From Kribbella caucasensis (GTDB lineage: Bacteria; Actinomycetota; Actinomycetes; Propionibacteriales; Kribbellaceae), in NCBI RefSeq assembly GCF_004361855.1, contig NZ_SNWQ01000001.1, positions 186,001 through 250,000 on the forward strand: 64,000 nt of DNA, given 5' to 3'. Positions 1 through 64,000 of the stretch are shown in pieces. A model generated the notes under the pieces. That model was given only the letters and a program-made list of their open reading frames with translations, was not told where the DNA came from and did no database searches. Every line of letters starts with the position of its first letter. Position 1 is the first letter of the stretch. Made by a program: the position numbers and the translations under genes.

Positions 1-2577
1 GACCGTCTCCGGGTCGTGGCTGAACTCGACCACCGGCACGAACCGCTGTGCCGGCAAGGTTCCGCCCGCGACGTGCGCGAGGATCTGCTGAACCCCACCC
101 GCACCGAACCCGGTCGCGGTCTCCATCCAGTCCGTCCCCGGCATCCGCATCACGTGCCAGCCCGGTACGGCGAACCGCTGGCCGTGCGCGATCGTCGGGC
201 CAACCACGTCGGCTGATCCGAAAGCCGTCGTACGGAACGTGTCGTGGGCGAGGAGGACGCCGCGGGAGGAGAGCACGACCGATCCACCTGAGCCGACGAT
301 CTCGCGGCCGATCAACGCCATCGCTTCGGCGGTCTCATCGGTCAGCGGCCCGCGGGCTTCGAGGGCGACGGTGAGTTCGCCGACCGTGCCTTCGACCTCC
401 TGCGGTGCGGCCAGGTCGAAGGTGCTGAACCACTCGCGGACCCGGCCTGTGACAGCCTCGATCCCGCCGTCGGCCTGGATGCTCGCCCAACCGAAGCGAG
501 ACGGGTCGGCACCTGCCTCGACCAACCGAGAGCGGAAGTAGTCGTTGTGGGTCTTCTCGCAGCCGTGTTCGAGCAGCAGGGCCATCCGGGTATTGGGGTG
601 CAGGAGATAGCCGAGCATGGTCCGGGCGAAGGTCTCCTCGGAGGCGCCGCTGCTGCTGCCGCAGCCCTCTGTGTGCGGCAGAGCGACCATCCGGGTGACG
701 GCGTCACCGGCCCACCTCTCCAGCTCGGCCTGGGCCGCGATCCGCAGCGCGATCTGCCCGGAACACAGGCTGGTCGGCAGGATCAGGCCGACCTGCTCCG
801 GGGTCCGCCGCCCATCCGCTTCGAGCAACCAAACCGGCTGTGAGGTTGCCGGCGGTGTACTGACCTGCAGAGGAGCTCCGTCCAGCGGGGCGTCGCGGTC
901 CTCGGCGGGGAGTTCGAGGAGATCGCGCTTGGTGCGGCCGTCGGTGCTGACCGAGATGCCCTCGCGCGGTCCACTCTGTCGCCAGTTGCGCCAGATCGAC
1001 ACCTGACTGTGGCCCGCCCGTTCACCCGCACTCGGCTGGCCCGACGCGACCCGGACCGCGAGGTCGAACGTCGACGCGGTCAGCTCGTCCATCGGCGTAC
1101 CGGTCAGGTACGGGCCGGCGTTGACGTCCATCTCCGCCTGCAGCAGCTCGTACCGCGCGGTGGTGGTGACGAACTTGAGCGTCGGGACGAACGGGAAGTT
1201 GGTGATCGACCCGTTCCCGGTGGTGAAGAAGATCAGGTTGCAGCCGCTGGCGACCTGGCCGGCGACCGATTCCAGGTCGTTGCCAGGGCTGTCCATGAAG
1301 ATGTAGCCGTTGCAGCGCCCTGCCTTCGGCCCCGCCCCATCCCACCCAGGCAGCGGTTCGCCGTACTTGATCACGTGGTCCAGCCGGACCTCGCGCGGCA
1401 GCTTGCGGGCGGCGCCGATCGACTTGAGCACGACGTTGTAGAGGCCGCGGTAGATGTTGCCGCCCGACGGGTTGCCCTCAGCGGTGTGCCCGTGCCAGCC
1501 GACCCGGTCCTTGAACGATCGCACGATCTCCAGGAAGCGTTCGGCGGTGGCGAGGTCGCGGACGTTCTGCAGCACGTACCGCTCGGCGCCGATCAGCTCG
1601 TCGGTCTCCGCGAGGACGGCGGCCCCGCCGTGCCGGATCACCTCGCGGCCGACGGCGCCGGCCAGCGGGTTGGCCGAGATCCCGGAGAACGCGTCGGACC
1701 CGCCACACTGCAAGGCGATCCGGAGGTCGGCCAACGGGACCTCTTCGCGCCGCTGGGCAGCCACGATCGGCAGCCAGGGCTCGATCAACGCGCCCGCCTC
1801 GGTGAGGTCCCGCTCGAACCCGCCGCGCCGGGTGAAGTACGCGTGCGGAACCCGGATCGGCGGATAACCCTGCTCGGCCATGAAGTCCTGGATCGCCTGA
1901 CCCGAGACGAGATCGGCCTCGCTGTCGACGATGAGGACGGCGCCGACGTTCGGGTTCAACGCGAACCCGGCCAAGGTGGCGAGCAGGAAACCCAGGTTGT
2001 TCGGCGTCCCCTCCTCACCGCCTTCGGTGTGCGCCACCGGTACGACGCCGTCGCCGGCCGCGGCCCCGTCGAACCGGCGCGCCAACTCGGTCACGAACCC
2101 GCTGCTCAGCGAACTCGTGGCCAGCAGTACGACGTGATTCCGCGTCCCGGCCGGCCCTTGGTCGCGGGGGTAGCCGAGGAAGGTCCCGGGCTGCTCGACG
2201 CTCGTCACCTGGGCACCGAAGTTCAGGGCGTTCTCGTCCAGCACGAACGGGTCGAGTGGTTCGTTTTCGGCGGACGGCTCGACGGGGAGTCCATCCACCC
2301 CACGGGCAGTCAGCGCGGCCAGGCTGGTCGGCGTACAGATGTAGTCACCCGGCTCCAGATCACGCAGCGCCCGGGCGAACGGGGTCTGCCAGGACGTGAT
2401 CGCCTCGCCTGCTCTGACCGGGTGGACCACGATCCGGTGCCCTTCGAGGACGGTGTGCGGCAGGGTCACCGCAGTACCGCCGACGTCGATCACCGTGCCG
2501 GCCTCGAGGCGACGCGAGCAGATGGCGGCGTTGTCCCCGGGTTCGGGCACCACAGCGACCTCTTCGAACCTCAGCAT
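1..2577 (-). CDS. UxaA-family (altronate/galactarate dehydratase-like) hydrolyase, 3' end outside window
   Basis: The frame is open from an ATG at 2577 to the left window edge, giving 859 visible residues. A GGGAGAGG Shine-Dalgarno sits about 10 nt upstream. The N-terminal ~90 residues look like an SAF domain. A first GD_AH-type half follows, with the motifs CGGSDAFSGISANP and, further on, FMDSPGNDLESVAGQVASG and FFTTGNGSITNFPFVPTLK. After residue ~590 a second block repeats the catalytic-type pattern (PHTEGCGSSSG, then HPN and EHGCEKTHND). Bacterial altronate dehydratases are about 500 residues, so this is an enlarged form. Family knowledge suggests dehydration of a sugar acid such as altronate or galactarate; the real substrate is unknown. 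The divergent FadR-type gene and shared palindrome suggest acid-inducible control. Confidence 0.85.
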   Translation of the reverse strand, partial: MLRFEEVAVVPEPGDNAAICSRRLEAGTVIDVGGTAVTLPHTVLEGHRIVVHPVRAGEAITSWQTPFARALRDLEPGDYICTPTSLAALTARGVDGLPVEPSAENEPLDPFVLDENALNFGAQVTSVEQPGTFLGYPRDQGPAGTRNHVVLLATSSLSSGFVTELARRFDGAAAGDGVVPVAHTEGGEEGTPNNLGFLLATLAGFALNPNVGAVLIVDSEADLVSGQAIQDFMAEQGYPPIRVPHAYFTRRGGFERDLTEAGALIEPWLPIVAAQRREEVPLADLRIALQCGGSDAFSGISANPLAGAVGREVIRHGGAAVLAETDELIGAERYVLQNVRDLATAERFLEIVRSFKDRVGWHGHTAEGNPSGGNIYRGLYNVVLKSIGAARKLPREVRLDHVIKYGEPLPGWDGAGPKAGRCNGYIFMDSPGNDLESVAGQVASGCNLIFFTTGNGSITNFPFVPTLKFVTTTARYELLQAEMDVNAGPYLTGTPMDELTASTFDLAVRVASGQPSAGERAGHSQVSIWRNWRQSGPREGISVSTDGRTKRDLLELPAEDRDAPLDGAPLQVSTPPATSQPVWLLEADGRRTPEQVGLILPTSLCSGQIALRIAAQAELERWAGDAVTRMVALPHTEGCGSSSGASEETFARTMLGYLLHPNTRMALLLEHGCEKTHNDYFRSRLVEAGADPSRFGWASIQADGGIEAVTGRVREWFSTFDLAAPQEVEGTVGELTVALEARGPLTDETAEAMALIGREIVGSGGSVVLSSRGVLLAHDTFRTTAFGSADVVGPTIAHGQRFAVPGWHVMRMPGTDWMETATGFGAGGVQQILAHVAGGTLPAQRFVPVVEFSHDPETV

Positions 2578-2644
2578 CCGTCCGCGCCCTCTCCCGGGCC
2601 GTCAGCCCCGCACTCACCAGGCGCGGGCTGGCTGGTCGGCCACA

Positions 2645-2665
2645 AATCGTGCATGATGCATGATT
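2645..2665. promoter_or_regulatory. 21-bp palindromic operator between the UxaA-like and GntR genes
   Basis: The half-sites AATCgTGCAT and ATGCAtGATT surround a central G at 2655, with 9 of 10 base pairs symmetric. The centre is about 77 bp from both divergent starts. FadR-subfamily GntR proteins bind short palindromes in such gaps, so this is the likely site for the adjacent regulator. The assignment is inference from symmetry and position. Confidence 0.75.
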
Positions 2666-2730
2666 ACCAGTGCCACCCTGCCGAATGACCCGCCTGGGGT
2701 CAAGCCCGCGACCACTCGTTGGAGATGCCG

Positions 2731-3417
2731 ATGACGGAGACCGTGGAGCCGGCGGACCGGCGGTTGCTCCGGCGCCAGATGCTGGCCGACGACGTCTACG
2801 AGGCGATCAAGACGATGCTGATGGACCACGCGATCCGGCCCGGCGCGCGGATCTCCATCGACGGGCTCGCGCGCGAGTTCCAGGTTTCGTCGACGCCGGT
2901 CCGAGAGGCGCTCGCGCGGCTGGAGTCCGAGGGGCTGGCGCACAAGGAGCCACTGAAGGGCTATCGGGCGACACCGCTGCTCACGCTGGCGGAGTTCGAC
3001 GACCTGTACCGCTTCCGCCGGCTGCTGGAACCCTGGGCCGCCCGCCGCGCCGCCGAACTCATCGACGACCCCGGCCGCGAACGCCTCATCGCCGAGCTCG
3101 CCACCGCGTTCGAACCCACCTCGGTCGACTACGCCGGTTACAAGTCACTGACCGCGCACGACAACCGCTTCCACTCCCTGATCGCGACCCTGTCCGGTAG
3201 CGAGCAGGTGCGCCTCGCCTTCGAGCGCACCCACTGCCACCTGCACATCTTCCGGCTGCACTACGAGCGCGACATCGGCCCCGAGGTCCTCACCGAACAC
3301 CGCCAGATCGTCCAAGCCATCGCGCTCGGCGACCCCACAGCCGCCGAGCAGGCGATGAACCACCACATCGACAACTCCATGTCCCTACGCCTCCGCAAGG
3401 TCTACGACCTCCCGTAA
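2731..3417 (+). CDS. GntR/FadR-type transcriptional regulator (FCD domain)
   Basis: The 228-residue product has an N-terminal winged helix (residues ~15-80; LADDVYEAIKTML, then VSSTPVREALARLESEGL) typical of GntR regulators. A C-terminal helical FCD ligand domain follows, with the usual metal-site histidines (HDNRFH near 147, HCHLH and the later EHRQI). ATG 2731 is preferred because GGAG at 2721-2724 is well spaced. An in-frame TTG at 2719 and an ATG at 2725 would lie on or beside that site. The gene is divergent from the UxaA-like hydrolyase, so it probably represses that gene and itself until a sugar acid binds. The ligand is unknown. Confidence 0.85.
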   Translation: MTETVEPADRRLLRRQMLADDVYEAIKTMLMDHAIRPGARISIDGLAREFQVSSTPVREALARLESEGLAHKEPLKGYRATPLLTLAEFDDLYRFRRLLEPWAARRAAELIDDPGRERLIAELATAFEPTSVDYAGYKSLTAHDNRFHSLIATLSGSEQVRLAFERTHCHLHIFRLHYERDIGPEVLTEHRQIVQAIALGDPTAAEQAMNHHIDNSMSLRLRKVYDLP

Positions 3418-3480
3418 CGCGGCGCCCCGTTCAGTCGGCTCAGTCGATCGGCCGGCCGGTCGGTCGGTCGGCCGGCCCAA

Positions 3481-3567
3481 ATCTCAGAGGCTAACCTCCC
3501 GGCTGCACGGTTACCCCGCGAGAATCCGAGGGGGCAACCATGCACCTCGAAGGCTAGCCTCCGAGAT
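3481..3567. repeat. 87-bp nested-hairpin intergenic repeat, copy A
   Basis: The ends form an imperfect inverted repeat (ATCTCaGAGGCTAaCCT against ATCTCgGAGGCTAgCCT). A second stem lies inside it (GGTTACCCC against GGTTGCCCC). A copy of the same length sits at 42276-42362, with 67 of 87 positions identical by my alignment. Both copies lie between convergent genes and end next to the stop codon of a minus-strand gene. Just upstream, 3446-3478 is a GGCCGGCC/GGTC-rich self-complementary stretch. A role as bidirectional terminator or dispersed REP-like repeat is inferred. Confidence 0.8.
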
Positions 3568-3571
3568 GCCG

Positions 3572-4768
3572 TCAGGCCGGGGCGTCGCCGTGGTCGGGGA
3601 TTTCGAGTTGTACGCCGCCTTGCAGGGCGGACTGGTGTGCGTAGATCCCGGGCAGCGTGTACCGCGCGGCCACCCAGGCGTTGATCGGCGGGATCGCCTT
3701 GTCGGCCACCGCGCGGACGAAGTCGTCGGCCAGGAAGTGGTGCGACCCCTCGTGCCCGTTGTGCAACCCGGCGAACTCGGCCGGCAGCCGACTGCGGTCG
3801 TGCACCGGGGAGAGCCCGGACAGGAACGCGTCCCGCAGCGCCGGATCCACATTCGCCAGGTCGTCGTCCTCCAGGGAACCGCTCGGCTTGGTCTCCATCA
3901 GGTGACTGAGGTCCTCGACACCTTCCTTGGTCTGCCAGAGGGTCGTCGTGGCGAGCTGCTCGAAGCTGCCCTCGGTGCCGAACACCCGCAGCCGCGACTC
4001 GCGGATGTGCGACGGATACCCGACCCGGCGCATCTCGTTGGTCCGCATCACACCGCCGTCGGCCAGCTTGAACAGCGCGGTCGCGTTGCTGAAGTCGTTG
4101 CCGAACTGGCTGATCTCCTTGTCGAAGACGCCGTCGCCGCGATCGTCCTGCACGCCGATGCAGGACACATGCGTGGCGTGCTGCCCGGTCACCGACAGAA
4201 CGTTGCCGACGGCATGCGTCGGGTACAGCATCGGCGGGAACGAGGCGGTCTTCTTCCACTCCTCGCCACCGGAGTACTGGTACGCAGCGTAGAAGCCGAG
4301 ATCCATGTCGTGGACGTAGTCGCCCTCGCAGTAGAAGACCCGGCCGAACTCACCCTTGGCCAGCTTGTCCCGGCAGTACACCGACGACGGGTAGTAGAAG
4401 CTGGTCTCGCCCATCATGTAGGTCAGGCCGGTCTCCTTGACCAGCTCGATGATCCGGGCGATCTGGTCCGCCTCGATCGCCATCGGCACGGTCGAGTACA
4501 CGTGCTTGCCGGCCTGCAGCGCCTGGATCGCCATCTCACCGTGCAACCAGCGCTGGGTGAAGATCGCGACCGCGTCCACATCCGACGCGAGCATGTCCTC
4601 GAAAGACTGGTAGGTGAGCGTGATCCCCTGCTTGGCCGCCATCTCGGCGGTCCGTTCCGGTACGACGTCGGTCAACCGCACGTCGGACACGTCCGGGTGT
4701 GCTGACCACAACCGCAGGAACGAGGGGGCGAACTGGCCGGCTCCGACCACACCGATGCTGATGCTCAT
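3572..4768 (-). CDS. Gfo/Idh/MocA-family NAD(P)-dependent oxidoreductase
   Basis: The 398-residue product starts with a Rossmann fold (GVVGAGQF at residues 6-13). It continues with the family's C-terminal alpha/beta domain (YVHDMDLGFY, then a long HEGSHHFLADDFVRA stretch near the end). Such enzymes oxidise or reduce sugar, inositol or sugar-acid hydroxyls. The usual EKP motif after the Rossmann fold is replaced here by TVP (residues 93-95), so the normal catalytic lysine is absent. ATG 4768 was chosen by alignment to the fold; an in-frame TTG at 4780 is possible and neither has a strong ribosome site. The gene is convergent with the GntR regulator and close to the hydroxyacid dehydrogenase. 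The substrate is unknown. Confidence 0.8.
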   Translation of the reverse strand: MSISIGVVGAGQFAPSFLRLWSAHPDVSDVRLTDVVPERTAEMAAKQGITLTYQSFEDMLASDVDAVAIFTQRWLHGEMAIQALQAGKHVYSTVPMAIEADQIARIIELVKETGLTYMMGETSFYYPSSVYCRDKLAKGEFGRVFYCEGDYVHDMDLGFYAAYQYSGGEEWKKTASFPPMLYPTHAVGNVLSVTGQHATHVSCIGVQDDRGDGVFDKEISQFGNDFSNATALFKLADGGVMRTNEMRRVGYPSHIRESRLRVFGTEGSFEQLATTTLWQTKEGVEDLSHLMETKPSGSLEDDDLANVDPALRDAFLSGLSPVHDRSRLPAEFAGLHNGHEGSHHFLADDFVRAVADKAIPPINAWVAARYTLPGIYAHQSALQGGVQLEIPDHGDAPA

Positions 4769-4790
4769 GGATCTAGGCAATCACACATTT

Positions 4791-4806
4791 TTCTTCCACG
4801 AAAGAA
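4791..4806. promoter_or_regulatory. Possible operator upstream of the oxidoreductase gene
   Basis: An AT-rich patch in otherwise GC-rich DNA carries TTCTT and AAGAA arms separated by 6 bp, 22 bp upstream of the minus-strand start at 4768. The symmetry is imperfect and no regulator gene is adjacent on this side, so the call is tentative. Confidence 0.3.
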
Positions 4807-4840
4807 CAAATCCGGACGTTGGATTCTGTGATCCAGACCA

Positions 4841-5009
4841 CTAGTGTCCCGCGTCGGAGATTGCTTGACAGTGGGCGGTGTCCAGGTGCGTGCATCGCAA
4901 GGCGGAGAAGCGGCCTCGATGCGGTGTTCATCGTGGCCGTTTCTCCAACGCCGCGAGGTGCGTGCCTGGGCGCCGCCCACGTCAAGCAATCTCCGACACG
5001 GGACACTAG
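4841..5009. mobile_element. 169-bp MITE-like palindromic element
   Basis: The terminal inverted repeats begin CTAGTGTCCCG and match over about 37 bp with one mismatch and one extra base (4841-4878 against the complement of 4973-5009). Weaker complementarity continues inward (CCAGG, GCG, GGAGAA blocks), so the whole unit can fold into one long hairpin. The ends are CTAG, which may be a target duplication. No credible coding sequence is inside. A non-autonomous transposable element mobilised by a transposase elsewhere is inferred. A short relative is at 41638-41662. Confidence 0.7.
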
Positions 5010-5044
5010 GTCCGTGCTGCGGGGTTGGAGGCGGTCAGTGACGA

Positions 5045-6067
5045 TCACCGCTGGATTCCGGCTGGTTCGCGGCCGGTGAGGTAGGCGGCGACGGCCTCGG
5101 CGGCGATCGAGGCGGCGCGGTGGGCTGTTTGCCGGGTGGCTCCGGCAAGATGGGGTGTCATGACGACATTCGGTGCCGTCAGCAGCCGTGAATCCTTCGG
5201 CACCGGCTCGGATTCGAAGACGTCGAAGGCCGCGGCCCCGAGCCGGCCGGACTCCAACGCGTCGATGGTTGCCTCGTAATCCAGCAGACCGCCGCGCGCT
5301 GTGTTCACCAGTACTGCGCCTTGCCGCATCCGCGCAAGCTGGTCCGCACCGATCATGCCGCGAGTGTCTTCGGTCAAGCGGGCATGCAGGCTGACCACAT
5401 CCGATCGGCGGAGTAGGTCGTCGAGCTCGACCACTTCAGCGCCGACCGGGAGCGACCTGGGATCGATCGCTGGATCGACCACGAGCACCCGCGCCCCGAA
5501 GGCGAGCATCACGCGGGCGACCCGGCTACCGATAGCGCCGTACCCGATCAGCCCGACCGTTGCCCCGTCCAGCTCCGACCCGCATTCGTCGTACGCGTAG
5601 AGGTCGCTCCGCCATTCACCCTGTTCGAGCGTGCGTTGCAGCTGTGGGAGTTTGCGCAGGGCACCCATCATCAGCGCGACCGCGTGTTCAGCCGCGGCAA
5701 TCGCGTTCCGGCCGGGCGTTGAAGCGACGGTGATCCCGCGTTTGGTTGCCGCAGGCACATTCACGTTCACCGGACCGCCGCGGCAGCAGACCAGGAAGCG
5801 CAGGTCCGGTGCGGCCTCCAGCACCCGCTCGGTGAAAGGCCCCATCTGCGTCACCGCGATCTCGACCCCGGGCAACGCCTCGATCAACTGGTCCTCCGCG
5901 TCACTCGCCTCGTCCACCTCCGCGACCCGCCCGTACGGCGTGAGCGGCCACGGCAACGTCACCGCGCGGAAGTCGAACGCCACGTCCGGCAGCCCGGACA
6001 ACGCGGTCGCGAGCGCCTCGTTCCGGACAAAGTGGTCGCCGGCCAGCAGAGCCTTGACGGTTCTCAT
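5045..6067 (-). CDS. D-isomer-specific 2-hydroxyacid dehydrogenase
   Basis: The 340-residue product has the split 2-hydroxyacid dehydrogenase fold. The NAD-binding site is GLIGYGAIGSRVAR (near residue 150). The catalytic arginine is in VNTARGGLLD, the glutamate in FDVFESEPVP and the histidine in TPHLAGATRQT. The family reduces 2-keto acids or oxidises 2-hydroxy acids, for example phosphoglycerate, glycerate or sugar acids. ATG 6067 has AGGAG 4 nt upstream. An in-frame ATG at 6127 would add 20 low-complexity residues derived from a duplicated junction (see the repeat at 6063-6227). It is the last gene of the DeoR/FGGY operon, so it probably works on the same sugar route. Confidence 0.85.
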   Translation of the reverse strand: MRTVKALLAGDHFVRNEALATALSGLPDVAFDFRAVTLPWPLTPYGRVAEVDEASDAEDQLIEALPGVEIAVTQMGPFTERVLEAAPDLRFLVCCRGGPVNVNVPAATKRGITVASTPGRNAIAAAEHAVALMMGALRKLPQLQRTLEQGEWRSDLYAYDECGSELDGATVGLIGYGAIGSRVARVMLAFGARVLVVDPAIDPRSLPVGAEVVELDDLLRRSDVVSLHARLTEDTRGMIGADQLARMRQGAVLVNTARGGLLDYEATIDALESGRLGAAAFDVFESEPVPKDSRLLTAPNVVMTPHLAGATRQTAHRAASIAAEAVAAYLTGREPAGIQR

Positions 6068-6227
6068 CGGACTCCTACGGTGCTCATCGAACTCCTGGGG
6101 GCGGGAGGCGGGTGCGGCCGATCTCATCGCGCTCCCGAGGGCGTTGAGTGGACGGGAGGCGGGTCGGCCCATCTCATCGAGCTCCTGAGGACGTCGAAGC
6201 GTGGACGGGAGCGGGATCGGCCCAGCG
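6063..6227 (-). repeat. Degenerate tandem repeat of a stop/SD/start junction
   Basis: Four tandem units each carry GGAG followed 4 nt later by CGATGA, read on the minus strand. Start codons fall at 6177, 6127, 6087 and 6067. The first overlaps the kinase stop (TGA 6176-6174). ATG 6177 opens a 17-codon frame ending at 6124, whose stop overlaps ATG 6127. ATG 6087 opens a 7-codon frame whose stop overlaps the dehydrogenase ATG 6067. The longer units also copy the last codons of the kinase (WADP.PVH..). The array looks like repeated duplication of a coupled gene junction. Confidence 0.75.
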
Positions 6228-7709
6228 TGGGCGGGCGGCCTCGATCCGGCGGAGGTAGTGCGCGTAGCCCTCGGCGTAGAACTCGGCCCGCTGGGGATCC
6301 GGATCGACCTCGCGGGTCTCGGCGATCCACTCGTCGCCGACCGGACCGACCGCCCGGCGCGCCGCGACTACGGCACCACGAGCGGCGACCTGTGAGGCCT
6401 CGGTCGTGTGCAACGGACTGTTCAGCACATCGGCCAAGATCTGCGTCCACTCACCGCTGCGAGCACCACCACCGCAGACGGTCACCCGTCCGGTCCACCC
6501 GGCCGCATCCAGGCAGTGCCGTGCCGCGTAAGCGATCCCCTCGCACGTCGCCCGGACCAGATCGGCCTGCGTGGTCGACAACGAGATCCCGTCGAACGTG
6601 CCACGCGCTCGGGTATCCACGAAAGGCGCGCGCTCGCCTGCTTCCGAAAAGTAAGGAAGTAAGGTGACGCCGTTCGAGCCGACCGGGCTGTCCGCCAGCA
6701 GACCGGCGAGCTGATCAGTCCCGAGGCCGACCAGTGTCAGTACCCGATCGAGGGCTGCGGTTCCGACCATGGCCGGCATCGCACGCAACCACACACCGGG
6801 TGTCCAGGTGCCGAGGAACAGGCCGGCCGGTTCGCCGTCGACAGGCAACTCTTGGGTGACCACTTGGCACGCGAGCGTCGTACCGACGGTCAGCAACGCG
6901 TCGCCGGCATCCGTGACTCCCGCGCCAATCGCGGCCGCGGGTAGGTCGTACGGTCCGGCTGAAACCCTTGTCCCCAAGGGCAATCCGGTCGTCGCGTCCG
7001 TCAACTCGCCGACCGGTCCACTCGGCGCAACCGGGGCGAGGAGGTGTTGCCACTCCGACATACCGGTCGCGGCCAGCGCCTCCGCGTCGTACTGGTTCGT
7101 GCGTGGATCGAGGAACGGCGCCGACGCATCGGACACGTCCGTCTCACGGACTCCGGTGAGCCGCTGCATGACGACGTCCTTGCAGTACGCCGCTGTGGTT
7201 GCGCGGTCGAGTACGGCGGGTTCCTCCGCAAGTACTGCGGCCAGGAGCGGACCTGATGCGCCGGGGAACATCCGGTTGCCGGATCGACGGAAGACGAGCT
7301 CGGCAACCCCGTCGGCCGTCCACTTCTCCAGGATCGAACTGCTGCGCGCATCCAGCCAGGAGATCGCGGGCCGAACCGCGACCCCCTCCGCATCGACCAG
7401 CCAAAGCCCATCCCCTTGGCCGGTGATCGCCACCAAGCCAGGTTCCCCAGAACCCCCAGACCGGGGTGGTGGGGTGGGGAAGGAATCAAACACTGCCGCA
7501 CCGCCGAGGCCGCCCGAACGTGCCCCTGCTGCCAGCTCGGCGATCACATCGTTGACTGAGGCAACGATCTCGCCTGTGTCATGCTCGAACCGGCCTAGGC
7601 CCGGCCGGACCAAACGGGTCGGCCGGGACGCCTCCGCCAACTGACGGCCATGCTCGTCAAAGGCAACGGCCTTGGTGACAGTGGTCCCCACATCCACTCC
7701 GACGTCCAC
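6174..7709 (-). CDS. FGGY-family carbohydrate kinase (xylulokinase-like)
   Basis: The 511-residue product has both actin-like lobes of FGGY kinases. The N-terminal phosphate loop is GVDVGTTVTKAV. ITGQGDGLWLVD and the substrate-region ISWLDARS follow. The catalytic aspartate is in AGPYDLPAAAIGAG, and the C-terminal adenine-site glycines are in TVCGGGARSGEW. These enzymes phosphorylate ketoses or polyols. Residues ~61-91 are a Pro/Gly/Ser-rich insertion in a normally compact region, encoded by a C-run-rich stretch near 7440-7510. The gene lies 13 bp after the DeoR gene and ends in the duplicated junction. The substrate cannot be read from sequence; xylulose or another ketose is plausible. Confidence 0.85.
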   Translation of the reverse strand: MDVGVDVGTTVTKAVAFDEHGRQLAEASRPTRLVRPGLGRFEHDTGEIVASVNDVIAELAAGARSGGLGGAAVFDSFPTPPPRSGGSGEPGLVAITGQGDGLWLVDAEGVAVRPAISWLDARSSSILEKWTADGVAELVFRRSGNRMFPGASGPLLAAVLAEEPAVLDRATTAAYCKDVVMQRLTGVRETDVSDASAPFLDPRTNQYDAEALAATGMSEWQHLLAPVAPSGPVGELTDATTGLPLGTRVSAGPYDLPAAAIGAGVTDAGDALLTVGTTLACQVVTQELPVDGEPAGLFLGTWTPGVWLRAMPAMVGTAALDRVLTLVGLGTDQLAGLLADSPVGSNGVTLLPYFSEAGERAPFVDTRARGTFDGISLSTTQADLVRATCEGIAYAARHCLDAAGWTGRVTVCGGGARSGEWTQILADVLNSPLHTTEASQVAARGAVVAARRAVGPVGDEWIAETREVDPDPQRAEFYAEGYAHYLRRIEAARPRWADPAPVHASTSSGAR

Positions 7710-7722
7710 CGGCGACTCCCTC

Positions 7723-8520
7723 CTAGAGTTTGGCTACCTCCACGGTGGCGCCGTGGTCGCGGGCGGCCTGGATCAGTTCGGCCGGGGTCTTCTCGTCCAC
7801 CACGACCACGTCGAAGTCGGTCAGCGGGGCCAACCGGTGCAGAGCGGTCCGCTGCAACTTGACGTGATCGACCAGCAGGACCTTGGTCCGAGCGGCCCGA
7901 AGCATGGCCTGCTTGACCAGCACGATCTCCTGCTCCTGGTGGAACGCGTGCGTCGCCGACACCGCCGAGACACTGCAGAACAGCAGGTCCGTGTTCAGCG
8001 CCTCGACCGCCTCGGCACACGGCATCCCGCCGAACGAGTCGTGCGTCGCGGAGTAGATCCCGCCGAGTGCGAGCAGCGTGACGTCGCGGTACCCGGTCAG
8101 CTTGGCGATCGCCGGCAGGAAGTTCGTTGCCACTGTCAACGGAGTGATGTCCTCGAGCAGGTCGACCAGGGCCAGCGCGCTGGTCGAGTCGTCGAGCATC
8201 ACCGACATGCCCGGCTCGATCATCGTCCGGGCGTGCCGTGCGATCGCCATCTTCTCCGCCTGCGCGGTGGTCAGCCGGTACGCGACGTTGCTCTCGAACA
8301 CGCTGGTCGGCTGCGCGGTCACCCCACCGCGGTACTTGCGGACGACACCGCGCCGCTCCAGTTCGTCCAGGTCGCGGTGCACCGTCATCACGCTCACCCC
8401 GAACGCCTCGACCAGGTCGTTCGCGGAGACCGAGCCGTGCTTCACGACGTACGCCGCGATCTCGGCCTGGCGGCGGGCCGGGCGGCTCAGTTCTGTGGTG
8501 TCACCGTCGAGCTCGGTCAT
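7723..8520 (-). CDS. DeoR-family transcriptional regulator
   Basis: The 265-residue product has an N-terminal DeoR helix-turn-helix (RRQAEIAAYVVKHGSVSANDLVEAFGVS, then TVHRDLDELERRGVVRKYRGG). A sugar-phosphate-binding DeoRC domain follows (MLDDSTSALALVDLL, LLALGG near 150). The start is ATG 8520, which overlaps the stop of the upstream phosphatase gene as ATGA. A longer in-frame extension upstream lies inside that gene and is not needed. DeoR proteins usually repress sugar operons until a phosphorylated intermediate binds. The likely target is the GTTA/TAAC array at 10567-10595 ahead of the first gene of this operon. Confidence 0.9.
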   Translation of the reverse strand: MTELDGDTTELSRPARRQAEIAAYVVKHGSVSANDLVEAFGVSVMTVHRDLDELERRGVVRKYRGGVTAQPTSVFESNVAYRLTTAQAEKMAIARHARTMIEPGMSVMLDDSTSALALVDLLEDITPLTVATNFLPAIAKLTGYRDVTLLALGGIYSATHDSFGGMPCAEAVEALNTDLLFCSVSAVSATHAFHQEQEIVLVKQAMLRAARTKVLLVDHVKLQRTALHRLAPLTDFDVVVVDEKTPAELIQAARDHGATVEVAKL

Positions 8521-9134
8521 GCGGGGATCTCCGTTCGGACAGCCGGTGTGTTGTAGGCCTCGAGACCCACTGTGCCGTCCTGCCACCGCAACCGCACCAA
8601 CGCCGCGGGCCCGAGTACCGGGAGCAGTCTGCGGTACTCCCGCAACTCCAGGCCGAGCACCCGGCAGACGAGCAGCCGGATCAGCGTGTTGTGCGCGATC
8701 ACCAGCACCTTCCCGCCCTGATGCGCCCGGCCGATCTCGTCGAACGCCTCCACCACCCGATCGGCCGCCTTGGCCGGATTCTCACCGCCCGGGAAGTGGC
8801 TGCCGACCGGGTCCAGCTCGAACGCCGTCGCCACGGCCGGCGGGAGTTCGCCCAGCATCTTGCCCTCGGCGGACCCGAAGTCCACCTCACGGAGGCGGCC
8901 GTCGATCGTCGGGGTCAGCCCGAGCGCGTCGGCCGCCGGTTGCGCCGTCTGCCGAGCGCGGAGCATCGGCGACGACCAGAGCGCGTCGGGGCGGAACCCC
9001 TCGGCCCAGTCCTTCAAGTACTCCGCTTGCCTGCGGCCGACCTCGTCGATCGGCAGATCCGTGACGCCGGTGTACCGGTTGCCGTGGTGCCACTCGGTCC
9101 GCCCGTGCCGCGCGAACACGACGATCGTCCTCAT
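8517..9134 (-). CDS. Histidine phosphatase family protein (phosphoglycerate mutase-like)
   Basis: The 205-residue product begins with the RHG catalytic motif (FARHGRTEWHHGNRYTG) and carries the second-site residues SSPMLRARQTA, the acid EVDFG..EG and the later histidine in VIAHNTLIRLL. The family transfers or hydrolyses phosphate through a phosphohistidine. Between two FGGY kinases and DeoR it most likely acts on a sugar phosphate, either as a phosphatase or as an overflow safeguard; it lacks features tying it to glycolytic mutases. Both ends overlap the neighbouring genes by ATGA, so translation is coupled. Confidence 0.85.
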   Translation of the reverse strand: MRTIVVFARHGRTEWHHGNRYTGVTDLPIDEVGRRQAEYLKDWAEGFRPDALWSSPMLRARQTAQPAADALGLTPTIDGRLREVDFGSAEGKMLGELPPAVATAFELDPVGSHFPGGENPAKAADRVVEAFDEIGRAHQGGKVLVIAHNTLIRLLVCRVLGLELREYRRLLPVLGPAALVRLRWQDGTVGLEAYNTPAVRTEIPA

Positions 9135-10549
9135 CCGCGATACCCCCGGCGATCCAGCTCGGCCACGAACTCGTAGTACAGGTCAGTGAGCTTCGGTTGC
9201 GGCCGCGGTTCGATCACGCGCGCGGTGCGGACCATCCGGCTTGCCGTGTCCGCCACCGACCCACCGGCCGACGCCGCGAGCACCGCCATCCCGTACGCCG
9301 GATCGGGGGCCGCGGGCAACTCGACCGGTACGCCGAGGACGTCGGCGCGGAGCTGGTTCCAGTGCTCGCTGCGAACCGCGCCGCCGGTGAGCGAGACGGA
9401 ACGCGGTGATTCGGCGCCGAGGTCGGCCAGGTGCTCGAAGGCGAGGCGCTCGATGAAGGCGACGCCCTGCTGGACCGCGACGTACCGGTGCAGTTCGTCG
9501 GGGACGTCGCCGAGCTCGAAGCCCTGGGCGTCGGGGGCGACGAACGGGAATCGCTCGCCCGGTTTGGTCAGCGGGTAGATGGTCGCGTCGATCGGGCCTC
9601 GGCCGGCGGTGAGGTCGATCGCGGCGCGGTCGAGTGCGTCGAGGTCGGCACCGGGGAGCATCGTGGTGAGGGCGCCGGCGCCGGTGTTGGACGCGCCGCC
9701 GGGAAGCCAGCCGCCATCGGGGTGCCGATGGCTGTAGACGGCGCCGGTCGGGTCGACGATCAGATCCTTGGTGACGCCTTTGAGGACGAGGGTGGTGCCG
9801 AGGACGGAGTTCCATGCGCCGGGGGTGAGTGCGCCGGCGGCGAGCTGGGCCGCGCATCCGTCGGTCATCCCGGCCATGATCGGTGTGCCCTCGGGGACCC
9901 CCGTGACCTGGGCTTTCGCCGCTGAGACGTGGCCGATCACGGTGCCGGGGAGGACTACCTCCGGGAGCAGTTCGGCGGGCAGTCCGAGCTTGTCGAAGGC
10001 CTGCTGCGGCCAGGCGTCGACGGTCAGGTCGTAGCCCGTCTTGAGGGCGTGGCTGGTGTCGGTGGCGACAGGGTGACCGGCGAGATCCGCGGCGACGACG
10101 TCCGCGCTGTGGGCGATGCGCCGGCCTCGGGGATTCAACTCTGCGGTGTTCGGCTCTTGGGGGTTCAGCCAGAGGATCTTCGGGAGGGCCCAGGTGGGCT
10201 GCATCGAAGTGGCCCAACGATCCGGGTCCGCCGCTCTGACCCTCGGGAGCAGGTCGGCGGCGCGGGCGTCGTCGTACATGAGAGCCGGGGTGACCGGGCG
10301 GCCGGTCTGATCGGTGAGGAGAACGGTGCCAGAGGTGGAGCAGATCGCGAGGCCTTCGACCTCTTTGGACGAGACCTCGGCCAGGACCTGGTCGACCGCG
10401 GTTAGCCAGTCGCTCGGGTCCTGCTCATGCCTGTTGTCGCTGCGGCGGCTGGTCAGCGGTCGGGCGGCGCGGGCGAGGACGGTGCCGTCGGCGTCCACCA
10501 GCACGGCCCGGACGCTCTGGGTGCCGAGGTCCACGCCGATCCACGCCAC
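9131..10549 (-). CDS. FGGY-family kinase, D-ribulose/xylulose kinase-like clade
   Basis: The 472-residue product starts at GTG 10549 with GGGGAGG upstream. It has the phosphate loop GVDLGTQSVRAVLVD and the segment TSGTVLLTDQTGRPVTPALMYDDARA. That segment resembles the compact FGGY clade that includes cyanobacterial and plant D-ribulose or xylulose kinases. The catalytic aspartate lies in AGMTDGCAAQLAAGA, and the C-terminal glycines in SLTGGAVRSEHWNQL. It is the promoter-proximal gene of the DeoR operon. Having two different FGGY kinases in one operon suggests two entry sugars or two steps. The exact substrate is inferred only at the level of a ketose. Confidence 0.85.
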   Translation of the reverse strand: MAWIGVDLGTQSVRAVLVDADGTVLARAARPLTSRRSDNRHEQDPSDWLTAVDQVLAEVSSKEVEGLAICSTSGTVLLTDQTGRPVTPALMYDDARAADLLPRVRAADPDRWATSMQPTWALPKILWLNPQEPNTAELNPRGRRIAHSADVVAADLAGHPVATDTSHALKTGYDLTVDAWPQQAFDKLGLPAELLPEVVLPGTVIGHVSAAKAQVTGVPEGTPIMAGMTDGCAAQLAAGALTPGAWNSVLGTTLVLKGVTKDLIVDPTGAVYSHRHPDGGWLPGGASNTGAGALTTMLPGADLDALDRAAIDLTAGRGPIDATIYPLTKPGERFPFVAPDAQGFELGDVPDELHRYVAVQQGVAFIERLAFEHLADLGAESPRSVSLTGGAVRSEHWNQLRADVLGVPVELPAAPDPAYGMAVLAASAGGSVADTASRMVRTARVIEPRPQPKLTDLYYEFVAELDRRGYRG

Positions 10550-10566
10550 GACCGCCTCCCCTCACC

Positions 10567-10595
10567 GATGTTAGCTGCGTTGGTAACATAACATC
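10567..10595. promoter_or_regulatory. Likely DeoR operator upstream of the FGGY operon
   Basis: GATGTTA (10567-10573) and TAACATC (10589-10595) form a perfect inverted repeat, with a GTTggtAAC element between them. The site starts 18 bp upstream of the GTG at 10549. DeoR-family proteins bind repeated GTTA/TAAC-like half-sites, and the operon encodes one, so autorepression is a reasonable inference. Confidence 0.65.
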
Positions 10596-10640
10596 AGATC
10601 GCGATAAGAAATCCAGTCTTTGACCGTAAGCGGACACTAA

Positions 10641-10676
10641 GAAACCCCGCGTCCAGACAGCATGGCAGCGGGGTTC
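10641..10676 (-). terminator. Rho-independent terminator after the small Pro/Trp protein gene
   Basis: On the minus strand, GAACCCCGC pairs with GCGGGGTTTC across an 18-nt loop and is followed by TTTCTT. It lies about 18 bp after the stop of the gene at 10694-10927, which supports that gene being transcribed. Confidence 0.65.
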
Positions 10677-10693
10677 TCGGCGACGAGCAGCTA

Positions 10694-10927
10694 TCAGGTA
10701 TGCATCAGGAGCAGCATCCTGTCGGCGGTCGCGACCTCGAGACGGCCGGCGCCAACGGCACCCCATGCTCCGATCGGGCCGTGCGACTTCCGGCCGTGGC
10801 GGTCGACCCAGAATCTCCAGCCGGCCGGCGGCTCCGGCCAGGCAGGATCCGGCTTCCAGTCGAGCGGCGGGCGCCAGCCGGCACTCGGCGGCTGAGGCCA
10901 ACTTGGCGGCGGATTGAATCGATGCAC
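10694..10927 (-). CDS. Small Pro/Trp-rich protein
   Basis: The 77-residue product begins at GTG 10927 and contains repeated PPxxW units (NPPPSWPQPP, WRPPLDW, PDPAWPEPPAGWRFW). Such N-terminal or linker segments are common in actinobacterial membrane and DUF2510-like proteins. Here there is no membrane helix and the protein stops soon after. A terminator follows, and it has no operon partner, lying between the DeoR operon promoter and a gene-free gap. The function is unknown. It could be a fragment of a longer ancestral protein. Confidence 0.55.
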   Translation of the reverse strand: MHRFNPPPSWPQPPSAGWRPPLDWKPDPAWPEPPAGWRFWVDRHGRKSHGPIGAWGAVGAGRLEVATADRMLLLMHT

Positions 10928-11221
10928 GGGCGGCCCTTCCGGATTCCCCAGGAGACCCGACGGTCAACAAGTCTCTGACTCATCAACGACCAGGCCATCC
11001 GATCGTCACGCCTAAATCTTCGTAAAGTTTATTGGCCCCTCAGCGTTTCGCCTAGGACACGTCCAGTGAATGGTCACCACTCTCCGTCGTCCGTTGCTCA
11101 CAGCCCTCTTCCGGCCGTGACCGTTGCCGTCAGCACACATGTCGTCACTCACAGACAGTGCTTGACATCAGGGCTGGGTGGGCGGAGGTTGGGGTGAGGC
11201 GATCGGCATCGTGGGGGGACC
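10928..11221. other. Gene-free gap with a possible promoter
   Basis: No credible coding frame is present. The stretch around 11015-11045 is AT-richer than its surroundings. A TTGACA at 11162-11167 could be a -35 box for the plus-strand gene at 11222, which also has GGGGGG just before its ATG. Nothing else is recognisable. Confidence 0.4.
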
Positions 11222-12064
11222 ATGGATACTGATCAGGGCACGGTGGTGCTGCGCCGGTTCACCGACTGCTTGCACGGAGCCACTCTTCTGACCCTGCATT
11301 GTGATTCGGCACGTCCAGGTGTGCCGTTCGGGACCGATGTGGTCAAACGGCTGGCAGCCGAGGGCCTGCTCGGGCATGTCTTGTGGAGCACCTCTTGTAC
11401 GCCGCGAGACGTGGCGGCCGGTCCGTTCACGGCGCTCCGCGACAACGGGTTGTTCCTGGCCCGCATCGACCTCTCCGGGGTGGCCGGTGATCCGGTCAAG
11501 CTGCGCGACGTGGTGCTCGCAGTACAGATGTTGCGGCGGCTTGGGATCCTGGTGGAGTACGAGCTGGACCTGTTCGCCGGGTCGCCGAGGTTCGCGGGAG
11601 TGCGGGAGAAGGTCGCGGTACTGCGTGAGGTCGTGGCGGACGGGACGATTCCCGCGGTGTTCACGGCGGAGCCGATCGACGGCGACTGCTCGCCCTGGCT
11701 GGACGGCTATCGGGCGAGGCTCGCGGTGGCGGTCGAACCGTGGTTCGGGGCCGGCGGATTGACCGGCCGGCTGGCGGAGGCGTGGGCCGAGATCGTCGTC
11801 GGTGAGCGGCTCCGGCTCGGTCTGCGGGGCGTCGCCGCGCATCGGATCGCCTTGCAGCGTTTGACTTTGCGGAGCAACACCGAGCTGATCAACCTGGTGA
11901 CGACCAGCGCCCGCGAGTACGAGCTGGATGGGCAGACGCATCTGCTGGACCAGGAGCTGATAAAACCCAGCACCGACCTGCTGACCGAGACAATGGTTGC
12001 CCTGCGCAATGGATTTCTGTCCGCCAACGGTGCCGCTCTACTAGCCGGCGGACCGCTCTACTGA
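11222..12064 (+). CDS. Unrecognised protein resembling the C-terminal part of B12-type radical SAM enzymes, without the cluster cysteines
   Basis: The 280-residue product starts at ATG 11222 with a GGGGGG ribosome site. Residues ~55-150 follow the spacing of the middle of radical SAM barrels: an SC pair, then FTALRDNGLFLARIDLSG, MLRRLGILVEYELDLF, VREKVAVLREVVADGTIPAVF. There is no CxxxCxxC motif and no B12-binding Rossmann segment upstream. The rest is helical (LRSNTELINLV; STDLLTETMVALRNGFL). It may be a degenerate or partner subunit of a radical SAM enzyme. This match is from memory of family patterns and is weak. It has no operon partner. Confidence 0.5.
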   Translation: MDTDQGTVVLRRFTDCLHGATLLTLHCDSARPGVPFGTDVVKRLAAEGLLGHVLWSTSCTPRDVAAGPFTALRDNGLFLARIDLSGVAGDPVKLRDVVLAVQMLRRLGILVEYELDLFAGSPRFAGVREKVAVLREVVADGTIPAVFTAEPIDGDCSPWLDGYRARLAVAVEPWFGAGGLTGRLAEAWAEIVVGERLRLGLRGVAAHRIALQRLTLRSNTELINLVTTSAREYELDGQTHLLDQELIKPSTDLLTETMVALRNGFLSANGAALLAGGPLY

Positions 12065-12086
12065 CAGCGGGCCGTGCTCACCGCGA

Positions 12087-12317
12087 TCAGGCGGCTGAGG
12101 TGGCGCTGACCCGGCGTGGGGTCGCGCCGGCGGCGATGGACTGGTCGAGGGCGGCGAGCTCGGTGCACGCGGCGGTGAGCGCGTCCGCATGCGTGCGGCA
12201 GCCGTCGACGTACCAATACGGGTCGTCCGGCTGCCGATCGTCGGCGTCGTCGATATCGGCGTACCAGCACTCCATGCCGTGGCAGCTGTAGTGCACCACT
12301 CGCACCTTGAGCTTCAT
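12087..12317 (-). CDS. Small hypothetical protein
   Basis: The 76-residue product begins MKLKVRVVHYSCHGMECW and has an acidic DIDDADDRQPDDPYWYVDGC middle and an alanine-rich helical tail. Two Cys-x-x-x-x-Cys-like positions (SCHGMEC) could bind metal, but this is speculative. It is divergent from the GH43 gene and ends 22 bp from the convergent gene at 11222-12064. No family is recognised. Codon third positions are GC-rich as in real genes here. Confidence 0.55.
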   Translation of the reverse strand: MKLKVRVVHYSCHGMECWYADIDDADDRQPDDPYWYVDGCRTHADALTAACTELAALDQSIAAGATPRRVSATSAA

Positions 12318-12465
12318 GCGCCGTACGACGCCCTGCCGGGTCCGCGGGTTCCGGCGCCCCACCACGACCTTTCGATCTGGGTGGGAACTGTTTACTCCGC
12401 CGTTCCAACGTTGTAGGAACGAGGTCACGGGTTTCCGACGTCCGCCCCACGGAAGAGGTCCGACC

Positions 12466-13887
12466 ATGACGTTCGTCCGTCCGCTCCTGACCGTCGTACT
12501 GACCGCCCTGCTGCTCACCGGAACCGCCTCGGCAGCCGAACCCCGGGAACCGGAGGTCGTGATGGCGCAGAGTTTCCGCAACCCGGTGAATGCCGGGGCC
12601 GACCCCTCGCTGATGTTCTACAACGGCAAGTACTACGTGGCGACGACCACCGGTGACCACATCGGCATCTGGTCCTCGCCGAGTCTCGCCACCCTGCTGG
12701 TCGCGCCGGAGACGGTGGTGTACCGGGAGACCGATCCGAGCCGGAACACGCAGATGTGGGCCCCGGCGTTCCGGCACGTCGGGAACCGTTGGTACGTGTA
12801 CTACACGGCCTCCGACGGCGTGGACGCGAACCACAGGATGTACGTGCTCGAGTCGGCCGGGGACGACCCGCTCGGTCCGTACACGTTCAAGGCGAAGATC
12901 GCGGACTTCGGCGAGTACGCGATCGACGGCGAGCCGATCACCCACAACGGACAGCAGTACTTCGTCTGGGCCGGCCCGGGTCGAGGGATGGGCGGACCGG
13001 CGCAGCTCTACATCGTCCGGATGAGCAACCCCTGGACGGCGACGGGTGCACGGGTCGCGATCCCGGCCAGCGGCGGATGTACCGAAGTACGGGAAGGGCC
13101 GACACCGTTGTACCGGAACGGGCGGACGTTCCTCACCTACTCCACCTGCGACACGGGCAAGCCCGACTACCAGTTGTGGATGAAGAGCATCGCGAACGGC
13201 GCCGACCCGATGGTCGCGTCGAACTGGGTGCAGCACGCCGGCCCGATCTTCTCCCGCAATGACCCGACCGGCGTCTGGGGACCCGGGCACCACTCGTTCT
13301 TCACCTCGCCGGACGGCACCGAGGACTGGATCGCGTACCACGGCAAGAACACCAGCACCTACACGTACGCCTTCCGCACCAGCCGGGTCCAGAAGATCAG
13401 CTGGAACGCCGACGGCACCCCGAACCTCGGCCGCCCCCTCGCCGCCGGAGCGACCCAGACGCTCCCGTCCGGCGACCCCGGCGCACCGACCTCGGTGATC
13501 AACGACACCGACACCGGCACCGGCCTGAACCAGATCGAGTACGCCGGTACGTGGAACTCCGGATCCGGCTGTGGAACCCAGTGTTTCTGGGGCAACGACC
13601 ACTGGACCGGTATCGCGAACGCCTCCGCGGCGATCCGCTTCAACGGGACGAAGGTCGCCCTGCTCAGCGTGCTCGACGTCGGCAACGGCATCGCCGCCAT
13701 CTCCATCGACGGCGGCCCCGAACAACGCGTCGACTACTACAGCTCCATCCGCGTAGGCGAACAACTCATCTACGTCAGCCCCACCCTCGCCCCCGGCCCT
13801 CACACCCTCAAGATCCGAGTAACCGGCGACAAGAACCCCGCCTCCACCAGCACCCAAGTCAGCCTCGACCGAATCGAGATCTACTAA
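12466..13887 (+). CDS. Secreted GH43-family glycoside hydrolase
   Basis: The 473-residue product starts at ATG 12466 behind GGAAGAGG. A Sec signal peptide covers residues 1-23 and ends TASA. The five-bladed propeller shows the GH43 triad: Asp46 in GADPSL, Asp154 in YAIDGEP and Glu210 in TEVREGP. After residue ~340 a beta-rich domain (DTDTGTGLNQIEYAGTW to the end) looks like a carbohydrate-binding module. GH43 enzymes cleave arabinosides or xylosides outside the cell; the exact bond is not readable. The neighbouring ABC transporter and GH106-like enzyme suggest release of plant side-chain sugars. Confidence 0.85.
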   Translation: MTFVRPLLTVVLTALLLTGTASAAEPREPEVVMAQSFRNPVNAGADPSLMFYNGKYYVATTTGDHIGIWSSPSLATLLVAPETVVYRETDPSRNTQMWAPAFRHVGNRWYVYYTASDGVDANHRMYVLESAGDDPLGPYTFKAKIADFGEYAIDGEPITHNGQQYFVWAGPGRGMGGPAQLYIVRMSNPWTATGARVAIPASGGCTEVREGPTPLYRNGRTFLTYSTCDTGKPDYQLWMKSIANGADPMVASNWVQHAGPIFSRNDPTGVWGPGHHSFFTSPDGTEDWIAYHGKNTSTYTYAFRTSRVQKISWNADGTPNLGRPLAAGATQTLPSGDPGAPTSVINDTDTGTGLNQIEYAGTWNSGSGCGTQCFWGNDHWTGIANASAAIRFNGTKVALLSVLDVGNGIAAISIDGGPEQRVDYYSSIRVGEQLIYVSPTLAPGPHTLKIRVTGDKNPASTSTQVSLDRIEIY

Positions 13888-13904
13888 CTACTGCCCCAGG
13901 TTGG

Positions 13905-14768
13905 TCAGGGGTGGCCGGCGGCGGGGGTGGGGGCTGGGGCGGTTAGGAGTTGGCCGGTTCGGGGGCCGGTGGTCAGGCGATTGAGGTTGTCCTCGAAGCC
14001 TTCGTTCATGCGCCAGTCGGCGGTGAGCATGAACAGGGTGCGGCCGTCGTCGCCGCCCAGGGCGCAGGCGAAGCAGGCGTGGTCGACGTGGATTCGATCC
14101 AGGATCTCGCCGCCCTCGGCGACGCGCTGGCAGACGGGTTGCCAGTCTTCCGTCCAGCCGGGTGCCCAGATCGCGCCGTCCGCGTCGAGGCTGATCCCGT
14201 CGCCCGTCACCGGGGCCCAGACCCGCCGGTTCGACAGGGTGCCGTCGTCGGCGATGTCGTACGCCGTCATTTGCGACGCGAACGACTCGACGATGACGAG
14301 GGTCCGGTTGTCGGGCGTCACCACCATCCCGTTGGGGAACGAGAGTTCGTCGGCGACCCGGCGTACCGAACCGTCGGGGGTGACGAGCAGGATGAGTCCG
14401 GGCGCCTGCCCCTCGTCCGGGGTGAAGGTGCAGCCGCCGTTGAGGTAGATGTTGCCGCGGCCGTCGACGACGATCTCGTTCAGACCGGCGGCGCCCAGTC
14501 CGCGCAGGTCGGCGTGGTCGACCAGGCTGCCGTCCGGTTCCTGGCGCAGCAACCGGCCCTCCGGACCCGAGACCACCAGCAGCCGTCCGTCCGGCAGCCA
14601 GTCGATGGAGAACGGGATGGTGGTCGGGACCTTGGCCATCACCTCGCTCTTGCCGTTCTCGTCGACGGCCAGAATCTCCTGCGCTCCCCAGTTCGACAGC
14701 CACAACCGGCCCTCGTGCCAGCGCGCCGACTCCCCGATCACCAATCCGGTCAGCAGAACCTCGGACAT
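13905..14768 (-). CDS. SMP-30/gluconolactonase/LRE-family lactonase
   Basis: The 287-residue product forms the six-bladed SMP-30 propeller: GESARWHEGRLWLSNW at the start (metal-ligand Glu), GAAGLNEIVVDGRGNIYLN, SFPNGMVVTPDNRTLVIVES (metal-ligand Asn and Asp region), and a DADGAIWAP blade. The family hydrolyses sugar lactones using calcium or zinc. GAGGAG precedes ATG 14768. It lies 67 bp after the giant hydrolase on the same strand, so it is probably the last gene of the transporter operon. It might open a lactone from oxidation of the released sugar; that role is inferred. Confidence 0.8.
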   Translation of the reverse strand: MSEVLLTGLVIGESARWHEGRLWLSNWGAQEILAVDENGKSEVMAKVPTTIPFSIDWLPDGRLLVVSGPEGRLLRQEPDGSLVDHADLRGLGAAGLNEIVVDGRGNIYLNGGCTFTPDEGQAPGLILLVTPDGSVRRVADELSFPNGMVVTPDNRTLVIVESFASQMTAYDIADDGTLSNRRVWAPVTGDGISLDADGAIWAPGWTEDWQPVCQRVAEGGEILDRIHVDHACFACALGGDDGRTLFMLTADWRMNEGFEDNLNRLTTGPRTGQLLTAPAPTPAAGHP

Positions 14769-14835
14769 GGGACAACTCCTCTGCTCGATGCCGTTCTGTC
14801 ACCCCCTACACGAACGGCCTGGCGTCAGATCGACA

Positions 14836-17800
14836 CTAACTCCAGAGAAGCCTGACGGGACCGAACAGCCCCGACACCCGTTGCCCCTCGAACACGAAGT
14901 GGGTCGGGCTGACCGCATCCAGGTACGGCGCGACCGTGCCGAACACCTCGATATCGAGCGTGTGCTCACCACCCACCAACTCGGTCAGCTCGAACACGTA
15001 CGGCGCGCAGAACCGCACCCCCGCACTCCGCCCGTCCACGAACACCTCGGCGGTACCCCGCACCCGGCCGAGATCCAGCCGGACCTGATCGGCGTCGGCG
15101 ACCGTGATCCGCCGCCGGTACCGCACCCCACCGCTGTACCCCGCAAGCCCCTGCTCCTGCCAATCCCCCAACCCGATCCGACCAGCTCCAACCACCGCCC
15201 GAATCGGCCCCGCCAACGCAGCCCCACCCTCAAACCCGGGCCGAGTCCGCACCTCCACCACCCCAACCCGCGAGCCCGCAGGCACCTCGGCGGCCAGCCG
15301 ACCAGACCCCGCGGCCACCTTGGTCCCGTCGATGCTGACCGTTGCCTCACCGACCACGTCGAGCTCGAGCCGCACAGCCCCGGGCGGCAGCTCGAACCGG
15401 AACTGCTCGACCCGCGACGGCTCCTCCCGCGGAACAGCGAACGTGATCGCCTCGACCACCGAGGTATCGGTGCCGTCCAACCACGCAGCAGCCGGCAACG
15501 GATGCGGTCGCCGGTGGAGATACAGATCCGCCAGCGACCGATGCACTTCCCGCCGCCGTACGACGTCCGCCCGCGCGCCCCCCACCTCGGCAACCCAGTC
15601 GTGATCGGACACCACCAACCCGTCAACCATGATCGGCGAAGGCTGCGTCACCTCGACCGACACAACGTTCAATGCCTCCCCCGACCGAAGCGCGGCCGCC
15701 AGGTCGTACCGCCGGACCCGGGGAGTCGGTCGCTCATACGGCAGGAACCCACCCTGCCGCCCCACCTCAACCCCGTTGACGAGCAGCCGTGCCGACCCGC
15801 TCGCCGTCAACGTGACCTCGGTCGTGTCCCCCGGTACAACGGTCGTGCTGTACCGGATCGCCGTACCGCCGGAAGGTGGTTCGGCCAGCGCAATCCACTC
15901 AGGACGCCGGTACGCCGCCACGTCCCGTACGAACGCAAGGTTGGCCCGCAACGGCAGCTCCACCTCAGGCGTCAACCGCAACTCCACCAGATGATCACCC
16001 GCGGCGAGCCCCAAGACCGCAGTACCGAACTGCCCGCCCGCGTCATCGACAGCAACCGGCACCGAATCGATCAAAACCTCCTTCGCCGCAGCCGCACCCA
16101 CCACGATCGTCGCGTCGAGCGGCTCGTCAAGCATGAACGCGGCCCGAAAGCCGACCGTCTCCCCAGCCCTCACGACACCGAAATCGAGGAACTCCTCCGG
16201 CACATGTCCCTTCGGCCCGAGCGCGTGCCGATGGATGTGATCCTTCCGGATCCCCAGCCGCTCGGAGTACTCCACCGGCACCCCGTCGATCAACCCATGC
16301 GGCCCGTGCATCGCGTGCGCCGGCCTCCACTCAGCCTCACCCTCGACCCGATGCAGCAACCCCCACCGCTCCACGACCACCTCATCGCCAGCCTGCCCAG
16401 CCGGCCACGCGAAGTCGCCCCACGTGTTGTCCAACGTCGGGATCAACGTCGCGTCCCACTCCCCGGCCAACTCCTCAGAGACCCAATCACGCGCATCAGC
16501 CGACCCACCAGCCTCATTGCCCGAAGCAAACACCACCAACGCCGCAGGCCCCTGATCAAGCGGCACAGTCACTTCCGTAATGTCCCCAACAACCTTGCAA
16601 ACAAGCGGTTTCGTCCGGCCATCGAACGGCGAGCACAACACCGGCAGCCCTGGAGCATCCCGGACCCGCAACGTCACCTCGGTCAGATACCGACCAGGAT
16701 CGAAGTCATAACCAACAGTCGCCCAGTCATGACTGATCCCCCGCCCAACCGATCGTCCATCACCAACCCGGGTAGCACTCCACTCGGTCGCGGTGACGAA
16801 GACCACCAACGCGTCATCCACCTCACGAGCCAACGTCGGAACCTCAGCCTCGACCCGACGCGGCACCCCAGCCAACGCCTCCGGCACCTCCTCAGCCGTC
16901 GCCGCCAGCCGAGCCCCACCGAACAGCTCACCACCCGACGGAAGCGTCCCCACAGCAACCACCAGCCCACCGGCAGCCGCAAACTCCTCCAGCCGCCCGG
17001 CCACCCCCTCCTCCAAAACCGTTGCCGCTGGCAACACCACAGCCGCGTACCGCTCGCCAGCAACCGACAACCGCGGCACGACCCCGTCCTCCACCTTCGC
17101 CGAAGCCAGCGAATCGTCGTCGATCACATCGGCATCCCACCGCGCGCGATCCAGTACGCCGAGCCGCGGCGCGAACCAGGTCGCGTCCCCCACCAACTCC
17201 CGATATACCCGCTGAGCCCGTACTGCGTCCACTCCGGGACCGTCCATCGTCAAATCGGCCTGAGCAGTCGCATTGGGGAACAACACCGCGACCTCGCAGA
17301 CATGCCGCCCCAACGACAACGTGGCACACAACCGCGCGACGGTATCCGCGAACTGCTTGTGATGTCTCCAGTACGGCTGCCGCCAATCCGTCGAAGGCGG
17401 CGCCCACTCCCACCAACCGGCCCGGGTCGTGTAGTAGACGGCGTGCGGGTTGTAGAGCGTCGCACCGGTACGCAACCACGGCAGCAACCAGTCGAACGTC
17501 TCCTCCAACGTCCCGCCCCAACCAGTGGAGTGGAACGCCTCGATCCACGTCCGAGGCCGCTGGTAGAGATGCGCGAGCGACGAGTGGATCCGCGCGTCCC
17601 CGTGATGGTCGGAACCAGGGGCACTGAACCAACGATGGGTTCGCGCGTAGTCGGCGTACAACTCCACACCCTCAACGGGTTGACCGGCCCGCGCCGGATC
17701 CTGCTGGTCGCACCCGACCACCAGTCCGTACCGCTCGTGCCACTCATAGAGCGGCTTGAAGAACGCCTCCTCGGCGAGGGCGGCCCGCAGTGCGTGGTAG

Positions 17801-18609
17801 TCGCGCCGCACCCGGTGCGCGTCCGGCTTCGGCGAATCCCACAAGGCGTCGAGACGATCGCGGAGGTCGTACCCATACCGACGCAGGAACTCGTCAGCAA
17901 AGCCCTCCGACCACGTCGGCATCGAGGGCAGCTCGTCCTGGAACGACCCGACGACGACCGTGCCCAACTTGTCCCCGAGCCGCCGGGCGAACTCCCCGTG
18001 CACCTGATCCAGCAACGCAGTACAGGCCTCGCGGCTCAGGTAATCGAAGCCGTGATCGGTCTCGTAGAACAACGACAACCGCGACTCCACCTCAGCCTCA
18101 CACTCGACCAGACCGCCGCCCACAACAACCGGTTGCCCAGAGCCCCCATCCGATGCCTGCAAGACAGCTGAGATTGCACGACCACCCGCAGGACAGTCGA
18201 CCACCAGTCGCCCAACCCCGACAGCACAGACCCGTTGCAGCCGGCGCCCGGCGTACGACGGATGCCGGGCGACCAGACGCGCCTGCAGATCGGCACCGGA
18301 GAACCCGAGCTGGTCGTAGAACCACAGCGAAACGCCTAGGTCCTCGGCGTCCGCACAGACGCCCAGGAAGATCTCCCACCACGCCTCGGACAGGAACGGC
18401 GGATCGTCGGCATCGCAACCATGGTCCGATCCGGCCGGCGCCAGATTGAGCACCACCAGTTGATAGACGCCGCCCGCCACGAACCTCTCCAACTGCCAGC
18501 GCAACCGCACCCGGTCGAGTGGTTCTCCACTCCACCACCAGATCGGCACCGGCGAGAAGGACCTGGGCGGGTCGGTCAGTACCTCCGCCAGGCGATCGGG
18601 CAGAGACAT
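14836..18609 (-). CDS. Giant glycoside hydrolase, GH106-like (alpha-L-rhamnosidase type)
   Basis: The 1257-residue product starts PPRSFSPVPIWWWSGEPLDRVRLRWQ, resembling the opening of GH106 enzymes, where a barrel begins with a P.WFWNG pattern. It continues with GVSLWFYDQLGFSGADLQ. The central part has a barrel-like region and Trp-rich motifs (WEWAPPSTDWRQPYWRH). The C-terminal third consists of beta-sandwich and galactose-binding-like domains (RLDLGRVRGTAEVFVDGRSAGVRF). No signal peptide is visible, so it likely acts on imported oligosaccharides or glycosides in the cytoplasm. It follows the permease gene by 4 bp in the ABC operon. Rhamnoside cleavage is an inference from family likeness. 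Confidence 0.75.
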   Translation of the reverse strand: MSLPDRLAEVLTDPPRSFSPVPIWWWSGEPLDRVRLRWQLERFVAGGVYQLVVLNLAPAGSDHGCDADDPPFLSEAWWEIFLGVCADAEDLGVSLWFYDQLGFSGADLQARLVARHPSYAGRRLQRVCAVGVGRLVVDCPAGGRAISAVLQASDGGSGQPVVVGGGLVECEAEVESRLSLFYETDHGFDYLSREACTALLDQVHGEFARRLGDKLGTVVVGSFQDELPSMPTWSEGFADEFLRRYGYDLRDRLDALWDSPKPDAHRVRRDYHALRAALAEEAFFKPLYEWHERYGLVVGCDQQDPARAGQPVEGVELYADYARTHRWFSAPGSDHHGDARIHSSLAHLYQRPRTWIEAFHSTGWGGTLEETFDWLLPWLRTGATLYNPHAVYYTTRAGWWEWAPPSTDWRQPYWRHHKQFADTVARLCATLSLGRHVCEVAVLFPNATAQADLTMDGPGVDAVRAQRVYRELVGDATWFAPRLGVLDRARWDADVIDDDSLASAKVEDGVVPRLSVAGERYAAVVLPAATVLEEGVAGRLEEFAAAGGLVVAVGTLPSGGELFGGARLAATAEEVPEALAGVPRRVEAEVPTLAREVDDALVVFVTATEWSATRVGDGRSVGRGISHDWATVGYDFDPGRYLTEVTLRVRDAPGLPVLCSPFDGRTKPLVCKVVGDITEVTVPLDQGPAALVVFASGNEAGGSADARDWVSEELAGEWDATLIPTLDNTWGDFAWPAGQAGDEVVVERWGLLHRVEGEAEWRPAHAMHGPHGLIDGVPVEYSERLGIRKDHIHRHALGPKGHVPEEFLDFGVVRAGETVGFRAAFMLDEPLDATIVVGAAAAKEVLIDSVPVAVDDAGGQFGTAVLGLAAGDHLVELRLTPEVELPLRANLAFVRDVAAYRRPEWIALAEPPSGGTAIRYSTTVVPGDTTEVTLTASGSARLLVNGVEVGRQGGFLPYERPTPRVRRYDLAAALRSGEALNVVSVEVTQPSPIMVDGLVVSDHDWVAEVGGARADVVRRREVHRSLADLYLHRRPHPLPAAAWLDGTDTSVVEAITFAVPREEPSRVEQFRFELPPGAVRLELDVVGEATVSIDGTKVAAGSGRLAAEVPAGSRVGVVEVRTRPGFEGGAALAGPIRAVVGAGRIGLGDWQEQGLAGYSGGVRYRRRITVADADQVRLDLGRVRGTAEVFVDGRSAGVRFCAPYVFELTELVGGEHTLDIEVFGTVAPYLDAVSPTHFVFEGQRVSGLFGPVRLLWS

Positions 18610-18613
18610 CGGG

Positions 18614-19441
18614 TCAACCCTTCAAGCCGCTGGAGAAACCGCGAATGACGTACCGCTGCAGGAGCAGGAAGACGATCAGGATGGGCAGCGCCGCGAGCAC
18701 CAGACCGGCCGCGACGAGTCCGTAGTTGGAGGTGTACTCGTTGACAAAGGCAAACACCCGGACCGGCACGGTCTCGCGGCCGGAGCCGCCGAGATACAGC
18801 AGCGGGGTGAAGAAGTCGTTCCAGATCTGGACGGCGTTCAGGATCAGCACGGTCCCGGTGATCGGCCGCAGCAGCGGGAAGATCACGTAACCGAACGCCT
18901 GCAGGTGCGAGGCTCCGTCGATCAACGCGGCGTTGGTGTAGTCGGCCGGCAGCGACCGGATGAATCCGGTGTAGAGGAACACCGTGAACGGCAGCTGGAT
19001 CCCGGTGTAGAACAGGATCATGCCTTGGTACGTCCCGAGCAGACCCAGGTCGTTGACCAGCTGGTACAGCGGAATCATCCCGAGCTGGAACGGCAGGATG
19101 ATGCCGACCAGGAACAGGATGTACAGGCTGTAGCTCAGCCGGGACGCAGTACGGGCCAGGAAGTACGCCGCCAGCGACCCGAGCACGATCAGGATGAGCA
19201 CACTCGACACGGTGATCAGCGTGCTGTTGAGCAGCGCTGATCCGAGGGACGCCGACTCCCAGGCCTCGGAGAAGTTGCTGACCGATGGTGGGTCGGGCAG
19301 CGACAGCGGCTTGTTCGCGATCTGTTCCGGATCCTTGAAGGCCAGCGTCACCAGGGCGTAGACCGGGAACAGGAAGGCGACCGCGGCTGCGATCATCACC
19401 AACTCGCGGACCAGAGTGCGGGGACGGTATCCGGTCCTCAT
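18614..19441 (-). CDS. Carbohydrate ABC transporter permease (MalG type)
   Basis: The 275-residue membrane protein has six predicted helices and the cytoplasmic EAA loop (NAALIDGASHLQAFGYVIFPLLRP) that contacts the ATPase. The end, YVIRGFSSGLKG, is the typical MalG tail. It imports a sugar or glycoside with the partner permease and the lipoprotein upstream. Its ATG at 19441 overlaps the partner's stop as ATGA. No ATPase gene is in the operon; actinobacteria often use a shared MsiK-type ATPase. Confidence 0.9.
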   Translation of the reverse strand: MRTGYRPRTLVRELVMIAAAVAFLFPVYALVTLAFKDPEQIANKPLSLPDPPSVSNFSEAWESASLGSALLNSTLITVSSVLILIVLGSLAAYFLARTASRLSYSLYILFLVGIILPFQLGMIPLYQLVNDLGLLGTYQGMILFYTGIQLPFTVFLYTGFIRSLPADYTNAALIDGASHLQAFGYVIFPLLRPITGTVLILNAVQIWNDFFTPLLYLGGSGRETVPVRVFAFVNEYTSNYGLVAAGLVLAALPILIVFLLLQRYVIRGFSSGLKG

Positions 19442-20385
19442 GCCGTCGTCTCCCTCGATCGCAGGTACCCGATCTGGATGAACGACACCGCTGCGACGAA
19501 GAGCGCGAGGACGAGGGCGACCGCCGTACTGTAGCCGAACTTCCCGTAAACAAAGGCCTGTTTGTACAGGACCGTGGACAATGTGTCCGTCGCGTAGCCA
19601 GGCCCACCGTTGGTCATCGCGATGATCTGGGTGAACAAGGTCAGGCCGCCGACGGTCGACAGCATCACGTTGATCGTCACCGCCGGCGCGAGCAGCGGCC
19701 AGGTGATGTGCCGGAACCGCGCGATAGTCCCGGCACCGTCCACCATCGCGGACTCATGCAATTCAGCCGGCACGCCTTCCAGCCCGGCCAGGAAGATCAC
19801 CATCGAGTACCCGGCGCACTGCCAGATCACCGTGAAGGCGACCGACCAGATCGCCAGCGACGGATTGCCGAGCCAATCCTGCCGAAGCGCTCCCAGGCCG
19901 ATCGCGTTCAGCGCCGCGTTGAGGCCCGCGTCCGGCGCCGGGTTGTAGACGTACTTCCAGAGGAACGACACCATCACCGGGCTCACCACGACCGGGGCGA
20001 AGAAGATCACCCGCAGGATCATCCGGCTCTTGATCGTGGTGTGCACGCCCAACGCCAGCAACAACCCGATGCCGTTCTGCACAACCACGATCGCCAGCGT
20101 CAGCAGCAGCGTGTTGCGCAAGGCACCGAGCGCCTGATCGTCGTGCACCAACTCTCTGAAGTTGGCCAAGCCGGTGAATGACCGCTGCTCGCCGACCCCC
20201 GACCAATCGGTGAACGCCGAACCCGCGCCGGCGATGCTCGGATAGAGCATCACCAGCGCGTAGACGAGCAGCGCCGGCGCGGCGAACAGCCACGGCGGGG
20301 TGATCCCGCCGCTCCCCTTGCGCCGTCGACCGGGTTTGCCGGGCGGCGCCACTGGTGCCGCCGGTGGTGCGGTCACTGCCGTCAT
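19438..20385 (-). CDS. Carbohydrate ABC transporter permease (MalF type)
   Basis: The 315-residue product has a short Pro/Arg-rich cytoplasmic N-terminus, six predicted helices, and the EAA loop (ESAMVDGAGTIARFRHITWPLLAP). ATG 20385 overlaps the lipoprotein gene's stop (ATGA), which fixes the start although the frame remains open upstream inside that gene. It forms the membrane channel with the MalG-type partner. Confidence 0.9.
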   Translation of the reverse strand: MTAVTAPPAAPVAPPGKPGRRRKGSGGITPPWLFAAPALLVYALVMLYPSIAGAGSAFTDWSGVGEQRSFTGLANFRELVHDDQALGALRNTLLLTLAIVVVQNGIGLLLALGVHTTIKSRMILRVIFFAPVVVSPVMVSFLWKYVYNPAPDAGLNAALNAIGLGALRQDWLGNPSLAIWSVAFTVIWQCAGYSMVIFLAGLEGVPAELHESAMVDGAGTIARFRHITWPLLAPAVTINVMLSTVGGLTLFTQIIAMTNGGPGYATDTLSTVLYKQAFVYGKFGYSTAVALVLALFVAAVSFIQIGYLRSRETTA

Positions 20386-21686
20386 GCGGTCTTCCGGTAG
20401 GCCTCGTCCATCTTCTTCAGGGCGTCCTGGACCGTGGTCTTGCCGCCGAGGAGTTCCTGTACGACGGCGAAGTGGGTGGGCTGTACTTCGGCGTTCGGCC
20501 AGCGCTGGTCCATGAACGGGACGGCCTTGTTGTCCTTCAGGTACGGCAGGAACGGCTGGAGCACCGGGTCCACCTTCGGGTCGCCCTCGGAGTACAGCGG
20601 GACGCACGCGACCGCCTCGGCCCACGCGTTCACGGTCTCCGGCTGGCCGCAGTACTCGATGAACTTCTTCGCCTGCTCGGTCTTCTTTCCCTTCGCGCTG
20701 ACCGCGATGCCGACGACGACACCGCCTGGAATCCAGTTGTCGGCGGCAACATCCGTGGCCGGGAACGGGAACATGCCGAGGTCGTCCGGCGACGACGAGG
20801 CCTCCCGGAAGGCCGGCAGCACGGCGGACACCTGGACGGCCATCGCGGCCTTGCCGGTGCCGACCATCGAGGTGGCCTGCTCGTACGTCGTACCGTTCGG
20901 GTTGTCGTTGAAGAAGCCCTTCTTCTGCAGTTCGAGGTACTTGTCCATCGCGTCGGCCCAGCCGGAGTCGGCGAACGTGGCGCTGCCGGCGATCATCTTG
21001 TCGTCGAAGTCCGGCGTCTTCGCGTAGACCGTGCCTGGGACCAGCGCGTAGTCGATCAGCTGGGTGACCCACGGTGTCTGTGCGCCGAGCGCGATCGGGA
21101 CGATGCCCTTCTTCTTCAGCTTGTCGCAGACCGACAGCAACTCCGACCAGGTCGCCGGCGGCTCGACGCCAGCGGAGGCGAACGCCTTCTTGTTGTAGAT
21201 CGCCCCGAGCATGCTGCTGCCGGGCGAGAAGATGTAGGTCTTGCCATCGTTCTTGAAGGCACCCGCGAAACCGGCCGGGATCTTCTGGGTCCAGGACTGG
21301 TCACTGAGGTCGGCGAGCAGATTCGCCTTGGCCAGCTGGGCCATCGACATCGCGCTGCCGTTGCCCGGGTAGACGACGTGGAGGTCGGGTGCGTTGCCGC
21401 CCGCGAGCTGGGTCCGGAGCGCGGTCTGCACCTGGTCGGCGGGCGCGAACGAGAGGTTGAAGTCGAAGTCGGAGTGCGCCGACTTGTAGTCGTCGAGCGC
21501 CTTCCGCAGACCGGCCTCCTGGTCGCCGACGCCGATCACCTTCAGCGTGTCGCCGGCTGACGACGAGCCGCCGTCGCCACCGCAGGCCGCCAGAGTGCCG
21601 GCCGCGGCCGCGCCACCCAGCAGCTGCAGGAGCCGGCGCCGGCTGAGCGACGGCGGGGTGTATGAGCTGATCAACTCGGGTGCCAC
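20382..21686 (-). CDS. Sugar ABC transporter substrate-binding lipoprotein
   Basis: The 434-residue product starts at GTG 21686 with CAGGAGG 5 nt upstream. The signal has twin arginines (SRRRLL, residues 15-20) and the lipobox LAAC with Cys35, so it is a membrane-anchored binding protein, possibly Tat-exported. The mature part is a family 1 extracellular solute-binding fold (ATWSELLSVCDKLKKKGIVPIALG; AAMAVQVSAVLPAFR). It heads the operon with two permeases, the GH106-like enzyme and the lactonase. The ligand is probably an oligosaccharide or glycoside. Confidence 0.9.
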   Translation of the reverse strand: MAPELISSYTPPSLSRRRLLQLLGGAAAAGTLAACGGDGGSSSAGDTLKVIGVGDQEAGLRKALDDYKSAHSDFDFNLSFAPADQVQTALRTQLAGGNAPDLHVVYPGNGSAMSMAQLAKANLLADLSDQSWTQKIPAGFAGAFKNDGKTYIFSPGSSMLGAIYNKKAFASAGVEPPATWSELLSVCDKLKKKGIVPIALGAQTPWVTQLIDYALVPGTVYAKTPDFDDKMIAGSATFADSGWADAMDKYLELQKKGFFNDNPNGTTYEQATSMVGTGKAAMAVQVSAVLPAFREASSSPDDLGMFPFPATDVAADNWIPGGVVVGIAVSAKGKKTEQAKKFIEYCGQPETVNAWAEAVACVPLYSEGDPKVDPVLQPFLPYLKDNKAVPFMDQRWPNAEVQPTHFAVVQELLGGKTTVQDALKKMDEAYRKTA

Positions 21687-21728
21687 GGGTCCTCCTGAGC
21701 CTCGGTCCACTCCTCCGAACTATCGTCG

Positions 21729-21741
21729 AGTTCTGAGAACT
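21729..21741. promoter_or_regulatory. 13-bp palindromic operator in the ABC operon promoter
   Basis: AGTTCT-G-AGAACT is a perfect palindrome 43 bp upstream of GTG 21686. It lies between a candidate -10 (GATAGT on the minus strand, 21719-21724) and the -35 zone, so a bound repressor would block transcription. Similar AGTTCT/AGAACT sites are used by ROK-type repressors of sugar operons in actinobacteria; no regulator gene is adjacent. Confidence 0.6.
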
Positions 21742-21968
21742 AAACGCGAAGAAGTGTTATGTTCCACACGCTGGCACCGTAGCGAAGGACTTCGGCCAAC
21801 TGTCAAGACCTCGTTGAAAGGATTCACCGATCTGTCCGGAACCGGCCGCGGCCGCTCATTCCGGGGCTGTGGTGTGGGCGGCGGGGCAACGGGCGGGCGC
21901 GGAGCCGACGGATGACAGAATGGCGGCGTGCCTGAGACGTCCGCCCAACCGCTGAGCGTGGTGCGCCT

Positions 21969-22664
21969 GTGAAGACAGCGGTGCTGGTCAGCGGCGTCGT
22001 GCTGCTCGGACTCGTCGGCGGCGCAGCCGGATACGAGGCGGGCCGGTTGACCGAGGCTGCCCCGACCGGGTCGGGGAGCAACGATCCCACCCTGCCGCCG
22101 GACACGCCGACGGTCGGGCACAAGCTGAAGACGCCGAAGCCGAACACCGTGCCGGGGTTGAAGGCCAAGGGGATGCAGTTCCAGGGCCACACCTTCACCG
22201 TCCGGCAGCGGCCGCGGCCGTCGGTGCGCATCTCCATCGACACGCCCGAGGGCTGGGACATGACCACCTCGAAGAGCACGCCGGGTGAGGTGAAGTTCCT
22301 GGATCCGCTGCGGGAGCGCGGCGTACGGGTGGAGTCCGGGTTCCCGCCGGACCTGACCCCGGAGGAGTTCCGGGACAAACTGGTCGGCGGGCTCGGCGAC
22401 AGCCAGCCACCGGAGAACGACCTGCGCATCCTGGAGGAGTCCAGCGCCGAGATCGAGGACGAGAACGGCTACCCGCGGTCGGTGGCGACGCTGATCTACA
22501 CCTACATCCCGAACGAGACCCGGCGCTACGTGATCGTCCGCTGGATCGCGACCGAGGGCGACAAGGCGACCGTGGAGATGAGCATCACCGGCCTCCCCCA
22601 GGACGCCGACGGCCTCGGCGCCGTCCTCTTCGAAGCCACCAAAACGGTCCAGCTGAAGAACTGA
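21969..22664 (+). CDS. Membrane-anchored protein of unknown function, paralogue 1
   Basis: The 231-residue product starts at GTG 21969. One N-terminal hydrophobic segment (residues 3-21) may be an anchor or signal. A Pro/Thr-rich linker leads to a ~150-residue extracytoplasmic domain with GVRVESGFPP, YVIVRWIATEGDKATVEMSITGLPQDADGL. The same order occurs in the next plus-strand gene (RWVRIEAGF, HVIVRWVSLDDSG, VAVTGLPQDRKAL), so the two are tandem paralogues. They lie beside a Ser/Thr kinase and ECF sigma factor, and could be sensors or targets of that system. No known family is recognised. Confidence 0.75.
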   Translation: MKTAVLVSGVVLLGLVGGAAGYEAGRLTEAAPTGSGSNDPTLPPDTPTVGHKLKTPKPNTVPGLKAKGMQFQGHTFTVRQRPRPSVRISIDTPEGWDMTTSKSTPGEVKFLDPLRERGVRVESGFPPDLTPEEFRDKLVGGLGDSQPPENDLRILEESSAEIEDENGYPRSVATLIYTYIPNETRRYVIVRWIATEGDKATVEMSITGLPQDADGLGAVLFEATKTVQLKN

Positions 22665-22779
22665 CCGCCCGTACGCCGCGCTGACGGCCGTGCCCGGCCC
22701 GATCGGGCAGATCGTGGTCGGCGGTGCGGCCGATTCGGGCCGGGTGAACCGGATCGGCGGTTTACTGGCCGGCTGGGGC

Positions 22780-22832
22780 CAACCTTTCCGGGCGCTGAGC
22801 CGTCTTAGACATACGGCGTCTTGGACGTACGG
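22780..22832 (+). promoter_or_regulatory. Possible ECF-type promoter with tandem 16-bp repeat
   Basis: CAACC at 22780-22784 is followed after 16 bp by CGTCTT at 22801-22806, the spacing used by many ECF sigma factors. The 16-bp unit starting CGTCTTaGAC is repeated directly at 22817 as CGTCTTgGAC, with 14 of 16 positions equal. The site is 32-84 bp upstream of the ATG at 22864. Use by the nearby ECF factor is a guess. Confidence 0.35.
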
Positions 22833-22863
22833 ACTGGGGCCGGACGCGGGGAGGAGGCGGGCC

Positions 22864-23574
22864 ATGGGTGGGCGCTGGGTCGGCGCACTGCTGCTCGTCT
22901 GCGGCCTGCTCGGGATCGCCGCGGTCGGTACCGCCGGTGGGTATGGCGTCGGCTTGCTGACGTCGTCGGTCGAGGCCGGGCAGCGCGGTGGCGCACGCGG
23001 ACTGGCGGGCCCACTGACCCCGATCGACACCCCGAGCAGCACGCCAACGAGCACACCCCCGATGACAGCCAAGCCGGACAACACGCGTGCGTTGAAGAAG
23101 AGCGAGCTGGAATACCGGACCCGGTCGTTCGTCGCCCGGGCGGCGGTCCAGTCGCACGTGACGGTCCGGGTGCCGTCGAACTGGACGATGACGTTCGGGG
23201 ATCCGCCGACCTGGTTCCGGTTCACCGATCCGCTGGCCAAGCGATGGGTCCGGATCGAGGCGGGCTTCACGATCAAACGGCGGCCGATGGAGTCCCTCGA
23301 GGAGCGGATCTCCAACCTGATGATCTCGCCCGGCGCGGTGCGGATCCTTTCCAAACAAGGCGATCCGGTCTCGACCAGCGCGACCCTGACCTACACCCAC
23401 ATCAAGGACGAGGCCCTCCGGCACGTGATCGTCCGCTGGGTCTCCCTCGACGACAGCGGCCTCTGTGCCGCGGAGGTCGCCGTCACCGGCCTGCCGCAGG
23501 ACCGCAAGGCCCTGGAGGACATCATGGAGCACGCCGCCGACTCCATCACCCGCTCGGACGAACCCCTCAGCTGA
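22864..23574 (+). CDS. Membrane-anchored protein of unknown function, paralogue 2
   Basis: The 236-residue product starts at ATG 22864 behind GGGAGGAGG. A hydrophobic segment at residues 6-28 is followed by a Thr/Pro-rich linker and a domain matching that of the gene at 21969-22664 in motif order. The frame is open further upstream, but no membrane segment or ribosome site supports a longer start. It has its own upstream region, so it may be controlled separately from paralogue 1. Function is unknown; a sensor or substrate role with the adjacent kinase is possible. Confidence 0.75.
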   Translation: MGGRWVGALLLVCGLLGIAAVGTAGGYGVGLLTSSVEAGQRGGARGLAGPLTPIDTPSSTPTSTPPMTAKPDNTRALKKSELEYRTRSFVARAAVQSHVTVRVPSNWTMTFGDPPTWFRFTDPLAKRWVRIEAGFTIKRRPMESLEERISNLMISPGAVRILSKQGDPVSTSATLTYTHIKDEALRHVIVRWVSLDDSGLCAAEVAVTGLPQDRKALEDIMEHAADSITRSDEPLS

Positions 23575-23594
23575 AGGCCCTGCTCAGTTAAGGC

Positions 23595-23705
23595 TCACTT
23601 GGGCCAGATGGTCCGGAACACGGCTGAGCGCAGCCGGTAGAACCTGCGACGGCTCGACTGGACGAACGCGGGCGACGGCCGGAGCCGCTCGACAACTGCC
23701 CTCAC
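23595..23705 (-). CDS. Possible 36-residue basic micropeptide
   Basis: A GTG at 23705 with GGGAG 6 nt upstream opens a 36-codon frame ending at 23595. It starts 25 bp after the kinase stop on the same strand. The peptide is strongly basic (SSRRRFYRLRSAVFR). It is too short to judge by composition, and no homologue comes to mind. Confidence 0.3.
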   Translation of the reverse strand: MRAVVERLRPSPAFVQSSRRRFYRLRSAVFRTIWPK

Positions 23706-23729
23706 GGTTCTCCCTCTGCACCAGGACTG

Positions 23730-25094
23730 CTACACCACGACTGAGACCTGCGGCAGCGTAGTAGGCCCTTTGCAGCCAGCCGAAATCTGGCTGACAGGCA
23801 CATGATCCAACGTTTGAGCAGTGGTTCGATCCACGCGACCACAGCCGTTCAGATCGGTGAGCGCACGGTCCTCGAGGTACCGCTGAGCCGCGAACCCCGC
23901 ACCGCCACCGATCAGGAAGGCCAGCACGGCGGCAACCACCCAGCGGCCCTTGCGCCGCTTCTTCGCCGTCGGGACCGCAGCGGTTTCCTTCTCAGCGACA
24001 TCCTTTGGCATGTCTTTGGGGACGTCCATGGGGAGATCGCTCGCGACGGGCGCCTGCGGGCTTAAACCGGCGAAACCGACGATGACGGTCTCGGCCGCGG
24101 CAGCAGGCGTCTTGACGATGGTCGGCGCATTCGAATCACTCAACGCTGTTTCGTCAGGATCGACCTTCGGCTTCTCATCCGCCGGGTGCTCGGCCTTCGC
24201 CTCGATCCCGGCAACCGCGGTCTCGGCTTCGCTCAGCGGCGGTTTCGCGGTCTTGCCCGGGACAACCACGAAGCTGTGGGTGGTCTCGTCCAGGGCACCG
24301 ACGAGTTCGCGGGTGAAGGCGGCGACGTCCGGCCAGCGCTGCTCCCGATCCGGGTCCAGCGCGCGGACGATCGCAGCGTCGACCTTGTCCGGTACGGCGA
24401 ATCCGAGCGAACTGGGCGGTTGCGGAGCACGGACCCGACCGGCCGCGCCGAGCCCGTCGACCTGGTGCGGCGAGCGTCCCGTCAGGGCGGCGTACGCGAC
24501 TGCTCCCAGGGCGTACTGGTCCGCGCGGGGATCCAGCCGCTCGCCCATCGCCTGCTCGGGCGCGACGTACGACGGGGTGCCGCCGGGCATCGTGATCCTC
24601 GACACCTCGTCCAGGGATTTCCCGAGGCCCAGGTCCGACAGGACGGCCCGCTCGCCCTCGTCCGTACTGCGGAACAGGACGTTCGCGGGTTTGACGTCGC
24701 GGTGCAGCAGACCGCGTCGGTGCAGGGCCTGGAGTCCGCGGCCCACCTGAACGATCACGTCGACCGCGTTCGGGAGGTCCAGGGGCTCCTTCTTCAGGCG
24801 ATCCGCGAGCGTGCCGCGGTCGGCGTATGTGAGCACCAGGAACGGCCGGCCGTCGTCGAGTTCACCGACGTCGTGCACCTGGACGACGTGCTCGGACTCG
24901 ACCCGGCGCAGGAACCGGCCCTCCTCGAGGAACCGGTGACGGACCGATTCGTCGTGGGCCCAGTTCTCGGCCAGCACCTTGACCGCGACTTCCGCGTCCA
25001 GTTGCTCGTCGTAACCGAGCCATACCGTAGCGAAGCCGCCGGAGCCCAGGCGTCGCCGCACGACATACCGGCCTAGTCTGGTTGGTACCCCCAT
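23730..25094 (-). CDS. PknB-type serine/threonine protein kinase, single-pass membrane
   Basis: The 454-residue product has a kinase domain at residues ~8-275: glycine loop RLGSGGFATVWLG, the lysine in EVAVKVL, the catalytic loop HRDVKPANVLF, the metal motif as SDLGLGK (DLG instead of DFG), and TPSYVAPEQ. A Thr/Pro-rich juxtamembrane region and basic KKRRKGR stretch precede one membrane helix (near 390-410). The external tail is short and has two cysteines. ATG 25094 is chosen; another ATG at 25103 adds three residues. It is divergent from the ECF sigma gene, an arrangement known for sigma factors activated by phosphorylation. Confidence 0.85.
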   Translation of the reverse strand: MGVPTRLGRYVVRRRLGSGGFATVWLGYDEQLDAEVAVKVLAENWAHDESVRHRFLEEGRFLRRVESEHVVQVHDVGELDDGRPFLVLTYADRGTLADRLKKEPLDLPNAVDVIVQVGRGLQALHRRGLLHRDVKPANVLFRSTDEGERAVLSDLGLGKSLDEVSRITMPGGTPSYVAPEQAMGERLDPRADQYALGAVAYAALTGRSPHQVDGLGAAGRVRAPQPPSSLGFAVPDKVDAAIVRALDPDREQRWPDVAAFTRELVGALDETTHSFVVVPGKTAKPPLSEAETAVAGIEAKAEHPADEKPKVDPDETALSDSNAPTIVKTPAAAAETVIVGFAGLSPQAPVASDLPMDVPKDMPKDVAEKETAAVPTAKKRRKGRWVVAAVLAFLIGGGAGFAAQRYLEDRALTDLNGCGRVDRTTAQTLDHVPVSQISAGCKGPTTLPQVSVVV

Positions 25095-25137
25095 ACAAGG
25101 CATTATGGGTCATTACGAGTTCCTCGCCCGGGGACCG

Positions 25138-25716
25138 ATGACAGCGAAGGCGCAGATGACCGAGAGCAGCACTCCGACCGACGACCTCGGGGTCCTGGCC
25201 GAGCGGGCCCAGGCCGGTGACAAGAACGCCATGGACGACCTGCTCCGGCTGGTCTACCCGCGGGTGCTCCGGATCTGCCGCAGCGTGCTGCCGTACTCCG
25301 CCGACGCCGAGGACGCGGCCCAGGAGGCGCTGCTCAACATCGCCACCAAGATCAACTCGTACTCCGGCCGCAGCAGCTTCTCCACCTGGACCCACTCGGT
25401 CGCGGCGAACTCGGCCCGCTCGACGTACCGCAAGCTCAAGCGCAGCGCCCAGGCCGCGCACAACCCGGAGACCATGGACAAGCCGGACCCGCGCACCACC
25501 AGCGTCATCGCCGGCACCCGGCTGGACCTGCTGGAAGCCCTCGAGACGCTCGAACGCGATCGCCCGCAGATGGTCACCCCGCTCGTTCTCCGCGACGTCT
25601 ACGGACTCTCGTACGAGGAGATCGCCGCCCTAGTGGGCGCCCCCCTCGGCACCGTCAAGTCCCGCATCCACGACGCCCGCGAAGTAGTCCGCCCCCTCCT
25701 CCGCCCGAAAGACTGA
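25138..25716 (+). CDS. ECF-type RNA polymerase sigma factor
   Basis: The 192-residue product has sigma region 2 (residues ~20-90; [32 protein letters not shown], then [19 protein letters not shown]) and region 4 (near 130-190; [31 protein letters not shown]). ATG 25138 has GGGGA upstream. ATG 25156 is also plausible, whereas the ATG at 25105 would leave no promoter space before the divergent kinase. There is no anti-sigma gene; the neighbouring kinase probably provides control. The paralogous membrane proteins nearby may be regulon members. Confidence 0.85.
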
Positions 25717-25790
25717 CCCACCCGCCGTCGCCGCGGAGTCCTCGCCGTCGGGGGCTGCCGCATCGGGCTGCCGTGTGCTCAGATGGGGCT

Positions 25791-26795
25791 ATGAAAAAGC
25801 TCATCAACGACCCGGCCGATGTTGTGAGTGAAGCGTTGCGTGGGCTCGAGGCCGCGCATCCCGATCACGTCCGGGTGGATCACGAGAACCGGATCGTGTA
25901 CCGCAAGGACGCGCCGCGCCCCGGGAAGGTCGGACTGATCTCCGGTGGCGGGTCGGGACATGAGCCGATGCACGGCGGATTCGTCGGGCTGGGGATGCTC
26001 GATGCCGCGTGTGCCGGTGAGGTGTTCACCTCGCCGGTGCCCGACCAGATGATGGCGGCGACCAAGGAAGTCGATGCCGGCGCCGGCGTACTGCACATCG
26101 TGAAGAACTACACCGGCGACGTGATGAACTTCGAGATGGCCGCCGAACTGGCCGCGGCCGAGGCCGGTACCGAGGTGTTGTCGGTGGTCACCGACGACGA
26201 CGTGGCGGTCCAGGACAGCCTGTACACGGCCGGTCGGCGCGGGGTCGGCGTGACCGTGCTGCTGGAGAAGATCGTCGGCGCGGCCGCCGAGGAGGGCCGC
26301 CCGCTGCAGGAAGTGGCCGAGCTGGCGAGGAAGGTCAACGGCAACGGCCGCAGCATGGGCATGGCCCTCACGTCCTGCACCGTCCCGGCCGCGGGCAAGC
26401 CGACATTCGAGCTGGCCGAGAAGGAGATGGAAGTCGGCATCGGCATCCACGGCGAGCCCGGCCGGCAGCGGCTGCCGCTCGCACCGGCCAAGGACATCGC
26501 CGCGCTGCTGGTGGACCCGGTGCTCGGCGACCTGCCGTACCAGCAGGGCGACTCGGTGATCGCCTTCGTCAACGGCATGGGCGGTACGCCGCTGATCGAG
26601 CTCTACCTGATGTACAACGAGGTCCGGCAACTGCTCGACGCCGCCGGCATCACCGTGGCTCGCTCGCTGGTCGGCAACTACATCACGTCGCTCGAGATGG
26701 CCGGCTGCTCGGTCACCCTGCTCAAGGTGGACGACGAGCTGGTACGGCTCTGGGACGCCCCCGTGAACGCCCCCGGCCTACGCTGGGGCGCGTGA
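25791..26795 (+). CDS. dhaK: Dihydroxyacetone kinase subunit DhaK
   Basis: The 334-residue product contains the dihydroxyacetone site residues in SGGGSGHEP and the covalent-binding histidine His220 in GIGIHGEPG. It binds the substrate as a hemiaminal for phosphorylation by DhaL-ADP in the cytoplasm. Length and motifs fit the PEP-dependent family. GTGA at 26792 couples it to dhaL. No DhaR regulator is adjacent. Confidence 0.95.
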
Positions 26796-27418
26796 GCATG
26801 GGAGTCGATGCCTTCGCGAACTGGCTGCGAGACGCCGCGAACACGCTGCACGAGAACGCGGCGTACCTGACCGAGCTCGACTCGGCGATCGGCGACGCGG
26901 ACCACGGCAGCAACATGGACCGTGGCTTCACGGCCGTGGTCGCGCTGCTCGACGAGACCACGTTCGAGACGCCCGACGAGCTGATGAAGAAGGCCGGGAT
27001 GACCCTGGTCAGCAAGGTCGGCGGGGCGAGCGGACCGTTGTACGGGACGTTCTTCCTCCGCTTGGGGACCGCGCTGGCGGGCGTTGAGATCACCCCGGCC
27101 ACGGTCGGCGAGGCACTGAAGGCGGGAGTCGGCGGAATCCTCGCGCGCGGCAAGGCCGAGCTCAACGACAAGACCATGTACGACGCGTGGGCGCCGGCGC
27201 TGGACGCGTACGACGAAGCGGTGGCGGGTGGTTCGGACCTGGGTGGAGCACTGGTCGCTGCCGCCGAGGCCGCCGCGAAGGGCCGGGACGCAACCATCCC
27301 ATTGGTGGCTCGCAAAGGCCGTGCGAGTTACCTTGGCGAACGCAGCGCGGGCCACCAGGACCCCGGCGCGACCAGCACCACGCTCCTGCTGGAGTCGGCC
27401 GCCCGCACCCTCGGATGA
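26792..27418 (+). CDS. dhaL: Dihydroxyacetone kinase ADP-binding subunit DhaL
   Basis: The 208-residue product has the two-magnesium ADP site ([16 protein letters not shown], residues ~29-44) and the GGASGPLYG loop. In the PEP-dependent system the ADP stays bound and is rephosphorylated by DhaM. The GTG start overlaps the dhaK stop (GTGA). The C-terminus [13 protein letters not shown] is the usual helical-barrel end. Confidence 0.95.
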
Positions 27419-27431
27419 GTTCGGTCGCCGC

Positions 27432-29810
27432 GTGATCGGGATCGTGGTGGTGTCGCACAGCCGGGCGCTGGCGGACGCGGCGCTGGGGCTGGCGGCGGAG
27501 ATGGTTGCCGAGGACAACCGGCCGGTGATCGCCGTGGCGGCCGGGCTGGACGAGACGACCTTCGGAACCGACGCGGCGGCCGTGGCAGAGGCGATCGCTG
27601 CGGCCGACAGCCCGGACGGCGTACTCGTACTGCTCGACCTAGGCAGCGCGGTCCTGAGCGCGGAGCTGGCGCTGGAGTTCGTCGACCCGGAGATCGCCGA
27701 GCGGGTCGTGCTGTCGAGTGCTCCGCTGGTCGAGGGATTGGTCGCGGCCGTGGTCACCGCCTCGACCGGTGCGTCCTTGCAGGCCGTCGCCGACGAGGCC
27801 AAGCGCGGTCTACTCGGAAAACAAGACCATCTGGGCGATGTTCCGACGCCTTCGGCAACTGTTGCTACAGACAACGAGCAGAGTGTTGAAGTGTTGGTGA
27901 GCAACGAACATGGCCTGCATGCTCGACCTGCGGCGCGGTTGGTTGCCCTGGTCAACTCCTTCGATGCTTCGGTCACGCTGACGGATCTGGATACCGGCCG
28001 CGGTCCCATCGATGCAGGCAGCCTGAGCATGGTCGCCACCCTCAACGCCCAGCAGGGGCACCGCCTGCGAGTCGGCGCCAGCGGCCCTCAGGCCGACGAG
28101 GCTCTCGATGCGGTTCGTGTCCTTGCCGAGCAGGCCTTCGGCGATCTACCAGCCGGAGCCTTGCCGCAGCCTGTCCTGCGTGGCGGTTCGGGTCTTGACG
28201 TGGCGATAGGGCCGGCGATCGTGTGGGATACGGCGATCGATCTGAGCACCTACCAACGCGCCGACGCCGCCACGGAGGCCTCGAACTCGGAGACCGCCCG
28301 CACCGCCGCGATCGCCGAACTTGCCCAAGTGCAACGCGAGACGACAGCACGAGTCGGAGCGGCCGAGGCCGGGATCTTCGAGGCCCAGGCCGCGCTGCTC
28401 GCCGATCCGGCGCAACTCCGGGAGATCACCGCAGCCATCGACCGCGGAGCCAGTGCCCCAGAGGCCTGGAGTCAGACCCTCGACGACCTGGCCAAGACCG
28501 TCGAATCCCTCGACGACCCCTACCAGCGCGAGCGCGCCCAAGACGTCCGCAGCGTCCGTGACCGGGTACTACGCCTCCTCACCGGCACCGAATCCGCCGA
28601 ACCACCCGCGGACGGCGTCCTCGTAGTACGCGAACTCGACGCCGCGACAGCAGCAATCCTCGACGCCGAACGCATCGCCGGAATCGCCATCCGCGCAACG
28701 GGAACCACCGGCCACGGCGTCATCGTGGCCCGCTCCCGCGGCATCCCCCTGATCACCGGCATCGGCGATGTCCAGGTGCCGCTGGGTTCCGTCGTCGCCT
28801 TCGATGCGCGCGCCAACTCCTTCATGGTGGACCCCGACGAAGAAGCCTTCCGTACGACGATCCGCGAGCGCACGGCGGAACGCGAGCAGGCCCTGGCGAC
28901 CGCGGACCACCCGGCCGTCACCACCGACGGCCGAGTGGTCCCCGTCATGGCGAACGTCGGATCGGTCCAGGACGCCCGAGACGCGCGCGGAGCCGACGGA
29001 TCCGGCCTGGTACGGACGGAGGTGCTCTTCGGCGACCGGCGTACGGCTCCCACCACGGCCGAGCAGGCGGAGGTGTTCCGCAAGATCGCGGCCGCGTTCG
29101 AGGGGAAGCCGATCACGATCCGGACCTGGGACATCGGCGGGGACAAGCCGCTGCCGTTCCTCCCGCAGGCCGCCGAGGCGAACCCGTTCCTGGGTGAACG
29201 CGGACTCCGCGTCTTCCGCCATCGGCCCGAACTCCTCCGCGACCAGCTCCAAGCCGTCCGTGAAGTGGCACTGGAGACGCCGGTCCAGGTGATGTTCCCG
29301 ATGGTGACCACTGCCGAAGAGGTTGCCTGGGGCATCGAAATTCTGGACGCACTCGGCCCGCAGCCGGCCGGGTTGAAGGTGGGCATCATGGTCGAGGTCC
29401 CGGCCGCGGCGTTGCGGATCGACAGTCTGGCGCTGGGACTCGACTTCGTCAGCATCGGGACCAACGACCTGACCCAGTACACGACGGCCGCCGACCGCAC
29501 GAACACGGCGGTCGCCGCCCTCGCCGACGGGCTCGACCCCGCGGTTCTGCTACTGATCGATCATGTGGTCAGGCACGTCCCGACCGGTGTCCACGTAGCC
29601 GTCTGCGGCGACCTGGCCAGCGATCCGTCGGCGGCGGCGTTGCTGGTCGGTCTGGGGGTGCACGAGCTCAGCGCGGTCGGTCCACAGATCCCATTGGTGA
29701 AGGCCCGCATACGCCGGATCTCGTTCGAGTACGCCCGGCACACCGCCGCCGAAGCGCTGACTCAATCGAGCGCCGCGGACGTCCGGTACCTACTCGGCGC
29801 GGTTTCGTAG
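27432..29810 (+). CDS. dhaM: DhaM: EIIA(Dha)-HPr-complete enzyme I fusion
   Basis: The 792-residue product starts at GTG 27432 (residues VIGIVVVSHSR). His9 is the EIIA site. A linker of about 30 residues follows. HPr spans ~150-240 with His163 in NEHGLHARPA. Enzyme I spans ~255-792: His428 in TTGHGVIVARSRG, then RTEVLF, RTWDIGGDKPLPF, GERGLRVF, SIGTNDLTQY and Cys725 in CGDLASD. E. coli DhaM has only a shortened enzyme I part (~470 residues total), so this one carries the whole PEP-binding barrel. It should pass phosphate from PEP to DhaL-ADP unaided. Its 3' end overlaps the convergent cupin gene by 21 bp. Confidence 0.9.
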   Translation: MIGIVVVSHSRALADAALGLAAEMVAEDNRPVIAVAAGLDETTFGTDAAAVAEAIAAADSPDGVLVLLDLGSAVLSAELALEFVDPEIAERVVLSSAPLVEGLVAAVVTASTGASLQAVADEAKRGLLGKQDHLGDVPTPSATVATDNEQSVEVLVSNEHGLHARPAARLVALVNSFDASVTLTDLDTGRGPIDAGSLSMVATLNAQQGHRLRVGASGPQADEALDAVRVLAEQAFGDLPAGALPQPVLRGGSGLDVAIGPAIVWDTAIDLSTYQRADAATEASNSETARTAAIAELAQVQRETTARVGAAEAGIFEAQAALLADPAQLREITAAIDRGASAPEAWSQTLDDLAKTVESLDDPYQRERAQDVRSVRDRVLRLLTGTESAEPPADGVLVVRELDAATAAILDAERIAGIAIRATGTTGHGVIVARSRGIPLITGIGDVQVPLGSVVAFDARANSFMVDPDEEAFRTTIRERTAEREQALATADHPAVTTDGRVVPVMANVGSVQDARDARGADGSGLVRTEVLFGDRRTAPTTAEQAEVFRKIAAAFEGKPITIRTWDIGGDKPLPFLPQAAEANPFLGERGLRVFRHRPELLRDQLQAVREVALETPVQVMFPMVTTAEEVAWGIEILDALGPQPAGLKVGIMVEVPAAALRIDSLALGLDFVSIGTNDLTQYTTAADRTNTAVAALADGLDPAVLLLIDHVVRHVPTGVHVAVCGDLASDPSAAALLVGLGVHELSAVGPQIPLVKARIRRISFEYARHTAAEALTQSSAADVRYLLGAVS

Positions 29811-30461
29811 ATCCGCGTACAGCAGCTCGACGAGGTTGTAGCCGGACGTGCGAGTCGCTTTGGCCGGAAGCGTGTACGACTCACCGGGCTCGAGATAGGT
29901 GATGCCTTCGAGCGGCTCAGTGGCGAGATCAAGGTCGACGACCAGCGCCGGATAGGCACCGGTGCGCCACGTGTACGTCTCGTCGGCGTCGGGCGTGACA
30001 TGCGTGACCCGTACGTCGTCCTCGGCCAGCACCACCTTGGCCGGGATCTCGCCGACCTCGTCGAAACCACTGTCCGCCACGACGCCCTCGGGCGCGGCGT
30101 ACGGCTCGCCCGACGCCTCCTCGCCGAGGTCGAGAACCTCGATCAGGCGGTTCCGGTATGCCGCGTCGCCGTCGTTCGTGAGCATGTGAACCGGCGACAC
30201 CGGGCGATAGACCGAACCGCCGATGGTCTCGCTGAGCTGCCGCGCCGGACTCCCGTCGAGCCAGTCCATGTGACAGGGCGACGTGGACAGGCAGAGCACG
30301 ACGTACGGGTTGTGGTGCAGATGCCAGCCCTGCGCCTCACCCGGGTCGAGCGCGACCTCCCAGACCCGGACGCGGGTGTTCTCGAACACCACCCGGGTGC
30401 CGATCTCGCCGAGCACGACCTCGGTGCCGTCGGGGGCGAGCACGGTGGTCCCTGCGGTCAT
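29790..30461 (-). CDS. Bicupin protein
   Basis: The 223-residue product has two cupin halves. The first holds a metal-type motif (GWHLHHNPYVVLCLS, residues ~45-59, with a later HMLTN). The second (from ~135) keeps the fold (VRVTHVTPDADET, YLEPGESYTL) but has fewer histidines. Cupins serve as enzymes or sensors; the substrate is unknown. ATG 30461 overlaps the stop of an upstream minicistron (ATGA). It follows the broken GNAT gene on the same strand. Confidence 0.75.
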   Translation of the reverse strand: MTAGTTVLAPDGTEVVLGEIGTRVVFENTRVRVWEVALDPGEAQGWHLHHNPYVVLCLSTSPCHMDWLDGSPARQLSETIGGSVYRPVSPVHMLTNDGDAAYRNRLIEVLDLGEEASGEPYAAPEGVVADSGFDEVGEIPAKVVLAEDDVRVTHVTPDADETYTWRTGAYPALVVDLDLATEPLEGITYLEPGESYTLPAKATRTSGYNLVELLYADLRNRAE

Positions 30462-30529
30462 GGTTGGTCTCCGATCATGGCTGGGTGTCCGATCACGGTT
30501 GGTGTCCGATCACGATTGGTCTCCGGTCA
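30458..30529 (-). repeat. Tandem 17-18-bp repeat forming a chain of overlapping minicistrons
   Basis: Read on the minus strand, units of the form TCGGAcACCAACCgTGA are repeated four times between the GNAT stop (30529-30527) and the cupin ATG (30461). Start codons fall at 30513, 30496, 30478 and 30461, spaced 17, 18 and 17. GTG 30513 opens a 6-codon frame whose TGA overlaps GTG 30496. That frame (12 codons, with an in-frame ATG at 30478) ends in TGA overlapping the cupin ATG. The GGAGA in the outer units resembles a Shine-Dalgarno. The design matches termination-reinitiation coupling. Confidence 0.8.
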
Positions 30530-31061
30530 GTCGACGCTGCGTTCCATCGCGACCCCGCCCAGGACGACGCCGTCGGGCATGGTCAGCTCGGCCTGGTCCA
30601 CTTCCTTGAAACCGAAGGCCTGGTAGAGCGGGACGCCGGGCAGCGTCGCCATCAACGCGAGCGAGGTGAACCCTTCGGCCTTGGCAGCCGCGGCGCAGGT
30701 GTCGAGGATGGCCCGGCCGAGACCGCGCCGGGTCCAGTCGCCGCGGACGAACATCGCCCGGATCCGGGCCGGCTCCGTCGCCGGGTCGAGCAACCGGTCG
30801 TCGGCACCCGCGGTCGTACTGTTTGAAGAGCTTGTTCCGCCGGCTCCACCCGCCGCAGGCCACGATCTCCCCGTCGGCCTCATACACGTAGTACGTGCCG
30901 TCCTCGATCAGGGCGAGATCCAGTACGGCGATGTGCTCGGCAGCGCTCGCGGTCTGCTTCGCGTCGTAGTACGCCGGGAACAGCGCGAGCACCGAGTCCC
31001 GCATCAGTCCGGCGATCGCCGGCGCGTCCGACGCCACCGCAAGTCGTTGCTCAGCAGTCAC
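30527..31061 (-). pseudogene. GNAT-family N-acetyltransferase with internal frameshift
   Basis: The first part (GTG 31061 onward, about 85 residues) reads as a GNAT N-terminus up to ACGGWSRRNKLFKQY. It then leaves the family pattern, while the next frame from ~30810 continues it: LLDPATEPARIRAMFVRGDWTRRGLGRAILDT (acetyl-CoA loop), then AFGFKEVDQAEL and a stop at 30527. The shift lies near 30800-30815. One missing or extra base, either genuine or a sequence error, explains it. If the gene is intact in reality, it would be a ~178-residue acetyltransferase upstream of the cupin gene. Confidence 0.8.
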
Positions 31062-31075
31062 ATCTGCAGGTTAGT

Positions 31076-31408
31076 TCAGGCCCTTGGCGCGTACATGATC
31101 AGGCCTACACCGATGAGACAGACGACCGCGCCGGCCAGATCCCAGCGGTCCGGCCGGAACCCGTCCAGCACGACTCCCCAAAGCAACGACCCGGCCACGA
31201 ACACCCCGCCGTACGCCGCCAGAATGCGGCCGAAATGCGGATCGGGCTGCAACGTGGCGACGAACCCATAGGCGCCGAGGGCAAGAATCCCGCCGAGCAC
31301 CCACAACACCCCGCGATGCTCGCGAACCCCCTGCCAAACCAACCAGGCCCCACCAATCTCCGCCACCGCCGCAACCCCGAACAACCCCACAGACCGCAAC
31401 ACCGTCAT
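31076..31408 (-). CDS. YnfA/UPF0060-family membrane protein
   Basis: The 110-residue product has four predicted helices, with the family's start ([24 protein letters not shown]) and middle ([31 protein letters not shown]). The length is standard. The family is related to small multidrug-resistance exporters, but substrate evidence is limited. The longer open frame upstream has no family match, so ATG 31408 is the start. It lies 14 bp before the broken GNAT gene on the same strand. Confidence 0.85.
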
Positions 31409-31489
31409 ACGCCGCACGCTAGCCGCCCCGCCCCCAACACCCCCTCCGGACCCTACCTCGGCCTCCCAGGCGGGGGTGTGAACAAGAAC

Positions 31490-31547
31490 CGGGGACCCCG
31501 GACAGGAACAGGACGTGTCCGAGGTCCCCGGATCATGTCCGGGGTCC
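31490..31547 (-). terminator. Hairpin-forming region between DUF1707 and YnfA-like genes
   Basis: GGACCCCGGACA (31493-31504) is complementary to TGTCCGGGGTCC (31536-31547), and an alternative inner pair CGGGGACC/GGTCCCCG competes with it. No long T-run follows. Position suggests transcription termination or attenuation after the DUF1707 gene. Confidence 0.5.
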
Positions 31548-31581
31548 GAGTGCCGACGGTCTGGAGCTCGGCGGATGGGGG

Positions 31582-32091
31582 TTACTGGCGGCGGCGGAGT
31601 TCGCGCTTTGGGCGGGAGGCCCAGCGGTAGGTGAAGAAGACCCACGCGAGCGCCGGCAGCCCGAAGATCGCGGCGGCTACCTCACGCCCGAAGATCAGCA
31701 ACACCAGCCCGGTCAACGCGAACGGCAACGCCATCCACACCGCCCCGACGAACGCGGCCCACCGCCACCGCCCCGCCTTACGCGGCTCCTGCGCATACAA
31801 CGGCGGCAACGGCAACCCCGCGAACGCAGGCTGGAGATCTGCATGGGTGACCGCCTCGTTGACCAGATCGACCCGGCGGTGCAGCTCTGCTTCATCGAGC
31901 CGCCCAACCGCAAACTGCTCAGCCAGCTCATCGATGCTCACCCGGCGCTCCTCATCGGTCAACCGCACCGACAACATCCGCCGCCGAGCCGCCTGCACCC
32001 GAGCCTCTTGCCCAGCCGCAGCCGCCATCCCAGCCAACTTCGCCAGCTCACCCTCAGCCCGCGGCCTACGACCCCGATCCCTGTCACCCAT
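31582..32091 (-). CDS. DUF1707-type protein with two membrane helices
   Basis: The 169-residue product has a charged Arg/Ala-rich N-terminus and then a DUF1707-like segment (near 47-95; [42 protein letters not shown]). Two helices follow ([24 protein letters not shown] and [17 protein letters not shown]) and a basic tail. ATG 32091 has GGGGAG upstream. Such proteins are common and uncharacterised in actinobacteria. It lies after the purL terminator and is probably transcribed separately. Confidence 0.75.
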
Positions 32092-32154
32092 CCGCCGCTC
32101 CCCACTAGCCTCCCTCCGAGTGTGCCAGACCGCCGGAATCACCCCGGAAACGAA

Positions 32155-32193
32155 GAACCGCCCGTACGCCGGGGCGCGGCGTACAGGCGGTTC
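32155..32193 (-). terminator. Strong terminator after purL
   Basis: GAACCGCC-C-GTACGCCG pairs with CGGCGTAC-A-GGCGGTTC around a 5-nt loop, giving a 17-step stem 13 bp after the purL stop. The minus-strand side continues with TTCGTTTCC. It closes the purS-to-purL operon. Confidence 0.8.
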
Positions 32194-32205
32194 TCAAAGT
32201 CCTGA

Positions 32206-34548
32206 TCAGCCCAAGGCGGCCGGAAGGGTCGAGGTCCACGCCGTCCGGAGTTCGGAGAGGGGGAGGTCGAACTGGTCCTGGACGTCGAGGGTGTCGCCAG
32301 TGATGACGCCGATCTTGGTGTGCGGGAAGCGGCGGGCTGTGCACATGTCGGTGAAGCGGACCTCCTCGGTGCGCGGTACGGCGACGACCGCGCGGCCGGC
32401 CGATTCGGCGAAGAGGAAGAGGAACGGGTCGAGGCCGTCCGGCGCCCAGACGCGGGCACCGACTCCGCCACGCAGGGCGGACTCGACCAGGGTCTGGGCG
32501 ACGCCGCCGTCGCTGACGTCGTGGGCCGCGTCGATCAGGCCGTCGCGGGACGCGTTGATCAGGATGTCGGCCAGCTGCGCCTCGGCCGCCAGGTCGACCG
32601 CCGGCGGGCGGCCGCCGAGGTGTCCGTGGATCACGTGCGCCCACTCGGACCCGGACAGCTCCTCCTCGGTCTCGCCGAGCAGGTAGAGCTGGTGGCCTTC
32701 CATCTCGGCGGTGAAACCGATCGGGGTCCGCCGGGTCACGTCGTCGATGACACCCAGTACGCCGACCACCGGGGTCGGCAGGATCGGGGTCTCGCCGGTC
32801 TGGTTGTAGAACGACACGTTGCCGCCGGTGACCGGGATGCCGAGTTCCTTGCAGCCGTCCACCAGACCGCGGATCGCCTCGGCGAACTGCCACATCACGG
32901 CCGGGTCCTCGGGCGAGCCGAAGTTCAGGCAGTCCGTCACCGCGGCAGGCCGGGCGCCCGTGGTCGCGACGTTGCGGTACGACTCGGCCAGCGCGAGCTT
33001 CGCCCCCGTGTACGGGTCGAGCTTGGCGAACCGGCCGTTGCAGTCGGTCGACACCGCGACCCCGAGGCCGCTGGTCTCGTCGACCCGGATCATCCCGCTG
33101 TCCTCGGGCTGGGCGAGCACCGAGTTGCCGAGCACGTACCGGTCGTACTGGTCCGTCACCCAGGACTTGTCGCACAGGTTCGGCGACGCGACCAACCGCA
33201 GCAACGTGTCCCGCAGCTGCTCACCAGTGCTTGCCCGCGGCAACTTCTCGGCGCCGTCCGCCTGCAGCTCGTCCTGCCACTCCGGCCGGGCGAGCGGGCG
33301 CTCGTAGACCGGACCCTCATGCGCGACCGTCCGCGGCGGTACGTCGACCACCCGCTCGCCGTGCCAGTCGATTTCCAGCCGGCCCGTGTCGGTCACCTCG
33401 CCGATCACGTCGGCCTGGACGTCCCACTTGGCGCAGATCTTCAGGAAGGCCTCGACGTTCGCCGGCGTGACGACCGCCATCATCCGCTCCTGCGACTCGC
33501 TCATCAGGATCTCTTCGGGCGCCAGCGACGCATCCCGCAGCGGCACCTTGTCGAGCGACACGTACATGCCGCCGTCGCCCGCGCTGGCCAGCTCCGAGGT
33601 CGCGCAGGACAACCCGGCCCCACCGAGGTCCTGGATCCCCTCGACCAGCCGCGCCGCGAACAACTCGAGTGTGCACTCGATCAGCAGCTTCTCCATGAAC
33701 GGGTCGCCGACCTGGACAGCGGGCCGCTTGGTCGGACCCCCTTCGGCGAACGTCTCGCTCGCCAGCACGGAGACTCCACCGATCCCGTCGCCGCCCGTCT
33801 TCGCGCCGTACAGGATGATCTGGTTGCCGACTCCGGTCGCGTTCGCCAGGTGCAGGTCCTCGTGCCGCATGACGCCGACGCAGAGCGCGTTGACCAGCGG
33901 ATTGCCCAGGTACGTCGGGTCGAAGACGACCTCGCCGCCCACATTCGGCAGGCCGAGGCTGTTGCCGTAGCCGCCGACGCCGGACACGATCCCGGGCAGC
34001 ACGCGCTTGGTGTCCGGCGCGTCCAGCGGGCCGAACCGCAGCGGGTCCATCACCGCGACCGGGCGGGCGCCCATCGCGAGGATGTCGCGGACGATCCCGC
34101 CGACCCCGGTCGCCGCACCCTGATAAGGCTCCACGTACGACGGGTGGTTGTGCGACTCGACCTTGAAGGTGACCGCGTACCCCTCGCCGATGTCGATCAC
34201 GCCGGCGTTCTCACCGATCCCGGCCAGCATCTTCCCGGCCGGTGTCTCCTGCGGGATCTCCCCGAAGCGCTTCAGGTGCACCTTGGACGACTTGTACGAG
34301 CAGTGCTCGCTCCACATCACCGAATACATCGCGAGCTCGCAGCTGGTCGGCCGGCGGTCCAGGATGTCCCGGATCCGCTGGTACTCGTCCGGCTTCAATC
34401 CCAGGTCGGCCCACGGCTGCTCGACGTCCGGCGTACTGGTCGCGTTACTGACGGTGTCAGCTGTTGTTCGGGGGCTCACCTGGGATCCGGCTCCTGTGCT
34501 CGTTCGAACTGAATCGGTCTGACCTGGGCCTATTGTCTCAGCGCTCAC
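32206..34548 (-). CDS. purL: Phosphoribosylformylglycinamidine synthase subunit PurL
   Basis: The 780-residue product is the short PurL that works with PurQ and PurS to convert FGAR to FGAM. Visible hallmarks are [36 protein letters not shown] (ATP/substrate site), GGDGIGG, and [11 protein letters not shown] with HDVSDGG in the second half. GTG 34548 lies inside the upstream toxin gene (11-bp overlap). An in-frame GTG at 34479 would remove 23 N-terminal residues that lack family likeness, so the true start is uncertain. Confidence 0.95.
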
Positions 34549-35683
34549 GCTGGTCCCCCCGACCGCCCTGCTGCCGGTTGAGATGCTGCGGCCGCTTCCC
34601 CTGTCCCGAGCTCTGCCCCGATCCCTGCCCGGCCCCCTGTCCTTGGCCCTGTGACTTGCCCTGGCCCTGACCCGGCTGCTGTTGTCCGCCCGTCCCGGCC
34701 TGCTGGTTCGCCGGGCCGGTGGAAGCCGGCTTGGGGGACGCCGGTAGCGCCTGGATCATGCCTGCCGCTCGGGCCGTGCGGTAGGCCTGTGCATCAATCG
34801 GCTCCATCCCGCCAAGCCGCTGGGAGAGCGAATCCAACCTGGCCGGCTGGTTGGCATCCGACACCGAGTACTGCCGAATAGACTGCACAGCCGACCGATT
34901 GGCCGCGACCTGCTGAGCCGCCGCCGTCGCCCTCGCGTTGCCCTGCTCGTCGAAATGCGTCGCCAGCGATTCCGCCGGCACGAACCGGCCACCCATTGCC
35001 GCCTGCCCCTGAGCTCCCGGCTCGGCGGCCATCAGCGCATCCACGCGATACCGCTCCTGCGTCCGCTCCAACGCATCAGCCGGCGAAACCTCCACCGACG
35101 CGATGTGAACGTCATACCCCTTCTTCTCCAGCGACTTGACCAGATCGTCCAACCGCTTTGGATCGCTGTAGGTCCCCTCGATCATCAAGTTGTCCCCCCG
35201 CGCGACCGCGTCCTTCTGAGCGGCATTGCTTAGCTTGGCCGACTCGACGAAGAGCTGGCTGCTCAACTCCCTCGGAGAAGGTTGCAGGTGCGCGGCCTCC
35301 GGTTGCACGACCTTCGACAGGCTGCCGTCCCGATTCATCGAGTCCAGGAGCCGGTCACGAAACGCGTCCGGATCGAGGTGACGCCACTGCTCCGGGCGCG
35401 TCCGGGTGTCGGCCATGATGTCCGCGCGGACGCCCGACTTCCCAGCACCGGGTGGGCCGACGATGACCACCGCCTGCTTGTTCCTCGGCACATCGGGCGA
35501 CTCCGCCAGGTACTCCTCGACGATGCGCTGGTGCAGCAGAGCCCGTTGAGGAGTCGGGCGGCCGTCGTCGCCGAACCATGCGCGATTCTGGACAGACGCC
35601 TGCGGGCTCCGCGACGACAGCGGCCCGTCCTTGCCGGACAAGGCCTCCAGCTGCTGGCGACGATTGTCCAGCTGGTCGCTCAT
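34538..35683 (-). CDS. Zeta-toxin-family kinase with Gly/Gln-rich tail
   Basis: The 381-residue product has the zeta-type P-loop [12 protein letters not shown] (Lys82), then the acidic [10 protein letters not shown], the family pattern [36 protein letters not shown], and the arginine-rich [10 protein letters not shown]. Zeta toxins phosphorylate UDP-N-acetylglucosamine and block wall synthesis. After ~residue 310 the tail is almost only Gly, Gln, Ser and Pro. ATG 35683 overlaps the stop of a 109-residue gene (ATGA), its probable antitoxin. It sits between purQ and purL in the purine operon. Whether it is an active toxin is unknown. Confidence 0.75.
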
Positions 35684-36009
35684 GAACCGGCTGTCGGCGG
35701 CGGCCAGCTCTCCCGTTCGCGCAACGCGTCGAGGACCAGCTGATAGATCTCCGCGTCGATCAGCTCGTGCCGCAGCGCGCGTTCCATGTCGTCCCAGGAG
35801 CCCTCGATGTACATGGCGATGTCGACGCTCATGTCGTCGGGGATCCGGTCCTGGGGCAGGTAGTCGTAGTCGATCAGTTGCTGGATCACCTCGTCGCGGG
35901 TCAGCTCACCTCGGTGGTACTGCTCCGCGATCGTGAATGGCGTGATCTCACGTTCCTCGTCGAGGGCACGCAAGACGTCCGGGTCGATACTGCTGCTCTC
36001 GTCAGCCAT
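35680..36009 (-). CDS. Small acidic protein, probable antitoxin of the zeta-like toxin
   Basis: The 109-residue product is rich in Asp and Glu and predicted to be helical (TIAEQYHRGELTRDEVIQQLIDYDYLP; DMERALRHELIDAEIYQLVLDALRERE). Size, charge, position upstream and ATGA overlap fit an antitoxin, but it does not look like the classical epsilon protein. Its start at 36009 overlaps the preceding membrane protein gene by 8 bp. The role is inferred from context only. Confidence 0.6.
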   Translation of the reverse strand: MADESSSIDPDVLRALDEEREITPFTIAEQYHRGELTRDEVIQQLIDYDYLPQDRIPDDMSVDIAMYIEGSWDDMERALRHELIDAEIYQLVLDALRERESWPPPTAGS

Positions 36010-38083
36010 CGCTCACCTCCACAGACAAGGTACGGGTTTGTGGGGTTGCAGGGGTCCGGTTATCCACAAGGTGCGCGACGAGGAGTGGCAGGGCGAGGCC
36101 GGTCATGATCGCGGGGAGGGCGACGCCGGCGTCGTTGAGGAGCATGCCGATCAGGCCGCAGGCGGACAGGGCCAGCAGGGTCGGGCGAATCATCGGCAGG
36201 CTGGTGTAGAAGCGGCGGTACGACTCGGACGGCACCTTGTCGGGCCGGATCGTGGCCAGCATCGCGAGCAGCACACCGACCAGCATCGCCCAGCCGGCGG
36301 GGCTGTCGTAGAAGCCGAGCGACATCTGCAGCTTGCGGATCAGCACGTCGCTCACGTCACCGTCGAGCAGGCGGGCCACGAAGGTGCCGAAGTGGCTGCG
36401 CTCATCCTCGGGCCGCAGGTAGTCGAGGAAAGCCACGCCCGACACCGCGACCGCACCGGCCGCGCAGATGCCGAGCAACGCCTTCCAGGAGATGCCGCCG
36501 CGCCAGGTCAGCCACGCCAGCAGCAGTACCGCGGGGGTCAGCGCGACGATGCCGCCGAAGTCGGTCCCCCAACCGGGCTTGCCGTCCACGATGATCGCCG
36601 CGCCGCCGATCGCGAGCACCGCAAGGGCCGCCTGGACCCGGCTGCGGTCGATCAGCTTCTGCGCGGCCCAGCCCGCGAGGACGAGGGCGGCGACCGCCAG
36701 GGTCGCGAAGGTCGAGTTCCCGAAGCCGTAGAACCTGCCGCCGATCACCGGCCCGTCGGTGAACATGCTGCCGAACTGCAGCGGCGTCCCGAGCACCCCG
36801 TCGACCAGGAGCAGCCCGTACGCCGCCCCAAGGATCCCCAGGTACGCGTGCTCCCGGAGTACGGCACGGGAGACCCCGGCGAACAACGCGCTGATCGCCA
36901 ACACCACGCAGTACAAGGAGAAACCCGGTTCCGGCCAGCGCCACCAACTCGTTGCCGTGGACAAGAAAACCGCGATGAAGAAGCCGCCCTGCGACAACAG
37001 GGTGAAGACGAACGTACTGCGGGACCGCTGGCTGCGCGTGATCACGAACCAGGCGAGGGCGGCGAGTTGCGCCACCAGCAACGTCATCGCGACCGCGACC
37101 AACATCGGCCGCGGCTGCTCGAACCGCTGATTGGTGTCCAGCCGGTCCTCGATCACCGTGGCCGCATCGGTGTGCAGATCGCCGGTGAAGTGGATCTCGT
37201 TGCCGTCGAGCGGACCGGCCTGCTCGGATCCGGCCGGGTCGATCGGCTTGGCCTCGCCACGGAGGATCGTCGCGGTCACGTCGGTCAGCTGGATCAGACC
37301 GGGCCGGCGGGTGGAGTCACTGGTCAGCCAGCGCGGGCCGTTGTCCGGCGGGAGCTGCATCGCGACGAGCGGTTCCTGGTGCGCGTTTGCCTCCACCTGG
37401 CTGATCCCGACGAGCAGGACCCAGCCGTCGGCCGCGCGGACTTGCGCGACCAGGTCCGCGACTCGTTTGCGGGCTTCGTCGCGGCCCTCACGGAGCGGGA
37501 GCGCGCCGGCATCGACGATCGCATCGCCACAGGCCGTGCTCGCGAGCTTGACCTGGTCGAACTCGGGCTGCCAGTTCCCGACCGTGCCGTCGGTGCGGGC
37601 CAGCGCGATCGCCGCACCCGGACCGAATCCACAGATCGGCGCGCCTCGTTCGCGGCTCTCGGCGAGCCGGCCGAGTGGTGCGCCGGTGTGGTGTTCGGCC
37701 TGGCGATCGACGTAGGTCTGCCAGTCCTGCACCTTGCCGTCGACCAGCCCGGGCAGGTCACCACAGGACTGATCAGGAACGTTGCCCCAGGCACGGGTCC
37801 CGGCGCTGATGGTGAGCCAGCCGTCGACCGGACACGTGTGCGGCCCGGCCGTCTTCACGGTGATCGAACCGACATGCGACTGGTTGACGAGCGCGGTCAG
37901 CTCGGGCGACGCCTTCACGTCGTTCCAGCTCAGCCCGGGCACGCCGATGACGACCACCTTCGCCAGCAGTTTCTGTTCCTGCCCGTACGCCGTACCGCCG
38001 GCTGCCGCGAACACGCACAACCCCGCGATCAGCACCGCCAGCGCCCGGAGAACCGCTGCCGACGGGCGCACCGGGTGGTTCAT
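36002..38083 (-). CDS. Large membrane protein with phosphatase-superfamily-like extracellular domain
   Basis: The 693-residue product has an N-terminal signal/anchor. A ~290-residue external domain starts KVVVIGVPGLSWNDV, contains HTCPVDGWLTISAGTRAW, and resembles alkaline-phosphatase-superfamily cores, but clear metal ligands are few. About ten membrane helices follow (from ~320). The GNEIHFTGDLHTD segment precedes the first of them. Function is unknown; envelope polymer handling is possible. It is joined to purQ by TGATG overlap and to the antitoxin-like gene by 8 bp, so it is expressed with purine genes. Confidence 0.7.
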   Translation of the reverse strand: MNHPVRPSAAVLRALAVLIAGLCVFAAAGGTAYGQEQKLLAKVVVIGVPGLSWNDVKASPELTALVNQSHVGSITVKTAGPHTCPVDGWLTISAGTRAWGNVPDQSCGDLPGLVDGKVQDWQTYVDRQAEHHTGAPLGRLAESRERGAPICGFGPGAAIALARTDGTVGNWQPEFDQVKLASTACGDAIVDAGALPLREGRDEARKRVADLVAQVRAADGWVLLVGISQVEANAHQEPLVAMQLPPDNGPRWLTSDSTRRPGLIQLTDVTATILRGEAKPIDPAGSEQAGPLDGNEIHFTGDLHTDAATVIEDRLDTNQRFEQPRPMLVAVAMTLLVAQLAALAWFVITRSQRSRSTFVFTLLSQGGFFIAVFLSTATSWWRWPEPGFSLYCVVLAISALFAGVSRAVLREHAYLGILGAAYGLLLVDGVLGTPLQFGSMFTDGPVIGGRFYGFGNSTFATLAVAALVLAGWAAQKLIDRSRVQAALAVLAIGGAAIIVDGKPGWGTDFGGIVALTPAVLLLAWLTWRGGISWKALLGICAAGAVAVSGVAFLDYLRPEDERSHFGTFVARLLDGDVSDVLIRKLQMSLGFYDSPAGWAMLVGVLLAMLATIRPDKVPSESYRRFYTSLPMIRPTLLALSACGLIGMLLNDAGVALPAIMTGLALPLLVAHLVDNRTPATPQTRTLSVEVSDG

Positions 38084-38754
38084 CAGGAGGCGACGACGGC
38101 CTTCAGCACCGAGGTGAAGAAGCCCAGTCCGTCCGTACTCGGACCCGTCAGGGTCTCGACGCAGTGCTCGGGGTGCGGCATCAGGCCGACCACGTTCCCG
38201 CGCGCGTTGGTGATCCCGGCGATGTCCCGGTAGGAGCCGTTCGGGTTCTCGTCCAGGTAACGGGCGACGACCAGACCCTCGCCCTCGAGCCGGTCCAGGG
38301 TGGCCTCGTCCGCCACGTACGAACCGTCCTGGTTCTTCAGCACGATGGTGATCTCGTGGTTCGCGTCGTAGTCGCTGGTCCAGGCGGTCCGGTTGTTCTC
38401 GATCCGGAGCGGCTGGTCCTTGCAGATGAACTTGCGGTGGTGGTTCTTGATCAGCGCGCCGGGCAGCAGGTGCGACTCGCAGAGCACCTGGAAGCCGTTG
38501 CAGATGCCGAGCACCGGGAGGCCCTCGCCGGCCTTCTTGATGATGGTCTCCATCACCGGGGCGAACCGGGAGATCGCGCCGGCCCGCAGGTAGTCGCCGT
38601 ACGAGAATCCGCCCGGCAGGACCACCGCGTCGACGCCGTGCAGGTCCGCGTCGCCGTGCCAGAGCGCGACCGCCTCGGCACCCGCGACCGTGGCCGCGCG
38701 CCGGGCGTCGACGTCGTCGAGCGAGCCCGGGAAGGTGACGACGCCGATCTTCAC
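38083..38754 (-). CDS. purQ: Phosphoribosylformylglycinamidine synthase subunit PurQ
   Basis: The 223-residue class I glutamine amidotransferase has the nucleophile cysteine in [11 protein letters not shown] and the His-Glu pair in [10 protein letters not shown]. It supplies ammonia to PurL. GTG 38754 overlaps the purS stop (GTGA). Length and ends match the family. Confidence 0.95.
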
Positions 38755-39002
38755 TGGTCCGCCTCGACGTGCAGGGTGTAGTCCTCGATCACCGGGTTGG
38801 CCAGCAGCGTGTCCGCCGCCTTGCGGATCTCCGCGACCTTCTCCTCGGTCGCCTCACCGTCCAGGGTGATCTCGAACCGCTTGCCCTGACGCACATCGGC
38901 CACGCCGTCGAAGCCGAGCCGGCCGAACGCGCCGTGCACCGCCTTGCCCTGCGGGTCGAGGATCTCGGGCTTGAGCATGACATCGACGACAACGCGAGCC
39001 AC
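38751..39002 (-). CDS. purS: Phosphoribosylformylglycinamidine synthase subunit PurS
   Basis: The 83-residue product ([19 protein letters not shown]..) matches PurS, the dimer that bridges PurQ and PurL. GTG 39002 is chosen because GGAG lies 6 nt upstream; TTG 39008 would overlap that site. It is the first gene of the purine operon and is divergent from the PadR gene, so the operon promoter must lie in 39003-39114. Confidence 0.95.
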
Positions 39003-39078
39003 TGACAACTCCAGGTTTCGATCCGGCTGACGCCCTGAATCCTACCGACCCCGCGCCCGGACGCCGCATCACGGACTA

Positions 39079-39108
39079 TTCACTCAGTACATACACCGCG
39101 TGTATAGT
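39079..39108 (+). promoter_or_regulatory. Leaderless promoter with PadR operator
   Basis: TTCACT (39079-39084) and TATAGT (39103-39108) are spaced 18 bp as -35 and -10. Transcription would start at about the ATG at 39115, giving a leaderless mRNA. ATACAC-CGC-GTGTAT (39091-39105) is a clean inverted repeat inside the promoter, the likely site for the encoded PadR repressor. Confidence 0.65.
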
Positions 39109-39114
39109 CACTCC

Positions 39115-39636
39115 ATGGCAACAGCTGAACTCGTTCTGGGACTGCTCCACAACGGGCCGGCCCACGGGTACGACGTGAAGCGCGGCCACGACGCGTGGTT
39201 CCCGGACAGCCGGCCACTCGCGTTCGGGCAGGTCTACACGACCCTGTCCCGGCTGGAGCGGGACGGATTGGTCGAGGTGGTCGACCGTGGTTCCGAAGGG
39301 GGTCCCGAGCGGACCGTCTACGCGCTCACCCCGCAGGGCCGCGAGCACCTGGCCCACTGGCTGGCCGAGCCGATCCAGCCCGCCCTCGGCGCCGTCGACG
39401 AGATGGTCCGCAAGGTGGTCGCCACGATCCGCACCGGCGAGGACGCGAGCGCGTTCCTGGCCCGGCAGCGCTCGAGCCACCTGCGCCGGATCCGTGAGCT
39501 GAAGGCGGTGGAATCAGACAGCGACTCGTCGTCCTGGCTGGTGCGGGACTACATGGCCCTGCACCTGGACGCCGACCTGCGCTGGCTGGACAACGCGCTG
39601 GACCGGATCACCGAACAGAAGGAGACCAGTAGATGA
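39115..39636 (+). CDS. PadR-family transcriptional regulator
   Basis: The 173-residue product has the PadR winged helix (LVLGLLHNGPAHGYDVKR; GQVYTTLSRLERDGLVE; LTPQGREHLAHWL) and a C-terminal helical dimer region (RQRSSHLRRIRELK). It overlaps the ABC ATPase gene by ATGA. PadR proteins commonly repress adjacent exporters and are released by toxic ligands. Confidence 0.9.
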   Translation: MATAELVLGLLHNGPAHGYDVKRGHDAWFPDSRPLAFGQVYTTLSRLERDGLVEVVDRGSEGGPERTVYALTPQGREHLAHWLAEPIQPALGAVDEMVRKVVATIRTGEDASAFLARQRSSHLRRIRELKAVESDSDSSSWLVRDYMALHLDADLRWLDNALDRITEQKETSR

Positions 39637-40313
39637 CCGAGCTCGCCTTGGAGCTGATCCGGGTGGAGTACGCCTACCGCCGTGACGTCGCTCTGCGCGG
39701 AGTCTCCCTGCAGGTGCGGCCCGGGGAGGTGGTGGCCGTCACCGGTCCCAGTGGCTGCGGCAAGTCGACCTTGCTGCACTGTGCCGCGGGAATCCTCCGC
39801 GCCCAGGCCGGCACGGTCCACCTGGTCGGGCAGAACCTGGCCGAGCTCCCCGAGGCCGACCGGACGCGGCTACGCCGGACGCAGGCCGGCGTAGTACTGC
39901 AGTTCGGGCAACTGGTTCCGGACCTGTCGCTGACGGACAACGTCGCGCTGCCGCTGCTGCTGGAGGGGCACGAACGGGAGGCTGCTCGTCGGGCCGCCCT
40001 CGGCTGGCTGGAGCGAGTCGGGGTGGCAGACGACGCCGCGGCCACCCCGAGCGAGTTGTCCGGCGGCCAGAACCAGCGCGCCGCTGTTGCCCGCGCCCTG
40101 GTCACCGGACCGGCGATCGTGTTCGCCGACGAACCGACCGGCAGCCTCGACACCCACGCGGGCGAACAGATCATGGAGCTCCTGCTCAGTTCGGCCCGCG
40201 TCGGCGGCTCGGCCCTGGTCATCGTCACGCACGACAATCTGGTCGCCGCGTACGCCGATCGCGAGGTTCGCCTCCGCGACGGCGTCATCCAGCACGAGGT
40301 GTCCCTCTCATGA
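39633..40313 (+). CDS. ABC transporter ATP-binding protein (MacB/LolD type)
   Basis: The 226-residue product shows Walker A GPSGCGKST, Q-loop LQFGQLVPDLS, signature LSGGQNQRAAVARAL, Walker B IVFADEPTGSLD and the switch histidine in VIVTHD. It pairs with the FtsX-like permease downstream (ATGA overlap). Such modules export peptides, lipids or antibiotics or act as sensors. ATG 39633 overlaps the PadR stop. Confidence 0.9.
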   Translation: MTELALELIRVEYAYRRDVALRGVSLQVRPGEVVAVTGPSGCGKSTLLHCAAGILRAQAGTVHLVGQNLAELPEADRTRLRRTQAGVVLQFGQLVPDLSLTDNVALPLLLEGHEREAARRAALGWLERVGVADDAAATPSELSGGQNQRAAVARALVTGPAIVFADEPTGSLDTHAGEQIMELLLSSARVGGSALVIVTHDNLVAAYADREVRLRDGVIQHEVSLS

Positions 40314-41641
40314 ACCTCCGGACCCTGATCGAGCTGGCCCGCCCCCGCTCGTCCACCGACCGCCGCCGGATGGCCCTGCTGGTCTCAGCCGTCGCACTGG
40401 CCGGTGCGTTCCTGCTCGCCGGTCAGCGCGTGGCCCGCCACAGCGCGACCTACCTCGACGGCTGGGAGCAAAGCAGCTACCTGGCCGAGCCGGGTCTTCG
40501 TCAGGGCGTCGTGGTCGCTGCTGTCCTGATGGCTGGCACCGCTTGTGCACTTGCCTTTCAGGCCCTGCGTCTCGGCACCGCTGCCCGCGACCGCCGCTTG
40601 ACCACTCTCCGGCTGGCCGGGGCGACACCCAACCAGGTCCGGCTCGTCGGAGCGGTCGACGCCGGGCTCGGTGGTCTCGCCGGCGGCATCCTTGCGGGCC
40701 CCTTGTACTTCGTCCTGGCGGCCGCGGTGCAGGCGCTCCCCGGGGAGGCTCGGGTGCTCCCGGCGCCGAACTACCTGGATCTGCTGGCCTGGCCGGTCGC
40801 CATCGTCCTGCTCACGGTGCTCGCCGCGATCGCCGGGCGGAGTCTGCGCCGGGGACTGGTCACCGAGCCGACGGTCGACCCGGCAGCGACGGGCTGGCGG
40901 ACGAAGTACCTGGTGATCGGCTTGGTCGGTCTGGCGCTGATAGTGCTGAGCAGCATGGTGTTCAACCTGGTCACCATCTTCGCCCAGACGGCCGGAGTGG
41001 TCCTGGCGGCATCCGGCTTCGCGCCGCTCGCTGTGGCGCGGCACGGGCGGCGGCTGGGACGCTCGGGTGATCCGCTGAAGATGCTGGCCGGTGCGCGGCT
41101 CCTCCACACCGCGCGCCCGGTCGGCCGGATGCTGGCACTGCTCGTGTTCTGTGGGGGCGTGGCCGGGGTGGTGATGGCTATGGCCGTCGATCTCCAGGCC
41201 ACCAGCGGCGGCGTGATCCAGGACGACCCGTTCTATCTGACCGGTTTCGCTTTCGTCGGTCTGCTCGCGCTGTTCGCGGCGCTGGCGGCCGGCGTCGCGC
41301 TGCTGGCGGGAACTGCTGACGACCTGCTGGACCAGCGGCGGCAGCTGGCCGCACTGAGTGTCTTCGGCGTGGGCGAGTCGCAGCTGCTGCGATCGGTACG
41401 CCGCCGACTCACCTCGACCGTCGCCCCGGCGATCACGATCGGCCTGCTGATCGGAGGCGGTCTTTACAGCTCGATCCTGCTGCGGGCGGAATACTCCTCC
41501 AGCGGCAGGGCCTTCGTCGTCGTCCTGGTCGGCGCGGTCACCGGTGGACTGGTCGCCTGGCTGGTGGCCGCCGCGGCTGCCTTCCTGCTCCGCGGGCAGG
41601 TCCGCGAGGCGGTCGATCCACAGAACCTCAGGTCTGCCTAG
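40310..41641 (+). CDS. FtsX/MacB-like ABC transporter permease
   Basis: The 443-residue membrane protein has about eight to ten predicted helices, with the FtsX-like motif RRLTTLRLAGATPNQVRLV near residue 105 and a second half-domain (LAALSVFGVGESQLLRSVRRR near 345). There is no large extracellular MacB domain. The stop codon TAG (41639-41641) lies inside the short palindromic derivative at 41638-41662. The original C-terminus may therefore have been altered by that insertion. Confidence 0.85.
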   Translation: MNLRTLIELARPRSSTDRRRMALLVSAVALAGAFLLAGQRVARHSATYLDGWEQSSYLAEPGLRQGVVVAAVLMAGTACALAFQALRLGTAARDRRLTTLRLAGATPNQVRLVGAVDAGLGGLAGGILAGPLYFVLAAAVQALPGEARVLPAPNYLDLLAWPVAIVLLTVLAAIAGRSLRRGLVTEPTVDPAATGWRTKYLVIGLVGLALIVLSSMVFNLVTIFAQTAGVVLAASGFAPLAVARHGRRLGRSGDPLKMLAGARLLHTARPVGRMLALLVFCGGVAGVVMAMAVDLQATSGGVIQDDPFYLTGFAFVGLLALFAALAAGVALLAGTADDLLDQRRQLAALSVFGVGESQLLRSVRRRLTSTVAPAITIGLLIGGGLYSSILLRAEYSSSGRAFVVVLVGAVTGGLVAWLVAAAAAFLLRGQVREAVDPQNLRSA

Positions 41642-41662
41642 TGCTCCGACACGGGACACCAG
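41638..41662. repeat. 25-bp derivative of the 169-bp palindromic element
   Basis: CTAGTG is followed by CTCCGACACGGGACACCAG. The latter matches the right end of the element at 4841-5009 with one change (CCAG for CTAG). The unit looks like two element tips with the middle deleted. Its first bases form the stop codon of the ABC permease gene. Confidence 0.6.
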
Positions 41663-41689
41663 GGTTGCGGCCGGTTGTCAAGGGAGCTG

Positions 41690-41720
41690 AAGCCCGGGGT
41701 TGAGGGGCCCCGGGTTTCTT
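41690..41720 (+). terminator. Terminator of the PadR-ABC operon
   Basis: AAGCCCGGGG pairs with CCCCGGGTTT around an 8-nt loop and is followed by CTT. It lies about 50 bp after the permease stop. Confidence 0.7.
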
Positions 41721-41776
41721 CCTGGGGTGGGACTTTGTTCACTGCCCCGGGCCGATGCGCCCCGTAGCCTTCGGAC

Positions 41777-42265
41777 ATGTGGGTCTGGCAGCTGGTACTG
41801 GCGGTGGGGTTCGGGGTGGGCTCCGCCATCGTGCCAGTGATGAACGCCGAGGCTTACGTCCTGGGTGTTGGGGTCTCGGGCGCCCTGGATCCACTGACAG
41901 CTGCGATCGGGGTATCGGTCGGGCAGACGCTGGGCAAGGTCGCGATGTTCTACGCGATCCGGTACCGGCCGGGGTACCGGGCGAAGAAGACCAAGGAACC
42001 GAAGCCGGTCAACCTGGAGACCCGGTGGGGGCGGTTCGTCCAGTGGAACCGCCAAGTCAGCATGCGACTGCTGGATGCCCTGAGCGACCGCCGCTGGGGG
42101 ATCCCGGTCACGCTGCTCAGCTCGTCCGTCGGCATCCCACCCCTGTACGGCGTCGCCCTGATCGCGGGCGCCAGCCGAATGGGCATCATCACCTTCAGCG
42201 CGTCCGTCCTGATCGGCCGATTGGCCCGCTTCATCATCCTCGCCCTGGGCGTCAGCCTGTTCTGA
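41777..42265 (+). CDS. Small DedA/VTT-like membrane protein
   Basis: The 162-residue product has an N-terminal helix followed by VMNAEAYVLG and VGQTLGKVAMFYAIRYRPG, a charged loop, then SSSVGIPPLYGVALIAGASRMG and a final helix GRLARFIILALG. The order of re-entrant-type loops resembles SNARE-associated (VTT/DedA) proteins, shortened. Function is unknown, with flippase roles known for relatives. It is alone, convergent with purC across the 87-bp repeat. Confidence 0.65.
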   Translation: MWVWQLVLAVGFGVGSAIVPVMNAEAYVLGVGVSGALDPLTAAIGVSVGQTLGKVAMFYAIRYRPGYRAKKTKEPKPVNLETRWGRFVQWNRQVSMRLLDALSDRRWGIPVTLLSSSVGIPPLYGVALIAGASRMGIITFSASVLIGRLARFIILALGVSLF

Positions 42266-42275
42266 CCCCGCCGAA

Positions 42276-42362
42276 ATCTCAGAGGCTAACCTCCGGGGTT
42301 GATGGTTTCCCACCGAGATCGTCAAGGGGCAACCATCGATCTCGGAGGTCAGCCTCCGAGAT
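42276..42362. repeat. 87-bp nested-hairpin intergenic repeat, copy B
   Basis: It has the same ends (ATCTCAGAGGCTAACCTCC and GCCTCCGAGAT) and inner block GGGGCAACCAT as copy A at 3481-3567. The inner stem is GATGGTTtCCC against GATGGTTGCCCC. Inner differences tend to keep pairing, which suggests structure is retained. It fills the gap between the stops of the DedA-like gene and purC. Confidence 0.8.
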
Positions 42363-42383
42363 TCGGCGATGGGGGTGGGCGGA

Positions 42384-43259
42384 TCAGGGGGTGAACTTGC
42401 GGGCGGTCAGGCGTTCGTAGGCGTCGATGTATGCCGAGCGGGTGCGCTCGATCACCTCGTCGGACATCGGCGGCGGGGCTTCGCCGGAATGACGGTCCCA
42501 GCCGGATTCGAACTGCAGCCAGTCCCGCACGATCTGCTTGTCGAACGACGGCTGTTGCTTGCCCGGCTCCCATCGGTCGGCGGGCCAGAAACGGCTCGAG
42601 TCAGGCGTCAGCACCTCGTCGGCGAGCACGATCGTGCCGTCGGGCCGGGCGCCGAACTCGAACTTCGTGTCGGCCACGATGATCCCGGTCGGCTCGGCGA
42701 TCCCGTGCGCCCGCGTGTAGATGTCCAGGGTCAGGTCGCGCAGCTTCGCCGCGATCTCCGCGCCGACGGCCGCCACCACCGCGTCGTACGAGACGTTCTC
42801 GTCGTGTTCGCCGAGGTCGGCCTTGGTCGCCGGCGTGAAGATCGGCTCGTCCAGCCGGGAGCCCTCGACCAGGCCGGGGCGCAGCGGGATGCCGCAGACC
42901 TCGCCGGTCGCGTTGTAGTCGAGCAGTCCGGAGCCGCTCAGGTAACCGCGGGCGACGCACTCGACCGGGAACATCGCCAGTTTCTCGCACACCACCGCGC
43001 GGCCCGCGACCTCGGCCGGGACGTCCGTCGACACGATGTGGTTCGGCACGTCCAGCTGCTCGAACCACCACAGGCTGAGCGCGGTGAGCACCTTGCCCTT
43101 GTCCGGGATCGGCGTCTCCAGGATCCAGTCGAACGCGCTCATCCGGTCGCTCGCGACCATCAGCAGGTCGCCGGACTCCAGCTCGTACAGGTCCCGGACC
43201 TTGCCGGAGTGGAGGTGCTTCGCACCGGGGATCTCGGCCGCCTGCGGAGGTGTCGTCAC
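42384..43259 (-). CDS. purC: Phosphoribosylaminoimidazole-succinocarboxamide synthase
   Basis: The 291-residue product begins at GTG 43259, overlapping the monooxygenase stop (GTGA). SAICAR synthase hallmarks are HSGKVRDLYE, DRMSAFDWILETPIPDKG, ECVARGYLSGSG and VLADEVLTPDSSRFWP. It joins aspartate to CAIR with ATP. The frame extends upstream inside the monooxygenase gene without family likeness. Confidence 0.95.
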   Translation of the reverse strand: MTTPPQAAEIPGAKHLHSGKVRDLYELESGDLLMVASDRMSAFDWILETPIPDKGKVLTALSLWWFEQLDVPNHIVSTDVPAEVAGRAVVCEKLAMFPVECVARGYLSGSGLLDYNATGEVCGIPLRPGLVEGSRLDEPIFTPATKADLGEHDENVSYDAVVAAVGAEIAAKLRDLTLDIYTRAHGIAEPTGIIVADTKFEFGARPDGTIVLADEVLTPDSSRFWPADRWEPGKQQPSFDKQIVRDWLQFESGWDRHSGEAPPPMSDEVIERTRSAYIDAYERLTARKFTP

Positions 43260-44368
43260 ACCGGGGATTGTTCCATCCGCTTCCGCCGTGCGAGCAACCC
43301 GGCCACCTTGCCGCCGACCCCGAGCATCCCGTCCCGCAACCCACACATCATGGGATTGTCGAGCTGGCCGACGCGCCCGACCATGCGCGATTGCTTGACG
43401 AGCTTGGCCGTCACGGGTCGGCGTTCGGCGTCGTACTGGCTGAGCGCGGTCGCCAGGTCGGAGGTGCTCTCGAGGTGCCTGGCGAGGGCGCCGGCGTCTT
43501 CGATGGCCGAGCAGGCGCCGCGACCGAGGTTCGGGGTCATCGCATGCGCCGCGTCACCGAGCATGGCGATTCGTCCGGTGACGAACGGGACCAGCGGAAG
43601 CGACAGGTCGTACAGGTCGTTCTGCAGCACGGACTCCGGCGGCGTACCGGCGAGCAGACGCGGGATCGGGTCGTGCCAATCGCCGAACGCCTTCACCACA
43701 TCCTCGTGCCCGCCGCCCAGACCGGCGTCCTGGTTGGCCGTGGCGTACCAGTAGATCCGCCCGTCGATCAGCTTCGCGAACCCGAACCGCCGACCCCGTC
43801 CCCACGTCTCCCCACCCCCGTCGCGGATGTCGACGTCGGCGATACCCCGGTACGCCGTGTAGCCGGCGTACCGGGGTCCTGGGTGCAACGGGTGGAGGGT
43901 CCGCCGGACCACACTCCGGATTCCGTCCGCCGCGACGACCAGGTCGGCCCGGAACAACTCTTCGCCCGCCGCAACGCTGACCCCGGCAGCGTCCTGGGTG
44001 ATTCCGGTGACCGTGATCCCGGTCAGCACGGTGACGCCCGGCCCGAACTGGTCGGTGATCAGCCGATGCAGTTGCGCCCGATGGATCATCACCGGGATCT
44101 CGACCCCGATCGCCGCGGCCTCCACCACCCATCGACCACCGGGCCGGCGCATCCCGGCCATGCCCGCGGGCACCGCCGCCTTCTCCACGCCGGTCACGCC
44201 CAGCTCCTCCAGCACCGCCACCGCGGACGGCCAGACCGAGAGCCCCGCCCCGACCTCACCGAGCTCGGCCGCCCGTTCGAGCACCGTGACCTGCCACCCG
44301 CATCGCTGCAGCCCGACGGCCGCCGTCACCCCGCCGATCCCCGCTCCCACCACGATCGCTGTCCTCAT
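43256..44368 (-). CDS. FAD-dependent monooxygenase (salicylate hydroxylase/UbiH-like)
   Basis: The 370-residue product shows the FAD-binding GAGIGGVTAAVGL, the middle RADLVVAADGIRS (DG motif), and the second FAD motif GRIAMLGDAAHAMTPNLGRGACSAIEDA. Such class A flavin monooxygenases hydroxylate aromatics or similar ligands using NADPH. The divergent TetR gene and palindrome at 44378-44393 suggest inducible expression. Its stop overlaps the purC start, so purC may be partly expressed from this promoter. Confidence 0.85.
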   Translation of the reverse strand: MRTAIVVGAGIGGVTAAVGLQRCGWQVTVLERAAELGEVGAGLSVWPSAVAVLEELGVTGVEKAAVPAGMAGMRRPGGRWVVEAAAIGVEIPVMIHRAQLHRLITDQFGPGVTVLTGITVTGITQDAAGVSVAAGEELFRADLVVAADGIRSVVRRTLHPLHPGPRYAGYTAYRGIADVDIRDGGGETWGRGRRFGFAKLIDGRIYWYATANQDAGLGGGHEDVVKAFGDWHDPIPRLLAGTPPESVLQNDLYDLSLPLVPFVTGRIAMLGDAAHAMTPNLGRGACSAIEDAGALARHLESTSDLATALSQYDAERRPVTAKLVKQSRMVGRVGQLDNPMMCGLRDGMLGVGGKVAGLLARRKRMEQSPV

Positions 44369-44377
44369 GGTCGGTGA

Positions 44378-44393
44378 CTCTACATCTGTAGAG
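44378..44393. promoter_or_regulatory. 16-bp palindromic TetR operator
   Basis: CTCTACA-TC-TGTAGAG is a perfect inverted repeat 9 bp upstream of the monooxygenase start and 22 bp upstream of the TetR GTG. A further GTAGAG half-site at 44402 overlaps a candidate TetR -10 (TAGAGT). It suits dual repression by the adjacent TetR protein. Confidence 0.75.
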
Positions 44394-44415
44394 GATGGTC
44401 GGGTAGAGTGAACCC

Positions 44416-45105
44416 GTGCCGACCAAAGTTCCGCCCGGGGTTCCGCCCAAGGTTCCGCTTGGCGAGGACCGCCGGGCCGCGATCGCCGATGCCGCCATCC
44501 ACCTCGTCGCCACCCGCGGTCTGCGCGGCCTGACCCACCGCGCCGTCGACGCCAAAGCGGGCCTGCCGCCGGGTTCCACCTCGTACTACCTGCGCACCCG
44601 CAACGCCCTCCTCACCGCCTGCGTAGACCGCATGCTCGCCCGCGATCTGGCCGCCCAACCCGGCCCGGCCGAAGCCAGTACGTCGACCGGGCCCGGTACG
44701 GCGGCGCCGTCGACCCGGGCGACCTCGGCGACCCCGTCAGCCCCGCCGCTCCCGTCGTCGTCGGATCTCGAGGAAGTGCTGGCCGGGATGGTGATCCACC
44801 TGGTCCGCGAACGGGCGGACGACCAACTCGCCCGCTACGAACTGTCGCTGGAGGCGCGCCGTCAGCCGGAGTTGCTCGACTCGATCGTCCAAGGCGGCCG
44901 CGTACTCCGCGAGAACCTCGCCGGCATGCTGTCCGCGATCGGCATCCCCGACGCCGAAGAGGCCGCCTGGCCGGTGGCGGCGATGCTCGACGGCCTGATG
45001 TACGACCGGGTCGCCGGGGCCGGCCGGACGATGTCACCCGGGGCCTGGGAGTCCGCGGTACGGCGGGCTGTCTCGGCCGTCCTCAAGGGCTTCCAGCCGG
45101 ACTGA
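44416..45105 (+). CDS. TetR-family transcriptional regulator
   Basis: The 229-residue product starts at GTG 44416, a few bases after the -10-like TAGAGT, so the message may be leaderless. The helix-turn-helix is at residues ~18-65 (RRAAIADAAIHLVATRGLRGLTHRAVDAKAGLPPGSTSYYLRTR). Residues ~83-115 are a Thr/Ser/Pro/Ala insertion before the ligand domain. It probably controls the divergent monooxygenase. Confidence 0.85.
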   Translation: MPTKVPPGVPPKVPLGEDRRAAIADAAIHLVATRGLRGLTHRAVDAKAGLPPGSTSYYLRTRNALLTACVDRMLARDLAAQPGPAEASTSTGPGTAAPSTRATSATPSAPPLPSSSDLEEVLAGMVIHLVRERADDQLARYELSLEARRQPELLDSIVQGGRVLRENLAGMLSAIGIPDAEEAAWPVAAMLDGLMYDRVAGAGRTMSPGAWESAVRRAVSAVLKGFQPD

Positions 45106-45531
45106 CTACCAGAGGCGCTCGGTGAACGTCACGAACGTGAAGTAGGAAACGCCGAGCAGCATGCCGACGTGTCCGAGCAGGGACAGCCCGGCGCCGGAAC
45201 CCCAGGCGTCGGCGGCCGCGCCCTTCGCGTGCTTGCTGGCGCTCGGCAACCAACGGGCCAGCAGCAACAATCCGACGATTGCCAGCAGCCACCAACCGGC
45301 CAGCGCGCCGAACGCGATCTCCCGGCGGGTGGTGACGAGCGCGACGATCCAGACGAGCAAGGTGAGCACGCCGACCGTCGTGTGCATCCGCAACAGGGCG
45401 GAGGAATAGCCGGCCACGCCACTCGCCCGATTGCTCTCGCCCGCACTCGCACCTCCGAGCCGGATGCGCGTCAGCAACACAACCACGGCACCCAGGGCGG
45501 TGAGGAACCAGGTGATGTTCGACCATTCCAC
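45106..45531 (-). CDS. Four-helix membrane protein of unknown function
   Basis: The 141-residue product has four hydrophobic helices with a short charged loop (TRREI; SASKHAKG). GTG 45531 is chosen for the AAGGA 7 nt upstream; TTG 45549 would add six residues. Its stop directly abuts the stop of the convergent TetR gene. No family is recognised. Confidence 0.65.
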   Translation of the reverse strand: MEWSNITWFLTALGAVVVLLTRIRLGGASAGESNRASGVAGYSSALLRMHTTVGVLTLLVWIVALVTTRREIAFGALAGWWLLAIVGLLLLARWLPSASKHAKGAAADAWGSGAGLSLLGHVGMLLGVSYFTFVTFTERLW

Positions 45532-45573
45532 CCCCAGATCCTTACCCAATCAAACAGTCATGTGAACAGCCCA

Positions 45574-45615
45574 CAGCGCGTCGGCTCACCTTTCCTGGGG
45601 TGAACCGACACGCTG
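45574..45615 (-). terminator. Hairpin after the glycosyltransferase operon
   Basis: CAGCGcGTCGGcTCACC pairs with GGTGAaCCGACaCGCTG around an 8-nt loop, with two wobble pairs. It is downstream of the Gly/Gln-rich protein gene on the minus strand. No strong T-run follows. Confidence 0.55.
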
Positions 45616-45708
45616 CGTTCCGATATTGCGGTGCGGCGGTTACTGTCCGCGCACCTGTACTACGAGGTCGGGGCTACTGTCTACATACCCGTACTGCGAG
45701 GCTGTGGC

Positions 45709-46161
45709 TCAGGTCGTCTGCGACTGCCCGTCGGTGTTCTGACCAGGCAGGGTGCCGGAGTTCTGCGTACCCGGGACCTGGTTCTGCTGAGTGCCTTGAC
45801 CCTGGCCCTGCTGTGTGCCCTGGCCCTGCTGGGTTCCCGGGTTTTGTTGCTGCGTGCCCGGACCTTGCTGGTTGCCCTGTCCTTGCCCCTGGCCCTGACC
45901 GAAGCCTCCGCCGCCGGGACCGCCGAACTGGCCCTGCTGGGCTCCGCCACCGGACGAACTGCCCCAAGCGTGGCCGACCGCGGTACCGCCGAGGAACGCC
46001 AGCACAGCCAACAGAGAACCGGCCCCAGCCAGCATCAAACCGTTCGGTTTCCCGCCACTCATCCACTTCCCGTCCGTACTCCTCGGAGCAGCCTCAGTGG
46101 CTCCCACGTTCTGACCGGGGTTGGCCAGGTGTTCGGCGGGGTTGTTGGGGTTCTGCGTCAT
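45709..46161 (-). CDS. Single-pass membrane protein with Gly/Gln-rich extracellular tail
   Basis: The 150-residue product has a soluble start (MTQNPNNPAEHLANPGQN), one helix (LMLAGAGSLLAVLAFLGGTAVGHAWG, near 45-70) and then about 80 residues of Gly, Gln, Thr and Pro repeats (GQGQGQGNQQ, GTQQGQGTQQ). It lies 16 bp after the glycosyltransferase, whose linker has the same composition. A surface or scaffold role with that enzyme is inferred. Confidence 0.7.
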   Translation of the reverse strand: MTQNPNNPAEHLANPGQNVGATEAAPRSTDGKWMSGGKPNGLMLAGAGSLLAVLAFLGGTAVGHAWGSSSGGGAQQGQFGGPGGGGFGQGQGQGQGNQQGPGTQQQNPGTQQGQGTQQGQGQGTQQNQVPGTQNSGTLPGQNTDGQSQTT

Positions 46162-46177
46162 CGTCCTGCTCTCCAGA

Positions 46178-48277
46178 TCATGAGTTGGTGGTGAGGTCGT
46201 ACACGGTGGTGCTGCCGACGGTGGTGGCGGTGAAGTTCTCGGACACCCAGGTGGCGATCTCGCTCGACGTACCGCTCCGGCCGCCCATCCCGCCGCCACT
46301 GCTGCCGATGAAGTAGTGGACTTTGCCCTGGGCAACGAGTTCCTTGAACTCCGCCAGCGACGGCGCCGGGTCGGTTCCGTTGAACCCGCCGATCGCCATC
46401 ACCGGAACACCGGATGCGATCTGCAGCGGGGCCGCGCCGTTCGCGGTGACCGCGGCGGCCGCCCAGGTGTATCCGCCGGCGCCCTGCTGGAGCAGCGTGA
46501 CGAGTTCGCTCGACACTCCGCTGATCCCGTTGCCACCGAGGAATCCACCCGTACCGCCACCACCGCCGCCACGACCGTCCGTGGTCCTCTGGCCGTTGGT
46601 GGTGCCCTGACCGTTCGTCGTACCGGTCCCGTTGCCCTGACCAGTTCCCTGGCCGGTCCCGTTGCCCTGGTTCGTCGTACCGGTGCCCTGGCCGGGCGGC
46701 GTACCCATACCGCCACCACCCGGGCCGCCACCGCGACCGCCTCCGCCGCCGAACCCGCCTGCGCCCGAAGGACCCGCGGACGGCAACGCACCGGCGTGAG
46801 CGCTGCTGATCGTGTCGACCGAGTACGCCGCCGGCCCGGCCAGCGCGCTCAGCGCCAGCAGTACTCCGGCGAACACCCCGGCCCGGCGAACCGTCGCGGC
46901 ACGGCCGACCAACTCCGGCAGGATCAGCACCAGGCCGGCGCCGACGATCCCGCTGATCAGCACGACCCACCGCACCCACGGATGCCAGTCGGGCGTCTCC
47001 AGCAGCAACGCGAAGCTCCACCCCGCACTCAGCAGCGCACCACCGGCGAGAGTTGCCCGCGGCAACCATGAGTCCCGGCGACGCCACAGCACCATCGCGG
47101 CAGCACCGACCAGAGCCGCGATCGCAGGAGCCAGCGCGACCATGTAGTAGCTGTGGATGATGCCCTGCATGTAGCTGAACACCAGCCCGCTGACAACCAG
47201 CCAGCCGCCCCACAGAACCGTGAAGGCGCGAGTCTTGTCCGTCCGCGGACCACGCCACGAGACAGCCAGCAGCACACCGATCGACAGCAGAGCCGCGGGC
47301 AGCAACCACGCGATCTGACCGGCGAACTCACCACCGAACAGCCGCTGCAGACCCGTCGCACCACCCCAGCCGGCGCCACCCGTACCGCCGCCGACCGAGC
47401 CGGTCTCGTTGCCGTTCAGCCGGCCGAGTCCGTTGTAGCCCAGAGTCAGTTCGAGGATGCTGTTCGTCTGCGACCCGCCGATGTACGGACGGGCCGACGC
47501 CGGCATCAGCTCGACGATCGCGATCCACCAGCCGGCTCCCACAATCATCGTGCCGAGCGCGACCAGGCTGTGCACGATCCGCTTGCCGAGCGCGGGCTTG
47601 CCGGCGATCAGGTACGCCAATCCGAAGGCCGGAAGTACCAGGAACGCCTGCATCATCTTGGTCAGGAACCCGAAGCCGACCAGCAGACCGGCCAGCGCCA
47701 TCCACCGCCACGCGTACTTCGACGAGTCGATCGCCCGGGTCACGGCCCAGGCGCCCGCGGTCAGCAGCAGCACGAGCAACGCGTCCGGGTTGTTGAACCG
47801 GAACATCAGCACCGCGACCGGCGTCAGCGCGAGCACCGCACCGGCCAGCAGCGCGGCGTTCGCGGAGAACCAGCGGCGGACCGACACGTAGACGAAGCCG
47901 ACACTCGCGACACCCATCAACGCCTGCGGGATCAGCATGCTCCAGATGCCGAACCCGAAGATCCGGCCGGACAACCCCATCACCCACAACGAGGCCGGAG
48001 TCTTGTCCACGGTGATGAAGTTGGACGAGTCGAACGAGCCGAAGAACCAGGCCTTCCAGCTGGTCGATCCCGCCTGCACCGCGGCCGCGTAGTACTCGTT
48101 GGCGTAGCCGTTCTTGGACAGCCCCCACAGGTAGGCGATCGCGGTCAGCGCCAGCAGTCCGCCGTACAGGATCTTGTCCCGGCCGATCGCGTACGTCATC
48201 GCCCGCGCACGGGGTCCGGCCCTGCCTTCGGCGCGGGATGCGCCGGCGGTCGTGGTCGGTTCGGTCAGGGTGCTCAT
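46178..48277 (-). CDS. ArnT/PMT-like membrane glycosyltransferase (GT39, YkcB type)
   Basis: The 699-residue product has about 11 helices. The first loop carries GYANEYYAAAVQAG..SWKAWFFGSFDSSNFITVDKTPASLW, the donor/acceptor region of ArnT-like enzymes. After the last helix a 60-residue Gly/Thr/Gln linker leads to a C-terminal domain (SSELVTLLQQGAGGYTWAAAAV, VMAIGGFNG, EFKELVAQGKVHYFI) found in YkcB-type proteins. It likely transfers sugars from a polyprenyl phosphate at the outer membrane face. ATG 48277 overlaps the GT2 gene stop. Confidence 0.85.
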   Translation of the reverse strand: MSTLTEPTTTAGASRAEGRAGPRARAMTYAIGRDKILYGGLLALTAIAYLWGLSKNGYANEYYAAAVQAGSTSWKAWFFGSFDSSNFITVDKTPASLWVMGLSGRIFGFGIWSMLIPQALMGVASVGFVYVSVRRWFSANAALLAGAVLALTPVAVLMFRFNNPDALLVLLLTAGAWAVTRAIDSSKYAWRWMALAGLLVGFGFLTKMMQAFLVLPAFGLAYLIAGKPALGKRIVHSLVALGTMIVGAGWWIAIVELMPASARPYIGGSQTNSILELTLGYNGLGRLNGNETGSVGGGTGGAGWGGATGLQRLFGGEFAGQIAWLLPAALLSIGVLLAVSWRGPRTDKTRAFTVLWGGWLVVSGLVFSYMQGIIHSYYMVALAPAIAALVGAAAMVLWRRRDSWLPRATLAGGALLSAGWSFALLLETPDWHPWVRWVVLISGIVGAGLVLILPELVGRAATVRRAGVFAGVLLALSALAGPAAYSVDTISSAHAGALPSAGPSGAGGFGGGGGRGGGPGGGGMGTPPGQGTGTTNQGNGTGQGTGQGNGTGTTNGQGTTNGQRTTDGRGGGGGGTGGFLGGNGISGVSSELVTLLQQGAGGYTWAAAAVTANGAAPLQIASGVPVMAIGGFNGTDPAPSLAEFKELVAQGKVHYFIGSSGGGMGGRSGTSSEIATWVSENFTATTVGSTTVYDLTTNS

Positions 48278-49506
48278 CAATTGCTCCGGGAGTGTTCGAG
48301 AACCGCTGCGGGTTCGAGGGTGGTGGGCAAGGTGGGCGCATCGTCGTCGAAGACCCAGGTCTGGAAGAGGCTGAACCGGACCACGGTCGCAGCCAGGTTC
48401 GCGATCGTCAGGACGGCGATCTCGACAGCCTGAGCCGGTACCGCGACCGCCGCGTGCAGCAGCCACAACGAGGAGGCGGTGACGCTCCAGCCGATGAAGA
48501 AGGTGAGGAGTCCGCGTACGTGATGCCGACCGCGGTTCTCGACGCCGCGGACGCCGAAGGTGATACGGCGGTTCAGCGCGGTGTTGCCGACCGCGGTGAT
48601 CAGCAGCGCGGAGAAGTTGGCCACCTGCGCGGGCATCCCTTGGCGAAGGAGCAGGTAGAGCAGCGCATAGGTGATCGTGCTCAGTACGCCGATGCCGGCG
48701 AACCGCAGCACCCGAAAGGCAAGCGCGGTTCGCGGATCGGCGATCGCCGGACGGCCGAAGGCTTGCCGGACAGGTTCGAGCGGAAGCCGTCCGAGGGTCC
48801 GGTTCAGCCGGACGATCCCCCGCAGGTCGTCCATCACCGTCTGCGCGATCTTGACCCGCGAGTCCAGGTCGTCGACCCAGTCCACCGGTACTTCGTGGAT
48901 CCGCAGGCCGGCCCGTTCGGCCAGCACCAGCAGCTCGGTGTCGAAGAACCAGCCGGTGTCCTCGACCAGCGGCAGCAGTTCCCGGGCGACGTCCGCGCGG
49001 ATCGCCTTGAACCCACACTGCGCATCCGAGAACCCGGCACTGAGTGTTGCCCTGAGCAACAGGTTGTAACCGCGCGAGATCACCTCCCGCTTCGGTCGCC
49101 GGACCACCCGCGAGCCACGGGCCAGCCGGGTGCCGATGGCAACATCACTGTGCCCGGCCAGCAGCGGCGCCACCAAGGGCAGCAGCGCGTTGAGATTTGT
49201 CGACAAGTCAACGTCCATATAGGCGAGCACGTCGGCCGTGCTCCCGGACCAGACCTGCTTCAGCGCGCGACCGCGGCCCGGCAGCTCGATCCGGGTGATC
49301 CGGACGCCCTTGAGCTCGGCCGACAGCAGGTTGCCGATCTCCCAGGTGGCGTCGGTGCTTCCGTTGTCGGCGATGCAGACCTCGGCATCGAAGGGGAAGG
49401 CGGTGTCCAGGAACTCCCGGAGCCTTCGGATGTTCGGGCCGAGGTCGTTCTCCTCATTGCGAACGGGTACGACGATCTCGACCCGTGGATGACCTGAGTT
49501 CTGCAT
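48277..49506 (-). CDS. GT2 glycosyltransferase fused to GtrA-like membrane domain
   Basis: The 409-residue product has a GT-A domain (residues ~8-235; VEIVVPVRNEENDLG, DNGSTDATWE, DVDLSTNLNALLP with the metal motif, and QCGFKAIRADVARELLP). A four-helix GtrA-type domain follows (RVLRFAGIGVLSTITYALLYLLLR to FQTWVFDD). It probably makes and flips a polyprenyl-phosphate sugar for the ArnT-like partner, as in the YkcC/YkcB pair. Confidence 0.9.
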   Translation of the reverse strand: MQNSGHPRVEIVVPVRNEENDLGPNIRRLREFLDTAFPFDAEVCIADNGSTDATWEIGNLLSAELKGVRITRIELPGRGRALKQVWSGSTADVLAYMDVDLSTNLNALLPLVAPLLAGHSDVAIGTRLARGSRVVRRPKREVISRGYNLLLRATLSAGFSDAQCGFKAIRADVARELLPLVEDTGWFFDTELLVLAERAGLRIHEVPVDWVDDLDSRVKIAQTVMDDLRGIVRLNRTLGRLPLEPVRQAFGRPAIADPRTALAFRVLRFAGIGVLSTITYALLYLLLRQGMPAQVANFSALLITAVGNTALNRRITFGVRGVENRGRHHVRGLLTFFIGWSVTASSLWLLHAAVAVPAQAVEIAVLTIANLAATVVRFSLFQTWVFDDDAPTLPTTLEPAAVLEHSRSN

Positions 49507-49586
49507 GCCACCCAGGCTGTCGGGTCAACCTGAGTCCACCCCTGCGCGTAGCTGGGAGTTCGCTGGCAGTGTCTGGATCAGGATGC

Positions 49587-49979
49587 TCAGGCGGTACGGC
49601 GGAGCCAGAGCAGGCCGAGAACGGGGAGTACGAGTGGTACGAATCCGTACCCCTGACCGAAGTGCGACCAGACCGTGGCGTCCGGGAAGTCCTCCGGTAC
49701 GGCGTAACTGAACGCGCCGATCCCGACCACGCCGACCAGCTCGATGACGATCGCCACGGTCGCGACCTGGCGGGACAGTTTCGTTGCCCTGGCCAACGCG
49801 AACGTCGCCGCACAGTAGATGACGGCGGCAACGGCCGACAGAGCGTACGCGATCGGCGCCTCGGAGAACTCGGTAGCGATCTGTACTCCGGCCCGCGCGG
49901 TCGCCGACAACGCGAACACGCCGTACACCAGGATCAGGATCCGGCCCGGACCGTGCCGGGTCGCTTCCGCGTCGGTCAT
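49587..49979 (-). CDS. Four-helix membrane protein of unknown function
   Basis: The 130-residue product has four helices and a loop SYAVPEDFPDATVWSHFGQGYGFVPLVLP before the last one. Its ATG at 49979 is 1 nt after the stop of the similar-sized membrane gene upstream. The loop pattern recurs in small uncharacterised actinobacterial proteins. It may form a pair with that gene product. Confidence 0.7.
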   Translation of the reverse strand: MTDAEATRHGPGRILILVYGVFALSATARAGVQIATEFSEAPIAYALSAVAAVIYCAATFALARATKLSRQVATVAIVIELVGVVGIGAFSYAVPEDFPDATVWSHFGQGYGFVPLVLPVLGLLWLRRTA

Positions 49980-49980
49980 G

Positions 49981-50337
49981 TCAGACGGTCCAGATCTCGT
50001 ACATGCGCAACTCCACGACCGGGATCACGAAGCACGCGAACGCCAGCGCGCCCGCACCCCACCGGCTGCTCTCCGCCAACGCCCACAACGCACCCAGCGG
50101 CAGAACGATCAACCCGCCGATCAGGTAACCGACGAAGAACACCCCGGACACGTCCCGCTCCGTGCTTGCCAGCTGCACGATACCCACCACCAGCTGCGCC
50201 AGCAGTCCGACCTCGACCACGCCGAGCACACCCAGCAGCCACCAGTTGATCCGACGGTCGAGCGCGGCCAGCACGATCGCGAACACCATCGCGACCAGGG
50301 CGAGCCCGGTGATGGTCCAGGTCAGCGGTTCGAACAC
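49981..50337 (-). CDS. Small membrane protein of unknown function
   Basis: The 118-residue product has three to four helices (TWTITGLALVAMVFAIVLAALD; WWLLGVLGVVEVGLLAQLVVGIVQLA) and ends IVELRMYEIWTV. GTG 50337 follows the purB stop by 3 bp, so it is co-transcribed with purB. No family is recognised. Confidence 0.65.
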   Translation of the reverse strand: MFEPLTWTITGLALVAMVFAIVLAALDRRINWWLLGVLGVVEVGLLAQLVVGIVQLASTERDVSGVFFVGYLIGGLIVLPLGALWALAESSRWGAGALAFACFVIPVVELRMYEIWTV

Positions 50338-50340
50338 GGT

Positions 50341-51777
50341 CTAGAGAATGTCACCTGGGGAGTACGACGCGGCCTCGGGGTAGCGCTTGGCGAGCTGGTC
50401 GATCTTGGCGACGACCGCGTTGACCTGAGCGACGGCCGCACCGGTGAAGGACAGCGGCTCGCCGACGATGCCGACGACCTGCTCCTCGGTCAGCCCGAGC
50501 CGGCCATCCGCGCCGAGCCGGTGGAACAGGTCGTTCGCCGACAAACCCTTACGCAGGTCGAGCGCGGTGGCGACGGCGTGCTCCTTGATCACCTCGTGCG
50601 CGGTCTCCCGGCCGACCCCGTTCTTCACCGCTGCCATCAGGATCTTGGTCGTGGTCAGGAACGGCAGGTACCGCTCCAGCTCACGCGCCACCACCGCCGG
50701 GTAGACCCCGAACTCGTCCAGCACCGTCAGGAACGTCTCGAACAACCCGTCCAGCGCGAAGAACGCGTCCGGCAGCGCGACCCGGCGTACAACGGAACAG
50801 AAGACGTCACCCTCGTTCCACTGGTTACCGGCCAGCTCGCCCGCCATCGAGGCGTACCCGCGCAGGATCACGGCCAGGCCGTTGACGCGTTCGCAGGACC
50901 GGGTGTTCATCTTGTGCGGCATCGCGGATGAGCCGACCTGGCCCTCCTTGAACCCCTCGGTGACGAGCTCGTGCCCGGCCATCAACCGGATCGTCGTCGC
51001 CAGGCTGGACGGGCCCGCGGACAGCTGGACCAACGCGGAGACGACCTCGTAGTCGAGCGAGCGCGGGTACACTTGGCCGACGCTCGTCAGCACCCGGCGG
51101 AACCCGAGATGCTGAGCGACCTCCGCCTCCAGCCCCGCGAGCAGCTTCTCCTGCCCGCCGAACAGGTCGAGCATATCCTGCGACGTGCCGACCGGGCCCT
51201 TGATCCCCCGCAGCGGGAACCGGTCGATCAGCTCCTCCAGCCGCGCGACCGCGACCAGCAACTCGTCCGCCGCCGAGGCGAACCGCTTGCCCAGCGTGGT
51301 CGCCTGCGCCGCGACGTTGTGCGACCGTCCGGTCATCACCAGCGCCGCGTGATCCGCCGCCTTCTGCCCCAGCTGCACCGAGGTCGCGACCGCCCGGTCC
51401 CGGACGAGCTCGAGGCTGGCGCGGATCTGCAGCTGCTCGACGTTCTCCGTCAGGTCCCGGCTGGTCATCCCCTTGTGGATGTGCTCGTGGCCGGCGAGCG
51501 CGTTGAACTCCTCGATCCGCGCCTTCACGTCATGCCGCGTGACCCGCTCCCGCGCCGCGATCGATTCCAGATCGACCTGCTCGAGCACCCGCCGGTAGTC
51601 CTCGATCACCCCGTCCGGCACGTCGACGCCGAAGTCCTTCTGCGCACTCAACACCGCCAGCCAGAGCCGCCGCTCCAACACGATCTTGTACTCCGGCGAC
51701 CACAACTCCGCCATCGACCGACTGGCATAACGCGACGCGAGAACATTCGGAATCCGAGGCTTACTGGAAGTCGACAC
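50341..51777 (-). CDS. purB: Adenylosuccinate lyase
   Basis: The 478-residue product begins at GTG 51777 and has GHEHIHKGMTSRDLTENVEQ, GRSHNVAAQATTLGKRFA, and the signature loop GSSAMPHKMN with the catalytic serine. It catalyses both fumarate-releasing steps of purine synthesis. The two small membrane genes follow directly. The longer frame upstream lacks family likeness. Confidence 0.95.
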   Translation of the reverse strand: MSTSSKPRIPNVLASRYASRSMAELWSPEYKIVLERRLWLAVLSAQKDFGVDVPDGVIEDYRRVLEQVDLESIAARERVTRHDVKARIEEFNALAGHEHIHKGMTSRDLTENVEQLQIRASLELVRDRAVATSVQLGQKAADHAALVMTGRSHNVAAQATTLGKRFASAADELLVAVARLEELIDRFPLRGIKGPVGTSQDMLDLFGGQEKLLAGLEAEVAQHLGFRRVLTSVGQVYPRSLDYEVVSALVQLSAGPSSLATTIRLMAGHELVTEGFKEGQVGSSAMPHKMNTRSCERVNGLAVILRGYASMAGELAGNQWNEGDVFCSVVRRVALPDAFFALDGLFETFLTVLDEFGVYPAVVARELERYLPFLTTTKILMAAVKNGVGRETAHEVIKEHAVATALDLRKGLSANDLFHRLGADGRLGLTEEQVVGIVGEPLSFTGAAVAQVNAVVAKIDQLAKRYPEAASYSPGDIL

Positions 51778-51997
51778 GGCCCCATTCTCCCTCCCCGGCC
51801 CGGACGGCCCGCACGTCGGGGTTGATCGCCTTGCGGACATTTCGACAGGATGTACTCGCCGCCAGCGCGCTCCGTCAGGCGGCAGAGCCGGACAAACCGG
51901 CCGAGAACCACTACTACCTCCTGTCCAAATGCACGGAATCCCGCCGCGCCGAGTGCTCAGCCTCCCGCTGGAGCGGCTTCCAGAGCAGACTGAGGCG

Positions 51998-52489
51998 ATG
52001 GAGAGAGCGGCTGAGCCGGAGGTTGATGACGAGGTCGGGGCAGTTCTCGGCTGGCTGGAGTTTCACCGCGATGCGCTGGCAGCGAAGTGCGAGGGGTTGA
52101 CCGCAGAGCAGCTGGTCACGGCGTCCGCGCCGCCGTCGACGCTGACGCTGCTGGGTCTGGTCCGGCACCTGACCGAGATGGAGCGGGACTACCTCACCAA
52201 CGATCTGAGCGGTGAGAACCGAGGCAGGGTCTATGTCACGGACGACGACTCCGAGGCCGACATCGAGAACCTCGACGCCTCGATGGTGGACTCCTCGATG
52301 GCCCGCTGGCAGGCCGAGCGGGCCGCCGCGGATGCCGTGATCACCCGGTACGGCAGCCTCTCGGAGCTGTCCCCTAACGGCCGGGCGACGATCCGCGCCT
52401 ATCTGCTGAAGGTCCTGCAGGAGTACGCCCGGCACAACGGCCACGCCGACATCATCCGCGAGCGAATCGACGGCAGCCGCGGTGAGTGA
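51998..52489 (+). CDS. DinB/DUF664-family protein
   Basis: The 163-residue four-helix product has the metal-site pattern of DinB/DUF664: the histidine in GLVRHLTEMERDYL and the pair in YARHNGHADIIRERIDG. Relatives include thiol-dependent transferases. ATG 51998 has GAGG upstream. It is convergent with purD, with 9 bp between the two stops. Confidence 0.8.
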   Translation: MERAAEPEVDDEVGAVLGWLEFHRDALAAKCEGLTAEQLVTASAPPSTLTLLGLVRHLTEMERDYLTNDLSGENRGRVYVTDDDSEADIENLDASMVDSSMARWQAERAAADAVITRYGSLSELSPNGRATIRAYLLKVLQEYARHNGHADIIRERIDGSRGE

Positions 52490-52498
52490 GCGGCTGGG

Positions 52499-53776
52499 TC
52501 AGACGGTGATCTCGCCGCGGGCTGCCTTGAGGGCGATGTCGGTGCGGTGTTGGGAGCCCTTGATGCGGATCTGGGCGACGCCTGCGTACGCGCGCTGGCG
52601 GGCTTCGTCGAGGTCCTTGCCGGTGGCGCTGACGGCTAGGACGCGGCCGCCTGACGTGACCAGGTCGCTGTCTGCGAGCGCAGTACCGGCGTGGAAGACG
52701 CGGACACCGTCGGCTTCGGCGTGGTCGATGCCGGTGATGACGTCGCCGCTGCGGGGCTTCTCCGGGTACTTCTTGGCGGCGACCACGACGGTGACCGACG
52801 ACGCGTTACGCCAGGTCATCGGGCCGCGGTCCTCCAGTTTGCCCGTCGCCGCGGCGTACAGGAGTCCGCCGAGCGGGGTCTTCAGCAACGGCAGCAACGC
52901 CTGCGTCTCGGGGTCACCGAAGCGGCAGTTGAACTCGATCACCCGTACGCCGCGGGACGTGAGCGCGAGTCCGGCGTACAGCAGCCCGGTGAACGGCGTA
53001 CCGCGGTGCCGCATCTCGTCGACGGTCGGCTGCAGCACCTTCTCGGTGATCTCCTCGACCAGCTTGTCCGGTGCCCAGGGCAACGGGGTGTACGCGCCCA
53101 TGCCACCGGTGTTCGGGCCTTCGTCGTCGTCGCCGAGTCGCTTGAAGTCCTGGGCCGGCTGCATCGGCAGCACGGTGATCCCGTCGGTGATCGCGAACAA
53201 CGACACCTCGGGACCGTCGAGGAACTCTTCGATCAGCACCTGCTCGCACGCCGCAGCGTGGGCGAGCGCAACCTCACGATCGGAGGTGACGACGACTCCC
53301 TTGCCCGCGGCCAGTCCGTCGTCCTTGACCACGTACGGCGGACCGAACGCGTCGATCGCCTCGGCCGCCTCATCCGGCGTCGTACAGATGTAGGCCCGCC
53401 CGGTCGGCACACTCGCGGCCGCCATCACGTCCTTCGCGAACGCCTTCGACCCCTCGATCTCGGCGGCGGCCTTGGACGGCCCGAACACGGCGATCCCGGC
53501 CGCCCGCAACGGATCCGCGATCCCGGCGACCAACGGCACCTCGGGTCCGACCACGACCAGGTCGATCTCGAGTTCCTTCGCCAGCGCGACGACCGCATCA
53601 TGATCCGACACGTCCACCGCACGACAAACGATCGTTTGCCCGTCGTACGCCGGCCGCACCGTCGCGATCCCCGGATTCCCCGGCGCCGCGACAACCTCGG
53701 TCACCTGCGGATCCTGCGCCAACCCCCAAACCAGCGCGTGCTCCCGCCCACCCGACCCGATCACCAGTACCTTCAC
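52499..53776 (-). CDS. purD: Phosphoribosylamine-glycine ligase
   Basis: The 425-residue ATP-grasp enzyme starts MKVLVIGSGGREHALVWGL and shows GPSKAAAEIEGSKAFAKDVM, YVVKDDGLAAGKGV, and the metal site EFNCRFGDPETQ. It makes GAR from PRA, glycine and ATP. Length and ends match PurD. Confidence 0.95.
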   Translation of the reverse strand: MKVLVIGSGGREHALVWGLAQDPQVTEVVAAPGNPGIATVRPAYDGQTIVCRAVDVSDHDAVVALAKELEIDLVVVGPEVPLVAGIADPLRAAGIAVFGPSKAAAEIEGSKAFAKDVMAAASVPTGRAYICTTPDEAAEAIDAFGPPYVVKDDGLAAGKGVVVTSDREVALAHAAACEQVLIEEFLDGPEVSLFAITDGITVLPMQPAQDFKRLGDDDEGPNTGGMGAYTPLPWAPDKLVEEITEKVLQPTVDEMRHRGTPFTGLLYAGLALTSRGVRVIEFNCRFGDPETQALLPLLKTPLGGLLYAAATGKLEDRGPMTWRNASSVTVVVAAKKYPEKPRSGDVITGIDHAEADGVRVFHAGTALADSDLVTSGGRVLAVSATGKDLDEARQRAYAGVAQIRIKGSQHRTDIALKAARGEITV

Positions 53777-53876
53777 GACGCCCGAGCCTAGTGCACCCCC
53801 ACCCCGCGAGTTCGACCGTCCCGCCCGTCCGGCAGACCGCTATCGTGCCCGGCATGCATGAAGCTGGCGCCTGCTG

Positions 53877-54428
53877 ATGCCCGGCTCGAAAGTCGTCGGT
53901 GTAGTCGCCAGTTCAGCCGGTGGCGTCGAGGAACTCCGAACCGGCCTCGTCGAACCACTCCTCGAAGCCGGGCACAGAGTCGCGGTGACGCTGACGCCTA
54001 CCGCGGCTCGCTGGCTCGATCACCTCGGCGAAACCACCAAGCTGGCGGAAGTCACCGGCCTGCCGGTGCGATCGGAGGCACGGCTCTTGGGCAGCTCGCG
54101 TCCGCATCCCCAGGTTGACGTGTACGCCGTTGCGCCTGCGACCGCGAATCTCGTGGCGAAACTCGCACTCGGTATCGCCGACAACCAAGCGCTGACGGTT
54201 CTGTGCGAGGGCGTCGCCGGGACGCCGATGGTCGTGTTCCCGCGGGTGAACGCCGCCCACGCTCGCCATCCGGCCTGGGCCAGTCACCTTGCCACGCTCA
54301 GGTCCGTTGGGGTCGAACTCGTATACGGCGAGGACGTCTGGCCGCTCAGCGAACCACGGTCGTCCGGTCCATCGCGACCACTGCCGTGGACCGAGATCCA
54401 GCGAAGGGTCGAGCACCTTCTCGGCTGA
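53877..54428 (+). CDS. Flavoprotein (HFCD/Dfp-like)
   Basis: The 183-residue product follows the homo-oligomeric flavin-containing decarboxylase fold: KVVGVVASSAGGV at the start, LTPTAARWL, DVYAVAPATANLVAKLALGIADN (flavin-contact motif) and AGTPMVVFPRVN. Substrate unknown. It is divergent from purD and may share its promoter region. Confidence 0.75.
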   Translation: MPGSKVVGVVASSAGGVEELRTGLVEPLLEAGHRVAVTLTPTAARWLDHLGETTKLAEVTGLPVRSEARLLGSSRPHPQVDVYAVAPATANLVAKLALGIADNQALTVLCEGVAGTPMVVFPRVNAAHARHPAWASHLATLRSVGVELVYGEDVWPLSEPRSSGPSRPLPWTEIQRRVEHLLG

Positions 54429-54432
54429 GGAA

Positions 54433-55155
54433 TCAGTAGTGCCAGTGGTAGCGGGCTTCGGCGGTCCAGGGGAGGGGGAAGGTGGTGTGGTTGGTGAAGG
54501 CGGGGCCTAGAGCTCGGGCGAGCTCTACGGTGCGGGTTAGTTGGAGGGAGTAGGGGTGGTGGTTGTCGTCCCACCACTGTTCGTATTGGGTGATGCAGGT
54601 TTGGTTGGCGTAGTACTGGTTGAAGCAGGGGTGTGGGGGTGACCACTTCTGGAGGTGGCGGAAGTTGACTGTGGTGGAGCCGTTCGGGGGTTTGATGGTG
54701 CCGACGGCGTCCAGGCAGTAGCCGGTTGAGGGGATGGTCCAGCGGACGTAGTGCTGGCGGCCGCCGGCTGATGGGAGGGGCTGCATTCCGGTGCAGTTGG
54801 CGGCACCGAGTTTCTCCGAGGTGACGCGCTGGAGCTGGGTGAGGGGGCGGCCGGCGCCGTCGGTGTAGCCGTCGAGCAGGACCCAGTCGCCGGAGCGGAT
54901 GAAGTGCTCGGCGGATTTCGGCGGCCAGGTCTTCGGGTCGCCCCAGGAGATGTCGGATTCGGTCGCGCTCAGCGGCGTCCACGACCACTGACCGGCCGCG
55001 GAACCACCCGCCCAGTACTGCCCGGCGGAGCGCTCGAACATCAGGGAGTACTGCCCATAGTTCTCCGCCTGTACGACGTGCGCCGCAGTCTCGGGCGCGG
55101 CGGTCAGCGCGGGTCCGAGCAGAGCCGCGAGCACCAAGGCGAGTCTCATCCGCAT
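54433..55155 (-). CDS. Secreted protein of unknown function
   Basis: The 240-residue product has a signal peptide (MRMRLALVLAALLGPALTAA, then PETAAH) and a mature part rich in Trp, Tyr and Asn with six cysteines (NCTGMQPL, YCLDAVG, PCFNQYY, TCITQYEQWW). This suggests a disulfide-linked extracellular domain. ATG 55155 precedes the signal directly. No family is recognised. Confidence 0.65.
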   Translation of the reverse strand: MRMRLALVLAALLGPALTAAPETAAHVVQAENYGQYSLMFERSAGQYWAGGSAAGQWSWTPLSATESDISWGDPKTWPPKSAEHFIRSGDWVLLDGYTDGAGRPLTQLQRVTSEKLGAANCTGMQPLPSAGGRQHYVRWTIPSTGYCLDAVGTIKPPNGSTTVNFRHLQKWSPPHPCFNQYYANQTCITQYEQWWDDNHHPYSLQLTRTVELARALGPAFTNHTTFPLPWTAEARYHWHY

Positions 55156-55397
55156 GACCCCCGACGCTATCCGTACCCGGCCAGGAAGTCGGTTCCAGGG
55201 TGCGGTGGGCCTCGTACGATCCGCGCGGGTTTGGGGAGGGTTTTGCGGGCGACCGGGGTGGGTTCTTGCGGCTGTGGGTGGTATTTCTCTCCCCGGATCG
55301 GTCGGCGGGGAGCGAGGCGGCGCCTTCGGCTGGGCAAGAACCTTCGGCCCGTCTAGGCTCCCGGTCAAGCGCAGGATCAAGCCGCTGAGGAGATGCC

Positions 55398-56270
55398 ATG
55401 TCGGTTCCCGTCACCAACACGCTGGACGTCCCCGGGGCGACCCTGACGTACGACGTACGGGGTGATCTTGCCGAGCGCGACCAGCCGGTGCTGGTGCTGA
55501 TCGGTTCGCCGATGGGCGCGAGCGGCTTCCCGACGTTGGCGTCGTACTTCACCGATCGGACGGTCGTGACCTACGACCCACGTGGGGTCGAGCGGAGTGT
55601 GCGTACCGACGATTCGGGTGAACTGTCGCCGGACGATCACGCCGCCGACCTGGCCGCCCTGATCGAGGCGCTCGACGCCGGACCGGTCGACCTGTTCGCC
55701 AGCAGCGGTGGCGCGGTGAACGCGTTGGCGCTGACAGCCCAGCGGCCCGACCTGATCCGGACGCTGATCGCGCACGAGCCGCCGCTGGCGGGCATCCTGC
55801 CGGACGCCGATGCCGCGCTGGCCGCGTGCGAGGACATCTACCAGACCTACCAGCGCGACGGCATGGGCGCGGGGATGGCGAAGTTCATCGCGATCACCAG
55901 CTACAAGGACGAGTTCACCGCCGACTACCTCGAGCAGCCGGCGCCGGATCCGGCGATGTTCGGGCTGCCGACGACGGATGACGGTTCCCGCGACGACGCC
56001 CTGCTCGCACAGAACCTGCGCGGTTGTACGTCGTACCAGCCGGACTTCGACGCACTCGCCAAGGCATCGGACCGGATCGTGCTCGCGGTCGGCGAGGATT
56101 CCGCGGGCGAGCTCGCCCACCGGGGAGGGTTGGCAGCCGCTGGCCGGCTCGGCCTCACGCCGGTGGTGTTCCCGAGCAACCACGGCGGGTTCCTCGGCGA
56201 CGAGTACGGCTTCCCCGGCAAACCGGCCGAGTTCGCCGCCAAACTACGCGAGGTCCTCGCCGGCAGATAA
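55398..56270 (+). CDS. Alpha/beta hydrolase
   Basis: The 290-residue product has the hydrolase order: VLVLIGSPMGASGF (oxyanion strand), TYDPRGVERS, the nucleophile elbow FASSGGAVNALAL, and the His in PSNHGGFLGDEYGF. ATG 55398 has GAGGAG upstream. The family spans esterases, lactonases and peroxidases; the substrate is unknown. Confidence 0.85.
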   Translation: MSVPVTNTLDVPGATLTYDVRGDLAERDQPVLVLIGSPMGASGFPTLASYFTDRTVVTYDPRGVERSVRTDDSGELSPDDHAADLAALIEALDAGPVDLFASSGGAVNALALTAQRPDLIRTLIAHEPPLAGILPDADAALAACEDIYQTYQRDGMGAGMAKFIAITSYKDEFTADYLEQPAPDPAMFGLPTTDDGSRDDALLAQNLRGCTSYQPDFDALAKASDRIVLAVGEDSAGELAHRGGLAAAGRLGLTPVVFPSNHGGFLGDEYGFPGKPAEFAAKLREVLAGR

Positions 56271-56365
56271 CGCGCCGGAGACCGCCCCGGTCGGGCGGCA
56301 CGCCGACCCCAGTGTCCGCTGGACCCCCGACCGGTCCGGGGCGGTTGATCTGGTTAGCTGGGGGC

Positions 56366-56737
56366 ATGACTGAGAAGCCTGAGATCGACTTTCCGGAGGG
56401 ACCGCCGCCGGCGGATCTGGAGATCACCGACATCACCGAGGGCGACGGCGCCGAGGCCAAGGCCGGTTCCCGGGTGAACGTGCACTACGTGGGCGTGGCC
56501 CATTCCACCGGCGAGGAGTTCGACGCGTCGTACAACCGCGGCACGCCGCTGGCCTTCCAGCTCGGCGTCGGCCAGGTCATCGCGGGCTGGGACCAGGGCG
56601 TCCAGGGGATGAAGGTGGGTGGCCGGCGCAAGCTGGTGATCCCGCCGCACCTCGGGTACGGCGACCGTGGCGCGGGCGGCGCGATCAAGCCCGGCGAGAC
56701 CCTCATCTTCGTCGTCGACCTGATCGGCGTCAACTGA
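56366..56737 (+). CDS. FKBP-type peptidyl-prolyl isomerase
   Basis: The 123-residue product has one FKBP domain: VNVHYVGVAHSTGEEFDASYNRG, FQLGVGQVIAGWDQGVQGMKVGGRRKLVIPPHLGYGDRG and FVVDLIGVN. No signal peptide, so it is cytoplasmic. Followed by a strong terminator. Confidence 0.95.
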   Translation: MTEKPEIDFPEGPPPADLEITDITEGDGAEAKAGSRVNVHYVGVAHSTGEEFDASYNRGTPLAFQLGVGQVIAGWDQGVQGMKVGGRRKLVIPPHLGYGDRGAGGAIKPGETLIFVVDLIGVN

Positions 56738-56748
56738 ACCATTGTCCG

Positions 56749-56787
56749 AGGCCCCCGGTTGCGTCACTGTGACGCTACCGGGGGCCT
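56749..56787 (+). terminator. Strong terminator after the FKBP gene
   Basis: AGGCCCCCGGT-GCGTCA pairs with TGACGC-ACCGGGGGCCT around a short loop, giving a stem of about 17 bp beginning 12 bp after the stop. It is followed by TCG rather than a T-run. Confidence 0.8.
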
Positions 56788-56848
56788 TCGCGTAGTTGTA
56801 CTCATCCGCCCAGCTCATCCACAACGTTGACTGGGAGGTATGACGACG

Positions 56849-57439
56849 ATGGCTGCCACCGCGACACCGCCGGCCCGGCCCTGGATCCAGTACGCCGCTC
56901 TGGCCGCGAAGCTGGCCTTGTTCCTTTTGTTGCTCACGGCCCTGATCTGGCCGGACCTGTCCGGTATCAAGGGCAAGGCGTCGACGGCCCGGCTGGTCGT
57001 CTACCCGATCGGCGCGATGGTGCTACCGCTCTGGTGGTGGGCAGCCGGCCGAATCCGCTCGTTCCCCTGGCTCGCCGACCTCCTGATCACCCTGCCCTGG
57101 TTGATCGACCTGCTCGGCAACCGGCTGAACCTGTTCGACACCGTGACCTGGTGGGACGACGCCATGCACTTCGTCCTCTGGGGCCTGCTCACCGCCGGCG
57201 TACTGCTCGCCTTCGCCCCACACTCACTGTCCCGCCCGCTCACCGCCTTCGTCGCCCTCGGCTTCGGCGCAACCGCGGCCGTGGTCTGGGAATTGGGCGA
57301 GTACTACGCGTTCGTCCGCCACTCCGCCGAACTCCAGACCGCGTACACGGACACCCTCGGTGATCTGTCGCTGGGCAGCCTCGGCGCCCTCCTCGCCGGC
57401 CTGCTCGTCCACCACGCACGCAGGCGAATCAACGCCTAG
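56849..57439 (+). CDS. YjdF/DUF2238-like membrane protein
   Basis: The 196-residue product has five to six helices and the conserved WWDDAMHFVLWGLL, VWELGEYYA and YTDTLGDLSLGSLGALLAG motifs seen in YjdF-like proteins. ATG 56849 is chosen because GGGAGG is 10 nt upstream; ATG 56840 would be 1 nt from it. Function unknown. Confidence 0.7.
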   Translation: MAATATPPARPWIQYAALAAKLALFLLLLTALIWPDLSGIKGKASTARLVVYPIGAMVLPLWWWAAGRIRSFPWLADLLITLPWLIDLLGNRLNLFDTVTWWDDAMHFVLWGLLTAGVLLAFAPHSLSRPLTAFVALGFGATAAVVWELGEYYAFVRHSAELQTAYTDTLGDLSLGSLGALLAGLLVHHARRRINA

Positions 57440-57537
57440 CCCTCCCCTGTTGGACGCGGACGTTCCATGCCAGATTGGTAGGACATGAGGTCAGGCCTCT
57501 TCCGGCCGACGCGCAGCGCGCTCGACGAGGAGTATCC

Positions 57538-59724
57538 ATGTCCACCAACATCGAAGAACGTCACGAGCCGACCGGCGGAAGTCAGCGGCTCTCGCTGAGA
57601 TCGATGCTGATCTGGGGTGCGATAGCGGTTGTCGGCGCCGTCTGCTGGGCGGTCCTGGCGTTGTCCCGCGGCGAGCAGATCTCGGCGCTGTGGATCCTGT
57701 TCGCGGCGCTGGCGTCGTACTTCATCGCCTACCGGTTCTACGCTCGCTTCATCGCGTACCGGGTGCTCAAGGTCGACGACACCAGGGCGACACCGGCCGA
57801 GCGGCTCGAGAACGGCATGGACTTCGACGTCACCGACCGGCGAGTGCTGTTCGGTCACCACTTCGCCGCGATCGCCGGAGCCGGGCCGCTCGTCGGACCG
57901 GTGCTCGCCGCGCAGATGGGGTACCTCCCGGGCACGGTCTGGATCATCGTCGGGGTGATCCTGGCCGGCGCCGTCCAGGACATGATGGTGATGTTCTTCT
58001 CGATGCGCCGCGACGGCAAGAGCCTGGGCCAGATGGTGCGCGAGGAGATCGGCGTCGTGGGCGGCACCGCGGCACTGATCGCGGTGTTCGCGATCATGAT
58101 CATCATTCTGGCCGTGCTGGCGCTGGTGGTCGTCAACGCGCTGGCCGAGTCGCCCTGGGGTGTCTTCTCGATCGCGCTCACCATCCCGATCGCCCTGTTC
58201 ATGGGCTTCTACCTTCGCTTCATCCGGCCGGGCCAGGTCATGGAGGTCACGGCGATCGGGGTCGCGCTGTTGCTCCTCGCGATCATCGGTGGCGGGTACG
58301 TCGAGCAGCTGGGACTCGAGAACGCCCTCACGCTCTCCAAGGAGACGCTGACCCTCTGCCTGGTCGGGTACGGATTCTTCGCCTCGATCCTGCCCGTCTG
58401 GATGCTGCTCACCCCGCGCGACTACCTGTCCACGTTCATGAAGATCGGCGTGATCGTGCTGCTCGCGGCGGGCCTGGTGCTGGCCAACCCGATGCTCGAG
58501 AACGAGGCGGTCACCGAGTTCGGGCGCGAGGGCACCGGTCCCGTGTTCGCCGGGAAACTGTTCCCGTTCGTGTTCATCACGATCGCCTGTGGCGCCCTGT
58601 CCGGATTCCACTCGCTGATCAGCTCCGGCACGACTCCGAAGATGATCGCCAAGGAGAGCCACGTCCGGATGATCGGCTACGGCGGCATGCTGATGGAGTC
58701 GTTCGTGGCGATCAGCGCGCTGATCGCGGCGTCGGTCATCGACCAGGGACTGTACTTCGCCATCAACAGCCCGGCCGGCGCCACCGGCGGAAACCCGGAG
58801 GCGGCGGCGGAGTTCGTGCGCACCCTGGGCTTCACGATCAGCCCCGCGGATCTCACCAACGCGGCGCAATCGATCGAGGAGCAGACGCTGATCTCGCGAA
58901 CCGGCGGCGCGCCGACCCTGGCGTTCGGTATCTCACTGATCTTCACCGAGGCGTTCGGCGGCGCGCTGGCCGCGTTCTGGTACCACTTCGCGATCATGTT
59001 CGAGGCGCTGTTCATCCTCACCGCCGTGGACGCCGGCACCCGCGTCGGCCGGTTCATGCTGCAGGACACGATCGGGAACGTATGGCGCAAGTACGACGAC
59101 ATCTCCTGGAAGCCGGCCAGCTGGTCCGCCAGCGCCATCGTCGTCGCACTGTGGGGCTACATGCTGTACGTCGGGGTCACGGACCCGCTCGGCGGCATCA
59201 ACCAGTTGTTCCCGTTGTTCGGAATCTCCAACCAGCTGCTCGCCGCCATCGCCCTCACCCTCTGCGTGTCGCTGCTGATCAAGCACGGCAAGACGAAGTG
59301 GGCCTGGGTTCCCGGGATCGGTCTCGCCTGGGACCTGATCGTCACGATGACCGCGAGCTGGCAGAAGGTCTTCTCCGACAACCCGACCATCGGGTACTTC
59401 AAGCAACGCTCGGTCTACCAGGACGCCATCGACAACGGCCAGCTCCGCGCGCCCGCAAGGGACATGGACCAGATGCAGCAGATCGTCACCAACTCCACGG
59501 TCAACGGCGTGTTGCAGCTTGTCTTCGCGCTGCTGGTGATCGTCGTCGTTGTCAACGCGATGGTCATCTGGGTCAAGGCCGTGCGGGCGGGCGGTCTGCC
59601 GACGACCGAGGTACCGCACCAGCCCTCGCGGCTGGTCGCGCCGTCCGACTTCTTCGCCACCAAGGCCGAGAAGGAAGCCGTGCGTCGGTACGAGGAACTC
59701 ATCAGGGCGGGAGACGAGCGATGA
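57538..59724 (+). CDS. cstA: Carbon starvation protein CstA (pyruvate/peptide transporter)
   Basis: The 728-residue product has about 17 helices and the CstA hallmarks FGHHFAAIAGAGPLVGPVLAAQMG, FGREGTGPVFAGKLFPFVFITIACGALSGFHSLISSGTTPKMI (split here in the protein by helices) and FGISNQLLAAIALTL. Relatives import pyruvate or peptides. ATG 57538 has GAGGAG upstream. ATGA couples it to the small downstream gene. Confidence 0.95.
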   Translation: MSTNIEERHEPTGGSQRLSLRSMLIWGAIAVVGAVCWAVLALSRGEQISALWILFAALASYFIAYRFYARFIAYRVLKVDDTRATPAERLENGMDFDVTDRRVLFGHHFAAIAGAGPLVGPVLAAQMGYLPGTVWIIVGVILAGAVQDMMVMFFSMRRDGKSLGQMVREEIGVVGGTAALIAVFAIMIIILAVLALVVVNALAESPWGVFSIALTIPIALFMGFYLRFIRPGQVMEVTAIGVALLLLAIIGGGYVEQLGLENALTLSKETLTLCLVGYGFFASILPVWMLLTPRDYLSTFMKIGVIVLLAAGLVLANPMLENEAVTEFGREGTGPVFAGKLFPFVFITIACGALSGFHSLISSGTTPKMIAKESHVRMIGYGGMLMESFVAISALIAASVIDQGLYFAINSPAGATGGNPEAAAEFVRTLGFTISPADLTNAAQSIEEQTLISRTGGAPTLAFGISLIFTEAFGGALAAFWYHFAIMFEALFILTAVDAGTRVGRFMLQDTIGNVWRKYDDISWKPASWSASAIVVALWGYMLYVGVTDPLGGINQLFPLFGISNQLLAAIALTLCVSLLIKHGKTKWAWVPGIGLAWDLIVTMTASWQKVFSDNPTIGYFKQRSVYQDAIDNGQLRAPARDMDQMQQIVTNSTVNGVLQLVFALLVIVVVVNAMVIWVKAVRAGGLPTTEVPHQPSRLVAPSDFFATKAEKEAVRRYEELIRAGDER

Positions 59725-59909
59725 GGTCGGCTGTCATCCGCGCAGGTCGCGGAATCCTCTGGTACCTCCGCGAGGCGACCGGCGAGGCGAAGTGGCACGA
59801 GTACGCCGACCGTTGCCGGCGCCAGGGCGTCACACCGATGTCTCGTCGGGAGTTCGAGCGGCACCGGGCCGACCACAAGGAGCAAAACCCGCAGTCCCGC
59901 TGCTGCTGA
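59721..59909 (+). CDS. YbdD/YjiX-family small protein
   Basis: The 62-residue product has the family features YLREATGEAKWHEYADRC and a C-terminal MSRREFERHRADHKEQNPQSRCC. Such proteins accompany CstA/BtsT transporters and are needed for full uptake. The ATGA overlap with cstA supports co-expression. Confidence 0.9.
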   Translation: MRSAVIRAGRGILWYLREATGEAKWHEYADRCRRQGVTPMSRREFERHRADHKEQNPQSRCC

Positions 59910-59933
59910 CCGCGGCGAGGTACCAGCTGAGGT

Positions 59934-60884
59934 CTACGGCCGCCCGCGGCTCTGCTGCCACGCCCGGTAGGCAGGCATCGCCTCCGCCTGCGCCTGGTAC
60001 GCCGCGACGAGGGCGTCACGGATACGCGGCGCATGCTCGGCCACCGGACCGTCCCCGGACCAGAGCAGCCGCTCGCGAACCCACATCGGGTCACCCGCCA
60101 GCGGCCGGACGACGACGTTCTCGCGTTCGACCGTGATCGCCCGGCACAGGGACACCCCATGCCCCTGGCTGATCAGCGAGAACACCACACTGGCACTGGT
60201 CCGCTGGACCCGCCGCGGCGCGAACCCCGCCCGGCGGCAGGCATCCCGGAACATCTTCCGCATCCGGACGTCCTTGCCATCCCCGGGCAACCACTGCTCA
60301 TCGGCCAAGGCAGCAAGCGGTATCTCGGCCTCGGCCGCGAGCGGATGATCCTTCGACAGCACGATGAAGACCGGCTCGACGACCAGTACGGCCTCGGTCA
60401 GTTCCTCGGGCACCGCCAACTCGTACCCGGGGTAGTCGGCACTCAGCCCGACCTCCAGCCGCGCCTCGACGAGCAACTCGATCAGTTCCTCGTCCGAATC
60501 GCTCACATGCAGGGAGACCTCGGCATCGGGCAGCAGCTGGCGGCTGACCGTGACCAGGCCGGCGGCCATCGGGCTGGCGGTGGCCCCGAGCCGAAGAGTC
60601 CGCAGGTCGGCGTCGTCAGCCTCGCGGCGTCGTACGTCGCGCATCATGCCGTCGTGCAACGCGATGATGCCCTGCGCATGGGACAGCACCATCGCACCCA
60701 GCGCGGTCGGCCTGGCGCCACTCCCGTCCCGGGCGAACAGCGGGCCGCCGAGGGCACGTTCGATCCGCTGCAGCTGCCCGGTGACGGCAGGCTGACTGTG
60801 GCCGAGCAGCACCGAGGCACGGCTGATGCTCCCCGTCTCGGCGATCGCGGCGACGACCCGGAGGTGGCGGATCTCCAGATCCAT
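59934..60884 (-). CDS. LysR-family transcriptional regulator
   Basis: The 316-residue product has an N-terminal winged helix (LRVVAAIAETGSISRASVLLGHSQPAVTGQLQRIERALGGPLF) and a periplasmic-binding-like effector domain. ATG 60884 lies within a palindrome, so the message is likely leaderless or nearly so. It is divergent from the S8 protease gene, its probable target. Confidence 0.9.
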   Translation of the reverse strand: MDLEIRHLRVVAAIAETGSISRASVLLGHSQPAVTGQLQRIERALGGPLFARDGSGARPTALGAMVLSHAQGIIALHDGMMRDVRRREADDADLRTLRLGATASPMAAGLVTVSRQLLPDAEVSLHVSDSDEELIELLVEARLEVGLSADYPGYELAVPEELTEAVLVVEPVFIVLSKDHPLAAEAEIPLAALADEQWLPGDGKDVRMRKMFRDACRRAGFAPRRVQRTSASVVFSLISQGHGVSLCRAITVERENVVVRPLAGDPMWVRERLLWSGDGPVAEHAPRIRDALVAAYQAQAEAMPAYRAWQQSRGRP

Positions 60885-60898
60885 AACGCGATGTTATG
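60882..60898. promoter_or_regulatory. LysR box overlapping the lysR start codon
   Basis: CATAAC-GCGAT-GTTATG is a perfect 6-bp-arm inverted repeat with the T-N11-A core typical of LysR proteins (T84, A96). It covers the lysR ATG and lies about 75 bp upstream of the protease ATG, fitting autoregulation and control of the protease. Confidence 0.65.
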
Positions 60899-60970
60899 AC
60901 CAACTCGGAGTACCTGAGACCCCTGTCCAGATCCCAGACTTTTCGCTGACGCATCAGGAAGGGAGACGCG

Positions 60971-63900
60971 ATGTCTCGACTGTCCCGACGCCGGCGCCTG
61001 ACCGGTCTCCTGCTCACCTCCGCCCTGCTCGCCGGCGGCCTCGGCGCACCAGCCGCAGCCGACCCGAGCCCCCGCCCCTGGACCGTCGGCGAAACCGAGG
61101 CCCCCACCGGGAGCTGGGTCACGCTGCTGACCGGCGACCGGGTCTTCGTCGACGGCGACCGGATCTCCCTCGACCCAGCACCGGGCCGGGAACAGATGGG
61201 TTTCAGCCAGTATCAGCGCGACGGCCACCAGTACGTCGTACCGAACGACGCACTCCGCCTGGTCTCGAGCAACCAGGTCGACCAGCGACTCTTCGACGTC
61301 ACCGGACTCGTCCTGTCCGGGTACGACGACGCCCACGTCACCGAGTTGCCCACGATCGTCTCGTACGATCCCAGTGCGGCCCCGAAGGTCCGATCCGCCG
61401 ACGGCGCCCGGATCACCCGGACGCTGCCCGCGATCGGCGCAGCCGCGGTCAAGGTCGGCAAGGCCAAGGCCCGCGACTTCTGGACCGACCTGACGACCGG
61501 CGGTACGACGAAGCGCAGTACGGCCCCCGGGATCGCGCGGATCTGGCTCGACGGCAAACGCGAGGTGTCCCTCGACCAGAGCGTCCCGCAGATCGGCGCG
61601 CCGACCGCCTGGGCAGCCGGGTACGACGGTACCGGGGTGACCGTGGCCGTCCTGGACACCGGCATCGACGACACCCACCCGGACCTGGCCGGCAAGATCG
61701 TCGAGGAGCAGAACTTCAGCGACGCGGCCGACGCCGAGGACCAAGTCGGGCACGGCACGCACGTCGCCTCGACGATCGTCGGCAGCGGCTCAGCGTCCGG
61801 CGGGAAGTACCGCGGCGTCGCACCCGGGGCGAACCTGCTGAGCGCCAAGGTCTGCAGCACCCGCAACTGCGCGGAGTCCGCGATCCTGGCCGGGATGGAG
61901 TGGGCCGCCCCGAGGGCCAAGGTGATCAACATGAGCCTCGGCGGCGACGACTACCCCGGCATCGACGTACTCGAGGAAGCCGTGAACCGGCTGACCGCCC
62001 AGACCGGCGCCCTGTTCGTCATTGCCGCAGGCAACAACGGCCGGACCGGCGGGGTGTCCTCCCCGGCGACCGCCGACGCCGCACTCGCGGTCGGCGCGGT
62101 CGACAAGCAGGAGAACCTGGCCGACTTCTCCAACCGCGGCCCGCGGGTCGACGGCGCGATCAAGCCCGATATCACCGCGCCGGGCGTCGGCATCGTCGCG
62201 GCACTCGCCAAGGGATCCGACTATCCGGTGTACTCCCCTGGCTACACGCAACTCAACGGGACCTCGATGGCGACGCCACATGTCGCCGGTGCCGCGGCGC
62301 TGCTCGAACAGCAGCATCCCGCATGGTCCGCGTCCGACTTGAAGGCAGCGTTGATGGCGTCGGCCAAGCCGAACACCTCGCTCACTGCATTCCAGCAGGG
62401 CTCCGGCCGGGTCGACGCCGGTCGCGCGGTCCAGCAGAGCGTGCTGCCCAGCGTCTCCAGTCTGGCCCTCGGAACACAAGCTTGGCCGGCCGAGGACGAC
62501 GTACCGGTGACGAAGACCGTGACTTATCGCAATGAGGGCACCGACCCTGTCACGCTCGAGCTCTCGACCACCGCCACCGGCCCGGACGGCACCACGGGCC
62601 CGGCCGGCCTGTTCACGGTCAGCCCGGCGCAACTCGTCGTACCGGCTGGAGGTACGGCGGACGCGGTCCTCACCGCCGACACAAAGGTGCCGTCGGCAAC
62701 AGGCACCTTCACCGGTGCACTCCAAGCCTCGAACGCGGCCGGAGTGTCGGTCCGGGTGCCGCTGACGATCGCGAAGGGACACGAGACCCGCACGGTCACC
62801 TTCAAGGTCACCGACCGCGCGGGCGCGCCCGCAACCGACTACGCCATCTGGGGCGTCGGACTGGATCTCGACGTCTTCCACTTCCCCTACAACGCATCCG
62901 GGACGGTCACCGCCAAGCTGCGGCCGGGCCGGTACCACATCCAGTCGTCCGTGGTCAGCCCCGACGGCAGCTCGACCCTGCTGGTCCAGCCGACGCTCAC
63001 AGTCGGCCATGACGACAACGGCGTACTGGAACTCGACGCCCGCAAGGGCACACCGGTATCGGTCATCGTGCCACGGGCGTCGGCGCGGACCAGGCTGGCC
63101 GCTGTCGGTTTGAACCGCGTGCTGCCGCGGGGTTACGCGATCAACGCGCGCATCACCGGCCCCGACTTCAGCAAGCTGTACACGGCCGACCTGGGCGACG
63201 AGGTCACCGCGGAAGAAGGCACCCTGGTGTCCGATGTGACCAGCCGCTGGGGCGAGCCGACCCCCGACGGTACGTTCTTCAACTCACCGTACGAGTACGA
63301 CATCGTGAACTTCGTCCGCGGCCGATTCCTCACCAACTACAAGCACGTCGTACGGCCGAGCGAACTGGCGACGGTGGTCAACCGCAACCACGGCGCCACT
63401 CCAGACAAACAGCGCGGCTTCATGCACAACTGGGGTTTCCCGCCGGAGGGCGGCAGCGCCATCTCGTCCGCGATCCAGTACGACGTACCGAGCACCCGGA
63501 CCATCTACTACAGCGCAAACGGCGTTGTGTGGAACCACCGCTGGGACATCGTCGGCGGCCGCCAATCACAGCTCTGGTACGACGGCAGCACCTGGCGCCC
63601 AGGTATGCGGTACGTGGTCGACTGGCAACGTGGCCCGGCCGGCCCGAAGTTCAACCCGCGCACGTACGTCGCCCGCGTCGGCAACACGATCCTGTTCAAC
63701 GTACCGCCGTTCGGGGATGACTCCGGGCACACCGGTTACTCGCTGCTCGACAACGGCCGGGTCGGGTTCTACCAGGACGGGGTCAGGCTGGCCGAGATCC
63801 CGACGTACTTCTACGACGCGAGTGGACCGGTGCCGGCGGCTGACACGCCATACAGGCTCGAGTACGAGGTCGACCGCACGACCGGGTTCAACGCGTCGAC

Positions 63901-64000
63901 TAAGATCAGCGGCTCCTGGACCTTCAGGTCCAGCCAGGTCGGTACGGACAAGTGGACGTACCTGCCGCTGTCGTCCTTCTCCTTCACACCACAGGTCGAC
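60971..64000 (+). CDS. Secreted subtilisin-like (S8) protease, 3' end outside window
   Basis: The frame is open from ATG 60971 (GGAAGGGAG upstream) to the right edge, 1010 visible residues. A signal peptide ends near PAAADPS (~residue 31). A propeptide-like region runs to ~200. The S8 triad is Asp229 (VLDTGID), His261 (GHGTHVAS) and Ser432 (GTSMATPHVAG). After ~475 come beta-sandwich domains with Asn/Thr-rich stretches (TVTYRNEGTDPVTL) and a later large domain (from ~620) with WGVGLDLDVF and many Tyr/Trp residues. Actinobacterial S8 enzymes of this size are extracellular. The divergent LysR probably regulates it. Confidence 0.9.
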   Translation, partial: MSRLSRRRRLTGLLLTSALLAGGLGAPAAADPSPRPWTVGETEAPTGSWVTLLTGDRVFVDGDRISLDPAPGREQMGFSQYQRDGHQYVVPNDALRLVSSNQVDQRLFDVTGLVLSGYDDAHVTELPTIVSYDPSAAPKVRSADGARITRTLPAIGAAAVKVGKAKARDFWTDLTTGGTTKRSTAPGIARIWLDGKREVSLDQSVPQIGAPTAWAAGYDGTGVTVAVLDTGIDDTHPDLAGKIVEEQNFSDAADAEDQVGHGTHVASTIVGSGSASGGKYRGVAPGANLLSAKVCSTRNCAESAILAGMEWAAPRAKVINMSLGGDDYPGIDVLEEAVNRLTAQTGALFVIAAGNNGRTGGVSSPATADAALAVGAVDKQENLADFSNRGPRVDGAIKPDITAPGVGIVAALAKGSDYPVYSPGYTQLNGTSMATPHVAGAAALLEQQHPAWSASDLKAALMASAKPNTSLTAFQQGSGRVDAGRAVQQSVLPSVSSLALGTQAWPAEDDVPVTKTVTYRNEGTDPVTLELSTTATGPDGTTGPAGLFTVSPAQLVVPAGGTADAVLTADTKVPSATGTFTGALQASNAAGVSVRVPLTIAKGHETRTVTFKVTDRAGAPATDYAIWGVGLDLDVFHFPYNASGTVTAKLRPGRYHIQSSVVSPDGSSTLLVQPTLTVGHDDNGVLELDARKGTPVSVIVPRASARTRLAAVGLNRVLPRGYAINARITGPDFSKLYTADLGDEVTAEEGTLVSDVTSRWGEPTPDGTFFNSPYEYDIVNFVRGRFLTNYKHVVRPSELATVVNRNHGATPDKQRGFMHNWGFPPEGGSAISSAIQYDVPSTRTIYYSANGVVWNHRWDIVGGRQSQLWYDGSTWRPGMRYVVDWQRGPAGPKFNPRTYVARVGNTILFNVPPFGDDSGHTGYSLLDNGRVGFYQDGVRLAEIPTYFYDASGPVPAADTPYRLEYEVDRTTGFNASTKISGSWTFRSSQVGTDKWTYLPLSSFSFTPQVD

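Follow-up and report, generated by a model that had tools for sequence, protein, structure and literature searches.

Probable tandem duplication of a cupin translation-start region at an operon junction in Kribbella caucasensis

Introduction

Mycobacterial interspersed repetitive units (MIRUs) have a unit length of roughly 50–100 bp. They were reportedly described by Supply and colleagues in 1997. In the passages of PMC12548453 that deal with them, they appear as short and apparently mobile repeats that insert at start codons, and whose inner open reading frame (ORF) is coupled to the gene at −4 nt. A spacing of −4 to +3 nt is also given there as the one that couples best in most E. coli studies (PMC12548453).

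A stretch of Kribbella caucasensis DNA of 64,000 nucleotides, analysed as a whole and hereafter called the window, carries a tandem array between a GNAT acetyltransferase gene and a cupin gene, in which tiny reading frames are chained by overlapping stop and start codons. The initial annotation, which described this chain, knew of no named element like it; minicistron relays nonetheless have a named precedent in the MIRUs, as passages of PMC12548453 present them. We propose here that the array is likely to be a lineage-specific, tolerated tandem duplication of the cupin translation-start region at an operon junction.

Results

Together with the TGA that overlaps the cupin start, the four start-region units of the array (17, 17, 18 and 17 bp) span positions 30458–30529 on the minus strand. 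The array begins at the native stop codon of the GNAT gene, and every unit is built alike: GGAG or GGAC, then 7 or 8 bases, then RTGA. Unit 1 (30513–30529, 17 bp) includes the native GNAT stop TGA, a GGAG site and the G of a GTG; units 2 (30496–30512, 17 bp) and 3 (30478–30495, 18 bp) carry GGAC; unit 4 (30461–30477, 17 bp) carries the GGAG site of the cupin gene. The anti-Shine–Dalgarno (anti-SD) duplex energies, computed with an assumed 16S tail sequence, are −6.9 kcal/mol for unit 1, −4.4 kcal/mol for each of the inner units and −7.8 kcal/mol for unit 4, the last value being equal to those of the four relatives at L007–L010. The ribosome site of the cupin gene, in the last unit, is intact, and the two inner copies are weakened.

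Minicistron 1 (30493–30513, minus strand, six codons) opens on GTG 30513, 13 nt beyond the native GNAT stop, and ends with a TGA (30495–30493) that overlaps GTG 30496. Minicistron 2 (30458–30496, minus strand, 12 codons) opens on that GTG and ends with a TGA (30460–30458) that overlaps the cupin ATG at 30461. Both frames and their overlaps, the four 17–18-bp units with GGA(G/C) and a start codon between 30529 and 30461, and the arithmetic by which stop and start codons come to overlap when an RTGA unit recurs at 2 mod 3 had been put forward in the initial annotation, and all of them held when checked. Because unit 3 measures 18 bp, with one extra base, ATG 30478 falls in frame within minicistron 2; the chain therefore has two links, not four.

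Tandem Repeats Finder gives the array a score of 86, with 4.2 copies and 83% matches. A score of at least 86 was reached in none of 100 first-order Markov sequences of 64 kb, for which the best was 81 overall and 70 for periods of 10–25. In 1.264 Mb of the same genome, a survey that includes the window, counts about 13 kb twice and may describe one array by several overlapping rows, 117 rows with a period of up to 60 score at least 80, and the period is not a multiple of three in 30 of these 117; arrays this strong are therefore not rare in the K. caucasensis genome. In a hand alignment, the units differ pairwise in 2 to 6 of 18 columns, with RTGA retained in all four. As RTGA is kept while the units differ, the array would be old enough for its copies to have diverged, with the chain still unbroken. 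There may thus be weak selection for keeping the chain, which would be a point against mere tolerance.

Upstream, the GNAT gene (30527–31061, minus strand) carries a one-base insertion, as seen by alignment to relatives. A run of A at 30822–30824 is one base longer than in each of the seven aligned relatives, and the frameshift noted in the initial annotation is indeed present in the assembly. The shifted frame extends over 183 codons from GTG 31061 and stops with TGA 30512–30510, which overlaps the GTG of minicistron 1, a detail that had been missed; −4 overlaps (ATGA or GTGA) are found at this entry point and at both minicistron links. G008, which does not have the insertion, also has a shifted open frame, of 196 codons, so that an open shifted frame is not special. 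Beyond the insertion, the differences in the GNAT gene remain biased towards third codon positions, and the insertion is therefore recent or an error. In this part of the gene, the window differs from four relatives by 9–15 and 10–14 changes at positions 1 and 2, and these four relatives differ among themselves by 5–11 and 4–9.

When units 1–3 are left out in silico, the stop of the shifted GNAT frame falls on the ATGA of the cupin gene itself. A single unit thus gives a direct −4 link; the array is therefore not needed for the link and adds two restarts. The relay had been suggested as the only translation link left after the frameshift, a claim contradicted both by this direct stop and by the GGAG site of the cupin gene, which is as strong as in L007–L010. 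The relay as a necessary compensation for the frameshift is ruled out, since one unit provides the same −4 link.

The cupin gene (29790–30461, minus strand) encodes a protein of 223 aa and has an ortholog in all 38 genus genomes. The protein matches the PDB cupin 9u8n (E = 7.3e-10); neither Pfam (to E 0.001) nor NCBIfam (to E 1) gave a match. Its differences from G024 number 14, 12 and 75 at the three codon positions, and the gene is therefore conserved. Elsewhere in the genus, two orthologs look broken, namely G007:C54:30785-31426, with one internal TGA, and G026:C4:415840-416547, with two overlapping matches. At L026 (G010), no GNAT gene was found directly upstream of the cupin gene, and the ribosome site is poor (−1.9).

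Our genus sample comprises 38 Kribbella genomes, one per species, and the cupin ortholog and its junction were read in all of them. The cupin start lies at −4 from the GNAT stop (ATGA) in 28 of the 38 and at +13 to +31 in six; two carry an 80-bp insert, one has no GNAT gene found upstream, and the array occurs in one, the window's genome. The 17-bp array is restricted to this genome, the junction being single-copy in 37 of 37 relatives, and the unit-pair pattern, searched with up to three mismatches across the 38 genomes, matches this locus alone. The initial annotation had proposed that copy number tunes cupin expression, and had named single-copy junctions in the relatives as evidence to the contrary; for the 17-bp array, such junctions are what all 37 relatives have.

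In a midpoint-rooted tree of 37 cupin sequences (G026, whose cupin is split, was left out), the window groups with G003, G008, G009, G024 and G031 with a support of 0.977. In all five of these relatives, the nearest to the window, the GNAT stop is separated from the cupin start by 13–31 nt that include one ribosome site. Four of them read stop, TCGGAG, a few bases and ATGA, i.e. one unit, and G031 has a different sequence. The GNAT stop and the cupin start of the window genome both read TGACCG; in the nearest single-copy relatives the GNAT stop reads TGATCG, one base off.

The 80-bp insert was found in G036 and G032 (L015 and L022), where it lies 80 bp before the cupin ATG and holds an ORF of 27 codons that opens on the GNAT stop and closes on the cupin start. 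This element has RTGA at both ends, a ribosome-site-like GCGAGGA of its own and a length of 2 mod 3. Its 3′ motif is present at up to two mismatches in 32 of the 38 genus genomes, with 0 to 32 occurrences per genome; at zero mismatches it was found in the window's genome alone among 148 genomes sampled from the class. We inspected 30 loci (L139–L168), provided for 128 listed places and drawn from four genomes: an in-frame RTGA lies exactly 80 nt before the terminal ATGA in 26 of them, at 77 and 71 nt in two, and is absent in two. An open frame of at least 80 codons follows the element in 29 of the 30 loci, and an upstream frame of at least 60 codons ends on its RTGA in 17, open frames being common in such G+C-rich DNA. 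The element may be called MIRU-like by its layout. A pair of these elements lies 80 bp apart at G015:C68:212035-212135. No Rfam match was obtained at gathering thresholds in L006, L015 and L022, and a literature search, in which some candidates were covered without their full texts, found no paper on the Kribbella 80-bp element.

The window contains a second start-region duplication (6064–6177, minus strand), between FGGY kinase and 2-hydroxyacid dehydrogenase genes, with SD and ATGA at 6177, 6127, 6087 and 6067. The end of the kinase gene falls on ATG 6177, that of a minicistron of 17 codons on ATG 6127 (50 bp) and that of a seven-codon frame from ATG 6087 on ATG 6067 (20 bp); the chain is interrupted between 6127 and 6087, a step of 40 bp. 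Since ATG 6127 shares its frame with 6067, both are candidate starts of the dehydrogenase. At L123:14817-14936 (minus strand) of the same genome, a 56-bp duplicated start region with a minicistron of 19 codons separates an amidohydrolase gene from a cupin-domain gene. From one RTGA start to the next, the three arrays advance by 17, 18, 17; 50, 40, 20; and 56 bp. Five of these seven steps are 2 mod 3, which is the spacing that keeps the hand-over, one is 0 and one is 1 mod 3.

Other repeats of this genome with this arithmetic were set aside. No convincing gene start, as judged from ORFs and GC3 only, lies at the end of the arrays of L102 (26 bp), L135 (20 bp) or L123:13024 (20 bp), and none lies at the end of the RTGA array of L118 (35 bp); in the L102 array (L102:5924-6056), all units contain GTGA and the end coincides with no clear start of a gene. 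Two weaker candidates chain by GTGA, with an unsure start: a 20-bp repeat at L243:14191, followed by a frame of 399 codons, and a 17-bp repeat at L238:11741, followed by a frame of 93 codons. In another species, L187 (G018:C1:245640-245723) holds three SD–ATGA copies, spaced by 38 and 32 bp, ahead of a frame of 317 codons; the copies are linked first at −4 and then by a single shared base (TGATG), and the first start does not coincide with the end of any gene frame. Units of 20 bp, TGTCCGAGGTCCCGG-like and GTGAACAAGAAG-like, form arrays at L124:11186-11725, L126:17583-17733, L135:19493-19605 and L123:13024-13066, with up to 8.4 copies, and apparently form one family; similar words are found at about 31475–31545 of the window.

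An exact search for double GGAG–ATGA yielded 37 matches across the 38 genomes. With each family taken a single time, there are 6, 5 and 5 for 2, 0 and 1 mod 3, respectively, two of the six families coming from one place, and hence no enrichment. A repeat survey of 2.45 Mb gave 2 versus 1 mod 3 ratios of 10:2 for RTGA and 24:28 for RTGC/G/T (one-sided Fisher 0.02), and of 6:0 versus 5:4 with ribosome-site and GC3 filters (P 0.09). The first half of the data suggested this mod-3 test, the comparison excludes 32 RTGA pairs at 0 mod 3, and some rows depend on one another, as a single L135 array supplies two of them and some sites stand under two anchors. This survey weakly supports a frame filter. 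We also counted 22 candidate gene/minicistron/gene chains with −4 at both ends in the 2.45 Mb, beside 114 direct −4 junctions, a raw count made with filters that the window's two arrays fail. Repeat identity is at least 0.7 in one of the 22, and minicistron chains without repeats are fairly common.

Discussion

The interpretation of the array as a tolerated duplication is supported by the single copy in the 37 relatives, the intact last site, the weakened inner sites and the similar duplications elsewhere in the genome. The array probably arose by slippage between the TGACCG at the GNAT stop and the TGACCG at the cupin start; such a seed is read from the present sequence, and the TGATCG of the nearest single-copy relatives would count against it. 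Each 17-bp copy with its RTGA (2 mod 3) would make a minicistron that stops exactly on the next start, and a ribosome could terminate and restart across these putatively translated minicistrons. The cupin gene would still be started from its own unit-4 site, plus some re-initiation from upstream. Given a preserved hand-over and an intact unit-4 site, we infer that the duplication was tolerated.

We may wonder whether SD–RTGA start-region duplication is a recurring process in Kribbella, filtered by frame in that spacings of 2 mod 3 preserve the hand-over, which would gather relay minicistrons (17, 20, 50 and 56 bp), be a possible source of the 80-bp elements and perhaps modulate re-initiation through copy number. 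We consider this unlikely, the more so because the second array has a 40-bp step, which is 1 mod 3.

It is unlikely that the array acts as a relay, passing ribosomes along the minicistrons by termination and restart, with cupin expression tuned by copy number. The −4 links do run unbroken from the shifted GNAT frame, by way of the two minicistrons, into the cupin gene, within the spacing range that passages of PMC12548453 report as coupling best in most E. coli studies, and two relatives bear a −4/−4 minicistron at the same junction. However, the array occurs in one of 38 genomes, two of its four ribosome sites are weakened, the 18-bp unit 3 leaves two links and not four, and one unit would couple as directly. 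Copy-number tuning of the cupin gene by the array would be possible but is unsupported, and there is no evidence for the array as a tuning device. What stands of the earlier interpretation is the stop/start chain and the period arithmetic; the sole link, the copy-number tuning and the lack of a named precedent are not supported.

Direct repeats of 17 bp could also bind a regulator, or the repeats could contain an internal promoter of the cupin gene. This is very unlikely: the array is absent from 37 of 37 relatives, and a search for the sigma-70-like consensus, which covers that promoter type only, found no promoter within 30300–31500, where shuffled sequences give 0.1. We regard an assembly or sequencing artefact as highly improbable for the array. 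The assembly is indeed a draft of 89 contigs, and the GNAT insertion, a single base in an A run with the gene beyond it still largely conserved, could itself be an error; the units, however, differ by substitutions and by one base of length, which would be unlike a repeat made by an assembler. Finally, it is scarcely credible that the array stems from a mobile MIRU-like element, degenerate or miniature, which landed at the start codon, even though 80-bp MIRU-like elements exist in the genus and at this very junction in two relatives, as the units resemble the relatives' local single-copy start region, show by eye no likeness to the 80-bp element, and form a unit-pair pattern that is found nowhere else in the 38 genomes.

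If the array is a tolerated duplication, minicistrons can be added at a coupled junction while the operon stays intact, a start region duplicated at a length of 2 mod 3 being able to hand the ribosome on. This would offer a simple and testable rule as to which repeats persist at junctions, and possibly a route towards MIRU-like elements. As regards the cupin gene, we see no sign of a new regulatory device, and the duplication looks harmless.

The array shares with classical −4 (ATGA) translational coupling the RTGA overlap at each link of the chain, and differs from it in that the genes do not overlap directly but are separated by two tiny cistrons. It also resembles the bicistronic designs, in which, according to passages of PMC12548453, a short upstream ORF that stops on the start of the real gene delivers the ribosome; the array, however, would have arisen by duplication, and its effect on expression is putative. 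With the Kribbella 80-bp element, it has in common the RTGA ends, a ribosome-site-like motif of its own, a length of 2 mod 3 and the same GNAT/cupin junction (G036 and G032), whereas that element is dispersed and 80 bp long. The units of the array, at 17–18 bp, also fall short of the roughly 50–100 bp of MIRU units. As in the MIRUs described in passages of PMC12548453, a short repeat occupies a gene's start codon and brings a small ORF at −4 nt, and, in layout alone, the stop of minicistron 2 overlaps the cupin ATG. In contrast to MIRUs, which the same passages present as dispersed and apparently mobile (PMC12548453), the array is a local 17-bp duplication, its unit-pair pattern being found at up to three mismatches at one locus in one of 38 genomes. 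The layout of the array thus works like a miniature MIRU junction, yet the array is not a MIRU, because it is not dispersed.
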